This document shows, piece after piece, positions 1-64,000 of a stretch of 64,000 bases of DNA (its first letter is position 1; every line of letters starts with the position of its first letter). The DNA comes from Lucinisca nassula (lineage: Eukaryota; Mollusca; Bivalvia; Lucinida; Lucinidae). The notes beneath the pieces were generated by a model, which did not search any database, was not told where the DNA came from, and was given only the letters and a program-made list of their open reading frames with translations. A program made the translations under genes and the position numbers. The stretch spans positions 13,714,538 through 13,778,537 of the forward strand of contig OY757017.1 of NCBI GenBank assembly GCA_963580285.1, given 5' to 3'.

Positions 1-765
1 GACGGTTTTAGAGTATAAGAACTGAATAGGCAACGGGCAAACGGCAACCAGATGCCAATTCGCTAATTCTATAGAATTGGCAAGTGGCAACTGGCAGCCA
101 GCTGCCAATTCGATTTGAGACGATTTTAGAGCATTAGAACTGAATTGGCAAATGGCAACCGGCAGCCAGCTGCCAATTCGCTAATTCTATTGAATTGGGG
201 ACTGGCAACTGGCAGCCAGCTGGTTTAGGAGTACAAAAACTGAATAGGCAACTGGCAAACGGCAATCAGTTGCCAATTCGACAATCCTAGTGAATTGGCA
301 ACTGGCAGCCAGCTGCCAATTCGATTTGAGAGGGTTTAAGAGTATAAAAACTGAATAGGCAACTGGCAAACGGCAACCAGTTGCCAATTCGACAATCCTA
401 GTGAATTGGCAACTGGCAACTGGCAGCCAGCTGCCAATTCAATTTTGGGCGGTTTTAGAGTATAAGAACTGAATAGGCAACTGGAAACCGGCAGCCAGTT
501 GCCAATTCGCTAATTCTATTGAATTGGCAACTGCCAACTGGCAGCCAGCTGCCAATTCGATTTGAGACGGTTTAAGAGTACAAAAACCGAAAAGGCAACT
601 GGCAAACGGCAATCAGTTGCCAATTCGACAATCCTAGTGAATTGGCAACTGGCAACTGGCAGCCAGCTGCCAATTCGATTTGAGAGGGTTTAAGAGTATA
701 AAAACTGAATAGGCAACTGTCAAACGGAAACCAGTTGCCAATTCGACAATCCTAGTGAATTGGCA
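1..765 (-). repeat. 118-bp satellite array, inverted block
   Basis: This block is the reverse complement of the satellite at 776-5175. Its words read GAATTGGCAACTGGCAGCC and AATTCGACAATCCTAGTG. The unit is about 118 bp, made of a ~50-bp and a ~68-bp part, and is itself built on a GCCAGTT-like 7-mer. The left end is cut by the window edge. Open frames inside it only reflect the repeat and are not coding evidence. Confidence 0.95.
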
Positions 766-810
766 CTTAGTGGGTTGCCAATTCACTAGGATTGTCGAAT
801 TGGCAACTGG
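731..810. repeat. Head-to-head junction of the satellite
   Basis: The left arm at 731-765 and the right arm at 776-810 are exact inverted copies (CCAGTTGCCAATTCGACAAT against its complement), separated by a 10-base spacer CTTAGTGGGT. Array orientation flips here. Such a junction can arise by foldback replication or by fusion of broken sister strands. An assembly artefact is also possible. Confidence 0.9.
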
Positions 811-3800
811 TTGCCGTTTGCCAGTTGCCTATTCAGTTTTCATACTTTTAAACCCTCTCAAATCGAATTGGCAGCTGGCTGCCGGATGCCAGTTGCCAAT
901 TCAATAGAATTAGTGAATTAGCATCTAGTTGCCGTTTGCCAGTTGCCTATTCATTTCTTATACTCTAAAACCGTCTCAAATCGAATTGGCAGCTGGCTGT
1001 CAGTTACCAGTTGCCAATTCACTAGGATTGTCGAATTGGCAACTGTTTGCCGTTTGCCAGTTGTCTATTCAGTTTTTATACTTTTAAACCCTCTCAAATC
1101 GAATTGGCAGCTGGCTGCCGGTTGCCAGTTGCCAATTGAATAGAATTAGCGAATTGGCATCTGGTTGCCGTTTGCCAGTTGCCTATTCAGTTCGTATACT
1201 CTTAGCCGTCTCAAATCGAATTGGCAGCTGACTGCCAGTTGCCAGTTGCCAATTCACTAGGATTGTCGAATTGGCAACTGGTTGCCGTTTGCCAGTTGCC
1301 TATTCAGTTGTTGTACTCTTAAACTGTCTCAAATCGAATTGGCAGCTGGCTGCCTGTTGCCAGTTGCCAATTGAATAGAATTAGCGAATTGGCAGCTGGC
1401 TGCCGGTTGCCAGTTGCCTATTCATTTCTTATACTCAAAAACCGTCTAAAATCGAATTGGCAGCTGGCTTCCAGTTGCCAGTTGCCAATTCAATAGAATT
1501 AGCGAATTGGCATCTGGTTGCCGTTTGCCAGTTGCCTATTCAGTTCGTATACTCTAAAACCGTCTCAAATCGAATTGGCAGCTGGCTGCCGGTTGCCAGT
1601 TGCCTATTCAGTTCTTGTGCTCTAAAATCGTCTAAAATCGAATTGGCAGCTGGCTGCCGGATGCCAGTTGCCAATTCAATAGAAATAGCGAATTGGCAGC
1701 TGGCTGCCGTTTGCCAGTTGCCTATTCATTTCTTATACTCTAAAACCGTCTCAAATCGAATTGGCAGCTGGCTGCCAGTTGCCAGTTGCCAATTCACTAG
1801 GATTGTCGAATTGGCAACTGGTTGCCGTTTGCCAGTTGCCTATTCAGTTGTTGTACTTTTAAACTGTCACAAATCGAATTGGCAGCTGGCTGCCAGTTGC
1901 CAGTTGCCAATTCAATAGAATTAGCGAATTAACAGCTGGCTGCCGGTTGACAGTTGCCTATTCAGTTCTTATGCTCTAAAATCGTCTCAAATCGAATTGG
2001 CAGCTGGCTGCCAGTTGCCAGTTGCCAATTCAATAGAATTATCGAATTGGCAGCTGGCTGTCGGTTGCCAGTTGCCAATTCAACAGAATTAGCGAATTGG
2101 CAGCTGGCTGCCGTTTGCCAGTTGCCTATTCATTTCTTATACTCTAAAACCGTCTCAAATCGAATTGGCAGCTGGCTGCCAGTTGACAGTTGCCTATTCA
2201 CTAGGATTGTCGAATTGGCAACTGGTTGCCGTTTGCCAGTTGCCTATTCAGTTTTTATACTCTTAAACCCTTTCAAATCGAATTGGCAGCTGGCCGCCAG
2301 TTGCCAGTTGCCAATTCAATAGAATTAGCGAATTGGCATCTGGTTGCCGTTTGCCAGTTGCCTATTCAGTTCGTATACTCTAAAACCGTCTCAAATCGAA
2401 TTGGCAGCTGGCTGCCAGTTGCCAGTTGCCAATTCACTAGGATTGTCGAATTGGCAATTGGTTGCCGTTTGCCAGTTGCCTATTCAGTTGTTGTACTCTT
2501 AAACTGTCTCAAATCGAATTGGCAGCTGGCTGCCAGTTGCCAGTTGCCAATTCACTAGGATTGTCGAATTGGCAACTGGTTGCCGTTTGCCAGTTGCCTA
2601 TTCAGTTGTTATACTCTTAAACTGTCTCAAATCGAATTGGCAGCTGGCTACCAGTTGCCAGTTGCCAATTCAATAGAATTAGCGAATTGGCAGTTGGCTG
2701 CCGGTTGCCAGTTGCCTATTCAGTTCTTATGCTCTAAAATCGTCTCAAATCGAATTGGCAGCTGGCTGCAAGTTGCCAGTTGCCAATTCAATAGAATTAG
2801 CGAATTGGCAGCTGGCTGCCGGTTGCCAGTTGCCAATTCAGTAGAATTAGCGAATTGGCATCTGGCTGCCGTTTGCCAGTTGCCTATTCATTTCTTATAC
2901 TCTAAAACCGTCTCAAATCGAATTGGCAGCTGGCTGCCAGTTGCCAGTTGCCAATTCACTATGATTGTCGAATTGGCAACTGGTTGCCGTTTTCCAGTTG
3001 CCTATTCAGTTTTTATACTCTAAAACCCTCTCAAATCGAATTGGCAGCTGGCTGTCAGTAGCCAGTTCAATTGAATTAGCGAATTGGCTGCTGGCTGCCG
3101 GTTGCCAGTTGCCAATTAAATAGACTTAGCGAATTGGCATGTGGTTGCGGTTTGACAGTTGCCTATTCATTTCTTATACTCTTAAACCGTCTCAAATCGA
3201 ATTTGCAGCTGGCTGCCATTTGCCAGTTGCCAATTCACTAGGATTGTCGAATTGGCAACTGGTTGCCGTTTGCCAGTTGCCTACAGTGTATTTAGTTTTT
3301 ATACTTTTAAACCCTCTCCAATCGAATTGGCAGCTGGCTGCCTGTTGCCAGTTGCCAATTCAATAGAATTAGCGAATTGGCATCTAGTTGCCGTTTGCCA
3401 GTTGCCTATTCATTTCTTATACTCTAAAACCGTCTCGAATCGAATTGGCAGCTGGCTGCCAGTTGCCAGTTGCCAATTCACTAAGATTGTCGTATTGGCA
3501 ACTGGTTGCCGTTTGCCAGTTTCCTATTCAGTTTTTACACTTTTAAACCCTTTCAAATCGAATTGGCAGCTGGCCGCCAGTTGCCAGTTGCCAATTCAAT
3601 AGAATTAGCGAATTGGCATCTGGTTGCCGGTTGCCTGTTGCCTATTCAGTTCGTATACTCTAAAACCGTCTCAAATCGAATTGGCAGCTGGCTGCCAGTT
3701 GCCAATTCACTAGGATTGTCGAATTTTCAACTGGTTGCCGTTTGCCAGTTGCCTATTCAGTTGTTGTACTCTTAAACTGTCTCAAATCGAATTGGCAGCT

Positions 3801-5175
3801 GGCTGCCAGTTGCCAGTTGCCAATTCAATAGAATTAGCGAATTGGCATCTGGTTGCCGTTTGCCAGTTGCCTATTCAGTTCGTATACTCTAAAACCGTCT
3901 CAAATCGAATTGGCAGCTGGCTGTCAGTTGCCAGTTGCCAATTCTCTAGGATTGTCGAATTGGCATCTGGTTGCCGTTTGCCAGTTGCCTATTCAGTTTT
4001 TATACTTTTAAACCCTCTCAAATCGAATTGGCAGCTGGCCGCCAGTTGCCAGTTGCCAATTCAATAGAATTAGCGAATTGGCATCTGGTTGCCGTTTGCC
4101 AGTTGCCTATTCAGTTCGTTTACTCTAAAACCGTCTCAAATCGAATTGGCAGCTGGCTGCCAGTTGCCAGTTGCCAATTCACTAGGATTGTCGAATTGGC
4201 AACTGGCTGCCGTTTGCCATTTGCCTATTCAGTTGTTGTACTCTTAAACTGTCTCAAATCGAATTGGCAGCCGATTGCCAGTTGCCAGTTGCCAATTGAA
4301 TAGAATTAGCGAATTGGCATCTGGTTGCCGTTTGCCACTTGCCTATTCAGTTCGTATACTCTAAAGCCGTCTCAAATCGAATTGGCAGCTGGCTGCCAGT
4401 TGCCAGTTGCCAATTTAAAAGGATTGTCGAATTGGCAACTGGTTGCCGTTTGCCAGTTGCCTATTCAGTTGTTGTACTCTTAAACTTTCTCAATTCGAAT
4501 TGGCAGCTGACTGCAAGTTGCCAGTTGCCAATTCAATAGAATTAGCGAATTGGCAGCTGGCTGCCGGTTTCCAGTTGCCTATTCAGTTCTTATACTCTAA
4601 AACCGTCTCAAATCGAATTGGCAGCTGGTTGCCAGTTGCCAGTTGCCAATTCACTAGGATTGTCGAATTGGCAACTGGTTGCCGTTTGCCAGTTGCCTAT
4701 TCAGTTGCTGTACTTTTAAACTGTCACAAATCGAATTGGCAGCTGGCTGCCAGTTGCCAGTTGCCAATTCAATAGAATTAGCGAATTGGCAGCTGGCTGC
4801 CGGTTGCCAGTTGCCTATTCAGTTCTTATGCTCTAAAATCGTCTCAAATCGAATTGGCAGCTGGCTGCCAGTTGCCAGTTGCCAATTCAATAGAATTAGC
4901 GAATTGGCAGCTGGCTGTCGGTTGCCAGTTGCCAATTCAATAGAATTAGCGTATTGGCAGCTGGCTGCCGTTTGCCAGTTGCCTTTTCATTTCTTATACT
5001 CTAATACCGTCTCAAATCGAATTGGCAGCTGGCTGCCAGTTGCCAGTTGCCAATTCACAAGGATTGTCGAATTGGCAACTGGTTGCCGTTTGCCAGTTGC
5101 CTATTCAGTTTTTATACTCTTAAAATCTCTCAAATCGAATTGGCAGCTGGCTGCCAGTTGCCAGTTGCCAATTCA
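776..5175 (+). repeat. 118-bp satellite array with 236-bp higher-order unit
   Basis: About 37 units of 118 bp. Two variants recur: one carries CAATAGAATTAGC, the other CACTAGGATTGTC, and each has its own link (TTCGTATACTCTAAAACCG or TTGTTGTACTCTTAAACTG). They often alternate, giving a 236-bp dimer; for example 3735, 3971 and 4443, 4679 are in register. Some places hold an extra ~50-bp half unit (about 2050 and 4900). Leu/Pro/Val/Ala/Asn-rich ORFs of 66-166 codons run through it only because the repeat lacks stops in one frame, so I call no gene. Confidence 0.95.
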
Positions 5176-5277
5176 ATAGAATTAGCGAATTGGCAGCCAC
5201 ACTGTGAAGTTAGATGCCATTTGCCAGTTGCCGATTGAATAGGCAACTGGCAACTGGCAACTGGCAGCCAACTTCAC
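5176..5277. repeat. Foldback end of the satellite array
   Basis: Satellite words flip orientation again at about 5240. GTGAAGTTAGATGCC (5204-5218) pairs with GGCAGCCAACTTCAC (5263-5277). The array is therefore bounded on the right, like its internal junction at 770, by an inverted repeat. Ordinary unique sequence follows directly. Confidence 0.8.
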
Positions 5278-6420
5278 GGACATCAAAGCTTCGGCGTTTG
5301 GCTCGGCACAATGTTGTGGGTGTTAATTTACCTCTGACCTGCTGCTAACATTGCGACATTTTTTCAGGGTATTTATATCTATCAACACTACAGAAAAATC
5401 ATGCATACCCATGCTAGCTCGCTTTAAGTGTGAGAAGTATAGATACTAGCCACAATTATAGACATGAAGCAGATGTCAGCAGAAAGTTGATCTGCGTTAC
5501 AATTGCAATTCCTTCGGAGAAAAATGATGAAACTTCCCTACAGATCAGTGGTATAACTCCCGTCAGTACGAATTTCCACAACAATGCGATTGGCGTGAAA
5601 AATAAATGGCAGTATTTGGCGCTTGGCGACTATTAGGCAAACTACATGAAAATCAGACTTATAGCGGCCAAATGTTCGTCAAATAATTTCCCCACAAAAC
5701 CGCTCATGCATACACCGCATGATATATGCACGATTGGTGCGTGGAACTGCATATTTTGCCTACCATATTTCATCTAAAATACTTTAGTCGCGTTGGTTTG
5801 CCATGTACCTACAAAAATAATTTAGACGTGCATAAGCACCAGATAGGGCTTCTATTCCATCTCGTAACACTAACATTTAATTATGTTTAATTTTTATGAG
5901 CATTAGACATTTGATTTTAATGGTCAACAAAGTTGGGATTAATTGATTATGTTGGGGTTTAACGAAACGTCAACCATTGTGGGTCAATTTGAGTCGTCTT
6001 CGAGAGAATGGGACAGGAGAGAAAGAGAAAGGAATGAATAAAAGTGAAGAAACAAAAGAAATAACAGCCTTCCCACTCTCTTCCCGTACCTGCTTCAAGG
6101 ACAGAAAGCTTTGCCCAACTGTAAGCCAATATCAGTTAGATGCCTCAAGATACTAGACACATTCACTCCTCAACTATGTTGAGAATAAAAGCGTTTAAAG
6201 GGGAATGGGATCACCTGGCTAATTCTTTCGCCAGTTTCAAAGGGAGACAACTTTCGGGACTCCCTGTTCGCTTTTCGATAAGCTCTGTCCCACGGAAAGG
6301 AGCAAATTCTTTCCTTTTAGAGGAAATTCTTTCCTTTAAGAGTTGACCCTTATTGACATAGGGGACAAAATACTTTTGCAGGAGTTGCCTCCCCTGAAGG
6401 TATATCCATTCCCCTTAGAG
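5278..6420. other. Unique AT-rich DNA, no gene recognised
   Basis: I see no splice-supported coding exon, no protein family and no long repeat here. Around 6297-6345 a pyrimidine/purine word (AAATTCTTTCCTTT) occurs twice. It is shared with the palindrome at 15.6 kb. Confidence 0.6.
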
Positions 6421-6545
6421 GCTAAGTCGAATGCGCAACTGATTGGTGATCAAGAGGTCGTGCGTTCAATCACTGCTGGGACTAGCAACATTCACCAAGG
6501 AATATTTTCTACGGTCATTCTCTCCCTCCCGCCGGTTGTTAGTGT
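6421..6545 (+). mobile_element. SINE family A, 5' fragment
   Basis: Similar to the tRNA-headed SINE at 35897. It keeps GATTGGTGATCAAGAGGTCG, a degenerate B-box region (CGTTCAATCACTGC) and the body GCAACATTCACCAAGGAA then TTTTCTACGGTCATTCTC. The 3' half and tail are missing. Confidence 0.7.
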
Positions 6546-6591
6546 CTAGAAAAATAATTTACATTGCACTAGCTAATCACTTACGTATATA

Positions 6592-6775
6592 TATGTCGTA
6601 GGCCAGATTGGAATCTAGGCAGATCCGGAATCTTATCTGGCCTAGACAGATTCTGGATCTGCCTGGACCAAATTAGAATTCTAATTTGGTCTAGACCAAA
6701 TTAGAATTCTAATCTGGCCTAGGCAGATTCCGGATCTGCCTAGATTCAAATCTGGCCTATGACATATATAAGCAT
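6592..6775. repeat. Composite palindrome built of smaller palindromes
   Basis: The whole segment folds on itself: GTCGTAGGCCAGATT near 6596 pairs with AATCTGGCCTATGAC near 6767. Inside are smaller self-complementary words such as GCAGATCCGGAATCT, GACCAAATTAGAATTC and its complement TCTAATTTGGTCTAGACC. The modules GGCCAGAT, GGCAGATC and CCAAATTAG are reused in both directions. No transposon family recognised. Confidence 0.85.
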
Positions 6776-6952
6776 TCCAAGGTATCAAGAGCGACCCGAC
6801 ATGATCAATATTGTTTATTTGGCCGTTAAACTCAAAACCGAAGAAGCGAATAAAAGTGTTAAATGACCTCTGGATTAGACAAATACTGCACCATAGCACC
6901 TTTTGGCATGTTGTGTTCGTATCAACAACAAATCTATGAGTTGTTTGAATTA

Positions 6953-7143
6953 AGGTTTTACGTCCCCGTCAACACTATTAAGATCATTTTGGAGAGATTG
7001 CTTCCAGTTTTGTGGGATTTTACCCAAAATTGAAATGAAATGACATCTCAAGCCCTGCCGCCAAAACAAACCAGAAGGGTTTATTTGTAGCGACGTTTCG
7101 ACTCGCTCACTTTGCCTGGGCACGCAACAAAGAGAGCGCATAT
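6953..7143 (-). mobile_element. SINE family B, partial
   Basis: Reverse-strand copy of the most abundant short retroposon of the window. The hallmark, on the plus strand, is a T-rich tail joined to ACGTCCCCGTCAACACT, then CATTTTGGAGA, GGGATTTTACCC, AAATGAAATGACATCTCAAG and CCTGCCGCC. The 5' head is degraded. A SINE C copy is inserted at its edge. Confidence 0.85.
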
Positions 7144-7157
7144 TCTGGACTACTTCT

Positions 7158-7323
7158 AGAAGCATCTGTGGTGTAGTGGTTTCGCTACTCGCCTTGTAAA
7201 CCAGGGAACGCAGGATCGTTCCGGGCTTCTCCAGACTTCCGGATGAGTCTTAAAACCGAGGTTCCGTCTCCGTATGACCTTAGCTGTTGGTGGGACGTAA
7301 AACTCAAACACTCATTCACTCAC
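7158..7323 (+). mobile_element. SINE family C, full copy with 14-bp target duplication
   Basis: A tRNA-like head (A box TGGTGTAGTGG, degenerate B box GGATCGTTCCG) leads into CTTCTCCAGACTTCCGGATG, and the 3' end is GGTGGGACGTAAAACTCAAA followed by CACTCATTCACTCAC. Flanking direct repeats TCTGGACTACTTCT at 7144-7157 and 7324-7337 mark target-primed insertion. The A and B boxes suggest internal RNA polymerase III promotion. Confidence 0.93.
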
Positions 7324-7432
7324 TCTGGACTACTTCTGCGACTTTAAGGACTATCAAACTGGTACGGGAGAAGGGGCGTGCTGTTTTGACATTGGCTTCC
7401 GCCACGCGCTTGATAGTCTTCTAATGTATATA

Positions 7433-7777
7433 CAGTAGAACTTCGATGGGTCGAACACCGATGGCTCGTTCACCATGGATGTGTCGAACCCATTCTAGAG
7501 CCCCTAGCGAAATCCTATACATAAGAAATAGTGGAGGATAATTAAGGAGATTTTAGTCTTGTACCTTGTAATGTATGCTGTGTGTACTCATTAGAATCGC
7601 CTCGAAGAGGCGATTCTAATGAGTACACACAGCATACATTTTCATTATAGAACACCGAAAAGATGTCTAAAAGTATCTCGTTATGCCTCCTGACAGTAAC
7701 CTCAGTGGCTCGAACTACCCCAGTCTCGAACAAATTTTCATGGTTCCAAAGGTATTCGAGCCATTGAAGTTCGACTG
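7433..7777. mobile_element. Pogo/Tigger-like MITE (family M3) with palindromic core
   Basis: Terminal inverted repeats begin CAGTAGAACTTCGATGG and end with GAAGTTCGACTG, flanked by TA on both sides (7431-7432, 7778-7779). This is typical of pogo-like Tc1/mariner elements. No transposase is present. The centre (7571-7639) is a long hairpin containing TGTGTACTCATTAGAATCGC and its complement, homologous to the core of families M1 and M2. Other copies: 25636 and 33107. Confidence 0.9.
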
Positions 7778-7927
7778 TACTGATATTTGTGACTATGTTT
7801 TAACTTCAGTTTGTATCGTTAGGTTAGTATGCATAGTTTTATCAACTATGCATACATGCTCATATAATTGTTACAATGAGGACCATATGTTAGACTGGCG
7901 CTAGTGCCAAATATGTTATCCTCTTAA

Positions 7928-8084
7928 GTGAGTTTTAGTTTTACGTCCCTCCAACAGATAATGTCATACGGAGACGGGACCTCGGTTTAAAGACTCATCC
8001 GAAAGTCTGGAGAAGCCCGGGATCGATCCTGCGATCCCTGGTTTACAAGGCGAGTAGCATAACCACTGCACCACGAAGGCTTCT
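7928..8084 (-). mobile_element. SINE family C, reverse copy
   Basis: Reverse complement of the element at 7158: the tail GTGAGTTTTAGTTTTACGTC comes first and the tRNA-like head (CCACTGCACCACGAAGGC on this strand) last. The B-box complement is GGGATCGATCCTGCG. It is nearly full length. Confidence 0.9.
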
Positions 8085-8184
8085 ATTAACCTCTTGAAAT
8101 AAAGTTATTAATATCATTATCATTATTACAACATGTTTACAGGTTCCTGTAATAAATACCCTTGTGACCCACTCTGAATAGAGA

Positions 8185-8310
8185 AAGGTTTTGTTTGATT
8201 TGTTTGATTTGAGGTTTAACGTCCCCTTCAGCTCTGTAAAGGTCATTTTGGAGACGCTGCTTCCAATTTTGTGGGACTTTTACCCAACATTGAGATGAAA
8301 TGACATCGAA
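8185..8310 (-). mobile_element. SINE family B, 3' part
   Basis: Tail TTTGTTTGATTTGAGG, then TTTAACGTCCCCTTCAGC, GGAGACGCTGCTTCC, GTGGGACTTTTACCC and GAGATGAAATGACATC. The head half is absent (5'-truncated), as expected for incomplete reverse transcription. Confidence 0.85.
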
Positions 8311-8372
8311 TACAGAAAAGTGGGGTTTACAATGCCATACACTAATTCCTTAATTCTTACTCAAAAAGATAC

Positions 8373-9591
8373 CATCATGTTAACACGTCCGTGAAATGAA
8401 ACCCCCTCTAAAACCCACTTTATAAAGAAAAAAACTGGGGTTTACAGGGGTATACATTATTTTGCTTATTTATGCTCCAAGGCATAGGTTTTGGGTACGC
8501 GTTAGAAACGCCTCATTGAGGCGGTTCTAACGAGCACCCACAGCCTCCGTTTGGAGTATAATTAAGAAATATATATATATACTCAGAGGCAATAAAAAGT
8601 ATACAGTTTTTTATTTAGAATACCGAGTCATATATTGCTGTCTGTAATAAAATGTGCCTATGTCCGTTTTTCCCAAAACGTCTAAGTTTGTACATGTAAA
8701 ACACCAATTCTTTTCCTGTAACAGTCATCCATGATGGAGTTATTGCCCTTAATTGAAAATCAATATTTCCAATAAAATTTCATATTGTACACGATTATCA
8801 AAACTGTGCACACGGCAAAAGTCATGTACGAATGTTCAGCGATAAGACCACATCATTACTTTGCCATTAAACCCAAAAACAGCTTTAAACTCAATTGGAA
8901 TCTCTGCCTGTTCCGGATTATCTCCCTTTCAATTAAAATCATAGTGAATTAAATGAGTCTTTTTCTCAAATCGTGTAAGAGATATTCATTTGAAACGTTC
9001 GCATAATTATTGTTTTGCTCGACAACTTTATGCCTTCTCCATAGTAAAACCTCTAAAATTGCACAATGGAAAGTTAATCTTCAATACAAATCCCATAGAA
9101 ACATAATGCATTTAATCAAAGGAAGAACGTCAAAGGCGAAAATGCCATTTTCATAGTGAAAAGATGTTGCACTTTACAACGTGTTTAATTTCAATATGCG
9201 ACATATTCTTTCCAATCAGTTGCCCTCCTTTGAATTGTTGCATGAAAAATCATTTATTGAATAACCCTTATTCGAAACACATGTTAAAGGGAAGCTACTC
9301 AAGACAAAATATTGGATCAGACCCCCTGTCCATTTCAAATGACGCAATTTCATTATCCTTTAACCAATTTTAACGGAAAATCCAGCAAATTATGCGGAAG
9401 TGGTTGTTCTTATTTTGGATGACACATATGTATGTAGAGAGGGAGACATTGGGACGCAAATCGGCATTCAGTAACCTGTATACTTACTTTTGCCTCTCAG
9501 TATATATATATAAACATCAGAAAAGTAGCCATTTGGAGAAATGAAAGAAATGAAAGAATGCAATATGTGAAACGGATGTGATATTGTAATG
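8373..9591. mobile_element. M2 MITE split by an inserted element
   Basis: The left half (8373-8580) has the M2 terminus CATCATGTTAACACGTCCGT, the GGGGTTTAC arms and the central hairpin at about 8495-8550. The right half resumes at 9501 (CATCAGAAAAGTAGCCATTT) and ends in ATTGTAATG at 9591. A 919-bp element (8582-9500) lies between them. Confidence 0.8.
8582..9500. mobile_element. Non-autonomous TIR element nested in M2
   Basis: Imperfect terminal inverted repeats: CTCAGAGGCAATAAAAAG... at the left, ...TTTTGCCTCTCAG at the right. The two 25-bp ends match at about 21 positions and both reach GTATACAG. TA lies on both sides. The interior is AT-rich with no transposase. A TA target and short TIRs fit a Tc1/mariner-type non-autonomous element. 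The boundary lies in an AT dinucleotide run, so it is uncertain by a few bases. Confidence 0.65.
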
Positions 9592-9711
9592 GGTGGTAGG
9601 TACTCGTTGGAACGAGCCCACTGATGAAATTCTGATTAACATAAGGGTGTACACATTTTGCACTATGATGCCAACTGTGCATGTCTGTTGTTTTGTATGC
9701 ATGTTTGTGTA

Positions 9712-9855
9712 TTTGTTTGTTTGTTTGTTTGTTTGTGTTGAGGTTTTCCGTCCCTGTCTGCACGGTGTAGGTCATTGTGAAGACGTTGCTTCTGTTTTTG
9801 TTGGACTTTCACCCGACATTGAGATGAAATGACATGTCAAGCCTTACCGCCAAAA
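9712..9855 (-). mobile_element. SINE family B, 3' part
   Basis: A (TTTG)n tail leads into TTGAGGTTTTCCGTCCCTG, then GAAGACGTTGCTTC, GACTTTCACCCGACATTGAG and ATGAAATGACATGTCAAG. The head is missing. A C-rich run (9868-9893) follows. Confidence 0.85.
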
Positions 9856-9893
9856 ATAATCGCTTCCCTCCCCCTCCCCCCACCCCCACCCCG

Positions 9894-10184
9894 TGCTTAT
9901 TTCAATATAAATTATGATTTTACACTGTAATTATGATTAAGAATAACAAAGTACTTGATTAATCTTACTATTTATCAAAACACACTTTCACTCTTTGTAT
10001 GTTTGGCCCTTTTAAAAATGACAATGACATCAATCTGTTTGTGCCTGAATAAATTTACTTTGACTTGACTTGACTTGATTAAATTCAATTAAGGTAATTT
10101 CACATAAAATGGTTTTAAAATAGAAATTAATTATACATGTTCCTGTTTAACATGTACTGTTGGTGTTTTTTTATATATATATTT
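9894..10184. other. Unassigned AT-rich DNA
   Basis: No coding or repeat family recognised. A short (TTGAC)n stretch lies at about 10056-10078. Confidence 0.5.
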
Positions 10185-10189
10185 TCCAT

Positions 10190-10310
10190 ATTTTTGCTCA
10201 TAACATCATTAGAACTACCTCAATGAGGTGGTTTCTAGGAGTACCCACAACCTACATGTAAATTTTGTGCGAAATAAGTAAAATAATGTATACCACTGAA
10301 AACTCCACCG
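10190..10310. mobile_element. Degraded M1/M2 MITE centre
   Basis: A decayed copy of the palindromic core (CATTAGAACTACCTCAATGA, then GGTGGTTTCTAGGAGTACCC) and one flank (ATAAGTAAAATAATGTATAC). Termini are not recognisable. Confidence 0.6.
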
Positions 10311-10499
10311 TATCCATTGTGACAACACATCTGTGTGCTATAATGGCACCTCTACAATCTGTGGAACTAGCATGTCTCATCTTCTAATGTACTTATACAT
10401 AGCTGGAGTCAAATTCATCGCTAATAACATTTTTTTATCTAATCAGTATAAATGAAAAAACAGATTTTTTCTTCTTGGTTTTCGGCCAGGGTGTATCTA

Positions 10500-10695
10500 G
10501 GGGGGGGGGGGGGGGGTGCGATTGTCCCTTTCTGAAATAAGCACTTGGGGCAAATGTCCATTCAAAAAATAAGCAGTGGGGGCGGGGGGGGGGGGGGCGG
10601 GGGGGGGGGCAAATTTTCAGGTTGCATTTTCAACTGGGGGCAAATGTCCGTTAACACACTTTTTCATTGGGGGGGGGGGGGGGGGAGGGGGGGGG
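10500..10695 (+). repeat. Cluster of long G runs with GCAAATGTCC spacers
   Basis: Four G-runs, the longest broken only by single C or A bases, alternate with GGGGCAAATGTCC and AAATAAGCA words. This gives a degenerate tandem repeat of roughly 60-80 bp. The strand could form G-quadruplexes. It abuts the 5' end of a SINE B copy, whose head carries a natural G run. The glycine-rich ORFs across it are artefacts. Confidence 0.8.
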
Positions 10696-10800
10696 CGAAT
10701 GTCCTTGAATCTTCTAAGCGGTTTACCAGTTCTCATGTTCGGTCGGTTCAGGTCTACGCGGAGCACCATGCAACACAATCTCTGATGGGCGGGGACTTTG
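10696..10800 (-). mobile_element. SINE family B, head fragment
   Basis: Matches the head region: CTTCTAAGCGGTTTACCAGT, then a degraded TCAGGTCTACGCGGAG and GATGGGCGGGGAC at the end. The tail half is missing. Confidence 0.75.
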
Positions 10801-10969
10801 GATGTCTGTTACAACGGAATGTGCTATAACACGATGGGTTCATGATTTTTAGTGCTTTTGGGTCCAGCCGCTGTCACTCTCAGCGTAGGTACTGATCAAA
10901 CCGCTTACAGAAGTCATTCGATCTGTATATACATTGTTAGCAAGAGGTAGTGCATACTCCGGTTCACTT

Positions 10970-11246
10970 TACGAAAAAATGCCTGTACAAATACATTGTA
11001 AACTTAACCGCCGAAAAAAACGAAAATGTTCCGAAGAAAAATCGTGATATTTTTCTTATTTCTGCTCAAAATATAAATTGTGGATACTCGTTAGAACCGC
11101 CTCATCGAGGCGGTTCTAACGAGTACCCACAATCTTTATGTTAGAGTTAAAATAAGAGAAATAAGGTTAATCCCCTTTAAACCCCAGTTTTACTGTATAA
11201 AAGTGGGGTTTAAGTGGGGTCAAATTTTAGGCGTGTTTTCGTGATG
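10970..11246. mobile_element. M1 MITE
   Basis: Ends ACGAAAAAATGCC at the left and TAGGCGTGTTTTCGTGATG at the right. The subterminal parts hold CCCCAGTTTTACTGTATAAA and GGGGTTTAAGTGGGG. The central hairpin is at 11084-11133 (ACTCGTTAGAACCGCCTC and complement). No ORF. It is one of at least nine M1 copies here. Confidence 0.88.
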
Positions 11247-11371
11247 AGCAGGAAATGGGTAATTTGATGCCAGAGTGAATGATACTAGGCTGTTTAAAAT
11301 ATCTGGGTTCCATCTCATCTGACGAAGGGTCTGAAATTTACAACAATACCTACAATTCCGAAAAGGAGGTA

Positions 11372-11662
11372 CATCACGAAAACGTGTATACCAGTAATTC
11401 TGAATCTCACTTTCATATTGTTAAACTGAGGTTTGCAGGGGTAAAGCTTATTTTTCTTAATTCTGGTCTCAAATATAGATTGTGGGTACTAGTTAGAACC
11501 GCCTCATCGAGGCGGTTCTAACGTGTACCCACAGTCTATATTTTGACAAGAAATAAGGAAAATATCACAATTTTTCACCTTAAAATTTTCGTGTTTTTTT
11601 TTTTTTTTTTTTTGTTTTTTTTTCGGCATTGAAATTTACAACCCATTTGTCGTTTCATGATT
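11372..11662. mobile_element. M1 MITE, right end decayed
   Basis: Starts CATCACGAAAACGTG. The core hairpin is at 11483-11533, and the sequence after it (GAAATAAGGAAAATATCACA) is as in other M1 copies. A T run replaces part of the right arm and the right terminus is poorly kept. Confidence 0.8.
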
Positions 11663-12112
11663 TTAGTTAAAACATTTACGGAAACTCATGAAAAGTTCAT
11701 CTGGCTGTCTCCGTTACAGATCAAAACTTTATATAGAGATAAGTGGGGTTTACTAGGACATTCATGTTTTCCTTATTCATATTAAAACAGAGATTGTTGT
11801 TACTCACTTGAACAGGACCATATTACTTGCGTATGTAAACTATTACACGTGAACTCGCAATCAATATGAGTGCTCGTTAGATCATCCTGACCGAGGTGGT
11901 GTGTTACAACGCATAATGAAGTAATGTAGTAATTTCTTCATTTTGACAGTTTTACTTCATTATGCGTTGGCATAGTCGATGCGAAATGAAATAAAATGTA
12001 GTTTTTACTTCATTATGCGCCGATACTAAGAGGGTTGCGCAAAATGAAAGAATTATTTCATTTTGCGGTGATAGGTGGCATACTTAATTTTACTTCATTA
12101 TGCGTCGACCGT

Positions 12113-12412
12113 TTGTTTGTTTGATTTGAGGTTAAACGTCACCGTCAACACTATTTAGGTCATTTTGGAGACGTTGCTTCCAATTTTGTTGGACTTTTAC
12201 CCGACATTGAGATTAAATTACATCTCAACCCCTGCCGTCCAATTAAACCCAAAAGGGTTTATATGCATGGATGGGCCGACTCGAAGCAGTTTTCCTGGGC
12301 AGGCTTAGACCTTCTAAGCAGATAACCAGTTCTCATGTGCGCTCGGTATCAGCTCTGCGTGGAGGCATCATGCAGCCCATCTATTTCTTCAAGCCCCGAT
12401 GGGCGGGGGCGA
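12113..12412 (-). mobile_element. SINE family B, near full length
   Basis: Reads, tail first, TTTGTTTGATTTGAGG, GAGACGTTGCTTCCAATTTT, GACATTGAGATTAAATTAC, GGGCCGACTCGAAGC, GCATCATGCAGCCC and ends GATGGGCGGGGGC. About 300 bp. It is inserted in the M5 MITE. Confidence 0.92.
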
Positions 12413-12716
12413 AAATGCGTCGACAGTATGAGGTCGGTTCTAAAAAAAAATGCACATGTATTTTGCTTTGAGAGTTGGCACACTTTTTCAAACATCACAG
12501 AAACAAAAGTAACACAAATAGTTAAGGTTAAAACATGCATGTGGAGACTTTTATAAGTAGAATGACGGTGCATTATCAACAGAAAAGGAGCGAGGAAGGT
12601 CGAAAACATGTGTTGAGAAGTTTATATAAAAGTATGCAGTTCAAGAAGCCAGTCGTTATGACGTAGGCCAAGAGCTCATGTGATGAGCTCTTGCGACATT
12701 CAGTGTGCTCTTGTGG

Positions 12717-12802
12717 AAGACAGCTTTGGGACTGTTCAAATGTGGTCTTAAAGACCACTTTTAAACTGGCTCAAATGTGGTCTTTATATTGGAATTTACC
12801 TG
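12717..12802. mobile_element. Palindromic TIR fragment, pogo-like end
   Basis: GGGACTGTTCAAATGTGG, TCTTAAAGACCACTTTTAAA and TGTGGTCTTTATATTGG form a hairpin-rich end. It finishes in AATTTACCTG followed by TA. A second, better copy is at 58205-58290 and ends AATTTCACTG-TA. Confidence 0.65.
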
Positions 12803-12818
12803 TATTGCTTCCTATGTC

Positions 12819-12943
12819 TTTTTTTTTTTGTTTTTGTTTTACGGCCCTTTCAAGATTATTTCACTCATATCGAGCCGATCGTTAATCAGAGGTGGGCGAA
12901 AACCGGAGTACCCGGAGAAAAACCACCTGACCTTCCGTTGCAG
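12819..12943 (-). mobile_element. SINE family G, 5'-truncated
   Basis: T-rich tail, then TTTTACGGCCCTTTCAAG, GAGCCGATCGTTAATCAGAG, GAGTACCCGGAGAAAAACC and CTTCCGTTGCAGAACT. This is the reverse complement of the SINE at 52229-52468 without the tRNA head. Confidence 0.88.
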
Positions 12944-13344
12944 AACTCCTAAGTCTTTGGTCTCCTTTCGTAGACAGCTATGTGCTTCCATCATTACTTC
13001 ATTTTGCGTCGACTACGCTAACGCATAATGAAATAAAAAAAAAAAATCAAAATGAAGAAATTACTACATTACTTCATTATGCGTTGTAACAGTGGTTTTG
13101 AGTACAATGTATCCCCAATTTATATGGGACCACAATTGAGAAAAATATAACACTTTCGTGTTAGTTTTAAAGGGAGTCATAATACGGACGTGTTAACGTG
13201 ATAAAGCTAGAGCATGCAGGCATATTTACACTTTCTGCACATGTCCATACCATTTTATGTGGCAAACCCGGTATTCCGAAATGCCCGCAAGTCTTTGACC
13301 GCAAACAATATTACAAATTGCAATCTTTCTGTTCCCTGGTCTCC

Positions 13345-14640
13345 TTGTAAGGGGCCTTGATACAGAATAGTTATGTCTGCCCCCTTTTCGGGGAGATATA
13401 TTGTCCCCCCCCCACTCCCGGGCATCTGCCCGTCCGTCTGTCCGTCCGTCCGTCCGTCTATCTGTCATAAAATCGTGTCCACTCTATCGTGTATGTATGT
13501 AGGCAAATCTGGTCCAGTGAATAACTTCCTGATTTTTTGATAGATTTTGAAATTACTTGGCAGAAATGTTAACCACCATGAGACGATGTGTCGCACGCAT
13601 GACCCAGGTCGGTACCTTAAAAATCAACGTCATACTTAGAGGTCAAAGTTCCAAAAGGGACCTTTTTACATATTCGGTTAATTACTTTCTCATTCCTGGA
13701 TGGATTGTGAAATTACTTGGCAGAAATGTTAACCATGATAACACGATGTGTTGCACGCAAGGACCAGGTCGGTTTCTCAAAGGTCAAGGTCATACTTAGA
13801 GGTCAAATGTCAAAAAAGGGTCATTTTTTCGTGTTTGGTCAATAACTTTCTTATTTATTGATGGATTTTAAAATTACTTGGCCGAAATGTTAACCATCAT
13901 AAGACGATGTGTTGCCCGCAAGACCCAGGTCGGTACCTCCAAGGTCAAGGTCATAAACAGAGGTCAAAGTTCAAAAAGTTGTGTGTGGTTTTTTTTTCGT
14001 GTCTGGTCAAAAACTTTTTTATTTCTGGATGGACTTTTTAAAGTAACCTGGCAGAAATGTTCACCTACATTAGACGGTGTGTAGTGTGCAAGACCAAGGT
14101 TCGTACCTCCAATGTCAAGGTCATACTTGGAGGTCAAAGGTAAAAAAAGGCCTTTGTTTTCGAGCACGGTCAATAACTTTCTTATTCTTTGATGAATTAT
14201 GAAATTACTTGGCAGAAATCTTAACCATCATGAGGCGATGTGTTGCGCCCAAGATCATCGGTATTTCAAAGGACGAGGTCACACTTAAAGGTCAAATGTC
14301 AAAAAATAAAAAAAAAATTTTTTTTTTTTTTTTTCGTGTCCGGTCAGTAACTTTCTTATTCCTTGATGGATTTTGAAATTACTTGGCAGAAATGTTATCC
14401 ATGCAAGACACAGGTTGGTACCTCCAAGGTCAGGGTCATATTTAGAGGTCAAAGAAAAAAACTTTTTTTTTTTTTTTTTTTTTTTTTCGTGTACGGTCAA
14501 TAACTTTCTTATTTCTCGATGGACTTTTTAAAGTTATTTTGGAGAAATGTTCACCTTCATTAGATGATGTGTTGCATACAAGACCCAATGCCATGGCCAT
14601 ACTTAAAGGTCAAAAAGGGGGAGACATCTGTGTTTTTGTA
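13345..14640 (-). mobile_element. Tandem-repeat-bearing element (~155-bp units), copy 1
   Basis: Left end has GTCTGCCCCCTTTTCGGGG then a (CCGT)n run. About seven units follow, each with TAACTTTCTTATT, ATTTTGAAATTACTTGGCAG, AAATGTTAACC and AGGTCAAGGTCATACTTAGA. Units differ by small indels and poly-A/T growth. A related, opposite copy is at 50350-50985. The layout (unique end, tandem core, GACGG-rich end) resembles tandem-repeat-bearing MITEs and Helentron-like elements reported in bivalves; class not proven. Confidence 0.8.
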
Positions 14641-14748
14641 GAAAAACAAATTCTAGTCTGAAGGTCGTTTCAGTAGCTTGAAAAGTCTGTTGCCAATATG
14701 CTGGCTATGTAAATAAACTATACCACACCCACTTGCGCTACTAATCTT

Positions 14749-14945
14749 TACGAAAACGCACGTATACAAATTCTGCAAAAAAAAAAAAAAAATGAAAATT
14801 TTCAAATAGAAATTTCAGATATTTTAATGTTTCTTCAAAAAACGTAGATTGTGTGTACTCATATGACAAGGCTGTTCTAACAAGTACCCACAATCTAAGC
14901 TTTTGAGGAGAAGTAAGAAAAATAATGTATACCCCCGTGCACCAT
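14749..14945. mobile_element. M1 MITE, degraded
   Basis: Left terminus TTTACGAAAACGCACGTATA. The core is eroded (GTGTGTACTCATATGACAAG, then GTTCTAACAAGTACCCACAA). The right part stops after ACCCCCGTGCACC, so the right TIR is lost. Confidence 0.7.
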
Positions 14946-15258
14946 GTGCACAGGCTGTTACCTGAGCAGTTTTGTTTCTTCGCTCAGAAGTTTCGTGCCA
15001 CAAGGGGTCGCATTCCACTGACATCAACTTGACATTTTACCAAAGTAGCAGGTTTGTTTTGCCAAAATAATTACTCTCAAAGCTCATAATTATGTTGTCC
15101 TTAAGTTCCTAGAGATACATTTAGCATCATTCATTGCACGATACATTTTGATGGAACATGGTAAAATGAATTGTGGCCTTTCTTTGTTTTGATTCTTTTT
15201 ATAAATCTGGAATGTAATGGCAAAGCGAAGGTAAGCCCTATGTTAAATATTGACTTTT

Positions 15259-15515
15259 CATCACGTGAACAAGTCCGTGAAATGAACACCCACTAAATTC
15301 CACTTTATATAAAGAAAACTGGGGTTTAAGTGGGTATACATTTCTTTTTTCTCATTTCTGCTCCAAGACATAGGTTGTGGGTACTCGTTCAAACGAGCAC
15401 CCACAACCTATGTTTGCACTTTTAATAAGGAAATTTTCACAGATTTCCATCAGAAAAGTAGCCATTTTGGAGATGAGAAATATGCACTATATCGCACGGG
15501 TGTGTTATCTTTTTC
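15259..15515. mobile_element. M2 MITE with shortened core
   Basis: Terminus CATCACGTGAACAAGTCCGT at the left and TATCGCACGGGTGTGTTATC at the right. The core is reduced: GGGTACTCGTTCAAACGAG directly joins the two outer arms, so the inner CGCCTC hairpin tip is deleted symmetrically. Confidence 0.85.
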
Positions 15516-15577
15516 ACTTAAGTTAAATGGATATATTTACAGGGGAAACAACCAATTCAAGTATATTTTGGTCGCAG

Positions 15578-15675
15578 TTGTCAACAAGGGGCTATTCTTA
15601 AAGGAAAGAGTTTGCTCCTGAGGAGCAAATTCTTTCCTTTAAGGAAAGCCCCTTGTTCTGAGGGGCTTGTTGTAT
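15578..15675. repeat. Palindrome with GGAAAG/CTTTCC arms
   Basis: CAAGGGGCT and AAGGAAAGAGTTTGCTCCTG pair with AGGAGCAAATTCTTTCCTTT and AGCCCCTTG. A related, less perfect word set lies at 6297-6345. Confidence 0.75.
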
Positions 15676-15832
15676 GAGGTCAGTTACAAAATTTAACCCC
15701 CTTTGTGAAACTGCACAGAATTATCTAGGGTGAAGTTGCTTCCCCATGAAGGAGTTTACCTGGGAAAGGTGTCAACAGAAGTTTCTTTCATTCTGTTTAA
15801 TCCCGATTCAGCATTTTAAGCCTGATTTTGGT

Positions 15833-16057
15833 TTGCTCTGAGGCTTAACGTCCCCGTCAATACTGTAAAGGTCATTTTGGAGACGTTGCTTCCAATTTAG
15901 TGGGACTTTTACCCGACATTGAGATGAAATGACATCTCAAGCCCTGCCGCCCAATGAAACCAATAGGGTTTATAAGCATGGACGGGCCGACTCGCACCGC
16001 TTTGCCAGGGCAGGCTTAGATCCGCACTAAGCGGTTTACCAGTACTCGTGTGCGGTT
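15833..16057 (-). mobile_element. SINE family B, most of a copy
   Basis: Runs from TTAACGTCCCCGTCAATAC through GAGATGAAATGACATCTCAA, GCCGCCCAATGAAACCAATA and GGGCCGACTCGCACCGC to TTTACCAGTACTCGTGTGCG. The extreme 5' head is absent. Confidence 0.9.
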
Positions 16058-16317
16058 TAAGCCTGAAGGTTGTATACTCACCCATGGCTTCGCCACTCGT
16101 AAAATCAATGCCCTGCCACAGCACTGGTGGGTTGATTGCCTCTGAGTGCAGGCTGGAAAAATGGTCAAGAACAGGAACTGAAACTGTTTGATTTCTTAAC
16201 CCATATATGACAATGGAATATTCCATCCAGTAAGTTTGGAGTGGACCATTTCCAATTATAGGGGTGTCAGGTTTGTTATTGCTTGTATGAAATTTTACAA
16301 AAATGAGTGTTCTTTAA

Positions 16318-16425
16318 GCAAATAGTGAAGACACAGATCAGACGCCGCAAAACGCGGCGTCTGATCTGTGTCTGCACTGTTTGCCAATGTCCCAGAAAAG
16401 GGCCGCGAGGCATATATGGGTTAAC
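16318..16425. repeat. Hairpin family P, copy 1
   Basis: Arms AGACACAGATCAGACGCCGC and GCGGCGTCTGATCTGTGTCT, followed by the family sequence GCACTGTTTGCCAATGTC and GGCATATATGGGTTAA. Stem of about 21 bp. Confidence 0.85.
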
Positions 16426-16431
16426 TGTAAG

Positions 16432-16505
16432 CAAACAGTATAGACTCTGATCAGACGCTGCGTTAGACGGCGTCTGACCTGGGTCTACACTGTTTGCCAA
16501 TGTTT
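16432..16505. repeat. Hairpin family P, copy 2
   Basis: GCAAACAGTATAGACTC, then GATCAGACGCTGCG, pairs imperfectly with GGCGTCTGACC and GGGTCTACACTGTTTGC. It lies next to copy 1 in the same orientation. Confidence 0.8.
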
Positions 16506-16740
16506 CATACTCTCATACACGCGCCCAGTCCAGGTGTTACATTTTACACAGCGGAAGAATAAATGCACTGCTATTTATAACCGTTTTCTGGATTTTGTTC
16601 ATGATCAGTGGTGGTCACGTGTATAAAAGCAGATGGGAGACTTCTGGACTTAGTAAGTTGAGGTCGATTGATAAACATTCCAGCCAAAAAGCCGAGTTTG
16701 GCGTTTATTCGAAAAACACTATAGACTGTTAATTGTCGTG

Positions 16741-16873
16741 AGTGTGTGTTCAAGTTTTACGTCCCACCAACAGCTAATGTCACAGGGAGATGGGACCTCG
16801 GTTTAAAGACTCGATCCTGCGACCCCTGGTTTAAAAGGCCAGTAGCTTTACCACTACACCACGGAGACTTCTT
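16741..16873 (-). mobile_element. SINE family C, internal deletion
   Basis: Reads TTCAAGTTTTACGTCCCACC, GGGACCTCGGTTTAAAGACT, then jumps to CGATCCTGCGACCCCTGG and ACTACACCACGGAGACTTCT. About 25 bp of the body is missing compared with the copies at 7928 and 28228. Confidence 0.88.
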
Positions 16874-16965
16874 TGTTTATTGTCGTATCTCGACTCAAGT
16901 GCCGGGTTTACATAGTTGTGGGTGCTCGTTAGAATCGCCTCGTTGAGGCGGCTCTAACGAGAACC

Positions 16966-17254
16966 AGGCCTCATATTTTTCAGGCATGTGCAGGATTTCA
17001 GGCTTTTAGAGCTTGATTTTTTCCTATTTTCATGCTTTTAGATTTGGATTTTTCTTCCTATAATGTAGTTCTTCAGTTCACAAACTGTGTTACAAACAGT
17101 GTAGATCCTGATCAGATGGCTTCTTCAGAAGCCATCTGATCTGGATCTACACTGTTTGCAAAGGTAGGGTTTGCCATGATCAGCAGGATAAGGGTTAAAG
17201 GCTGTAAAATCGGGTCTTTCAGGCATGGAAAAGCCTGGTCAGTATGAGGCCTGG
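16966..17254. mobile_element. TIR element inserted in an M2 core, 6-bp target duplication
   Basis: Flanked by AGAACC at 16960-16965 and 17255-17260. Ends AGGCCTCATA and TATGAGGCCT are inverted, and further inside CAGGC/GCCTG words repeat. It carries a family P hairpin at 17093-17175. No ORF. Confidence 0.65.
17093..17205. repeat. Hairpin family P, copy 3
   Basis: AACAGTGTAGATCCTGATCA, GATGGCTTCT and their complement AGAAGCCATCTGATCTGGAT. The tip differs from the GACGCCGCG tip of other copies, yet both arms still pair. Confidence 0.88.
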
Positions 17255-17349
17255 AGAACCCACAACATATGCCTTGGAGTAGAAATGCCTTTGAGTAAAG
17301 ATAAGAAAATTGATTTACTGTATACCCTTGTAAACCCCAGTTTTCATAT

Positions 17350-17545
17350 CTCCAAAATGGTTATGTTTCGGAAGAAAATTATTGATATTTTTCCTATTTT
17401 AACACCAAATATAGATTGCCAATTGGCGTTCCTTAAAACCGCCTCATTGAGGCGATTCTAACGAATACCCACAAAGTATGTCTTGGAGTTGTTATAAAAT
17501 GTATACCGCTGTAAACCCAAGTATTCTCTGTATGAAGTAGGGTAG
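17350..17545. mobile_element. M2/M1-type MITE fragment
   Basis: ATATCTCCAAAATGG, ATTGATATTTTTCCTATTTT and a core (GTTCCTTAAAACCGCCTCAT, then GAGGCGATTCTAACG) are present. Termini are not kept. Confidence 0.65.
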
Positions 17546-17684
17546 GAGGGGTATTCATTGCAGGGATTGGTTATCATGATGATAAAATATAGGATGAATG
17601 AGTACACACAACATTCATGTTTAATAGAATATTTCACCCAATGAGTTTGAAGTGGTGCATTTCCATGTTTGTTTTGTGTAATGT

Positions 17685-17963
17685 CATCACGTGAACAAGT
17701 CCGTGAAATGAAGACCCCCCTAAACCCCACTTTATATAGAGAAAACTGGGGTTTACGGGGGTATACATAATTGTTCTCATTTCTGTTCCAAGACATAGGT
17801 TGTGGGTACTCGTTAGAACCGCCTCAATGAGGCGGTTCTAACGAGAACCCACGACCTATGTTTACAGTGTTTATTAGAAAAATATCAGGGAATTTCGTCA
17901 GAAAAATAGCCTTTTTTGAGATGAGAAATATGCACTATGTCGCACGGGTGTGTTATCGCAATG
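17685..17963. mobile_element. M2 MITE, complete copy
   Basis: Best M2 example. Left end CATCACGTGAACAAGTCCGT, right end CGGGTGTGTTATCGCAATG. Order: terminus, AAACCCCACTTTATATAG, CTGGGGTTTACGGGGGTATA, central hairpin 17797-17858, then a right arm unlike the left (CAGAAAAATAGCC, GAGATGAGAAATATGCAC). The ends share only CAT-ACG-ACA-CCGTG positions. No ORF. Confidence 0.92.
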
Positions 17964-17988
17964 TTTACAAAAATGTAGCTACTTTCGA

Positions 17989-18096
17989 CAAACAGTGTAG
18001 ACTCAGATCAGACGCCGCGTTTTGCGGCGTCTCATCTGAGTCTACATTGTTTGCCAATGTCTCCCAAAAAGGGGCAGCTAGGCATATATGGATTAA
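17989..18096. repeat. Hairpin family P, copy 4
   Basis: AAACAGTGTAGACTCAGATC, AGACGCCGCG then CGGCGTCTCATCTGAGTCTA, followed by CATTGTTTGCCAATGTCTCC and GGCATATATGGATTAA. One mismatch in the stem. Confidence 0.88.
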
Positions 18097-18097
18097 A

Positions 18098-18346
18098 CAT
18101 CAAGTTAATGAGTCTTTGTAATGAACACTTCTTTAAACCACACTATTTATATGTAAAAAAAAAAATCTGGGGTTTTACAGGGATTTACATTATTTTTGTT
18201 ATTTCTCTTCCCAGTCAAGTTAGAACCGCCTCAACGAGGTGTTTCTAAGGAACACCCGCAACCTACATTTAGGGCATAAATAAGAAAAATATCACAAAAT
18301 GTTCATCAGAGAAATATACCTATGTCACCCGGATGTATCGTAACGA
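18098..18346. mobile_element. M2 MITE, diverged
   Basis: Directly follows hairpin copy 4. CATCAAGTTAATGAGTC stands for the left terminus; core GTTAGAACCGCCTCAACGAG has an eroded right arm; right end CCGGATGTATCGTAACG. Confidence 0.75.
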
Positions 18347-18399
18347 TTGAGCGATATCTAGAGTTAAGGAAAAAAACAGTGCTTCAGCTGAAGTGCACG

Positions 18400-21300
18400 A
18401 CCCGCCAGATGCTTTTAGCTTTATGAGTGTTACCATATATGGGTATGGCGGCCATTTTGGTCATGTGACCTGGACCTAAAACGGTTCCCCCAGTAAATGC
18501 GCCTTATCGTAAATATATCTTATACTTTAGTACTGTATTCTGAATCTTCTGCAGGATAAAAAGCATTCTCACTTTTCCAATACAAAAGCATATGTGTCAA
18601 AGTTTGACCTAGGCACAAAGAAGGTCAAGGTCAACCCAGGGTCACCATTTTAGCAATTTATGATGGGCCTACGTCCCAGATGCTATTGATCAAGTTTCGT
18701 GGAAATCTGCCCAGTGGTTCTGGAGAAGACTATTTTTGAAGGGTTTTTACCATATATGGCTTGGCGGCCATTTTGGTCATGTGACCTGGACCCCATGAGC
18801 AAATTTTGGTTTCCACCGTCCCATAGAGGCTCCATATGAAATTTGACTTAAATCGGCCCAACGGTTTCCGAGGAGAAGCGGTTCGAAAATTTTTACATTT
18901 TCGTCTCGGCGAAGTTATACTAAATGGAATGTAATATTTCGCAAGTTCATTTGTAAGATCTCATTGGTATCTATCAGTATGCCAAAAATTGTTTAAATAT
19001 TCCAAGCGGTTAAGTCACTATCACCAATTTTCACAAACGGGTTACGGACGGACAGACAGACCATATATGGCTTGGCGGCTATTTTGGTCATGTGACCTGG
19101 ACCCCATGAGCAAATTTTGGTTTCCCCCGGCCCATAGAGGCTTCATATGAAATTTGATTTCAATCGACCCAACGGTTTCCAAGGAGAAGCAGTTCGAAAA
19201 TATTCACATTTTTCGCCTCGGCGAGGCTATACTAAATGGAATGTAATATTTCGCAAGTTCATTGGTAAGATCTCATTGATATCAATCAGTATGCCAAAAT
19301 GTTTAAATATTCCAAGCGGTTAAGTCACTATCACCAATTTTCACAAACGGGTTACGGGCGGACCCAAAGAAGGTCAAGGTCAACCCAGGGTGACCATTTT
19401 AGCAATTTATGATGGGCCTACGTCCCAGATGCTATTTATCAAGTTTCTTGGAAATCTGCCCAGTGGTTCTGGAATAGACTATTTATGAAGGGTTTTTACC
19501 ATATATGGCTTGGCGGCCATTTTGGTCATGTGACCTGGACCCCATGACCAAATTTTGGTTTCCCTATCGCATAGAGGCTCCATATGAAATTTGACTTAAA
19601 TCGGCCCAATGGTTTCCGAGGAGAAGCAGTTCAACAATTTTCACATTTTTTGCCTCGGTGAGGCAATACTAAATGGAATGTAATATTTCGCAAACTCATT
19701 GGTTAGATCTCATTGATATCTATCAGTATGCCAAAAAATGTTTAAATATTCCAAGCGGTTAAGCCACTATCACTAGTTTTCACAAACGGGTTACGGACGG
19801 ACAGACAGACAGACCATATATGGCTTGGCGGCCATTTTGGTCATGTGACCTGGACCCCATGAGCAAATTTTGGTTTCCCCAATCCCATAGAGGCTCCATA
19901 TGAAATTTGACTTCAATCGGCCCAACGGTTTCCGAGGAGAAGCAGTTCAAAAATTTTCATATTTTTTGCCTCGGCGAGGTTATACTAAATGGAATGTAAT
20001 ATTTCTCAGGTTCATTGGTAAGATCTCATTGATATCTATCAGTATGCCAAAAACAGTTTAAATAATCTAAGCGGTTAAGTCACTATCACCATTTTTCACA
20101 AACGGGTTACGGACGGACAGACAGACAGACCATATATGGCTTGGCGGCCATTTGGGTCATGTGACCTGGACCCCATGAGCAAATTTTGGTTTCACTCATC
20201 CCATAGAGGCTCCATATGAAATTTGACTTCAATCGGCCCAACGGTTTCCAAGGAGAAGCAGTTCAAAAAATTTCACATTTTTTTGCCTCGGCGAGGCTAT
20301 CCTAAATGGAATGTAATATTTCGCAAGTACATTGGTAAGATCTCATTGATATCTATCAGTATGCCAAAAATTGTTTAAATATTCCAAGCGGTTAAGTCAC
20401 TATCACCAATTTTCACAAACGGGTTATGGACGGACAGACAGACAGACCATATATGGCTTGGCGGCCATTTTGGTCATGTGACCTGGATCCCATGAGCAAA
20501 TTTTGGTTTCCCCCATCCCATAGAGGCTTCATATGAAATTTTATTTCAATCGGCCCAACGGTTTCCAAGGAGAAGCAGTTCGAAAATTTTCACATTTTTC
20601 GCCTCGGCGAGGCTATACTACATGGAATGTAATATTCCGCAAGTTCATTGGTTAGATCTCATTGATATCTATCAGTATGCCAAAATTGTTTAAATATTCC
20701 AAGCGGTTAAGTCACTATCACCAATTTTCACAAACGGGTTACGGACGGACCCAAAGAAGGTCAAGGTCAACCCAGGGTGACCATTTTAGCAATTTATGAT
20801 GGGCCTACGTCCCAGATGCTATTTATCAAGTTTCGTGGAAATCTGCCCAGTGGTTCTGGAGAAGACTATTTATGAAGGGTTTTTACCATATATGGCTTGG
20901 CGGCCATTTTGGTCATGTGACCTGCACCCCATGAGCAAATTTTGGTTTCCACCGTCCCATAGAGGCTCTATATGAAATTTGACTTAAATCGGCCCAACGG
21001 TTTCCGAGGAGAAGCAGTTCAACAATTTTCACATGTTTTGCCTCGGCGAGGCTATACTAAATGGAATGTAATATTTCGCAAGCTCATTGGTTAGATCTCA
21101 TTGATATCTATCAGTATGCCAAAAATTGTTTAAATATTCCAAGCGGTTAAGTCACAATCATCAGTTTTCACAAACGGGTTACGGACGGACAGACAGACAG
21201 ACCATATATGGCTTGGCGGCCATTTTGGTCATGTGACCTGGACCCCATGAGCAAATTTTGGTTTCCCACATCCCATAGAGGCTCCATCTGAAATTTGACT

Positions 21301-21466
21301 TCAATCGGCCCAACGGTTTCCGAGGAGAAGCAGTTCAAAAATTTTCACATTTTTTGCCTCGGCGAGGCTATACTAAATGGAATGTAATATTTCGCAAGCT
21401 CATTGGTTAGATCTCATAGATATCTATCAGTATGCCAAAAACTGTTTAAATATTCCAAGCGGTTAA
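18400..21466. mobile_element. Tandem-repeat-bearing element (316/438-bp units)
   Basis: The word CATATATGGCTTGGCGG recurs at 18751, 19062, 19500, 19815, 20131, 20448, 20887 and 21203. Spacings are 311-317 bp or 438-439 bp. The long unit carries an extra ~122 bp (AGAAGGTCAAGGTCAACCC to GAAGGGTTTTTAC). Each unit has CGGCCCAACGGTTTCC, TATACTAAATGGAATGTAAT and a CGGACGGACAGACAGAC end. No ORF. It continues after a MITE at 21747-21900, finishing in (GACAGAAT)n and a short hairpin ACCGACTTCAGTCGGT (21870-21885). Confidence 0.9.
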
Positions 21467-21746
21467 CATCACGCTAACAAGTCCGTGAAATGAACACCCC
21501 CTTACACCCCACTTTATATAGAGAAAACTGGGGTTTAGGGGGTATACATTTTTTTCCTTATTTCTGCTCAGAGACATAGGTTGTGGGTACTCGTTAGAAC
21601 CGCCTCAATGAGGCGGTTCTAACGAGCACCTACAATCTATGTTTTGAATATAAATAAGAATAAAATCACACATTTTCGTTAGAAAATTGTCCGTTTTGGA
21701 GATGTACAAAATTGCATTATGATGCACGGGTGTGTTATCGTAATGA
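21467..21746. mobile_element. M2 MITE inserted in the tandem array
   Basis: CATCACGCTAACAAGTCCGT to GGTGTGTTATCGTAATG, with the core hairpin at about 21580-21633. The neighbouring units give the empty site GCGGTTAAGTCAC. The filled site reads GCGGTTAA, element, AGTCAC, so at most one base (A) was duplicated. Confidence 0.92.
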
Positions 21747-21900
21747 GTCACTATCACCAATTTTCACAAACGGGTTACGGACGGACGGACAGACTGACAG
21801 AATGACAGAATGACAGACTGACAGAATGACAGAATGACACGGTGATTGTAGGGCACTCTTAGAAATCAACCGACTTCAGTCGGTTTCTTTTTCTGCGGGT
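21747..21900. repeat. Right end of the tandem-repeat element
   Basis: AGTCACTATCACCAATTTTC resumes the unit, then comes a (GACAGAAT/GACAGACT)n run, GGTGATTGTAGGGCACTC, and the hairpin ACCGACTTCAGTCGGT followed by TTCTTTTTCTGCGGG. A terminal hairpin is one trait of Helitron-like 3' ends. The CTRR end is not evident. Confidence 0.65.
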
Positions 21901-21939
21901 CGTGCAATAACATAGGGACTCCAGTATGAGTTCTAATTA

Positions 21940-22110
21940 GCCATGGTAAACGAGCCAATGGTGTTCGAGTTATTGTCTCGACGATTGATTCAGAGCTTCT
22001 AATGAGGACAGTAAGACTAATCAGGCTGCACAGATGCGCACACAAGCCGATTGTGTTTTCATCGGTGCCGGGGACTGAACCCGGGACCTCTAGCATCGAG
22101 GCTCCATTTC
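21940..22110 (-). mobile_element. SINE family F-like, diverged
   Basis: On the reverse strand: GATGCTAGAGGTCCCGGGTT (B-box GGTTCAGTCC), then CGGCACCGATGAAAACAC. This resembles GATGCTAGAGATCCCGCCGG and TTCGATCATCGGCGATAAAA of the SINE at 51766. The tail is not recognised. Confidence 0.5.
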
Positions 22111-22217
22111 ATATTCACCGCTGTTGGAGCAATAATTAGTCCATATGATTTTATAGCATTATGGTGAAAAAGAGTGTTATGCTACAGATCTGTCCACGCG
22201 GTGTTTACATTCAAGCT

Positions 22218-22516
22218 GTCAGCCCCCGCCCATCTGGGCTTGAAGAAATGCATGATGCTTCCACATAGAGCTGACTCCGACCCGCAAACGAGTAATGGTA
22301 AACCGCTTAGAGGATCTAAGCCTGCCCAGGCAAAGCGGTGCGAGTCGGCCTGTCAATGCTTATAAACCCTATTGGTTTCATTGGGCGGCAGGGCTTGAGA
22401 TGTCATTTCATCTCAATGTCGGGTAAAAGTCCCACAAAATTGGAAGCAACGTCTCCAAAATGACCCTTACAGTGTTGACGGGGACAATAAACCTCAAATC
22501 AAACAAACAAACAAAT
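22218..22516 (+). mobile_element. SINE family B, full copy
   Basis: Head GCCCCCGCCCATCTGGGC, then GTAAACCGCTTAGAGGATCT, AAGCCTGCCCAGGCAAAGCG, GGGCGGCAGGGCTTGAG, CATCTCAATGTCGGGTAAAA and the tail CAAATCAAACAAACAAACAA. It shows the sense orientation. No clear tRNA A and B boxes are visible, so the promoter origin is unknown. About 14 copies lie in the window. Confidence 0.93.
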
Positions 22517-22578
22517 ACAATCAAGCTATTCACCTTATTTGCATTATCTGCTGGTTCCTAGTCTGAAGGTTATCAGAG

Positions 22579-22650
22579 TTGGAAAAACAGGTAACCAGAC
22601 CCCCCTGACCTTGAAAGGTCAGGGGGGTCTGGTTTCCTGTTTTTCCAATA
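22579..22650. repeat. Long near-perfect hairpin
   Basis: TTGGAAAAACAGG, a one-base difference, CCAGACCCCCCTGACCTT pair with AAGGTCAGGGGGGTCTGG and CCTGTTTTTCCAA. Arms are about 34 bp with almost no loop. Not a copy of families P or M. Confidence 0.85.
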
Positions 22651-22915
22651 TTGACAATGTGCAAGCAGGGAGCCAGCAAATAATGCAAATATGGTGAATG
22701 CTAAGGTTGCTACTAGATTCTGCTTTATGTTTGTCTTCTGTTTTTGGCACATATTCATATCAACAAAATGAAATTGCTTGGTCTCTGATTTTGATAGCAA
22801 AACCAGAAATATGTTGTGCGTAGTGTATTGTATACAAATTTACCTTGGTTGGCAAACTGTTCAACGCAATGTGTATTTTCCTGTTAAACTGTCAAATGTT
22901 GTCATGGCCCTTCTA

Positions 22916-23248
22916 CCGGCCCCGATAGCTCAGTTGGTAGAGTATCCGCTCCGGGGAACGGGAGGTCAAGGGTTCGCGCCGCGAACATACCAAAGTCGTT
23001 AACAATGGTGCTAGCTGCTCCTCGCTTGGCACTCAGATTTACGGGGTAGAGCTAGGACTGGTCGACCCAGTGTCAGGATAATGTGACTGGGTGTGGTATC
23101 ATGTAATGTGTCTAATGATACTTCAGTGAGGCAGCACTATAAAAGTGAGCATTGAGCTCCCTGCCGCAACCAGACACCGTCGTGATATGACTGAAAAGTT
23201 GATGAAAGCGACGTTAAACCCGAATTCACACACACACACACACACATG
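22916..23248 (+). mobile_element. SINE family D, sense copy
   Basis: tRNA-like head: A box TAGCTCAGTTGG, B box GGTTCGCGCC. The body holds GTCGACCCAGTGTCAGGATA and CCAGACACCGTCGTGATATG; 3' end GCGACGTTAAACCCGAATTC then (AC)n. A short duplication CCTTCTA lies at 22909-22915 and 23249-23255. Confidence 0.92.
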
Positions 23249-23255
23249 CCTTCTA

Positions 23256-23685
23256 TAGAACATATTGTCTTTTAGTATTAACAACATTCGAAGGTACGCT
23301 AGCTGAGACTGTTCCGCCCAGAAATGTGAATTATGATAACACCTCCGATTGATCCGGCATTCTACCATGACTCCACAACAATCATTTTTTTTTCTGCTGA
23401 AGATGTATGTTTTTCATTTATACTCCAAACATAGGTTGTTGTTACTCGTAAGAATCGCCCCAACATTGCCCTACCTGTACCTGCTACAAGGACAGCTGTA
23501 CGCACATTGGACAGGTTAGCACGGCAACAGAAAGATCAACTAATGTAATATTTGACTTCCGTGTCAGAAGGGTTACTCTTAACCCTTATCTTGCTGAATA
23601 TTCATTTAAGCCACAGTCTTTTCTGTCTATCAACCAATCAAATTACTTGATGTAATTTATTCTTACAAATCCATAAACTGAATGC
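23256..23685. other. Mostly unassigned; one eroded MITE-core trace
   Basis: ACTCCAAACATAGGTTGTTG and TTACTCGTAAGAATCGCCCC at about 23421-23463 recall the left half of an M2 core that is then lost. The rest shows nothing recognisable. Confidence 0.5.
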
Positions 23686-23689
23686 CAAA

Positions 23690-23795
23690 CAGTGAAGATC
23701 CTGATCAGATGGCTTCTTCAGAAGCCATCTGATCTGGATCTACACTGTTTCCAAAGATAGGGGTTGTCGTGAACAGCATGATAAGAGTAACAGAG
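23690..23795. repeat. Hairpin family P, copy 5
   Basis: AAACAGTGAAGATCCTGATC, AGATGGCTTCT and complement AGAAGCCATCTGATCTGGAT, then CTACACTGTTTCCAAAG and GAACAGCATGATAAGAG. Same tip type as copy 3. Confidence 0.88.
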
Positions 23796-23833
23796 GAAAT
23801 CTACTCCCGAAAGGCTATATTCATCAGGTTAAA

Positions 23834-24103
23834 AGTCCGTGTTGTAACACCACTGTGAATCCCACTTTTTATACAGAGAAAACTGGGTTCACAGGGATAA
23901 CATTATTTTTTTTTATTTTTGCTCAAAAACATAAATTGTGGAAGCTCGTTAGAAGTTAGAACCGCCCCATGAGGCGGTTCTTTCGAGCATCCACAATTTT
24001 GTTTGGACTAGAAAAAAGACAAATCCACAAACATCATCGAAAAACGCTAGTTCCAGATATATGGACTTCGCCATTCTACAAAACGGGTTTTATTATCGCA
24101 ATC
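23834..24103. mobile_element. M2 MITE, diverged, abutting an M1
   Basis: CAGGTTAAAAGTCCGTG at the left, CACTTTTTATACAGAGAAAA, a core at about 23935-23995 (AGAACCGCCCCATGAGGCGG), and the right end TTTTATTATCGCAAT that joins an M1 terminus (CATCACGAAAAC) with no spacer. Confidence 0.75.
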
Positions 24104-25434
24104 ATCACGAAAACACGCCTATATCGCAATCTCCCTGATAATATCAGGTCATCTGTCCGTTTGTTTGGTGATGATTGTGTCCTTTATAGGAATATATATT
24201 CTTCTTCTGACTGTCTTATTCTACAAGATGACCTGAATCAACTAGCACAGTGGGAGGCCGATTGGCAGATGAAGTTCAATGTGGCCAAATGTCATTCAAT
24301 GAGGGTGTCGCGACACCCTCCGGACAAACAAATAAAGTTTGACTATAAACTACACCAGCAAATCTTGGAGCAGGTTCGATCCGCCAAATATCTTGGTATC
24401 ACCATCACTGATGATCTTGATTGGGGTCAACACATTTCAGAATAACATCAAAAGCAACTAGGACTTTAGAATTTCTTAGACGAAACTTGGCTTTTGCACC
24501 TGGGCAGACAAAGGATGTTGCATATAAAACATTGGTTCGCGCTCAGCTAGAATATGCATCACCCATTTGGCATCCCTATGTTAAAACTCAGATTCAGCAG
24601 GTGGAGAAGGTGCAGAGGACAGCTGCTCGATGGACCTGCCGACGATGGCGCAATAGAAGCAGCGTCGGTGACATGCTTAACGAGCTAGAATGGCCGTCCC
24701 TAGAGGCCCGTCGTGAGCAGTCCTCTTTAACCTTCTTCTATAAGATACATTCAGGTACAGTGGCCATTAATAAAGATAAATACTTGACCCCTGTGACAGT
24801 TTCAACCCGAACAAGGGCATCAAAAGTAAATAACTCACAGTATCACAGGTACCAGTCCTACAGTGATGCCCTGAAAAAATCCTTCTTCCTTAGGACTATT
24901 CCCCAGTGGAATAGTCTTCCCTCTTCTGTGGTGAATGCTAAGACTGCAGAGGAGTTCAAAGCCCATACAGTGTAAGATTGAGACCCAGAGGTATGCGTTT
25001 TAATATGCCTCTGTTATTCAGATTGTAAATAGTCTTAAGGACTCATCCAGTGACTTCTTTTTTTTTAAGCTAAATTATAAATTTAGCCACCCACCCAACT
25101 GAGGTAATGGCCAAATATGACCGACTCAGTATAAGAAGATAGATAGATAGATATCATCACGAAAATACGCCTATATAATTTGGACCCCCTTGAACTGCAC
25201 TTTTATATAATACAACTGGGGTTTAAGGGTGTATACATTATTTTTCTTATTTTTGCTCCAAAACATAGATTGTGGGTACTCGATAGAACCGCCTCGTCGA
25301 GGCGGTTCTATCGAGTCCCCACAATCCATGTTTTGAGCAGAAATAAGAAAAATATCACAATTTTTCATCTTAAAATTTCTAATATTTGGCCAAAAAATTG
25401 GCAATGTATTTGTATAGGCGTGTTTTCGTAATGA
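24104..25434. mobile_element. M1 MITE interrupted by a LINE
   Basis: The left terminus CATCACGAAAACACGCCTAT stands at 24104. After the LINE, the same terminus is repeated at 25156 and the element continues through CACTTTTATATAATACAAC, the core hairpin 25267-25323 and GTATAGGCGTGTTTTCGTAA to about 25434. The core carries paired changes (GATAGAAC with GTTCTATC). Confidence 0.85.
24125..25152 (+). pseudogene. 5'-truncated CR1/L2/jockey-like LINE, reverse transcriptase C-terminal part
   Basis: Conceptual translation starts inside the reverse transcriptase: VRLFGDDC contains the catalytic DD motif of the palm, then DDLNQLAQWEADWQMKFN and AKCHSMRVSR, the usual thumb-side motifs, and KYLGITITDDLDWGQHI. 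At about 24442 one base is missing, shifting the frame. The second part (to the stop at 24973-24975) has AQLEYASPIWHPY, VEKVQRTAARWTCRRW and FFLRTIPQWNSLPSSVV, typical of the C-terminus of CR1/L2/jockey-type ORF2. Endonuclease and N-terminal RT are absent. The 3' UTR ends in (AGAT)n. A 24-bp target duplication (24101-24124 and 25153-25176, one mismatch) flanks it. Not functional. Confidence 0.93.
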
Positions 25435-25439
25435 CTTTA

Positions 25440-26012
25440 GGCCCGTTAAACCCCACTTTTGTATAGTAAAACTGGGGATTAGAGAGTTAAACAATTTCTC
25501 TTATTTCTGCTAAAGAACACACTTTGTGGTTACTTCTAACGAGTTCCACAACCTATATGATTTGAGCAGAAATACGCAAAATAACAGAATGTTTTATCTG
25601 AAAATTTTCATTTTGTGGTGGTAAGATTCCCAGTACAGTCGAACTGCGATGGCTCGAACACCGATGGCTCGTTTACCATGGCTGAGTCGAACACGATTTT
25701 GAGTCCCTGGGGAATTCCTCTGCATCAGACAACGTGTGGGATAATGAAGGAGGATTTTCGACTTTTATCTTGCAAATGTATGCTGTGTGTACTCATTAGA
25801 ATCGCCTCAATGAGGCGATTCTAATGAGTACACACAGCATACATTTATGTTACAGAACACCGAAAAGAAAGCCAAAAATACCCCCGTTATGTTTTCTGGA
25901 AGTATCCAACAGTGGCTCGAACTACCGCTGTCTCGAACAAATTTCCATGGTCCCAAAGGGGTTCGAGCCATCGAAGTTCGACTGTATATTTAAATAGGCG
26001 TGTTTTCGAAAT
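25440..26012. mobile_element. Partial M1 MITE split by an M3 element
   Basis: CGTTAAACCCCACTTTTGTA, an eroded core (GTGGTTACTTCTAACGAG), and GAAATACGCAAAATAAC precede the M3 insertion. TTTAAATAGGCGTGTTTTCG completes the right end. Confidence 0.78.
25636..25984. mobile_element. M3 pogo-like MITE nested in M1
   Basis: CAGTCGAACTGCGATGGCTC to CATCGAAGTTCGACTG, with TA at 25634-25635 and 25985-25986. Core hairpin at about 25776-25842 with TACTCATTAGAATCGCCTCA and complement. Confidence 0.9.
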
Positions 26013-26081
26013 GATTGAAGGATAGAATTTCCTCACACAGGATTGATTTTGAATGAAACGATTTACAAACAGGAAACTGTA

Positions 26082-26359
26082 CATTAGGATAATACACCCG
26101 TGCGGCATAGTGCATTTTTCATATCTCCTAAATGGCCATTTTTCAGATGAAATTCCGTGATATTTTTCCTATAAATACTGCAAACATAGGTTGTGGGTGC
26201 TTGTTAGAACCGCCTCATTGAGGCGGTTCTAACGAGTACCCACAACATATGTCTTGGAGCAGAAATAAGAAAAATAATGTTTACCCCCGTAAACCCCAGT
26301 TTTCTCTTTATAAATAGGGGTTTAGGGGGTGTTCATTTCACGGACTTGTTCACGTGATG
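26082..26359. mobile_element. M2 MITE, reverse orientation
   Basis: Starts CATTAGGATAATACACCCGT and ends GACTTGTTCACGTGATG. The core hairpin is at 26187-26247 (TTAGAACCGCCTCATTGAGG). Confidence 0.9.
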
Positions 26360-26722
26360 GACACCAAACGTGAAAATAGTGCGTGCCCTTTCTAATAATT
26401 TTTCAGTTGGCCCTGGGGCTTCGTATGAAAAGTCACGCCCTAGCCTCGCCACTGTATGATGTAGATCTATCCTAATTCAGGGCCAGAACTAACAAACCTT
26501 AAACTGGCATTAAATGAAATTTTTGTGCCCCAGAATACAATTCAATCAATTCGATATCCCAGTGCGCATTTTGTTGATGTTGAGCGAGAGAAATGGTGGC
26601 CTCCAGGGAAAAAGAACACCATTTGATTATGTTGAAGCCTGTATCAATTGCAAATATTTGAGTTCATGGAAAAGAAGCATAAACGTGATGCAAATTACAA
26701 ACGGTAGTCAGTACTCAAAGGT
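26360..26722. other. Unassigned sequence
   Basis: No family or exon recognised in this stretch. The short open frames have no supporting features. Confidence 0.5.
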
Positions 26723-27031
26723 AAGCCCCCGCCCATAGGGGCTTGAAGAAATATATGGGCTGCATGATGCTTCCACGCAGAGTTGAATCCGACCCGCACA
26801 CTATTACTGGTAAACCGCCTAGAGGATCTAAGCCTGTCCAGGAACCGCGGTGCGAGGCGGACCGTCCATGCTTATAAACCCTATTGGTTTCATTGGGCGA
26901 CAGGGCTTGAGCTGTCATTTCATCTCAATGTCGGGTAAAAGTCCCACAAAATTGAAAAGCAACGTCTCCAAAATGACCTTTACAGTGTTGACGGGGACGT
27001 TAAACCACAAATCAAACAAGCAAACAAACAG
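26723..27031 (+). mobile_element. SINE family B, full copy
   Basis: GTAAGCCCCCGCCCATAGGG head, ATGGGCTGCATGATGCTTCC, GGTAAACCGCCTAGAGGATC, GTCATTTCATCTCAATGTCG, GTGTTGACGGGGACGTTAAA and tail CAAATCAAACAAGCAAACAA. Confidence 0.92.
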
Positions 27032-27255
27032 TATTCAAAGGTAATGGGTTAATGTAACAAATTTTACAACGCAAAATGAATTAATGATTTTTTTTTTTTT
27101 TCGTTTTGAACTTTTTACTTCATTTTGCGTTGGCTTTGTCGATGCGAAATGACATAAAATGTAGTTTTTACTTCATTTTGTGTCGATACTATGAGCAATG
27201 ATTGGTGGCATACTTAATTTTATTTCATTTTGCGTAAACAGTATGATGTCTGTTG

Positions 27256-27442
27256 TGTTTATTTGATTTGAGGTTTAACGTCCCCGTCAACACTATTTAG
27301 GCCATTTTGGGGACTTTGCTTCCAATTTTGTGGGACTTTTATCCGACATTGATATGAAAAGGCATCTCAAGCCCTGCCGCCAATAGGGTTCATATGCATG
27401 GACGGTCCGACTTGCACCTCTTTGCCTGGGCATGCAGGCTTA
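27256..27442 (-). mobile_element. SINE family B, partial
   Basis: ATTTGATTTGAGGTTTAACG, CCGTCAACACTATTTAGGCC, TTATCCGACATTGATATGAA, AAGCCCTGCCGCC, GACGGTCCGACTTGCACC and GCCTGGGCATGCAGGC. The head is cut and joins the tandem repeat that follows. Confidence 0.88.
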
Positions 27443-27477
27443 TAACGTCGCACGATCTGTGCTCGACGCGGAGCGAC

Positions 27478-27850
27478 TATAAGACCTAACCCTACCCTTG
27501 CTTCAAGCTTGGCACGTTACTGACGCTACGGGAACGGTTGTTTGTTCTGTGCAGGAAACGCATCAACTTAATTACCTACAGCTTGTCTCGCGTCTCGCTT
27601 CACACGTTGGCAGTTTTACCTCAGTAATCTGCGCCGGAAACACACGGAGTATAAGACCCACAGCTGGCCTCGCTCCACGTTTGGCACGTTGACAGTAATG
27701 CCTGAGCGGTCGCTTGTGCTGTGCCGGAAACACAGCAAGTATAAGACACATATCTGGCCTCACTCCACGCTGGGCACATTGGCAGTACTACCTGAGCGGT
27801 CGCTTGTGCTGTGCCGTAAACACAACAAGTATAAGACCTACAGATGGCTT
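27478..27850. repeat. ~90-bp tandem repeat, about four units
   Basis: TATAAGAC marks unit starts at 27478, 27649, 27740 and 27830, with a degenerate unit near 27565. Each unit has ACCTGAGCGGTCGCTTGTGC, TGTGCCGGAAACACA and GGCCTCGCTCCACG. The stretch is more GC-rich than its surroundings. Confidence 0.8.
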
Positions 27851-28227
27851 CGCTTGTTAAAACGCAAAATGAAGACATGAAATAACTTTTTTTTTTCATT
27901 TTGAACTTTTTATTTCATTTTGCGTTGGCTTAGTCGTTGCAAAATGAAATAAAATGTAGTTTTCATTTTGTGTCGAAACTATGATGTTTTATCAAAATGA
28001 AAAAAAATATGCAACCAAAGGCGTAAATCAGCCTTTGTTTTCGCGACACAGAGATCACAACCCCATTACCTACTAAAGCCGAAATTTGAAGACTCTAACC
28101 AGACCTACCCATGGTCAGGCCTAAACCAATATGCCCCATCAACCTCTGTCTGCACTACACGATCATGTAATGACTTAATGCAGAGATACGGGAAAACATC
28201 AGACATAACACCAAAATACCATAAAGA

Positions 28228-28390
28228 GTGAGTGAGTGTTTGAGTTTTACGTCCCACCAATAGCTAAGGTCATACGGAGACGGGACCTCTGTTTAAAGAC
28301 TCATCCGAAAGTCTGGAGAAGCCCGGGATCGATCCTGCGATCCCTGGTTTACAAGGCGAGTAGCGTAACCACTGCACCACGGAGGCTTCT
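28228..28390 (-). mobile_element. SINE family C with perfect 15-bp target duplication
   Basis: Flanked by AAAATACCATAAAGA at 28213-28227 and 28391-28405, an exact match. Tail GTGAGTGAGTGTTTGAG, body GACGGGACCTCTGTTTAAAG, B-box complement GGGATCGATCCTGCG, head CACTGCACCACGGAGGCTTC. The exact duplication suggests a young insertion. Confidence 0.96.
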
Positions 28391-28650
28391 AAAATACCAT
28401 AAAGACGTTCAGTTTTAAACCTACTGACATTATCCAATCCTTTTGGGTTCCTTTCGAAGACAGATAGGTTCTTCTAACATTACTTCATTTTGCGCTGATA
28501 TGAAGCATTTCAACGCAAAATGATTTTTTACTACATCATTTTTATTTCAATTCGCATAGACTATGTTAGCGCAAAATGAAGTAAAAATTAATGAAATGAA
28601 AAAAAAAAAAAAAAAAAAAACTACTTCATTACTTCATTTTGCGTTGTAAG

Positions 28651-29345
28651 AAACCTATTATTGTTTAAGTTTCGTCTTGATAGCCCTGAACAAGTTCATT
28701 TACAATTTAAAGCTTGTCCGATTTATCTCACTCACTATGAACTCACTATCCTAGACACCATACTAAGCTGTTAGCTTCTTAAAGGCGCATCTCGATAGAA
28801 TTGACGATAGTCTCTTGTGTGGTGGCCGGTTTGGTAACATGCTGGTTCAAATTTATGAGGGTGCCCGTGCCAGAGTTTATTTAATCTGCTTTTAAATGAA
28901 TTCATGGAGGGTGCATTAACTACACTATCTGGTAGGTCATTCCATGAATTGACGATTCTGTTGCTAAAAACGTTGGCTCTGAGGTTTAATTTAGATCTTC
29001 TTTTCTGTAGTTTGAAAGGGTGGCCTCTTGTTGCAGTGTATCTAGCCCTTTTGAAGAGCTTGTCCTTATCAACTATGTCGATATCGTTTAAGATTTTATA
29101 TACTTGGATAAGGTCTGCTCTTTCTCTTCTGTATTCAAGGGTCGGTAGCCCTAACTTACGCAATCTTTCGGGGTATGACAGGTTTCTGCATGATGCTACT
29201 AGTTTTGTTGCTCGTCGTTGAACATTTTCGATAATGATTTGGTCCTTCTTGTATATAGGCGACCATATTGGAGTAGCGTACTCGACGTGAGGACGCACAA
29301 GTGATTTGTAGAGGTTTAGGAACATTTCTTCATCGATATATGTAA
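28651..29345 (-). pseudogene. 5'-truncated LINE, reverse transcriptase C-terminal domain
   Basis: A 184-codon open frame (29325 down to 28771) encodes LYKSLVRPHVEYATPIWSP, then NVQRRATKLV, LGLPTLEYRRERADLIQVYK and VNSWNDLPDSVVNAPSMNSF, the conserved tail of CR1/L2/jockey-type ORF2 proteins after the catalytic palm. The palm, endonuclease and start are missing, so it has no activity. It is a different lineage from the LINE at 24125, judging by the poor similarity of the two tails. The short 3' part runs to about 28651, where it meets the M5 end. Confidence 0.9.
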
Positions 29346-29411
29346 AGGTCCTAAAAATGATAAATAATTATCTTATTTATTGTAAGTACAAAAAATTCTG
29401 TATTTCAACAA

Positions 29412-29518
29412 AACGATGAAGACCCTGATCAGACGCCGCGTTTTCGCGGCGTCTGATCAGGGTCTTCATTGTTTGTGGGTATCTCGTTTGGGAATGCTAG
29501 GCAAATATGAGTTAATTA
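29412..29518. repeat. Hairpin family P, copy 6
   Basis: GAAGACCCTGATCAGACGCC, GCG, TTTT-type tip and GGCGTCTGATCAGGGTCTTC: a perfect stem of more than 20 bp. Then ATTGTTTGTGGGTATC and GGCAAATATGAGTTAA. Confidence 0.9.
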
Positions 29519-29806
29519 GGCCGGCTTGAGAGGTGATGGTCGTGGTGTTGTTTGGCTGGATTCCTGCAATTTAACGGAGCGACAACCAGAAATAAATCGT
29601 GATTGTCCGTGAAAAATTTCCGGTTATCTCCGTAGCGGGCACTGGGACCGGTCTGAATCAAATGTTACAGTGCCCGTTGTGCATCTACCGCAGATTCACC
29701 ACTTGCATTTGTTGCGTTTCTAGCAAATTAGTGCGTACCATTTCTGATAGTGAAGGCTTTCACTATTAACATGTGTTTTGCTGTAAAAAAGAGTAACTTT
29801 TGCACT

Positions 29807-32466
29807 ACGAAAACATGCCAATACAGTGTAAATTTTACCGCTAAAAAAAAAAAAAAAAAACGAAAATTTTAAAACGAATAAATAACGATATTTTTCTTAT
29901 TTCTGCTCAAAACATGAATCGTGGGACTCGTTAGAACCGCCTCATCGAGGCGGTTCTTACGAGTACCCACAATCTAGTTTACCCCTGTAAACCCCAGTTT
30001 TACTATACAAGAGGGCCATGATGGCCCTGGATCGCTCACCTGATCCATAGGGTATCAAGTGGGTCCCTGGGAGAGCCACTATTGGCCCTGGGCTATAATA
30101 TGATTAATCTTGGTAGTGGTCTAAAAGATGAAGCTTCATACCAAATATCAAAGAATGGAGACTTCTGGTTTCATACAAGATTTTTAAACGTTTTCCTTAT
30201 ATAAGTCTTTATAAACCTTGGGGTTGCCGGGTCGGACCATTTTTGCCCCATGGCTATAATTTGAACCATCTTGGTAGAACACCACAAGACAAAGCTTCAT
30301 ACCAAATATCAGAGACCTTGGCCTTCTGCTTTCAGACAAGAAGATTTTCAAAGGTTTTCATTGCCTTGACTTCTATTTCCTAGGGCTATGTAAAACCAAA
30401 GGGCCTGCAGGTGGGGGCAATTTTCGCCCTAGGCCTATAATTTGTACAATCTTAATAGAGGTTCACTAGATGAAGCTTCACACCAAATATCAAAGAACTG
30501 GGCCTTGAGGTTTCAGAGAAAAAGATTTTTAAAGATTTTCCCTATATAAGTCTATGTAAAACCAAAGGCCCCTGGGGTGGGGGCATTTTTGGCCCAAGGG
30601 CTATGATTTGAACAATCTTGGTAAAGGTCCACTAGATGAAGCTTCACACCAAATATCAAAGAACTGGGCTTTGTGGTTTCAGAGAAGAAGATTTTTAAAG
30701 ATTTTCCCTATATAAGTCTATGTAAAACCAAAGGCCCTGGGTCGGGGGCATTTTTGGCCCCAAGGCTATAATTTGAACAATATTGGTAAAGGTCCACTAG
30801 ATGAAGCTTCATACCAAATATCAAAGACCTGGGCCTTGTGGTTTCAGAGAAGAAGATTTTTAAAGATTTTCCCTATATAAGCCTATGTAAAACCAAAGGC
30901 CCTCGGAGCAGGGGCATTTTTGGTCCCAGGGCTATAATTTGAACAATCTTGATAGAGGTCTACTAGATGAAGCTTCACACCAAATATCAAAGACCTGGGC
31001 CTTGCAGTTTCAGAGAAGAAGATTTTTAAATATTTTCCTTATATAAGCCTATGTAAAACTAAAGGCCCCCAGGGCTGGGGCATTTTTGGTGCCAGGACTA
31101 TAATTTGAACAATCTTGGAAGAGGCCCACTAGATGAAGCTTCATACCAAATATTAAAGACCTGGGCCTTGTGGTTTCAGAGAAGAAGATTTTTAAAGATT
31201 TTCCCTATATAAGCCTATGTAAAACCAAAGGCCCTCGGAGCAGGGGCATTTTTGGCCCCAGGGCTATAATTTGAACAATCTTGATAGAGCTTCACACCAA
31301 ATATCAAAGACCTGGGCCTTGCAGTTTCAGAGAAGAAGATTTTTAAATATTTTCCCTATATAAGCCTATGTAAAACCAAAGGCCCCCAGGGCTTGGGCAT
31401 TTTTGGCGCCAGGACTATAATTTGAACAATCTTGGAAGAGGTCTACTAGATGAAGCTTCATACCAAATATTAAAGACCTGGGCCTTGTGGTTTCAGAGAA
31501 GAAGATTTTTAAATATTTTTCCTATATAAGCCTATGTAAAACCAAAGGGCCCCGGGGCGGGGGCATTTTTGGCCCTAGGGCTATAATTTGAACAATCTTG
31601 ATAGAGGTCCACTAGATGAAGCTTCACACTAAATATCAAAGACTTGGGCCTTGTGGTAAAAGAGAAGAAGATTTTTAAAGATTTTCCCTATATAAGCCTA
31701 TGTAAAACCAAAGGCCCCCGGGGCGGGGGCAATTTTGGCCCCAGGGCTATAATTTGAACAATATTGGTAAAGGTCCACTAGATGAAGCTTCATACCAAAT
31801 ATCGAAGACCTGGGCCTTGTGGTTTCAGAGAAGAAGATTTTTAAAGATTTTCCCTATATAAACCTATGTAAAACAAAGGCCCTCGGGGCAGGGGCATTTT
31901 TGGCCCCAGGGCTATAATTTGAACAATCTTGATAGAGGTCCACTAGATGAAGCTTCACACCAAATATCAAAGACTTGGGCCTTGCGGTTTCAGAGAAGAA
32001 GATTTTTAAAGATTTTCCCTATATAAGCCTATGTAAAACCTAAGGCCCCCCGGGGCGGGGGCATTTTTGGCCCCAGGGCTTTAATTTGAACAATCTTGGT
32101 AGAGGTCTACTAGATGAAGCTTCATACCAAATATCAAAGACCCGGGCCTTGCGGTTTCAGAGGAGAAGATTTTCAAAGATTTTCAGTAAAAAAAATCTAT
32201 TTTTAGCTCCTGTGACCTAGATGTGCAACAGACCGGAACCATTTGAACAACTTTGAAAGGGGACCACCTAAGGATCATTCCTGTGAAGTTTGGTCAAAAT
32301 CCGATCAGTGGTTTAGGAGGAGATGTTGTTTGAAGAAAAAGTTTACGGACGCACGCACGACGGACAAAATGTGATCCCAAAAGCTCACCTTGTCACTACG
32401 TGACAGGTGAGCTAATAAAAGCTAGGTTCAAGGTAGTCAAAATTATATAGGCGCGTTTTCGTGCTG
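29807..32466. mobile_element. M1 MITE interrupted by a 2.4-kb tandem-repeat element
   Basis: Left part: CACTACGAAAACATGCC, a poly-A stretch, the core hairpin 29921-29974 and AAACCCCAGTTTTACTATAC. Right part resumes at about 32415 with TAAAAGCTAGGTTCAAGG and ends TATAGGCGCGTTTTCGTG. The outer element is a typical 330-bp M1. Confidence 0.85.
30010..32413. mobile_element. Tandem-repeat-bearing element (~165-bp units)
   Basis: Left end GAGGGCCATGATGGCCCTGG (hairpin GGGCCATGATGGCCC), then about 13 units, each with GATGAAGCTTCA, CACCAAATATCAAAGA, CCTGGGCC, AGAGAAGAAGATTTTTAAA and TTCCCTATATAAG. The unit beginning at about 31265 is short. The right end is unique: CTCCTGTGACCTAG, AGTTTGGTCAAAATCCGATC, a TTACGGACGCACGC run and a hairpin CACCTTGTCACTACGTGACA with GGTGAGCTAA. 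Terminal hairpins, a tandem core and absence of ORFs fit a non-autonomous Helentron-like or TR-MITE design. Confidence 0.85.
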
Positions 32467-33104
32467 TAAATACAAATTTGCTGTAAAAAATGAGTAACTT
32501 TTGTTAATACAAATACTACTCACATTTTTTTTTCACAGAAATACCGGAATATTAGACATTGTAGTTGCTAGAACAGTTAACAGTATGACCACTAACGATC
32601 TCGTTAAGCTAATTGGTCTATTTTCTTGGCATTCCAGTCCACAAAACAAGTTCAAAAGGTCCTCAGAAAAAATACTCATTTATATGTTACTGATAGACTT
32701 AGCATAAATATACCAAAGCCTGCTAACTCCGTCACAATGACACCCCCTGTAAAATAATGTTGTCCAACACGTCTCTGAGACTGACACTCTTCTAATGAAA
32801 ACGCATGACATTCCATTGATACTCCAAACATGGATTCTATGAGGCGTGTTTAACGGATGCCCCGCTCCAGGCTTCTGCGCAGAAAGAGAAAGAAAATAAT
32901 CTCTACCATGCAAACAACACTTTTCTTTGTAAAAAGTTGAGTTTTCAAGGGTGTTTATAATAGGGGCCAGTTTTTTTGTGATGAAATGAATGCCGTATTG
33001 CAGAGTACACATACATATTACAAAGAAAGGTAAATACAACTCAGAAAAGATATAAAAATATAAACCACAACCATTTTCTGCAATGACGTATGGAACCAAA
33101 TATA
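32467..33104. other. Unassigned AT-rich DNA
   Basis: No repeat family or coding exon recognised. A 156-codon minus frame (33150-32680) has no family features and overlaps the M3 MITE end. Confidence 0.5.
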
Positions 33105-33106
33105 TA

Positions 33107-33450
33107 CAGTAGAACTTTGATGGTTCGAACACCGATGGCTCGTTTACCATGGATGTTCGAACCCCTTCTTGAGCCCCTAGCGAAAGTCTCTACATAAGAA
33201 ATAGTGGGGGTAATTAAGGAGATTTTAGTCTTTTATCTTGCAAATGTATGCTGTGTGTACTCATTAGAATCGCCTCGATGAGGCGATTCTAATGAGTACA
33301 TACAGCATACATTTTCATTATAGAACACCAAAAAGATGTCTAAAAGTATCTCGTTGTGCCTCCTGACAGTAACCTCAGTGGCTCGAACTACGGCTGTCTC
33401 GAACATATTGTTGTTGTCCCAAAGGTGTTCGAGCCATTGAAGTTCGACTG
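33107..33450. mobile_element. M3 pogo-like MITE
   Basis: CAGTAGAACTTTGATGG to CATTGAAGTTCGACTG, with TA at 33105-33106 and 33451-33452. The core hairpin lies at about 33245-33314. Very close to the copy at 7433, so probably recent. Confidence 0.92.
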
Positions 33451-33694
33451 TACACAATGTCTGTAAATCGCATTTTTTCTGCAATGTTTATACACAACAA
33501 AAGATGTAAATAGTGTGTTCAAAACCGCAACTTTTCTTCTAAAAATCTAAGGAACAACTATCGTATTGCATCTCACTTTTCAAGACTCTTCTATTGCTGG
33601 ACAGCAACAATTATTGTGTCCAATCTCACCTTACACCCACGTAATGAAAATCACGATATCATGTACCACGCAGTAACAGGAACGTTGGCTTCGC

Positions 33695-33900
33695 GAAGGT
33701 ATTATTTTCCTTATTTCTATTTAAAACATAGATTGTGGGTTCTAACGAGCTCCCAAAATCTATGTCTGTCTGAAACGGTTCCAACGAGCACTCACAGGCT
33801 ACATTTGATTTAAGCTTTCGTAATGAGCACCCACAATCTATGTTTGACTAATGCGGTTCTGTCAAGTACCTAATATCTATGTTCAAAAGAAATACATTAC
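33695..33900. mobile_element. Decayed M1/M2 MITE with repeated outer-arm words
   Basis: CATAGATTGTGGGTTCTAAC, CGGTTCCAACGAGCACTCAC and GAGCACCCACAATCTATG are scattered parts of the core. The arms are incomplete. Several core fragments lie in a row. Confidence 0.6.
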
Positions 33901-35890
33901 TATTGTATCCTAGATCCATGAAAGATTTTATGATTGCATGGATATGTTATTTTCTAGCGTATAATAAATTTATTACATCTTCAAACGAGTTGTTTATATT
34001 CATCAGTTTAGAGGTCTGGAGAATGATAATGCCTCAGCAGGTGGTCTAAAAACTTACAAAGCTTAACATAATTGGATGGATTTCAGAGTATTACTCGAAA
34101 AAAGCATAAATTGTTGTACATGTACAAGTAAAGGTATTGAACATTGTCACGAACGTCGAGGTGCGTATGCGCAGGCCAGTCTCAGCCATGCGAAAATACT
34201 AATAAATAAATAAATATATTTAATCATGTGCTGTAACCCTGTGGTACCTTGGCAAAATATTTAGGCCCAGAACGTCGCGTCTGATTAGGGACTGCACTAT
34301 TTGCTAACAGAATTTTCCATCAAAAATAGAATAAGAACGAACAAATAGGCCAACCACCCCTTATATGACAAATGGGCTTGTCAAACATGCAGCAATAGAA
34401 GAGTCAACTAGTATACAATGGGTTCACGAAATATACACCACTCAGGGGTAAATGTGTAGCAGCGGTGTAAAAGTCACTGCCTCTCTCTCGCACGCGTGAA
34501 AACATCGGGAATGAGTGCTCGAGAGCGATTCATATAGACGGATCCAATGTTTTGACACGTGACTTTGTTTACAATCCGCTGCGCATGCGCAAAATCCTCG
34601 CCAATAAGAGTACCTCCTTTATCTGGTTGGCAAAATATTCGTGTTTCGAGATTTTCAAATGTATGACGTATAATTAAACTCATTTCTTCTTCGCAAAACT
34701 GTATTACCTTTAATACTGTATGCTTATGAAGTATAAGATGATATAGAACCAGTCTGATCTGACATTGTATCGCGCATTTTGTTGCTAAAAAGCATTTTAA
34801 AACTAACAAGAAATAGCTTTAAAAAAGATAAACGGCGTAAGGGATACTGGAATATGAATAGTGCAACTATTTTTCAGGTTCAATATGAAAAAAAAATATT
34901 GTTTTAAAATATAAACTTTATTACGAATTCAAAACAGTAAAAAAAGTATTTGAAAAAAAAAAACGTGCCAATTGGACATCTTTTTGTTAAAGAGTACAAA
35001 GTATAACAATGTGGAGCCCAATCTATTTCTTCAGGCCCGCCCAACAGAATTGCTTTAACAATCTTTGAAGACCATCTATTGCAGAACCATTCATGTGAAA
35101 AAAAAGCAACCTCCATTGAGATTTTGAAAGATTTGGTTGCTATAGAAACTAACAACCAGGCTGATTCTGGTATACGTTATGATCAATTTAAGCCCTTATA
35201 GTTCCATAGAAAATTCTGACCCAAATTTTAATGTGTAAAATTTTGAGAAAAAGAAAATTAACAAGGAGCAGCAGCCTGCTTATTGTATACGCAAGATATT
35301 GAACCTCTATATTAAACTTCAACATTGTTACGCCCGGCGGTAACCCCTCGGTAAGATAGATAACTCTGTATTGACCAAGTGTGTGACGCGTGACAGAAAC
35401 TCGAATACACAAAAGAAAAAATCACATTAATATGCCTCAAAGCAAAGGCAATCTAAATTTATTGCTGAAAAGAAACTGTTGAAGTTGCATTATAGACTTA
35501 CTAAACCCCAGCCCTTTCCAACCCCCATTTAGCAATAAGGCTGTGGTTAGTGCACCGAAAGATTCAACCCTAGGTGCGCATTTAAACTGAACTGAATCTT
35601 GTTAGAATAAGTTCCCTTTGAAAACGGACTCGACCTCAAAAAGCTTTTTTAAATAAACTGTTCTTGCAGCAGGTAAAGTTAGAGGGGGAACGTTGCGTTT
35701 TCTTCTGTCTCTTCACTTCCATTCATTTTCCTCATTCTTCATAGTCCCTCACTTTAATCACCTGTACTATCTCTTCTATCTTTTTTTCTCCCATTCTTTG
35801 GGAGAAGACACAAAATGGCCCATAAGGCTTGACGGTTGAACACAAAACAATCAATCGATATATTTGCTTGTTAAGAATGAATGAACCCTA
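33901..35890. other. Mostly unique DNA
   Basis: No gene recognised. Noted: (AAAT)n at about 34201-34220; a faded family P trace at 34262-34312 (GTCGCGTCTGATTAGGG, TGCACTATTTGC); a possible SINE B trace at 35014-35055 (CCCAATCTATTTCTTCAGGC). The 111-codon minus frame at 34474-34809 has no known motif. Confidence 0.5.
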
Positions 35891-35896
35891 TTGTTC

Positions 35897-36210
35897 GCCG
35901 GCCTCGGTAGCTAGGTCGGATGCGCGTCGGACTGTTGATCAGGAGAGGACGTGGGTTGGATACCTGCCGGGGTCGGCAACATTCCTTCGTGGAGACATGC
36001 AATCTTTTCTAGGGTCATTCTCCCCCTTCCCCTGATTCAGGAAGGGCAGTTGTCAGTTTCTTGCGAAAGAATGTGTTCTGGTTATCCGCTAACGTATAAG
36101 CCTGCCCGAGAAAAGTGTGGATAGGTAAAATGACCGGCTGAAAAATGACCCAAATAGTGTTGTCTGGGCTGTTCAACTCACATTCAAACAAACAAACAAA
36201 CAGACAAATA
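35897..36210 (+). mobile_element. SINE family A, full copy
   Basis: tRNA-like head GCCGGCCTCGGTAGCTAGG, TTGATCAGGAGAGGACGTGG, then CTGCCGGGGTCGGCAACATT, CTTTTCTAGGGTCATTCTCC, GCCTGCCCGAGAAAAGTGTG, TAGTGTTGTCTGGGCTGTTC and tail (AAAC)n. Two related copies lie at 50072 and 51354. Confidence 0.92.
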
Positions 36211-36489
36211 ATATTATTTATGGTGTCAATATTTCTACCAAGCTTAAGGCATACGCCTAGTTCCTTGTAATTTATAAAATTAAAACATGCGTTTTAGTAT
36301 ATCATAAAAAGCACAAGATAATCCCCAAAATTATTGACACAGCTGAGAGAAGAGAAGTTGAACTTGAAACGCGTAGTGTATTTAGAAAGCTTTAACTTGA
36401 AATTGGTTATTAATTATATAAGATTTATTTCCCTTGTAAGAAAAATGCGCTCACAAAGAATAGCCTCATGTGTCAAGTAGAAGTAAAAC

Positions 36490-38666
36490 AAAGATCAGGA
36501 ATCGATACAATTAACTTACTCCACCCATCAAAGACACCAAAGGGAAAGAAACACAAACATTAAGCGACCAGACCATAATGGTAACCTAAACAAAGGAAGG
36601 CCATAAGGACAGTTACTTTCCCACAAAATGGCCATACGGCCATCCAAAATAAAAAGACACAAGTGATACACACAGTAAGTAACAAACAGCAATATAAATA
36701 AACCGCCACAGAAGAACCGCCTTGGAACGGTCTGTGGAAAGATTTCCACTGGGGGGCTTAAATCGATTTTACGTGGGCACAATCCCCGCCCTTACTTCCG
36801 TCGCGATTTAGACAAATAATTTGTTCAGTCCGCATGAAGGTCACCTAACTCATCAGTGCAACATCTCCGTGAACACAAATAATCAAAGAACCACAGAGGT
36901 GAGACAACGGTGAGGACTCGACAGCAAGAAACCACTGAAATGCTGGAGCAAAAGACAACCAACAGTTAGACTCCGATGGGCCCGACCAGAGACAGAGCAT
37001 CAGGCACCAACCAACATTACCTTGAATTAGATCTCTCTAATTCTCAATAAGCCTTTACGTTGGAACCGTCATAGAATCTAAGGCCTGACCCACCGGCGTG
37101 CAATTAAAGAGGGAAGCAAAATTGCCAACCGTGATTGGGTTAACTACCATGCATGCAGTCTGTCGTATAACATCCATGTTATTCCCAATCTTTTTATATC
37201 GAAGAATAATTTTACGAAATTGGGCGCTGAAGTTATTGCTGTTATATATTTTTCTGAATTTATATACTAAGTCACCATAAAATTCGGGTTCCGATAGACC
37301 TTGTTGCAGAAGATATTTAAGTCCAATATTGAATTTTGAAATTAAATCAGAATGGCGTCAATAAAATTTTGGAAAGGCTTTGCGTAGTTTATGGTACCGA
37401 TAACCCTGATTTAGAAGTTTAGCCGTTAATAATTTATTACGAGTGTTGAAGTCAGTTACATGACTATAACTCTAGCAAATCGAATTAATTGCGAAATATA
37501 AACGCCATAGGATGGCGCACGAGGAACATCACCATCCAAAAAAGGAAAATTTACAATCTCAAAATCAAGGTTATCGCGTTTATCATAAATTTTGCACGAA
37601 ACAAACCCATCTACAATAGATAGATGTAAATCCAAAAACGGGGCCTCGGTATCAGAAGAATTTGCTTTATTTAACTGAAGTTCTGGGGGTAAATCTGACT
37701 GATCAAGCCATCGAAATAGGTATTATCAATATTTAATAAATCATGTAAATATCTAAAAGTGGAGATAAAAGCTTCAATAATTTCAGATTGGTTATCAATG
37801 GAAAGCGACAACATGAAGTCTCTTTCATAACAATACAAGAACAGATCAGCGACAAGAGGTGCGCAATTCGTACCCATCGGAATACCCACAATTTGTCTAA
37901 ATAACTTATTACCGAATCTAATATAAATATTGTCAAGTAAAAAGGTGACGGCATCACACACTTTCTGACATGACCAAAGTGTATAATTCTTATGCTCTTA
38001 AGAAGTGAAAAATGCATTTCTGACATTACATGCAAGATAGAGAGAATCTTCTCTGTGAAAAGCACATTCAATTAAATCATTAAGCTTTTCTTTTATAAGA
38101 TTATGAGAAATTGCAGTGTAAAGAGTGGAAAAAATCGTAAGTAGACAGACTTGAAGCACGAAAATGTCTGGATTTCAATTTATTTAAAACTTCATTCGAT
38201 TTTTTACAGGCCAAAACAGATTTCTTCCTGATTTTTCAAAGACTTTATCACAATATTTAATCACATGCGTTTTAATAGCAGTAAGACAGGAAGTTAATAA
38301 TTTAGAAAGTTCCGTGGTAGTGCAAGAGCTAGAACTTGCAATAAACCGTGCTTTTTAAGGTCTTTTATGAAGTTTTGGTAACCAGAATAGCGTACGAAGC
38401 TTGTCTTGGCCTTCGGTAAAACACACAGCAAACTTGGTGGCTGAATGACAAATATGTTTATCTACTATAGCTCTCCCTTCAGCTAAAGGCTGAAGTTCAT
38501 AGGCCTTAGTACCACCAAGCTCCTGCTTAAGCGTGTTAACATAGTGGAGCCGTCACACAACGACGACGTTGTTAGCGGCCTTGTCTGCAGTGGCCAAAAC
38601 AAACTTCTTATGAAATTCTTGAATACCTAGTTTAAGATGACGTAAAGACCTAAACGTGTACTTTTT
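36490..38666 (-). pseudogene. Penelope-like element, decayed reverse transcriptase
   Basis: On the reverse strand conceptual translation gives KKFVLATADKAANNVVVV (about 38600), LKQELGGTKAYE, ICHSATKFAVCFTEGQDKL, then FRQIVGIPMGTNCAPLVADL (37900-37840), STFRYLHDLLNI and LLQQGLSEPEFYGDLVYKF. These match the animal Penelope-like RT group. The frame is broken by stops and shifts, and the second-to-last catalytic motif reads YLHD where YLDD is expected (codon at 37743-37745), so it is inactive. The 3' part (36490-36900) has CGATTTTACGTGGGCACAAT and ends at GATCAGGAATCGATAC, a terminus shared by the fragments at 42063, 42908, 45047, 55140 and 59552. 5'-truncated. Confidence 0.88.
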
Positions 38667-40100
38667 TATCTATGAAAACATAGTTGATTGATAATTTAAT
38701 TGTAAAAAAGAACTGTAATGGTCTGTTCAATTAAGTATGTAGTTATATTATATAGTTTACATTATAGCTGTTATTGACTAGTTTGGTTTGAAATTAATAA
38801 TTATTTAAGTAGTGTCTGAGAGTGCGGCCGGTGACTGAGAAGGTATATTTAATACTATAATTTTAAACGTGATGGTTAATAAATTGTAGAGCTTTTAAAT
38901 ACTCTCAATGGCACCCCTTTTGTCCATCAGGCTGTGATATGAAACTTGGTTGTCCAATGCAGTCTGACCGACAACGTACACTAACTAAAAACGCAACGCG
39001 AGGTAAGACCGGAGTGGGGTAGCCGAGTCTCTACCCTAGTCTAGTACACTGTACAAAATTAAAAGCTTGTCTACAATGATTTACTTCATTGCAACTATTT
39101 TATTAGATAACGGGTATTTTTCCATTGTTTAACATCTGCATTGCCATACTGTACAACTTCAAATAGATAAATGCCATACTTATTATAAGTGATTATTCAG
39201 TCACGGATATATTTGTCAAACATCGGTAAATGCTATACTTACCGCTCCTTTTTTGCAGAATTTAACACATTTTTAACCAAACGCAAATCACAATTTATTC
39301 AATCGGGACAAATATAAATAAGTAGGCCAAAAGCCAGCTTATACAGCTACGCCGAAAAAACTACCCTTATTGATGCATCGCATTGATGAGCGGCAGATAC
39401 ATTTCCCGCCTAAATTCATTTTCAAAAGAGCAGTTGAATGTCTAAAATTTATTTACAATTACAGAACATCTACGGTGGAGTATAGGTTTGGCAACCACAG
39501 AAAACGAGGCTGTCGACCTGGGCTTTTATCTTGTGTGACGTGAACTTTGGATGTGGCTATAAGCTTGAAGCTTTCATCGCATTCGAAATAAAACGAACTA
39601 TAAACTATACAATGGGTTAAACTAAACTTGATTTGTTTACTAAGATCTGTGCAGCTTTCCGATTCGGTTTCTTTTTTTGGCTGTTTCATTACAAGACGTC
39701 TTGCTGATTACGCGATAACAACTTTATTGCGTGTCTGTATCAACATGGGGCAAATCTTGATAAATGTCACCTTGAAATGTTTGTAAAGGAATGAAAATAT
39801 CAAGAAAGACATTTTATCAGATCAGCATTTTTTTCTGTATACTTTCTGGAACTCCAGATTTAGCGTGCATCCGAGCATATGATTTTAACGTTCATTAGCG
39901 TATGGGCAGCATTGGGTCAGGCGAGTAGAAAGAGAGCCCCGAAGAATTTTGTAAAAACTTCAATTGATGTTAAATATACCAGCTTACCAGCTTTATTACA
40001 TATACATTTGTTGTTTTGCATCCATTTTCTCTTCTTTTTTTTTAATAAGAAAATTATTCCACACAAATTTTCTATTCGCCGTTGATGTCAACATCGCCAT
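38667..40100. other. Unique AT-rich DNA
   Basis: No repeat family or exon recognised on either strand. Short ORFs (for example 39459-39689 minus) show no motif. Confidence 0.5.
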
Positions 40101-40101
40101 C

Positions 40102-40291
40102 CATTACGAAAACACGCCTTTACAAATACATTGTAAACTTAACTGCCGAAAAATCGAAAATTTTAAGATGAAAAATTGTGATATTTTTCTTATTTTTAGA
40201 GCAAATCAGGTTTACCCCTCTAAACCCCAGTTTTACTATATAAAAGTTGGGTTAAAGGGGGTCAATATTATATAGGCGTGTTTTGCGTGAT
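40102..40291. mobile_element. M1 MITE lacking the palindromic core
   Basis: Both termini are intact (CATTACGAAAACACGCC and TATAGGCGTGTTTTGCGTGA). The left arm (TTGTGATATTTTTCTTATTT) meets the right arm (GGTTTACCCCTCTAAACCCC) with only TTAGAGCAAATCA between, so the entire 50-60-bp hairpin is gone. Confidence 0.88.
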
Positions 40292-41005
40292 GTCATCCAA
40301 GTATGCTAGAGAAAACCGTCTTGGTTTATTTTAACGTCACATGTAGCACTAGAGACATTGTTTTACTGCAAAGAAATTTCCAGGCTTTTGATTGGACAGC
40401 GCAAGGGCAATTATTTTCCATATACCCCGTGAGCAAAAATATATACCCCTCTCGCGCTGAATTGCCATGTCCGCCATCTTGAATTTACTGCAGTCGATAA
40501 AAGTATAAGCAAAATAATTTTATGCACCAAAAATAAGATAGAAATTTGTGATTGCTTTTCATTCACTTTTTTTTTTTAATTTTATTTTTATTTCTGACAC
40601 AAAGGAAACATCGTAAGCATATACAATGGTGTGAATGATGACATCCTGCCCAAACTGACAGAAGACATGAGGTGGAGGGGAAGGGGCGGGGATAAGGAAA
40701 CAAGACTTCATTCCATCACTACAATAAACTCTAAACTCATTTGGATCCAGACTTTTCATTCACTTGGTACTTTATTTCATTGTTTTCCGTCATAAAACTC
40801 GCATTCTAACATGACATAAACATTTTCCCACTGAGCGCCGTGGTCTACGTAATGCGTACAGAAGGGCGCGTTTGATAGACATAGACATAGACAAGGAATA
40901 TTTATTTCCTGTCGAATATGTAGTAACAATTAACATAAGCCCTTATGGGCTTTTTCTTCGACAAACAAGTGTACAGTATAAGAGTTATCACAGCACATGG
41001 AACAT
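40292..41005. other. Unassigned
   Basis: A CCAAT-type word (GATTGGAC, about 40390) and TGCCATGTCCGCCATCTTG (about 40463) are the only notable words. The latter is a YY1-like CCGCCATCTTG site. No transcript features support a promoter. Confidence 0.35.
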
Positions 41006-41009
41006 TCTC

Positions 41010-41145
41010 AGGGCTTGGAGAAATAGATGGGCTGCATGATGCTTCCACGCAGAGCTGAATCTGACCACACACGAGTACTGTTAAATTGCTTAGAAGGACT
41101 AAGCCTGCCCAGGCAAAGCGGTGTGAGGCAGATCGTCCAATGCAT
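41010..41145 (+). mobile_element. SINE family B, head half
   Basis: GGGCTTGGAGAAATAGATGG, GCTGCATGATGCTTCCACGC, AGAGCTGAATCTGACC, AGCCTGCCCAGGCAAAGCGG, then stops after GATCGTCCAATGCA. The 3' half is missing, which is unusual for a retroposed copy and suggests deletion. Confidence 0.85.
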
Positions 41146-41698
41146 TTGGTTCCAGTTTTGACGCGTGTGAATATCTGAGATGAACTAAAAATGTTGAAAC
41201 TCGCGAAGGTCTGCAAAATATGAATGTAAATATTATCCCATCGAAAAGGTTGACATAGAGGTTAGATCGATCGTAGTTAAACCCATTTTGGCCTAAATGC
41301 ACACGCAGACGCTTCCGACTTGAAACAAGCAAGAGTCCATTTTGAAATTTAGGGATATAATTTTTTTTTATATTTCAAATTTATAACATTTTTAAATAGA
41401 AAATTAGAATTATTTGAAGGTAAACAAAGAAGGCCATGACCAGGCTCCTCTGATCAGGGCCTGCAATATTTTTCAATTACGGTCCCGTTTTAAAGGTTCT
41501 AGTATAAAATAGGTAAACTGTTGGCGCTTAAAAGTAACTTATTAGAGAAACAGAAAGGCGTCCACTCAATAACAGTATCTGAAATCAATCGAGAAATCCA
41601 AATATACAATTAAAGTGAATAATAGCCACATTCATTTAGCTGACCAATAGCATTGTCATTAATATAAAGGCGAATTATACGGAAAATAGAAATGCAGT

Positions 41699-41703
<5 letters not shown>

Positions 41704-41740
<37 letters not shown>

Positions 41741-42057
41741 TCGGGTTTAACGTCGCTTTCAACAATTTTTCAGTCATATCACGACGGTGTCTGGTTGCGA
41801 CAGGGAGCTCAATGCTCGCTTTTATAGTGCTGCCTCACTGAAGTATCATGTCCCAGACACATTACATGATACCACACCCAGTCACATTATCCTGACACTG
41901 GGTCGACCAGTCCTAGCTCTACCCCGTAAATCTGCGTGCCAAGCGAAGAGCAGCTAGTACCATTTTTAACGACTTTGGTATGTCGCGGCCCGGGATCGAA
42001 CCCGTGACCTCCAGTTCCCCGGAGCGAACACTCTACCAACTGAGCTATCGGGGCCGG
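41704..42057 (-). mobile_element. SINE family D with (GT)n tail and 17-bp target duplication
   Basis: Reads (GT)n, GAATTCGGGTTTAACGTCGC, CACGACGGTGTCTGG, CTGACACTGGGTCGACCAG, then the head complement CCAACTGAGCTATCGGGGCC. Flanked by TAGAAATGCAGTCAGTG (41687-41703) and TAGAAATGAAGTCAGTG (42058-42074), one mismatch. It sits at the 3' edge of a Penelope-like fragment. Confidence 0.94.
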
Positions 42058-42062
42058 TAGAA

Positions 42063-42490
42063 ATGAAGTCAGTGATCAGGAATAGATACAACTCGTATTA
42101 CCCCACATCTCCCATCAGAGATACCAAAGGGGAAAAATATAAACATGAAATAACTAAACCATAATGGAAACATTCCTAGCGGAAAGCCAAAAGAACATTT
42201 ACTTTCCCCAAAATGGTTAAATGAATATCCAAAATAAAAGAAATATATAAGCAATTCACAGGCAAAGACGAACCATAACAAAAATAAACCGCGACAGAAG
42301 AACCGCCTCAGAACGGTCAGTAAGTGAGTGTGCGTGTGGTGGGAGGGGGGGGGGGGGGGGCTTTAATAGATTTTAAGTGGCCACAATCCTCGCCCTTTTT
42401 CTGCCGTGGTTTTGACAAATAATTAGTTCAGTCCGCATGAAGGCTTCCTAACTCATCAGTGCTACATCTCCAAGAACATTAAGATCAAAT
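42063..42490 (-). mobile_element. Penelope-like element, 3' fragment
   Basis: GTGATCAGGAATAGATAC is the shared 3' terminus. ACCAAAGGGGAAAAATATAA, AACCGCGACAGAAGAACCGC, a G run, GATTTTAAGTGGCCACAATC and GTTCAGTCCGCATGAAGGC follow as in the copy at 36490. 5'-truncated before the RT. Confidence 0.85.
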
Positions 42491-42559
42491 AATTACAGCT
42501 TAGGTAGGGCACGGTACCAATGCCATTCTTTTGGGCTGATGCAATCAAGAAATTTACTT

Positions 42560-42588
42560 TTATACGTTATACGTTATACGTTATAACG
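42560..42588. repeat. ACGTTAT microsatellite
   Basis: Four consecutive ACGTTAT-type units (TATACGTTATACGTTATACG). Simple heptanucleotide repeat. Confidence 0.85.
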
Positions 42589-42644
42589 GTTTACCAATAA
42601 AATACCAATATTTCAAAACTTCAACTCAAAAATATTATTCAAAG

Positions 42645-42839
42645 ATTACGAAAACACGCCTATATAATTTGACACCCTTGAACCCCACATTTATATAATA
42701 AAACTGGGGTTTGTAGGGGGAAACCTTATTTTTTTCTTATTTCTGCTCTGAAATATAGATTGTGGGTACCCGTTAGATTGTGGGTACTTCTTAGAACTCT
42801 AACGAGTACACTCGTATTTATATAGGCGTGTTTTCGTAA
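42645..42839. mobile_element. M1 MITE with collapsed core
   Basis: ATTACGAAAACACGCCTATA to TATAGGCGTGTTTTCGTAA, both ends good. The core has GTGGGTACCCGTTAGATTG, a second GTGGGTACTTCTTAGAAC and only a stub of the right arm (TCTAACGAGTACACTCG). The hairpin is mostly lost and its left arm partly duplicated. Confidence 0.85.
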
Positions 42840-42907
42840 TAAATTACATGATCAATATCTGCAAACGTTTTATTCAGACATCCTTACATATGCAAAATAT
42901 ATGTGAA

Positions 42908-43080
42908 GGCAGTGATCTGGAATCGCTACAGTGAACCAACACCTCCCATCAGAGACACCAAAGGGAAAGAAACACAAACATGAAATAACTAGACACTAAT
43001 GGAAAGAAAGCCTCCTCTCCCACAAAATGGCCAACTGATTCTCAAAAACAAAAAATATGATATACCGTCAACATTCCACA
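42908..43080 (-). mobile_element. Penelope-like element, short 3' fragment
   Basis: GTGATCTGGAATCGCTACAG, CCTCCCATCAGAGACACCAA, AGGGAAAGAAACACAAACAT and TCCCACAAAATGGCCAACTG match the 3' end at 36490 and 45047. Confidence 0.8.
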
Positions 43081-43134
43081 TGTGTGAAACAAATCGCCGT
43101 TCACCATTGAAAAGTATAGTAAATGTGTTACTAA

Positions 43135-43138
<4 letters not shown>

Positions 43139-43204
<66 letters not shown>

Positions 43205-43521
43205 TCGGGTTTAACGTCGCTTTCAACAATTTTTCAGTCATATCACGACGGTGTTTGGTTGCGACAGGGAACTTAATGCTCACTTTTATAGTGCTGCCTC
43301 ACTGAAGTATCATGTCCCAGACACATTACATGATGCCACACCCAGTCACATTATCCTGACACTGGGTCGACCAGTCCTAGCTCTACCCCGTAAATCTGAG
43401 TGCCAAGCGAGGAGCAGCTAGTACCATTGTTAACGACTTTGGTATGTCGCGGCCCGGGATCGAACCCGTGACCTCCCGTTCCCCGGAGCGGACACTCTAC
43501 CAACTGAGCTATCGGGGCCGG
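43139..43521 (-). mobile_element. SINE family D with (GT)31-type tail and 15-bp target duplication
   Basis: A long (GT)n run (about 43139-43200), GAATTCGGGTTTAACGTCGC and the full body, ending CTGAGCTATCGGGGCCG. The exact duplication TGTGTTACTAACAGT lies at 43124-43138 and 43522-43536. Near-identical to the copy at 41704, so both look recent. Confidence 0.96.
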
Positions 43522-43536
43522 TGTGTTACTAACAGT

Positions 43537-44127
43537 ACGCATAGAATAGCATTTACATGGTTGCATAGGCAGACAATTTGAAGAGGATAGATTCAGAAAC
43601 ATTGGCAGAGCCAGTCTCCTATGTACTGAAGGTAATATGCAGTCTGTCAAAAAATACTGCTGTGTTATAAAGATATTAGGCTTGAATGTTAACAATGATA
43701 TTACAACCGCTGGCCTACGAAAGAAAAGTTTATAAAAACGACATCGTCTCAGAAATGTGTTATAAAGAAACTTGCTAAATATGCCTGTCAAAGAGAAACT
43801 TCATAGTACGAGTATACGAGTTTATCAGTTTCACATCAGACTGTGTGAAATTAATGTTTGTCACATAATAAATTATTGCAACCTGTATCGATATGAATTA
43901 CGAAGCATTGTTTGATATTTTATTTTATGGTATTCTCAGATACATTGATGTCTGTACCATATGTGTAATGATGCATGGGCTATGAACATGTATTGTTTGT
44001 CCCTAATACATTCTTAAACTTGAACCCCAAGTCTATCCCAGACATCGAATGGAAAGATGGACAAGCACATCTTAACAAACACCAAAATCACAGGCGACAA
44101 GCCGAGTTAGTAGCTCTTTCCCAAACA
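43537..44127. other. Unassigned AT-rich DNA
   Basis: No repeat family or exon recognised. A 77-codon plus frame (43975-44208) runs into the MITE that follows and has no motif. Confidence 0.5.
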
Positions 44128-44311
44128 CAATACGATTACATACCCGTGCCATATGGTGCATTTTTTTCACACTTCCAAAATGGGTACTATTCTGACGAAA
44201 ACCCTTGATATTTTTCTTAGTTATGCTACAAACATAGGTTGTCGGTACTCGCTATAACCGTCTCCTTGAGGCGGTTCTAGCGAGTACCCACAACTTATGT
44301 CTTGGATATTT

Positions 44312-44630
44312 TCCAGTTCTGTGGTGCATTCCTTGTTTCCAAATGATAACCCTTTTATAGAACATATTTGACGTCACTACAGCTGCTGGTGTCTGGGAGT
44401 GTGTGGCGGCGGTAAAACGTCTCCCTGCCCTACATCATAGTGTAGTTTGTATTTTCTTGTCCTTTGGGATCATTGATTCCATTGTAGAATTCTGAAAATT
44501 TTTTAGGGTCACTGATGAGGCCTAATTGGCCGAAACTAGCTAGTCTGGTCCAGAAATCATGTACACTTGATCCAGTTCTGTGGTGCATTCTTTGTTTCCA
44601 AAGGGTAACCCTTTTATAGAATATATTTGG
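44312..44630 (+). mobile_element. Retrozyme- or Penelope-pLTR-like insertion with 60-bp direct repeats
   Basis: The stretch TCCAGTTCTGTGGTGCATTC, TTGTTTCCAAA, TAACCCTTTTATAGAA, ATATTTG occurs at 44312-44371 and again at 44571-44630, offset 259 bp, with a few mismatches. The unit carries a hammerhead ribozyme (44506-44551) just before the second repeat. One full unit plus a partial second is what insertion of a ribozyme-processed multimeric or circular RNA would leave, as known for retrozymes and for the pseudo-LTRs of Penelope-like elements. No ORF. A diverged relative without the ribozyme core is at 48375-48625. Confidence 0.8.
44506..44551 (+). ncRNA. Type I hammerhead ribozyme, complete core
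   Basis: Reading 5' to 3': stem I strand GGGTCA (44506-44511); core CTGATGA (44512-44518); stem II GGCC, loop TAATT, GGCC (44519-44531); core GAAA (44532-44535); a minimal stem III in which the last A of GAAA plus CTA pairs with TAGT across a 2-base GC loop (44535-44544); cleavage base C (44545); stem I partner TGGTCC (44546-44551). Stem I has six pairs, two of them G-U. All invariant core bases are present. Predicted self-cleavage lies between 44545 and 44546. The very short stem III is typical of Penelope/retrozyme hammerheads, which often act as dimers. In vitro activity is not shown here. Confidence 0.9.
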
Positions 44631-44736
44631 GGCATAAATAAGAAAAAAAAAAAAACGTTTACCCCCGTAAACCCCAGTTTTCTATAAAAAAGTGGGGTTT
44701 AGCGGGGTGTTCATATCATGGACTTGTTCATGAAGT

Positions 44737-45045
44737 GGCAACTCAGTTATCTTTTTCTGAACTACATGAATAGGACTCATAGAAGTGCTATAATGAAAAC
44801 GTTAACTTTAAAACATGACAAGCTAACAAATGAAAGCGCAACGAAAGTACTGTTATGCAATGGGGACGGCCAATTATAATTACCGTGGGATAGGGGTGCT
44901 AAACCGTTTTTACAGCACCCCAACCATCACCCTCATCTTCTGCTGCGGTTTATACTATTGTGTTGGCTATTCAACTCGCATGGAGGCCTCCTAGCCCAGC
45001 ACTGTATTATCACGGTCAACACTTAAAATCGAAATAGAAGTGAAG
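44737..45045. other. Unassigned
   Basis: No family recognised except a Penelope-like trace (CATGGAGGCCTCCTAG at about 44980) that also appears inside the next element. Confidence 0.45.
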
Positions 45046-45046
45046 A

Positions 45047-45702
45047 CAATGGTCAGGAATTGATACAATTAACCCACAGCTCCCATCAGAGACACCAAAG
45101 GGAAAGAAACACAAACACGAAACAACTAGACCCTGATGAAAACATCAATAGCGGAAAGACAAAAGGACAGTTAGCCAATTGGCTATCCAAAACAAAAAAT
45201 AAGCGGTACACACACCCAAAGACAAGGCATAGCAAAAATAAACCGCGACAGAAGGATCGCCTTGGAGCGGTCAGTGAAACAAATTCCACTCGGAGGTTGG
45301 GGTGGGGGGGGGGGTGGGGGGCTTAAATCGATTTTACGTGGCCACAATCCTCGCCCTTACTTCCATCGCGATATCGATTTCGACATATAATTTGTTTAGT
45401 CCGCATGAAGGCCTCCTAATAGACCCGAACCATCACCCTCATCTTCCGCTGCGGTTTACAATATTTAGTTGGCTATTCGGCTCGCATGGAGGCCTCCTAG
45501 CTCAGCACTGTATCGTCTCGAACAACAATTAAAATCAAGGAAAGGGCTGTGATGAATAAAGCATGAAGACTCGACAGTTACAACTTTTTGAGACACCTAG
45601 AGTTCCCGGGCGGGGGGGGGGGGAGGGGGGAGGGGGTTAGGAATACTACTGCATACTTGAGCGAAAGAAGACCACCAGTTGAATCCCGGAGACAAGTGTC
45701 CA
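45047..45702 (-). mobile_element. Penelope-like element, 3' fragment
   Basis: Shared terminus GGTCAGGAATTGATAC, CCCATCAGAGACACCAAAG, AACCGCGACAGAAGGATCGC, G-rich run at 45296-45321, GATTTTACGTGGCCACAATC and TTTAGTCCGCATGAAGGCC. An inner part around 45440-45500 repeats the GAGGCCTCCTA region. It is interrupted by M1 MITEs and continues at 46090 and 46625. Confidence 0.8.
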
Positions 45703-46080
45703 CATCACGTTAACACGCCTATATAGTTTTGACCCCCTTGAACCCCACTTTTATGTAGTAAATCTGGGTTTTACAGGGGTAAACCTTATTTTTCTTATTT
45801 GTGCTCTAAAGTATAGATTGTGGATACTCGTTTGGATGAGGCGGTTCTATCGAGTACCCACAAGCTATATTTTGAGCAGAAATATCTTATTTCTGCTCTA
45901 AGATATAGATTGTGGTACTCGTTAGAACCGTCTCGATGAGGCAGTTCTAACGAGTACCCACAAGCTATATTTTGAGCAACAAAAAGAAAAAGATCACGAT
46001 TTTTTATCTTAAAATTTTCATTTTTTTTCGGCGATAAAATTCACAACGTATATGTATAGGCGTGTTTTCGTAATGAAGTG
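45703..46080. mobile_element. M1 MITE with two tandem palindromic cores
   Basis: CATCACGTTAACACGCCTAT to TATAGGCGTGTTTTCGTAATG. The core region is present twice: 45815-45872 (left arm partly deleted) and 45910-45967. Each is followed by CTATATTTTGAGCA, and between them TTATTTCTGCTCTAAGATAT repeats the left flank. Confidence 0.85.
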
Positions 46081-46744
46081 TTCAGCTCTAACCAACCAAA
46101 TACTTAGCTTTTTGTTGGACTATCATATAGTCTTAACCCCGATCGACCGGCGTGCAAGTTAAGAGGACAATACAGTTGTCAACCGTGACTGGTTAACCAC
46201 TAAGTATGAGGTCTTTCGTATCACTTCTACATTAATAACTAATGTTGTGAGAACTTTTGGCCCGACCCATTTACTTTGTGGTTGCAATAAACTATGATTA
46301 ATCTAAACTTCTACATTATAGTGTTTGCGTTTGTACCGTCGTTCCATCGAAAAAAACACCTATATAATTTGATCACCTTGAACCCCACTTTCATGTAGTA
46401 AAACTGGGGTTTACTAGGGTTAACCTTACTTTTCTTATTTCTGCTCTTAAATATAGATTGTGGGTACACGTTATAACCGCCTCGATGCGGCGGTTCTAAC
46501 AAGTACCCACACTATATTTTGAGCAGACATAAGAGAAATACCACACATTTTCATCTTAAAATTTTCATTTTTTCGGCGACAAATTCACAATATTTTCATA
46601 TAGGCATGTTTTCGTAATGAAGTGTAAAGCTCTAACCAACCAAATATTGAGTTTGGCTATCATATAGTCCGTACCCCGACCGACCGGCATGCAAGTAAAG
46701 AGGACAATAAAGTTGTCAAACGTGACTGGTTAATAACTGTTTTT
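46081..46744. repeat. Tandemly duplicated composite of M1 MITE plus Penelope-like RT remnant
   Basis: After the first M1, AGCTCTAACCAACCAAATAC, CTATCATATAGTC, CGACCGGCGTGCAAGTTAAG and AGAGGACAATACAG (46090-46200) match the RT C-terminal region at 37080. A second M1 (46345-46620, core about 46452-46510) is followed by the same remnant again (46629-46736). The composite was therefore duplicated, or two MITEs landed in two copies of the remnant. Confidence 0.75.
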
Positions 46745-48110
46745 ATCATATGACGTCGCGTCTGAGAGTGTAATAACGTCATGTATTATTTTCGATAATC
46801 CACTAGTGGATTAAGAGAAGCTGACTGTAAGCATCGAGCATTACATGGAAAGTCAAAATTTTTTATTTTCTTTATTTTTTGTACATAAGTAGCATTTCGC
46901 AAATGATGAAGATTGGTGAAAATTTTATTGGAATATGTCAAGTAGTTTTCGAGATATTGATACAAATGCTGTTGCCATGGCAACAACGTATTCACATAGA
47001 TAAAACAGTATTTTTATATGATTTTCAACAACTAGCTATTGTTTCCACTTTCATAATACATACCAAATTACACAAGATATCAATAAGGGTATATGTAATA
47101 AAGCGATTCATAATATATTGGGCTCGTGAACGTGTTCAAATATGTTACCATGGCAACGGAATTGAGGTGCTAGTCAAGCACATTGAATTTTTCTGGATTT
47201 TCTATATTTTTGTCTGCATTTTATTCTCAGGGGCAACGACATTGGAAGAAACGAACAGTGGCACTTAAATGACATGTCTTAGTATTAACAAAAACTGTAA
47301 TGTCTAGGTGTAATCCTCTTTCAATGGAAGAAAGATAACTCGTCAACTTTGTCCGTGTTGCACAGACGAATTTTTTGAAAAATAGTAACGGTGTAACTAC
47401 TTATGTGAAATTCCATAGCTGGTCTTTGATAAATTAACCATTGCATTGGTCATAAATTATTAAATTAACATCTTGCACAATGTACATAGCCATTAAAATC
47501 AATAAAAGACCTAAAATGTATGTTTTTATGCATTTTTCTGCATACAAAGATCAAATGAAATTCTGTTACCGGTGTCATTATCATACTTTTGCTTCATCTA
47601 TATCAAATCTAATCTATTTCTGATTACTAAATGTGTGATAATTTGGTTTGATTATAATGCCATATGCTTCAAGTTAATGAATAATTTGAAATTTGAATAA
47701 TTATAACAATTATGGTGTCTCGTTACCCCACCCACTTTATTGTGTACAAAATGGTGTTGCATTTCTGGACAGGAAAGCAACGCCCCTGTATACTTAAGCC
47801 TAGTTAAACTAGGAAATAATGATCATGATTTGAATAGATAAATAGATAAAATGGTGTAGATTGTGTAGTAGCTCTTGTTGCTATGGCAACCGTAACATTC
47901 AGTTAAAACTGAATAAATATCTGTTTATGGTTTCACTGTTGTAAGAGATTTTCACTAGCTTTAAAATCTATGAGGACAGAATTGAAAGTTTATATCAATT
48001 TAGATTTAATAACATATCTATGATAACATTTTCCATGTTACGGTTGCTATGGCAACACAAAATTTCATTTTTATAATGAATAGATACATGTATGTGATCC
48101 GTTATTGAGA
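46745..48110. repeat. Repeat-like region with four X-box (RFX-type) palindromes
   Basis: GTTGCCATGGCAAC at 46971-46984, GTTACCATGGCAAC at 47144-47157, and GTTGCTATGGCAAC at 47877-47890 and 48043-48056. The first lies in GGTGAAAATTTTATTGG and GTAGTTTTCGAGATATTGA, wording common in invertebrate dispersed repeats. The last two sit in inverted 22-bp copies (ATGTTACGGTTGC...). No exon is convincing; the 129-codon plus frame 46879-47268 has no motif. Confidence 0.6.
46811..46841 (+). repeat. Left member of a 31-bp inverted pair
   Basis: TTAAGAGAAGCTGACTGTAA and GCATCGAGCAT is an exact reverse complement of 53517-53547, 6.7 kb away. Both are followed inwards by a GGAAAGT word and, at about 130 bp, by an RFX-type palindrome. 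Confidence 0.85.
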
Positions 48111-48230
48111 GGTGGGCCTTACGTATGTTTGGAAGTGCTGGCTTTAAAACACAACAAGACGTAATGTAGGAATTAATTTGTAGAGTATGTTAGAATCTTA
48201 AATGAATTCCCATGGTCTTTTTTTACGAAA

Positions 48231-48284
48231 GCACGAGTTAAAAAAAAAAGAATATATATATATTTTTTTAAACTCGTGCTTTTG
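48231..48284. repeat. Hairpin AAAGCACGAGTT
   Basis: AAAGCACGAGTTAAAAAAAA pairs with TTTTTTTAAACTCGTGCTTT across an AT-rich tip (AATATATATATA). Confidence 0.8.
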
Positions 48285-48374
48285 TTGAAATTATTTTGAA
48301 CTCATTGCCCTTTCAAATGTTTCATCAATAGTGTTGCAATCGTCGAGACTCTAATCAAGTTTACAATTAATTCT

Positions 48375-48625
48375 TTCTGTTGTCCAACATTATTACGTCT
48401 CCCCATACATCATCATAGTGGAAATTATATTTTCTGGTCCTTTGTGATCATTGAGTTCATTTAGAATATTTTGGAAATAGAATTCAGCTTAAGTCGGTGC
48501 TATAGGGCGTGGCCGGTGTTGCATATTTCAGTACTGTTCCTGAACAGACTCAATAAACTCAATAAAACCGATTCTGCTATTTTGTTTATTTTGTGTATTC
48601 TTTGCTTCCAAAAGACCCAACCATT
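48375..48625 (+). mobile_element. Diverged relative of the ribozyme-bearing element
   Basis: TACATCATCATAGTGG, TATATTTTCTGGTCCTTTGT and GATCATTGAGTTCATTTAGA match 44427-44500, and TGTGTATTCTTTGCTTCCAA matches the direct repeat at 44586. Between them GACTCAATAAACTCAATAAA replaces the hammerhead. No CTGATGA/GAAA core remains. Confidence 0.65.
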
Positions 48626-48960
48626 CAGAACTCATTTACAATGATATCTGCACTAGACGGGTTTAACGTACATTTGGTCCCTGTTTACGGCGATATATGT
48701 TTATTGATGCATAATAGATAGCGTTGCCTGCTTAAATCAGCTACCCTAAAGCTATTATACCTGGACTGATATCCGCCATTGATGTTAGTGATTTGCCCAT
48801 GATACCATGCCAATCGCATGCTACATTTTTTTCTTATGCCAGATCGAACGCATGCGCGTGTGACAACTACAATTCTCAATACATCCAACTTATGGGAGTA
48901 TAGAATTCAAAGTTACTGATTGCGCAAGGTGGTGCATATAGCCTACGTCAAATTATAGCC

Positions 48961-49100
48961 AAATGAAATAGGGTTTATAAACATGGGCGGACAGACTCGC
49001 ACCGCTTTGTCTGGGCAGGCTTAGATCCTCTAAGCTGTTTACTAGTACCCGTGTGCGGTCGGTTTCAGCCCAGGCCGGAAGCATCATGCAGCCCATCTAT
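48961..49100 (-). mobile_element. SINE family B, head half
   Basis: AAATGAAATAGGGTTTATAA, CGGACAGACTCGCACCGC, GCAGGCTTAGATCCTCTAAG, GTACCCGTGTGCGGTCGG and GCATCATGCAGCCCATCTAT. It stops exactly where the transposase remnant begins. Confidence 0.88.
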
Positions 49101-49104
49101 TGTT

Positions 49105-49395
49105 AGAGTGTGCATGGATTACCTTAATTGTGGGACTATTGAAGTAATGGACTGACAGGCACGTTCCTCTGACTTGAGCCCAATAAAACATATGTGGGAC
49201 ATTCTTTACAGATGTATCTCATAGGGCGAGTATCCACCAATGACTATTCAAGATCTCATAAACATCCTTAGACATGAGTGTGAAACACTAGCTTTACAAA
49301 CTGTTCAAAATTTAGTTCGTAGCATGCCTCGGCGATGCCAGGAGCGTTGTGCTGCTCGAGGTGGACATACGCATTATTGGCAGGAAAAAAAGTGA
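49105..49395 (+). pseudogene. Tc1-like transposase, C-terminal remnant
   Basis: One frame from 49105 reads RVCMDYLNCGTIEVMD, a stop, QARSSDLSPIKHMWDIL (the W-P-ARSPDLNPIEHLW motif of Tc1 with its catalytic Glu read as Lys), a second stop, then YPPMTIQDLINILRHEC, VQNLVRSMPRRCQERC and AARGGHTHYW. The last block is the usual Tc1 C-terminal end, followed by the stop at 49393. Two nonsense codons and loss of the N-terminal half show it is dead. No inverted terminal repeats are recognised nearby. Confidence 0.9.
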
Positions 49396-49603
49396 CTGAT
49401 TTGCGCATGTCTATGACATTTGAAATAATCTGATATAAAGAGGGCGATTTCTCCAAAAAATATGCAAATTCCTCCTTAACAGGTTACAGCGTGATTTGTG
49501 AACTGGTTGCTTTTGTTTGCCATAAACATGTTCCAGATAGAGTTATTTATCTATCTGAATCGTTTCATCATCATTATCCAACATCTTTATACTGAGGAAA
49601 TAT

Positions 49604-50008
49604 GTGTTTGCTCCTTTGTTTTGAGCAGTGTATATTTGAAAGACCTGCCTGCCTCCCCTGCATGTGTCCTGTAATGTCAAATTGTATTTGGCAGGTGTGC
49701 TGTTCCCTTAGTATAAAACCCCTTCTAAATCAAGGGAACGTGTTTGCTCCTTTGTTTTGAGCAGTGTATATTTGAAAGACCTGCCTGTCTCCCCTGCATG
49801 TGTCCTGTAATGTCAAATTGTATTTGGCAGGTGTGCTGTTCCCATAGTATAAAACCCCTTCTGAATCAAGGGAACGTGTTTGCTCCTTTATTTTGAGCAG
49901 TGTATATTTGAAAGACCTGTCTGCGTCCCCTGCAGGTGTCCTGTAATGTCAGACTGTATTTAGCAGGTGTGCTGTTCCCTTAGTATAAAACCTTCTGAAT
50001 CAAGGAAA
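49604..50008 (+). repeat. ~134-bp tandem repeat, three units
   Basis: Units begin at about 49605, 49739 and 49873 with GTGTTTGCTCCTTTGTTTTG. Each has TATATTTGAAAGACCTGCCT, CCCCTGCATGTGTCCTGTAA, TTTGGCAGGTGTGCTGTTCC and TAGTATAAAACCCCTTCT. Units are over 90% alike by eye. No ORF. Confidence 0.9.
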
Positions 50009-50071
50009 TGAGCTATTTTTCCTATGTTAAAACCTGAGCAAGTGCAAATTAATTAGCCTATTAGAGTTGAT

Positions 50072-50345
50072 CAGGAGAACGCGAGTTCGATATCTGCCGG
50101 GGTCGGCAACATTCTTTCGCGGAGATTGATCATGAAATCTTTTCTACGGCCATTCTCCCCCTTCCGCTGATTCAAAAAGGGTAGTTCTCAGTTTCTGGCG
50201 AAAGAATATGCACTCCACTAGTTAACAGCTTAGTTATTAGCCTGCCCAGGAAAAGTGTGGGTAGGTTAACGGACCGGCTCAAAAATGACCTAAATATGTT
50301 GACTGGACCGTTAAACTGCAATGCAAACATACAAAAAAAAAAAAA
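50072..50345 (+). mobile_element. SINE family A, 5'-eroded
   Basis: GTTGATCAGGAGAACGCGAG, TTCGATATCTGCCGGGGTCG, TTTTCTACGGCCATTCTCCC, CCTGCCCAGGAAAAGTGTGG, TGTTGACTGGACCGTTAAAC and a poly-A tail that ends at the next element. Confidence 0.88.
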
Positions 50346-50349
50346 AAAA

Positions 50350-50985
50350 ACTAGAAATGCGTCCATAGGACACGGATGTCCCCGCCTGAAAATATGTCTA
50401 TGTTCGTATTAATCCATAGAAGGTTATTGACGGTGTTAAAGTTTTTTACCCTTTTTTCACATTTGACCTCTAAGTATGACCTTGACCTAAGAGGTAAGGA
50501 CCTTGGTTGTGGGTGCGGCAGATTGATAGCCAACATTTCTGCCAAGTAATTTCAAAATCCATCCAGAAATAAGAAAGTTATTGACTGCGTTTAAGTTTCA
50601 GACCCTTTTTTAATTTTGACTTCTAAGTATCACATTGCCATTGGAGGTACCGGCCTGGCTTTTGCACGTGACACATCGTCTCATAATGGTTAGTATTTCT
50701 ACAAAGTAATTTCAAAATCCATCCAGAAATAAGAAATTTATTGACTACGTTTAAGTTTCGGACCTTTTTTTTACATTTGGCCTCTAAGTATGACCTTGAC
50801 CTTGGAGGTACGGACCTGGGTTTTGCATGTGACACATCGTTCAAAATCCATACAGAAATAAGAAAGTTATTGACTGCGTTTAAGTTTCGGATGGACGAAC
50901 GAACGCACGGACGAACGGACGGACGGACACGGGCAACGCTATATGCCCTTACATCATTCTTCGAATGGCGGGGGCATAAAAACAC
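50350..50985 (+). mobile_element. Tandem-repeat-bearing element (~155-bp units), copy 2
   Basis: Begins CTAGAAATGCGTCCATAGGA and CACGGATGTCCCCGCC. Three to four units follow with AAGTAATTTCAAAATCCATC, CAGAAATAAGAAAGTTATTG and TGACCTTGACCT. It ends with a GACGAACGGACGGACGG run, CAACGCTATATGCCC and GGCGGGGGCATAAAAAC. Reverse-complement relative of 13345-14640. Confidence 0.85.
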
Positions 50986-51353
50986 TAACAATTATCAGAG
51001 AAATACTATTTTCGCACTTTGAACTGGTGGTAACCATCTATTGTTGTCACAGATAAGATTGACTAGTTGGAGCTATCGTTTGGACCTGCTTTAGGAATAA
51101 GGTAAACCAAGTCACCCGATTGTGTGAATTCAACTGTAACACAAGCATAGCTGTGGGGTATATGACCATTTTGTCCGCTTGTAGAAAGCGTGCAAAATGC
51201 ACTCTACTAAATCTTCTGGTGGACTTAGCGAATTTGACATATATTGACAACACCTGAATAGCTCCGCCTATAGTCAATCTTATCTGCGACTACTATATGT
51301 GGTGTTCAAGGCATGCAACGCTCGCAACAATTCTACACTATATATATATTTAA
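50986..51353. other. Unassigned
   Basis: No repeat family or exon recognised. A short AT run lies at about 51340. Confidence 0.5.
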
Positions 51354-51464
51354 CCGGCCTAGGTACACATGTAGCTCAGTCGGATGCGTCTGACTGGTGA
51401 TCAAAAGGGCGCGAGTTCGATACCTGCCGGGTTCGGCAGCATTCTTTTGTGGAGATTGATTATG

Positions 51465-51680
51465 GAGCGCTTTGGTGCAGTGGTAGCGCATCGGATTTGT
51501 GATCTAGAGGTTGCGGGTTCGAGCCTCACCTGACCAAAGTGTTGTGTTCCTGAGCAAGGCACTTCATCCGCATTGCTTAAAAATAATAATAAAAAAGAAC
51601 TGGCTACCACCCAGGAAATCCTGCTCGTAATGCTCAGATGTCAGCGAGTAGCAGTAATAGGAGAAAAATAAAGAAATAAA
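51465..51680 (+). mobile_element. SINE family E nested in SINE A
   Basis: tRNA-like head GAGCGCTTTGGTGCAGTGG (A box) and GGTTGCGGGTTCGAGCCTCA (B box), then TGACCAAAGTGTTGTGTTCC, CTGAGCAAGGCACTTCATCC, CACCCAGGAAATCCTGCTCG and an AAATAAAG tail. Only copy seen here. A target duplication is not clear beyond ATG. Confidence 0.85.
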
Positions 51681-51765
51681 ATGAAATCTTTTCTACGGTC
51701 ATTCTCTTCCTTTCGCTTATTCAAGAAGGGCATTGTCAGTTTCTCGCAAAAGAATGTGCACTGTA

Positions 51766-52115
51766 GTGTAGCGTGATAGCTCAGTGGTTAGTGCACTTGC
51801 CTCTGATGCTACAGGTTCTGATGCTAGAGATCCCGCCGGGTTCGATCATCGGCGATAAAATTTCGGTGTCCGAACAGGCTCCATCGGCATCATTTGCAGG
51901 GATGAATGTCATAAAGTGCACCGTCCTTCGGATCGGGATGTTCACTGGAGGCCTTCTGTGCGGGGAGAACCATCCCCTGTGCAGGTTAAAGAACCCTACC
52001 GTAATTACAAGATTACTGTGTAGGCTTTAAACTTGCAAAACCTGGAGTGTATCTAATGTACACCTGCTAGTAATGGTCAGATATGACCGATCGTAGTAGC
52101 AAGAAAGAAAGAATG
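51766..52115 (+). mobile_element. SINE family F nested in SINE A
   Basis: Head GTGTAGCGTGATAGCTCAGT, GGTTAGTGCACTTGCC, B box GGGTTCGATC. Body GGTGTCCGAACAGGCTCC, CACCGTCCTTCGGATCGGGA, AACCATCCCCTGTGCAGGTT. The 3' end TAATGGTCAGATATGACCGA and a (GAAA)n tail match the 3' end of the LINE at 24125-25152 (TAATGGCCAAATATGACCGA). Possible target duplication AAAGAATG. Confidence 0.88.
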
Positions 52116-52228
52116 AAAAGATATAATCCTGCCCGGGAAAAGTGTGGAAAGGTAAACTGGTCGGCTCAAAAATGGCCTAAATTAGTGTTGACTGGGCAGT
52201 TTGACTACAAAACAAACATAAATGTTTA

Positions 52229-52468
52229 CGGGCCTCCGTGGCCTAATGGATAAGAGCGCTGACTCTTAGTCATTAGGTCTCTCACCGCCGTAGGTTCGAG
52301 CCTCGCTCGGGCCACGTGTGAGACGCCAAGTTCTGCAACGGAAGGTCAGGTGGTTTTTCTCCGGGTACTCCGGTTTTCGCCCACCTCTGATTAACGATCG
52401 GCTCGATATGAGTGAAATAATCTTGAAAGGGCCGTAAAACCCAAACCAAAAAAAAAAAAAAAAAAAAA
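52229..52468 (+). mobile_element. SINE family G with 15-bp target duplication
   Basis: tRNA-like head GGGCCTCCGTGGCCTAATGG, ATAAGAGCGCTGACTCTTAG and B box TAGGTTCGAGCCTC. Body GCAACGGAAGGTCAGGTGG, TCCGGGTACTCCGGTTTTCG. 3' end GAAAGGGCCGTAAAACCCAA and poly-A. Direct repeats AAACATAAATGTTTA at 52214-52228 and 52469-52483 (the first As merge with the tail). It landed in the tail of the SINE A copy. Confidence 0.93.
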
Positions 52469-52483
52469 AAACATAAATGTTTA

Positions 52484-53516
52484 AAAAAAAATGAGCTTAA
52501 AAATTTCGGTCCGACAGTCTTGAACCACAGTTCCCTTGTTTCTGGGAAAAAGTGCGATACCAACTGAGCTATTGAGCTATGTTGTAAATTGGGCGTTTTA
52601 TAACCTGATACATACAACACAGCTGTCTATTTTTGTTTATAAATTCTATGCAAATTTTCTAATTCACAAGATAAAAGGCTCTTGTTTATAGTATTATTAG
52701 CAACAGGTGCGCAACAAATTAGCTACATAGCTACGTCAACTATGACGTCACGATTTTTCACGTGTTCTCGAAATGACGTAATGCCAAAATCTGATGACGC
52801 GTCACATATATTGAAAATGAAATAACCAGAATGTAGTAAAAGTAAAGACGGTCTTTAAATTTTGCGCAAAAATTGTCATCCGGTTGACACTTCCTTGTTT
52901 ACCGACCACCTCACGCATAAGAATATTCAACAAGGGACTTAATCGGCGTTACCGGATAAATCCCGGGCATTAGTGTTCGCCTTTATAGTTCTCTCCCTTG
53001 GCACGAAACGCCGTATTGATACTATTTCAAAAGCCTATAACGACACGGTATCAAAAGGATTACACCTAAACTCTGCATATTTTGCATCTTTCAGCTATGC
53101 TGTAGCTTCTGGTGTTTTACATTTTCCGTGAAGCCGTTGCCCTTGAGAAGCATAACGGAAAATATATGAACACCAAATCACTGAAACCGAGTGTCATTTC
53201 ATGCAAATAATCTCATGTACATGTCAGAAATCGATTAACAAATTTGAAACGATCGAATAAAAAAATTCTTAATTCAATTTTGAAATTATAAAAAACACTA
53301 ACGTACCAGTATAAATGATATTTATTATACTTTCATAACAATGCATCCAAGAGGTATGAATTTTTAGCGAATGGAAACAAAATAGCCGTTTCCATGGAAA
53401 CGGCGAAGAATCGACACGAAAAAAAATATCAACGTAACACATGGCACAAAGTTAACATTTCCACAAAGTTTCACTGGAATCTGTGATTTTCGCACTTTCC
53501 AGGTTTTCATGGACCA
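52484..53516. other. Unassigned; one RFX-like palindrome
   Basis: GTTTCCATGGAAAC at 53388-53401 is an X-box-like palindrome. The surrounding sequence weakly resembles the repeat at 46.8-47.0 kb in reverse. No exon recognised. Confidence 0.5.
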
Positions 53517-53547
53517 ATGCTCGATGCTTACAGTCAGCTTCTCTTAA
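53517..53547 (-). repeat. Right member of a 31-bp inverted pair
   Basis: ATGCTCGATGCTTACAGTCA and GCTTCTCTTAA is an exact reverse complement of 46811-46841. Confidence 0.85.
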
Positions 53548-53683
53548 ATATGCAAATTAGCTAGATACGTCCCGTAACGTTACATGTACGACGTCCTTAA
53601 TGACGTCGCGTTTACTAACGGCGGAATGTTGACATTTTTGTAAACAATCGTGAATAAAATACGCTTTTAATGTCATATGATAA

Positions 53684-53842
53684 ATAGAATCTTGCATTCG
53701 TGCTCATGTATTATTGAATTTATTAAACTCGTTGAGAAAAAGGGATAAAATGCTCGGCAAAGCCTCGCATTTTATCTCTTTTCCTCAACTCGTTTAATAA
53801 ATTCAATAATACATGAGCACTCATGTAAGATCCTCTATTTAT
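53684..53842. repeat. Large hairpin, ~72-bp arms
   Basis: TGCTCATGTATTATTGAATT, TATTAAACTCGTTGAG and GGGATAAAATGCTCGGC pair with GCCTCGCATTTTATCTC, CTCAACTCGTTTAATAAATT and CAATAATACATGAGCA across a short tip. A foldback element; a TAG-rich microsatellite follows. Confidence 0.9.
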
Positions 53843-53874
53843 TATTAAAATTATTTTAATTATTATAAATAGTA

Positions 53875-53928
53875 ATAGTGGTAGTAGTAGTTGTTGTAGT
53901 AGTGGTAACAGTAGTGGTAGTAGTAGTT
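53875..53928 (+). repeat. (TAG/TGG)n microsatellite
   Basis: Imperfect trinucleotide run TAGTGGTAGTAGTAGTTGTT and related words. Confidence 0.85.
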
Positions 53929-54050
53929 TGTTTGTTTAAACCCCCGTCAACACTATTTAGTTACTTTTGGAGACGTTGCTTCCAATTTTGAGGGACTTTT
54001 GCCCCGCATTGAGGAGAAATGACATCTCAAGCGATGCCGCCCAAACAAAC
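53928..54050 (-). mobile_element. SINE family B, 3' part
   Basis: TTTGTTTGTTTAAACCCCCG, TCAACACTATTTAG, GGAGACGTTGCTTCCAATTT, GAGAAATGACATCTCAAGCG and ATGCCGCCC. 5'-truncated. Confidence 0.85.
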
Positions 54051-54463
54051 AAACAATAATATTTATCCAATTTTAATTTAACAACATTAAGATGTTCTTG
54101 TAATACTTTTGTAAATCCAATTATATGTCAAGACAAAGATACATTGGTTTTAACAATATTTCAACTCGCAACCTACAATCGAATGGTAAGAACAAGTCAA
54201 GAAACAGCATTATTATGGGTGAATTATAAACTTTTCAACCTCATTTGAAACAAATGACTAAAATATTTCAAGAAACATAATAAAAAGATAGCTTGAGGAC
54301 AATTAGCGACTAAAGTGCTTATACCAATTTTACATCTTCTAAGTAAGTAAAGACAGACAAAAGTCAGGTCACAATAAAATGTACAAACACAACTTCCCAA
54401 ACAAAGAGTCCACTATGTTTCTTACGCACTCTTATTATATCCGTCAAATGATCTTTTAATATT
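54051..54463. other. Unassigned AT-rich DNA
   Basis: No repeat family or exon recognised. Confidence 0.5.
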
Positions 54464-54743
54464 CATCACGTGAACAAGTCCGTGAAATGAAGACCCCCTA
54501 TACCCCACTTTATATAGAGAAAACTGGGGTTTACGAGGGTATACATTAATACATTATTTTTCTTATTTTTCCTCAAAGACATAGTTGTTGGTACTCATTA
54601 GAACCGCCTCTAACGAGCACCCACACAACCTATGTTTGCAGTACATGTATTTATAAGAAAACTATCACGGATTTTCATCAGAAAAATGACCATTTTGGAG
54701 ATGTAAAAAATGGACTATGTCGCACGGATGTGTTATCGTAATG
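54464..54743. mobile_element. M2 MITE with deleted core tip
   Basis: CATCACGTGAACAAGTCCGT to CGGATGTGTTATCGTAATG, both ends good. The core is asymmetric: GTACTCATTAGAACCGCCTC is followed directly by TAACGAGCACCCACAC, losing GAGGCGGTTC. Confidence 0.88.
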
Positions 54744-55128
54744 TTATGTAAAATAAGCAGAGCCATTTTTTGGATAAGTCTGAAATAGTCTTTGTAAAAA
54801 CTTTAAATGCCCTCAGTCAAAATTCAATGTGCAAATCATCTTCTTGCTGAGCCGCTAGAGAAGAAAAATACAGGGTTTTATTTATTTTATTTATAAATCA
54901 TGTAAAAGCTTCGTGTATGAATTGTTTCGTGTAATTGGAGTGAATTATAATATCAGTTATTACCTATGAATGGTTAGGTCAATCAAATGTTCGAGACAAA
55001 AAAAAAAAAAAAAAAAAAAGAAAGAAAAAAAAAAAAAAAACATATTTTCATCGGAACAGAATATCAGATTTTTGAGTCAGGATTGAATACACTGCATATT
55101 AGATCACGTCAAATTGATATCCTTATGA
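54744..55128. other. Unassigned with a poly-A run
   Basis: A/G homopurine run at 54997-55040. Nothing else recognised. Confidence 0.5.
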
Positions 55129-55129
55129 A

Positions 55130-56045
55130 AAATGGAAGTAGAGGCAATGATCAGGAATCGATACAATTAACCCACAGCTCCCACCAGAGACACCAAAGGG
55201 AAAGAAACACAAACATGAAACAACAGACTCCAACGGAAACACCAACAGCGGAACGCCAAAAGGACAGTTACTTTCCCACAAAATGGCTAATAGGCTATCC
55301 AAAACAACAGAAGCGACACAAACACCCAAAGACAAACCATAACAAAAATTAACTGCGACAGAAGAACCGCCTTGGAACGGTCAACGGAAACGAATTCCAC
55401 GGGGGGGGGGGGGGGGGCTTAATTCGATTTTACGTGGCCACAATCCTCGCCCTTACTTCCGTCGCGATTAAGACAAATAACTTGTTCAGTCCGCATGAAG
55501 GCCTCCTAACTCATCATTGCAACATCTCCGTGAACACAAAAATCAAACAACCACAGAGATGAAACAACAGTGAGGACTCGACAGCAAGAAACAACAGAAC
55601 TGCTGGAGCAAAAGAAAACCAACAGTTAGATTCCGATGGGCTCGACCAGAGATAGAGCATCAGGTACCAACCAACATAAGCCTTTACGTTGGAACCATCA
55701 TAGAATCTGAGGCCTGACCCACCGGCAAGCAATTAAAGAGGGCAGCAAAGTTGTCAACCGTGATTGGGTGAACTTCCATGCATACAGTCTGTCCTATAAC
55801 ATTTATGTTGTACCCAATCTTTTTATATCGAATAATGATTTTACGAAAGTGGGTGCTGAAGTCATTGCGGTTATAAATTTTTCTAAATTTATATACTAAG
55901 TCACCATAAAATTCGGGTTCCGATAGACCTTGTTGCAGAAGAGATTTAAGTCCAATATTGGATTTTGAAATTAAATCAGAATGTTATTTATAAAATTTTG
56001 AAAAGGCTTTGCGTAGTTTATGGTACCGATAACCCTGATTAAGAA
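55130..56045 (-). pseudogene. Penelope-like element, 3' part with RT C-terminus
   Basis: Shared 3' terminus GATCAGGAATCGATAC at 55150, ACTGCGACAGAAGAACCGCC, a G run at 55401, TTACGTGGCCACAATCCTCG. From about 55700 it parallels the copy at 37060-37430 (GGCCTGACCCACCGGC, GTTGTCAACCGTGATTGG, CGATAGACCTTGTTGCAGAA), which encodes the RT C-terminal end LLQQGLSEPEFYGDLVYKF. 5'-truncated, no full frame. Confidence 0.85.
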
Positions 56046-56067
56046 TAAGTCTTATGTAATGGATACC

Positions 56068-56560
56068 CATTATGAACCCCAAAATTTATATAACAAAAAA
56101 CACCGGGGTTTACCAGGTTGTTCATTTTCTTTTTAGTTCTGCTGCAGGACATAGGTTGCAGGTACTCGTTGGAAACGTCTCGATGAGGCGGATCTCATTA
56201 CGATAATCCGCCCGTGCGACATTGTGCATTTTTCATATCTGCAAAAAATGGCTACTTTTCTGATGAAAATCGATGATATTTTTCTAATATATACTGCAAA
56301 CATAGGTTTTGGGTGCTCGTTAGAACCGCCTCAATGAGGCGGTTCTAACGCGTACCCACAACCTATGTCTTGGAGCATACACAAGAAAAATAGTGTATAC
56401 CCCCGAAAACCCCAGTTTTCTCTATATAAATAGGGGTTTAATTGGGTAGTTCATTTCAAGGACTGATGTAACATGAACCCACAGCCTTTGTTTAGGGTAT
56501 AAATAAGGCAAGTACATATGTATGTAAAGATCAATGGCGTTTTTGGAGATATGAAATCAT
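56068..56560. mobile_element. MITE with another M2 inserted in its core
   Basis: Outer left half: ATTATGAACCCCAAAATTTA, CACCGGGGTTTACC and the core left arm TACTCGTTGGAAACGTCTCG, GAGGCGG. Outer right half resumes at about 56475: ACATGAACCCACAGCCTTTG and ATAAATAAGGCAAG. The inner element is 56196-56474. Confidence 0.78.
56196..56474. mobile_element. M2 MITE (reverse) nested in a related MITE
   Basis: CATTACGATAATCCGCCCGT at the left, CATTTCAAGGACTGATGTAA at the right, and a perfect core hairpin at 56307-56362 (GTTAGAACCGCCTCAATGAG). Confidence 0.88.
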
Positions 56561-57640
56561 TATGAACGTATTTTCTTGCATAAATACATATGCGCATGCC
56601 TGTTTAAAGCCATTGTCAAATGGACCGAAAGCCGTGCTCAAACTGCAAAAAAAAAAAAAACATGTTCATATTGGCCTTTTTTCCTACTCAAGTAGAACTA
56701 TATGAAAAATGTACCTTATGGTTTGAATTTCCTCAGCATGCCATTCACAAAAACTTATTCTTAACAGGAGATGATTAGTATAAGCGTTTCGCTTGTTTTC
56801 AAATCCTGTCATTGTAAATTGTATATGTACTTTTCGAATTGACTTGTCGAATGAAATGAATAAATATTGTTTAAACGAAAACATGTTCACATCATGAATT
56901 TCGCGTGCTGTTTGAACATGGATTTTGAGCTTTTGATAGCACAAGACGGGTCTTGTGTTGTTTACGTTACGCTGAGCGACGTAACGTTATCGCCATGAAC
57001 GTAGCGTTTTAGGGTTTTATGATGACGTCAGAGGGTTACTGTATGACAACGTCATTGTAAACAACATTCTGAACTGGCCGCAATTTTGGTTTGCCTGTCG
57101 CATTTGAAGAGTTTATATGGAACTTATATGGAGCTTTTTGGCGTTTTCGTCACAATTTGCTGTCGGAATCGTAAGTTATGCAGAACAACGATCATCCATG
57201 GTTATTTCATTGCATTAACATTTGCCGAATCCCTCGGAAGATATATTCGAACATTCGGCCTGGCGGTCTCGGGACCCGGCAAACGTTAATACATGAAAAA
57301 CCATGGTTGATCCCTATAATCGTGATGCTGAACAGATTCCTCCCCTTTCGGTTGAACTCATATACCTGAATAGTGGAAATCGAAAAATATCTCACAACTC
57401 TGTCACCGGTACATAAATAATGTCTAAAAGCTAATTGATTTTGAAATCTGTATACATTAGTATTACAGTTCGGCTCTTTCTCATCTTGATTCGGGCTTCT
57501 TAAACTAAAAAATGCATGTTTTTTATATGTTGGGCGGGGTTAGTTTCCAGTTTCGCTTTGGAGTGATGTTTGCGGTTGCGGCCCTTGGTACACGTAAGTA
57601 TGCATAACTGGCTTTAAATAAACGGAAACTTATTATTTTT
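56561..57640. other. Unassigned; CRE-like word
   Basis: A perfect CRE palindrome TGACGTCA lies at 57023-57030, in a stretch with other ACGTT words. No exon, TATA or repeat family convincingly recognised. Minus frame 56944-56684 has no motif. Confidence 0.4.
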
Positions 57641-57755
57641 ATTTTTATAAATTCATAATAATAATGATGATAATAATAATAATCGATGATAATAATAATA
57701 ATAATCATTATTATTATGATTGGTTGTGGTGGTGGTGATAGTGGTGGTGGTGTTC
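57640..57755. repeat. (AAT)n/(GGT)n microsatellites
   Basis: Runs of ATAATAATAATAATAAT with an inverted ATTATTATTATG, then GGTGGTGGTGATAGTGG. The two AAT/ATT runs could fold back. Confidence 0.85.
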
Positions 57756-57956
57756 AATATTAGTAGACTACAACAAATTGTAAATGCTTATCCGATTTGT
57801 ACGAAATCACGATCTATTTTCACATGTGGGTCCCGCCAAGCGAATTTGTGTCTTCGAGCATTCCGTCATGAGAAATTTTAACTGCGCATGCCAAGCAATT
57901 CAGAGGGGCCAGGGATATAGCTTTCTGTCTGAAGGTTCCTCTTGATTCACTGCTTG

Positions 57957-58032
57957 TATGAGCGAGAAGCGAAGGTTCTGGCGAGACTGCGCGGATGCGC
58001 AGGCTCGCCTGAACCTTCGCTGCTCGCATAGG
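57957..58032. repeat. GC-rich hairpin with NRF1-like tip
   Basis: AGCGAAGGTTCTGGCGAG and ACTGCGCG pair with TGCGCAGGCTCGCC and TGAACCTTCGCT. The tip TGCGCGGATGCGCA is near an NRF1 site (TGCGCATGCGCA), but the stem explains it equally well. Confidence 0.75.
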
Positions 58033-58104
58033 CGATAAGTACCAAAATCGCTTGACGGGGCCCATGTTATATATCCAGTCCATGTAATAGATAGCCTCGA
58101 TTTA

Positions 58105-58165
58105 GGGAAAAATGGCTTAGGCGAGGATTGTGGCCACGTAAAATCGATTTAAGCCTGCACTCAAT
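58105..58165 (+). mobile_element. Penelope-like element, tiny fragment
   Basis: GGCGAGGATTGTGGCCACGT and AAAATCGATTTAAGCCTG match the middle of the 3' region (complement of 36765-36795). Confidence 0.65.
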
Positions 58166-58204
58166 CTTTATTTGCGTTTTCTGCCCGCAGTTTCCATTGG
58201 TCAG

Positions 58205-58290
58205 GGACCACCTTTGGGACTGTTCAAAAGTGGTCTTAATGACCACTTTTGAACAACCCAAAAGGTGGTCTTAATATAGGAATTTCACTG
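58205..58290. mobile_element. Palindromic pogo-like end, copy 2
   Basis: GACCACCTTTGGGACTG, TTCAAAAGTGGTCTTAATG, ACCACTTTTGAACAACCC and AAAAGGTGGTCTTAATATAG, ending AATTTCACTG and TA. The inverted ends sit side by side. Other copy at 12717. Confidence 0.72.
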
Positions 58291-58591
58291 TAGTTGTTTC
58301 CTTATTTTATGAAAAACTAGCTTGTGAGCACTCCGGATATACGTGGGTCAGTCAATTTAAAGTAATGAAAATGACATTATATATAACGAATTCATAATTG
58401 AAATCAAGACACGCTACTGAATTTGCATATATGTCCATCATCAATTGACATTTTCATTAAAGTCAAAGAAAACCGCTCTTTACGTCATTACAGCGTCGCT
58501 CGATCGTCATGGCCAATATTTTGGCCATTCAGCTTGCCATGAAATCATTGAGAGGCTTCAAAACATTTCTGTTTCCACACTTATTCGGTTT

Positions 58592-58902
58592 TGTTTGTTT
58601 TGTTTGTTTGATTTGAGGTTTAACGTCCCCGTCAACACTGTTAAGGTCATTTCGGACACATTGCTTCCAATTTTGTGGGACTTTTACCCGATATTGATAT
58701 GAAATGACATCACAAGCTCTGTCGCCAAATGAAACAAATAGGGTTTATAAGCATGGACGGTCCGACACTCACACCGCTTTGCCTGGGCAGGCTTAGATCT
58801 ACTAAGCGGTTTACCAGTACTCATGTGTGGGTCAGATTCAGCTCTGCGTGGATCATGCAGCCCATATTATTCTTCAAGCACCGATGGGGGGGGGGGGGGG
58901 GC
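58592..58902 (-). mobile_element. SINE family B, full copy
   Basis: TTGTTTGATTTGAGGTTTAA, CGTCCCCGTCAACACTG, GATATTGATATGAAATGACA, GGGTTTATAAGCATGGACGG, GCCTGGGCAGGCTTAG and GCTCTGCGTGGATCATGCAG. The head ends in a G run (58887-58900). Confidence 0.92.
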
Positions 58903-59240
58903 GAACACTAATTCGGTTATTGCTGTTCTTTGTTGTCTTTTAATACTTAACTATTTTGAAATTTTTCGAACATCTAGTTTGGCCACTGGTTGCCTAGCAA
59001 CACCAGAACGCCACATTTTTGGGCCGATTGTTTTACAGTCGATCAAATTTACTAAATGACAAACCTTAATTAATGATGTTGTCCACGTGACCATCATTGC
59101 TTTGGGAAAACCAATATTATGGAAAAGAAAAATCGCGCTATTTGTATCGATGTTACATGAAGGTCAGAGTTAAAGTCTGGCTTGACTTGGCAAGAACCGA
59201 ATACCCAGATCATTCTGAACAAATAATTTGTCTAAATCGC
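58903..59240. other. Unassigned
   Basis: No family recognised. GGTTGCCTAGCAACACC (about 58986) is another X-box-like word. Confidence 0.45.
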
Positions 59241-59244
59241 GACG

Positions 59245-59552
59245 TAATCAAGTATTGCGGCCGCGTAAAATCGATTTAAGCCACACACCCCACCCCACCC
59301 ACCGCTCCAAGACAGTTCTTCTGTTGCAGTTTATTTTTGTCATGGCTTGTCTTTGAGTGTGTGTATCGCTTTTATCTTTTTGTTCTGGATAGCCAATTGG
59401 GCATTCTATGGGAAAGTACATGTAGCTGTCCTTGTGGCTTTCCGCTATTGATGTTTCCATAAGGGTCTAGTTATTTAATGTTTGTGCTTCTTTCCGTTTG
59501 GTGTCACTGATGGGAGATGTGGGTTAATTGTATCGATTCCTGATCATTGCCT
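59245..59552 (+). mobile_element. Penelope-like element, 3' fragment (forward)
   Basis: GCGTAAAATCGATTTAAGCC, GTTCTTCTGTTGCAGTTTAT, CTGGATAGCCAATTGGGC, GTGGCTTTCCGCTATTGATG, CTGATGGGAGATGTGGGTTA and the 3' terminus GTATCGATTCCTGATCATTG. Only copy of useful length in this orientation. Confidence 0.85.
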
Positions 59553-59572
59553 TTACAACTATATTTTATAGC

Positions 59573-62067
59573 TAAACTCCGTTCAGAAAATCTGAATCAT
59601 CGATTTTTTCGTTTCTTCCTTTTAATACCCTTTTTAGCCAATGCATCACTATGGGAAAGTTGTAGACCGCACCCTCCGCCGATTTCTCCAACAAGTCGTG
59701 TGCCTCTGCGACAGCCAGGAAAGGCTGTGATTATTTTTGAGAAAATTGCAAACTCTAAATTTTCGTTCACAGACTAAGACATTCTGACAGGTTCGGCACA
59801 CCCTCACAAACCATGTATAGAAGTGGTTACTGCTTTTGTAAATTACAAGGGCGTCTATATTTTATTTGCACGATCACTTCATGGACAATCATAAGCTGTG
59901 ACACCACATCTGAAATCGGTATAATTCATTTTGACCACTGTTGACAGCACATCGCGCTAGTGGCTGTCCGTTCATAGTGAGCTTCTATCTAAACTCCGTT
60001 CAGAAAATCTGAATCATTGATTTTTTCGTCTCTTCCTTTTAATACACATTTTAGCCCATACATCACTATGAGAAAGTTTTAGACCTCACCCTCCGCCGAT
60101 TTCTCCAGCAAGTCGTATGCCTCTGCGACAATCAGGAATGGCTGTGATTATTTGGAGAAAATTGCAAAACAAAGAAATGAGACCACAGACTAAGTCCATT
60201 TGATGATGATTGTCAGGTAAAATAATAAATATTCAAATACATGTGATGCACTTTATAAATTGATATGCTATTACGACACACCTTACATTCGAATGGCTAG
60301 ATAGAAGCTCACTGGGAACGGAGAGCCACTAGCGCGATGTGCTGTCAACAGTGGTGAAAATGAATTATACCGATATCAGATGTGGTGTCACAGCCAATGA
60401 TTTTCCATGAAGTGATCGTGCAAATAAAATATAGACGCCCTTGTAATTTACAAGAGCAGTAACCACTTCTATATATGGTTTAAAAGGGTGTGTCGAACCT
60501 GTCAGAATGTCTTAGTCTGTGAACGAAAATTTAGATTTTGCAATTTTCTCCAAATAATCACAGCCTTCCCTGGCTGTCGCAGAAGCATACGACTTGTTGG
60601 AGAAATCGGCGGAGTGTGAGGTCTACAACTTTCCCTTAGTGATGTATGGGCTAAAATGAGTATTAAAAGGAAGAAACGAAAAAATCGATGATTCAGATTT
60701 TCTGAACGGAGTTTAGCCATTCGAATGTAAAAGGTTTGTCGTAACTGCATATCTATTTATACCCCCGGCATACGAAGTATGTCAGGGGGTATATAGTTTT
60801 CGTCTTTCCGTCCGTTCGTCCGTTCGTTGGTTCGTTCGTATGTTCGTTCGTTCGGCCGTTCGTCAACCTTTACGTCAAAGTTTTGCGTTAAACCTTTTTG
60901 ATTGCTCATATCTCTGTAACCACATGTTGGATTCTCTTCATATTTGGTACAGGATATCTCTATAGCATTACCTTTCATATGGACTATCTAAGCCCCTGGG
61001 TCAAGCCCCTGGGTGGGTTGTCTGTCTGTCCGTCTGTCTGTCTGTTCATCTACTTTTACGTCAAAGTTTTGTGTTAAACTTTTTTCATTGCTGATATCTC
61101 TGTAACCACATGTTAGATTCTCTTCATGTTTGGTAAAGGATATCTCTATAGCATTACCTTTCATATGGAATATCTAAGCCCCTGGATCAAGCCCCTGGGT
61201 GGGCTGTCTGTCTGTCTGTCTGTCTGTTCATCTAATTTTATGTCAAAGTTTTGTGTTAAACCTTTTTCATTTCTGATATCTCTGTAACCACATGTTAGAT
61301 TCCCTTCATGTTTGGTAAAGGATATCTATATAGCATTACCTTTCATATGGAATATCTAAGCCTCTGGGTCAAGCCCCTGGGTGGGCTGTCTGTCTGTCTG
61401 TTCATCTACTTTTATGTCAAAGTTTTGTGTTAAACCTTTTTCATTGCTGATATCCCTGTAGCCACATGTTGGATTCTCTTCATGTTTGATAAATGATTTC
61501 ATGATGCATGTCCCTTCCCCCACCCACGGTGACCTTGACCTCAAGGTCACGGACTTAGAAATTTTACATTTGGTTAAAGTTTTATGTCAAAGTTTATAGA
61601 TGCCTGTATGTTCTATTTGATGCCCTCACTCCCTTGGTCCATTTAGAAATTTTATATTTGGTTTAGCTTTTACAAGCACATTTATAGATTCTTATAGCTT
61701 CTTGACTTCATTCATATTACATACAAGCTCGAAAGCTATATCATAGGGTGACGCTGGCCGGGGGTATACGTGACCCACTGGTCACTTTCTCTAGTTATTT
61801 ATAAAGTGCATTACATGGATTTGAATATATATTATTTCACCTGACAATCATCATCAACTGGACTTAGACTGTGGTCTCATTTCTTTGTTTTGCGATTTTC
61901 TCCAAATAATCACAGCCTTTCCTGACTGCCGCAAAGGCATACGACTTGCTGGAGAAGTCGGCGGAGAGTCAGGTCTAAAACTTTCCCATGGTGATGTATG
62001 GACTTAAATGAGTATTAAAAGGAAGACACGAAAAAATCGATGATTCAGATTTTCTGAACGGAGTTTA
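59573..62067. mobile_element. Interleaved inverted repeats A-B-A'-B'
   Basis: A (59573-59990) is inverted at A' (60299-60717), about 415 bp. B (59990-60297) is inverted at B' (60716-60760 plus 61796-62067), which an insertion splits. A and B both begin with the same ~185-bp terminal part (TAAACTCCGTTCAGAAAATC), so the complex has four copies of that terminus, two per orientation. No transposase. This looks like two foldback elements whose halves are interlocked. Confidence 0.85.
60761..61795. mobile_element. Tandem-repeat-bearing element (~180-bp units) with 7-bp target duplication
   Basis: Flanked by TATTTAT at 60754-60760 and 61796-61802; the uninterrupted B arm supplies the empty site. 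It begins ACCCCCGGCATACGAAGTAT then a (CCGTTCGT)n run. Three to four units follow with TTTTGTGTTAAACC, CTGATATCTCTGTAACCACA, TTTCATATGGAATATCTAAG and TCAAGCCCCTGGGTGGGCTG. It ends GACGCTGGCCGGGGGTATAC and GACCCACTGGTCACTTTCTC. No ORF. Confidence 0.88.
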
Positions 62068-62142
62068 GTGTTGCAGTTGTACATGGTAACTGTAGAGAAG
62101 TTTTGATTAAATGAAATATGCCTTTGTTGAAACTTGTAGAGA

Positions 62143-62390
62143 CATCACGAAAACACGCCTATATAATTTTGACCCCTTTGAACCCAACTTTTACAGTCTA
62201 TAAATTTTTCTTATTTATGCTCAAAATATAGGTTGTGGGTACGCGTTAGAAACGCCTCGATGAGGCGGTTCTAACGAGTACCCACAATATATATTTTGAG
62301 CATCAATAAGAAAAATATGGAGGCGGTTCTAACGAGTACACACAATCTATATTTTGAGCAGAAATAAGTAAAAATAATGACTGCAACTGA
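62143..62390. mobile_element. M1 MITE with an extra half core
   Basis: CATCACGAAAACACGCCTAT, core hairpin at about 62232-62290, then AATAAGAAAAATATG and a second right arm (GAGGCGGTTCTAACGAGTAC, 62320-62340) with the flank CTATATTTTGAGCAGAAATA repeated. The right TIR is missing. It lies about 90 bp upstream of the first exon, inside the intron. Confidence 0.82.
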
Positions 62391-62477
62391 TCTCCAAACA
62401 GTCGTTTATTATTGACGAAATCACCGCTAGAACTGATCTATTTCTTAAATAATCAAACAATCTTTTTAACCGCACAG

Positions 62478-63401
62478 CACCCAGCAACAGATTCTGTGAA
62501 GTGTGCGATGGTTCCTCGGGGTTCAAAGGTGTGACGGTTGGTGTCTATAAAGGAGATTCCAAAATTCGCTGTTCGCTAAGATGTCACAGCATAGATCAAT
62601 GTCAACTGACTTCGTACAATGAAGAGGCCAAAGAATGCACGTTATTAACTAATGTTACTCAAGACTGTACAGAGACAACCTCAGATTTACAGCTGATGGA
62701 TGTAGCTGATATAATTTCAGCTGTTACGTCTACCTCAACGACAACAGTTTCGGAGACAACTTCGTCATTCAACGTATCCACTGCTGTAACATCGGGTATA
62801 TCGTTATATTCAGCGCAACAAAGCACAACGACGTCGACTTCCACGACACTTGCAGCTACTAGTCCCCCTTGGGCAGTAGCTATTGCTTATAACTCGACGC
62901 AGAATGCAACTGAAGTACAAATGGCGAGTCTACTCCCTTTTTATCGCGGGGCAGATGTGAATCTTCTCGTTTCTACAGGCACATTGGACATTCTTTTACC
63001 GATAGAGTGGTTGAAAGTGTCTAACCTGACCTCAGAAATGTGCGTCAAAAATTTTGCTTTTTACTTGTACTCGTTTTCTAATGCGAGAGACTCTATAAAT
63101 TCACTTTGTCTGTCTTCTTTGACACTCACAGAATACGCCTGGCCCGAACAGACAGGCCAGTCAATTACAATAACACGGACCTCTCTCCTGTCCATCACTT
63201 TCTTTATAAGAGAACTCCTCGGGGGAACTACCTATACAAAAGGGTCATTGGACAACAACGATTTGGATCATATGGCACTTTTGATCAGGAACGGATATGA
63301 TATGCGATTTAGGGAACAATCTGCTGAGAAAATCTACACGGCTGATTTTGTATACCTCAGTGTAGATAGTAGTAAGATTTTTGGACTAGTAAAGAAATCT
63401 G
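62478..63401 (+). CDS. Secreted/membrane mucin-like protein, internal exon (unknown family)
   Basis: A long open frame lies between a good acceptor (TTTTTAACCGCACAG, exon from 62478) and a strong donor (G|GTAAGT at 63402). It is an internal exon: the frame is open at its 5' edge and has no credible start codon. Encoded regions in order: a Cys-rich PAN/apple-like module (FKGVTVGVYKGDSKIRCSLR, then CHSIDQCQLTSYNEEAKECT); a Ser/Thr-rich, probably O-glycosylated linker (TSTSTTTVSETTSS); then a ~180-residue domain with WAVAIAYNSTQNATEVQMAS and FYRGADVNLLVSTG and several N-glycosylation sites. The domain appears again in the next exon, so it is probably tandem. Extracellular location is inferred. 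I do not recognise the family. Confidence 0.75.
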
Positions 63402-63452
63402 GTAAGTAGACAGTGGTGAAGGGTCATTAACATTCATTCATATTTTACACAG
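63402..63452 (+). other. Short intron
   Basis: GTAAGT donor at 63402 and a pyrimidine-rich acceptor CATATTTTACACAG ending at 63452 give a 51-bp intron. The phases do not agree: the upstream exon ends one base into a codon, while the open frame downstream needs two. A weaker donor (GTAGAC at 63406) or a downstream acceptor (GAAG at about 63490) would restore the frame. Confidence 0.5.
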
Positions 63453-64000
63453 CACTGATGGCGGAATCAGAAAACTACAACAACATGAAGACGGGAGCAT
63501 TAGTACACTAGAATCCAACCCTTCTACTAAAATGTTGTTTCTACGCCAATGGCGAAAGGTATATTCGGTTACAGCAACTGGTGATGGGTCATATGGATCC
63601 TTCACCGACCTACAAACAGAATTGAGAGCCGGACATAGAATAAAAATTCTGACAGGAGATGGACTGAGTGCCAAAGCTGATACAATAGTTGAACTTCCGG
63701 GCCAGAATCGTATACTAGCGATCATTGTAGATGAATTCATGCAAGCTAACGGTACGTTTGTGAAGCAGAATGGAGGATACAGGAAATTGTGGCGGGAAAT
63801 TGACACAACAGGCACCGAGAGGAGAGTTTTGTTCGACATTGACAATAATTTTATATCGGAAGAAACTCTAAACTTTGATGTCGATTGGTTCGTTGACTCG
63901 GATAACTGGTTCCCGTCTCACGTTTCTCATACTGGAGGAGGTGATACAGCACTTCTTATACAGGCCGTGAGAGGAGGGTCAAGGGTGAGACTGCAGTACC
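63453..64000 (+). CDS. Second exon of the same gene, cut by window edge
   Basis: From 63454 one frame is open for 182 codons to the end. It reads DGGIRKLQQHEDGSISTL, RQWRKVYSVTATGDGSYGSF, TDLQTELRAGHRIKILTG, NRILAIIVDEFMQ and TLNFDVDWFVDSDNWFPSHV. The W-x-V-Y-x(n)-GS-x(3)-L-x(4)-R-x-G pattern parallels WAVAIAYNSTQN...LLPFYRGADVN of the preceding exon, so I read it as a second copy of the same domain. Opposite-strand frame 63438-63845 is a shadow. Confidence 0.72.

Follow-up and report, generated by a model that had tools for sequence, protein, structure and literature searches.

A hammerhead ribozyme motif in a short bivalve insertion that resembles biv-TRIM

An insertion within a MITE-like repeat

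The window, a 64-kb stretch of DNA from the bivalve Lucinisca nassula, contains a copy of a MITE-like repeat (44127-44731, edges approximate) that is split into a left part (44127-44306) and a right part (44632-44731) by an insertion of 325 bp (44307-44631, forward strand). 'MITE' was the label given to this repeat by the first-pass annotation, hence the wording 'MITE-like'. Many other copies of the repeat occur in the window and six of them, when aligned, lack the insertion and represent empty sites. The limits of the insertion were set by this six-copy alignment and by searching with the joined flanks (44100-44306 plus 44632-44760), which gave 29 alignments elsewhere in the window. Twelve of these ran across the junction with 20 or more bases on either side, and five of the twelve covered 261 to 290 columns at 76 to 80% identity. 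The empty copies and junction-crossing alignments bear out the earlier proposal that the element is nested in this repeat, and its small size is likewise supported.

The insertion carries two terminal direct repeats of 59 bp on the forward strand (44312-44370 and 44571-44629), which lie 259 bp apart and share 55 of their 59 bases. Measured between the outer edges of the two repeats it is 318 bp, or 1.23 units of 259 bp, as expected of the unit plus partial repeat that had been described from the letters. The unit has a GC content of 42%, and the 1.23 units hold one hammerhead. Comparison of the letters with the empty sites gives TTGGA (44302-44306, forward strand), with TTGGG (44627-44631) as its partner, as the best candidate for a target duplication; the assignment is tentative because the sequence is short, has one mismatch and the TTG of the partner also belongs to the right terminal repeat. 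The TATTT at the left end (44307-44311) can be assigned to neither the unit nor the target site.

The window also has other repeats. Tandem arrays are found at 1-5197 (period 118 bp), 19498-21466 (316 bp), 30082-32184 (166 bp), 49604-50005 (136 bp) and 60858-61497 (182 bp). Tandem repeats of approximately 160 bp lie at 13520-14401 and 50535-50847, and may resemble the bivalve BIV160/pearl repeats. A tRNA-Asn (GTT) is predicted at 35899-35977.

The type I hammerhead motif

A type I hammerhead ribozyme motif occupies 44506-44551 on the forward strand. It reads, in order, GGGTCA, CTGATGA, GGCC, TAATT, GGCC, GAAA, CTAGCTAG, T, C and TGGTCC. A type I hammerhead core consists of CUGANGA...GAAA...UH, with three helices in order and stem I open-ended, and this is the arrangement found. 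Stem I (44506-44511/44546-44551) pairs GGGTCA with TGGTCC through six pairs, two of which are G-U, and is followed by the core CTGATGA (44512-44518). Stem II (44519-44522/44528-44531) has four pairs, GGCC with GGCC, closed by the loop TAATT, and leads into the core GAAA (44532-44535). Cleavage is presumably after C44545, as the rules for hammerheads would predict. When the hammerhead was enforced in a fold of 44371-44629, stem I was lengthened by five pairs (UUUUU/AGAAA) beyond a bulged A44505, and the motif with this possible outer extension would span 44500-44556.

The first-pass annotation had called this a complete hammerhead, and letters, coordinates and descriptor scans all agree with it. 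Its account of the order and spacing of the helices holds for stems I and II and for the core, while its stem III, given as 4 bp closed by a loop of two bases, calls for a correction. In stem III, A15.1-U16.1 is followed by two or three further pairs. A form with three pairs and a 4-nt AGCU loop is more plausible than the 4-bp form, since the latter counts in A15.1-U16.1 and is sterically tight. As the stem III region ACTAGCTAGT (44535-44544, forward strand) is a perfect palindrome of 10 nt, by palindrome test and cofolding, two copies of the ribozyme could share a stem III of 10 bp.

The motif is real and beyond chance, as is clear from comparing descriptor scans of the window with those of simulated windows. 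A strict descriptor (intact core, 4-bp stem II, 3-bp stem III and stem I of at least 5 bp) matched the window once; 300 windows of 64 kb simulated with a first-order Markov model gave no match, both strands being scanned in each case. A relaxed descriptor found only 44506-44551 in the window; in simulated windows it gave 10 matches, spread over nine of 60, and in none of the 60 was the core intact. Chance had already been judged a very unlikely origin, and these counts uphold that judgement.

No Rfam model matched the window at its gathering score, which is a curated threshold rather than a defining chemical feature of hammerheads. Below threshold, Hammerhead_3 (RF00008) scored 20.3 of 48.5 bits (E 0.089), with an alignment in which the core and stem II fit and the proposed stem III does not, and RAGATH-1-hammerhead scored 16.2 bits (E 4.7), with an alignment that follows the proposed helices. 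In another Rfam run the two models reached 19.4 bits (E 0.021) and 17.1 bits (E 0.38), respectively, again below threshold. The absence of a covariance-model hit above threshold, which the first-pass annotation had named as refuting the motif, did occur, but two viral hammerhead-like controls were missed at these thresholds as well.

These controls came from an IMG/VR search. A 25-nt stretch of the hammerhead, comprising core, stem II and the loop TAATT, is identical in the viral contigs L001 (8934-8958, reverse strand) and L002 (5578-5602, forward strand). By eye, stem III of the viral motifs is CCCC/GGGG and their stem I has 6 bp. Both motifs apparently follow closely on an open frame, and they too had no Rfam match at the gathering score. 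Since motifs with the same core and a seemingly sturdier stem III were also missed, the Rfam result is weak evidence against a hammerhead. In the collection of bacterial and archaeal genomes the 25-mer was nowhere matched exactly, and a search of the phage collection with a 221-base stretch of L002 gave no similar DNA. The stem II and loop common to the insertion and the two contigs are taken as putative convergence.

The hammerhead is absent from the minimum-energy folds. For a 59-nt segment the minimum was -14.0 kcal/mol against -9.2 kcal/mol for the directly evaluated hammerhead, and for 44371-44629 it was -71.6 kcal/mol against -65.9 kcal/mol with the hammerhead enforced. A 67-nt segment folded no better than its own shuffles (z -0.21). 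A strongly self-paired circle was not supported, as the self-pairing of the 259-nt circle is not unusual (z -1.29; 18 of 200 shuffles equally good). A two-copy hammerhead in which the 10-bp stem III is shared and a single stem I forms evaluated to -31.4 kcal/mol, whereas unconstrained cofolding of two copies preferred a different structure at -37.5 kcal/mol; action of the hammerhead as a dimer is thus possible, on these models.

Resemblance to biv-TRIM and a ribozyme-less relative

biv-TRIM was published as an LTR-type TRIM by Satovic et al. (2019, PMC6934838). Its sequences are deposited as MN219566-MN219582. According to the paper, it has TDRs of 202 to 218 bp around an inner domain of 77 to 80 bp, a GGGGAGA PPT in most copies and an inner segment, TGATCCCAAAGGAC, conserved in all species but one, while a PBS was not unambiguously identifiable by its authors. 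The authors also describe tandem arrays of up to TDR58_I57, for which recombination between elements is proposed, report that no autonomous partner was found, and place biv-TRIM in 11 of the 16 bivalve species tested, for which horizontal transfer is proposed. PMC11126487 names the element once.

The part of the insertion outside the ribozyme resembles biv-TRIM, judging from its letters. The reverse complement of the TDR forward primer is matched at 17 of 20 bases at 44397-44416 (forward strand), the only such place in the window and a match that never arose in 100 shuffles. Adjoining it is the counterpart of the inner domain (44417-44500, forward strand, right edge approximate). Within this are TCTCCCT (44420-44426), which agrees with the complement of the published PPT at six of seven bases, and GTCCTTTGGGATCA (44459-44472), the exact complement of the conserved 14-mer; the published inner segment is therefore present without mismatch on the minus strand of the insertion. 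The markers stand in the order predicted by the paper: inner domain, PPT, TDR start. The reverse (second) primer is absent from this copy, and the hammerhead sits in its place. By our own estimate the TDR equivalent is approximately 170 to 180 bp, as against the published 202 to 218 bp, and the terminal repeats are just 59 bp. The hammerhead copy and biv-TRIM thus appear to have the inner domain and one TDR edge in common, and the other edge, that with the hammerhead, seems different. The inner-domain pattern was also matched three times in viral contigs (L003-L005); these matches were rejected as probably due to chance, their surroundings looking unrelated.

A ribozyme-less relative of the insertion, overlooked by the first-pass annotation, lies approximately 3.9 kb downstream of the hammerhead copy (48395-48612, forward strand) and was recognized from inner-domain, primer and repeat matches. 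Its inner domain (48395-48467) is identical to that of the hammerhead copy at 59 of 74 columns (E 3e-12), and the complement of the PPT is matched at all seven bases (48398-48404). At the expected start of the next TDR it reads, from 48487, GCTTAAGTCGGTGCTA, which agrees at 15 of 16 bases with the other primer in complement. At its far end, 48593-48612 matches the terminal repeat at 18 of 20 bases, a score equalled by none of 2842 tiles (both copies masked, both strands).

The second-primer match is the weaker marker because of a near-equal score elsewhere and an odd orientation. A search allowing up to three mismatches listed 38515-38533 and not 48487, although by local score 48487 is the best in the window (28, against 26 near 38491-38533). 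The orientation at 48487 makes sense only on the assumption that the paper gives the two primers on the same strand, since a reverse primer of the usual kind would run the opposite way.

Two AATAAA motifs lie between the primer match and the terminal-repeat match, where the other copy has its hammerhead. Neither an Rfam family search, which gave a single below-threshold lncRNA match, nor the relaxed descriptor found a ribozyme in 48395-48612. This relative shows that the ribozyme is not carried by every member of the family.

By word counts, the main text of the biv-TRIM paper (PMC6934838) contains no hammerhead, ribozyme or retrozyme, and the animal retrozyme paper (PMC7229834) no mention of biv-TRIM. 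Among the listed matches in the open-licence literature, no paper links biv-TRIM to a hammerhead. The likeness of a hammerhead element to biv-TRIM, missed by the first-pass annotation, is new here.

A proposed retrozyme-like cycle and its alternatives

Animal retrozymes, as characterized by Cervera and de la Pena (2020, PMC7229834), are non-LTR elements of low GC content that carry a type I hammerhead, occur in tandem without LTR, PBS or PPT, and give linear and circular RNAs of approximately 170 to 400 nt. Copying by helpers such as Penelope-like elements is proposed there, and retrozyme circRNAs are documented in the bivalve Mytilus galloprovincialis, whose repeats are usually 350 to 390 bp. 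Further background on hammerheads and retrozymes is found in passages of PMC6155905, PMC7761336 and PMC10886601.

We consider it probable that 44307-44631 is a non-autonomous retroelement of the animal-retrozyme type, with a body related to biv-TRIM, which spread via ribozyme-cut, circularised RNA. Tandem genomic copies of the 259-bp unit would be transcribed, and the hammerhead in each unit would cut after C44545, perhaps as a dimer via the palindromic stem III. The resulting 259-nt monomer would be circularised by a host ligase, the reverse transcriptase of an autonomous retroelement would go round the circle more than once while copying it, and the cDNA, equivalent to about 1.23 turns, would enter the MITE-like repeat with a short target duplication. 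We infer cleavage, circularisation, reverse transcription of the circle and the helper element; the complete motif, the insertion of more than unit length, the empty sites and the biv-TRIM markers are read from the DNA.

Several observations argue for this cycle. The motif is complete and not expected by chance. Both ends of the insertion lie within the repeat, not at the TDR edges given in the paper, and a 1.23-unit insertion with its ends inside the TDR equivalent is what would be left by more than one copying turn round a 259-nt circle. A unit of 259 bp with 42% GC agrees with published animal retrozymes (RNAs of approximately 170 to 400 nt, low GC) and lies within the limits applied here for that class (approximately 150 to 450 bp, GC below 50%), and circular retrozyme RNAs are on record for a bivalve. 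The biv-TRIM markers are in order, and biv-TRIM itself forms arrays, has no clear PBS and has no helper found. Against it count the single hammerhead copy in the window and the relative without a ribozyme, the minimum-energy folds that omit the hammerhead, the unremarkable self-pairing of the circle, Rfam scores that stay below threshold, the unexplained TATTT and the mismatch in the candidate target duplication.

A wider suggestion, which we regard as doubtful, is that biv-TRIM as a whole is, or at least contains, a lineage of hammerhead retrozymes that has been read on the opposite strand. On this view, TDR and inner domain together would make up the circular unit, and the copying of RNA circles would give rise to the arrays and partial repeats. 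If true, this would link bivalve TRIMs, whose mobilisation is unexplained, to ribozyme-bearing retrozymes, which exist as circular RNAs. biv-TRIM would then have a mechanism that can be tested and that accounts for both the tandem arrays and the missing PBS, and the two copies in the window would be a case of relatives with and without a ribozyme within 4 kb of each other.

Alternatively, the insertion may be a copy of an LTR-type TRIM (biv-TRIM) with a hammerhead acquired in its TDR, moved by an LTR-retrotransposon helper in the manner of plant LTR retrozymes. biv-TRIM was indeed published with TDRs and a PPT, the candidate target duplication is of LTR-like length (4 to 5 bp), and plant retrozymes unite a TRIM-like structure, 4-bp target duplications and hammerheads. 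However, this origin is unlikely, as the ends of the insertion do not fall at TDR edges, the biv-TRIM authors could not identify a PBS unambiguously, and on the hammerhead strand the PPT is present in complement and on the wrong side of the inner domain.

It is quite improbable that the insertion is a fragment of an autonomous Penelope-like element, with the 59-bp repeats and hammerhead as remains of pseudo-LTRs and the likeness to biv-TRIM secondary. The tandem pseudo-LTRs of such elements carry minimal type I hammerheads with a weak or missing stem III, and the weak, palindromic stem III found here fits this. A Penelope-like element is marked by a reverse transcriptase with GIY-YIG. However, the insertion has definite limits on either side, and its 325 bp leave no room for the coding sequence of a reverse transcriptase; the biv-TRIM markers would also be left unexplained. 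Of the 18 open reading frames listed for the window (only those of at least 120 aa), the 10 scanned for domains yielded a single weak hit to a reverse transcriptase (RVT_1, E 4.3e-06, 27 bits against a cut-off of 29.6), which is far off at 23960-24445 and not typed as Penelope.

That the motif is a functionless chance or decayed look-alike in an old repeat, to which sub-threshold covariance scores, competing folds and a single copy in the window might point, is highly improbable given the absence of strict matches and of intact cores from the simulated windows and a core that has stayed perfect beside flanking repeats with four differences in 59 bases.

The retroelement of animal-retrozyme type that we favour can be set beside four known systems. 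With biv-TRIM it has in common the exact inner 14-mer, the primer and PPT matches and a tendency to tandem arrangement; TDR plus inner domain, however, measure 279 to 298 bp there and the unit 259 bp here. Plant LTR retrozymes (Cervera 2016, PMC4918200) likewise place a hammerhead in a TRIM-like non-autonomous element, but the hammerhead is of type III, whereas the element described here is much smaller and has type I. The first-pass annotation's comparison with the type I hammerheads of retrozymes and Penelope-like elements, in which stem III is weak, is supported. Penelope-like and Terminon hammerheads are of type I with a very weak stem III and possible dimer action, although the insertion is too short for Penelope coding sequence and still has a short stem III. 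Hammerheads acting as dimers were reportedly the subject of work by Lunse in 2017. Animal retrozymes, likened here by description, differ in the length of the mussel units (350 to 390 bp, as against 259 bp) and in target duplications, said to be larger than 4 bp when present, compared with at most 4 to 5 bp here. With them the insertion shares a type I hammerhead, a unit of a few hundred base pairs, low GC content, a length of more than one unit and a bivalve example.
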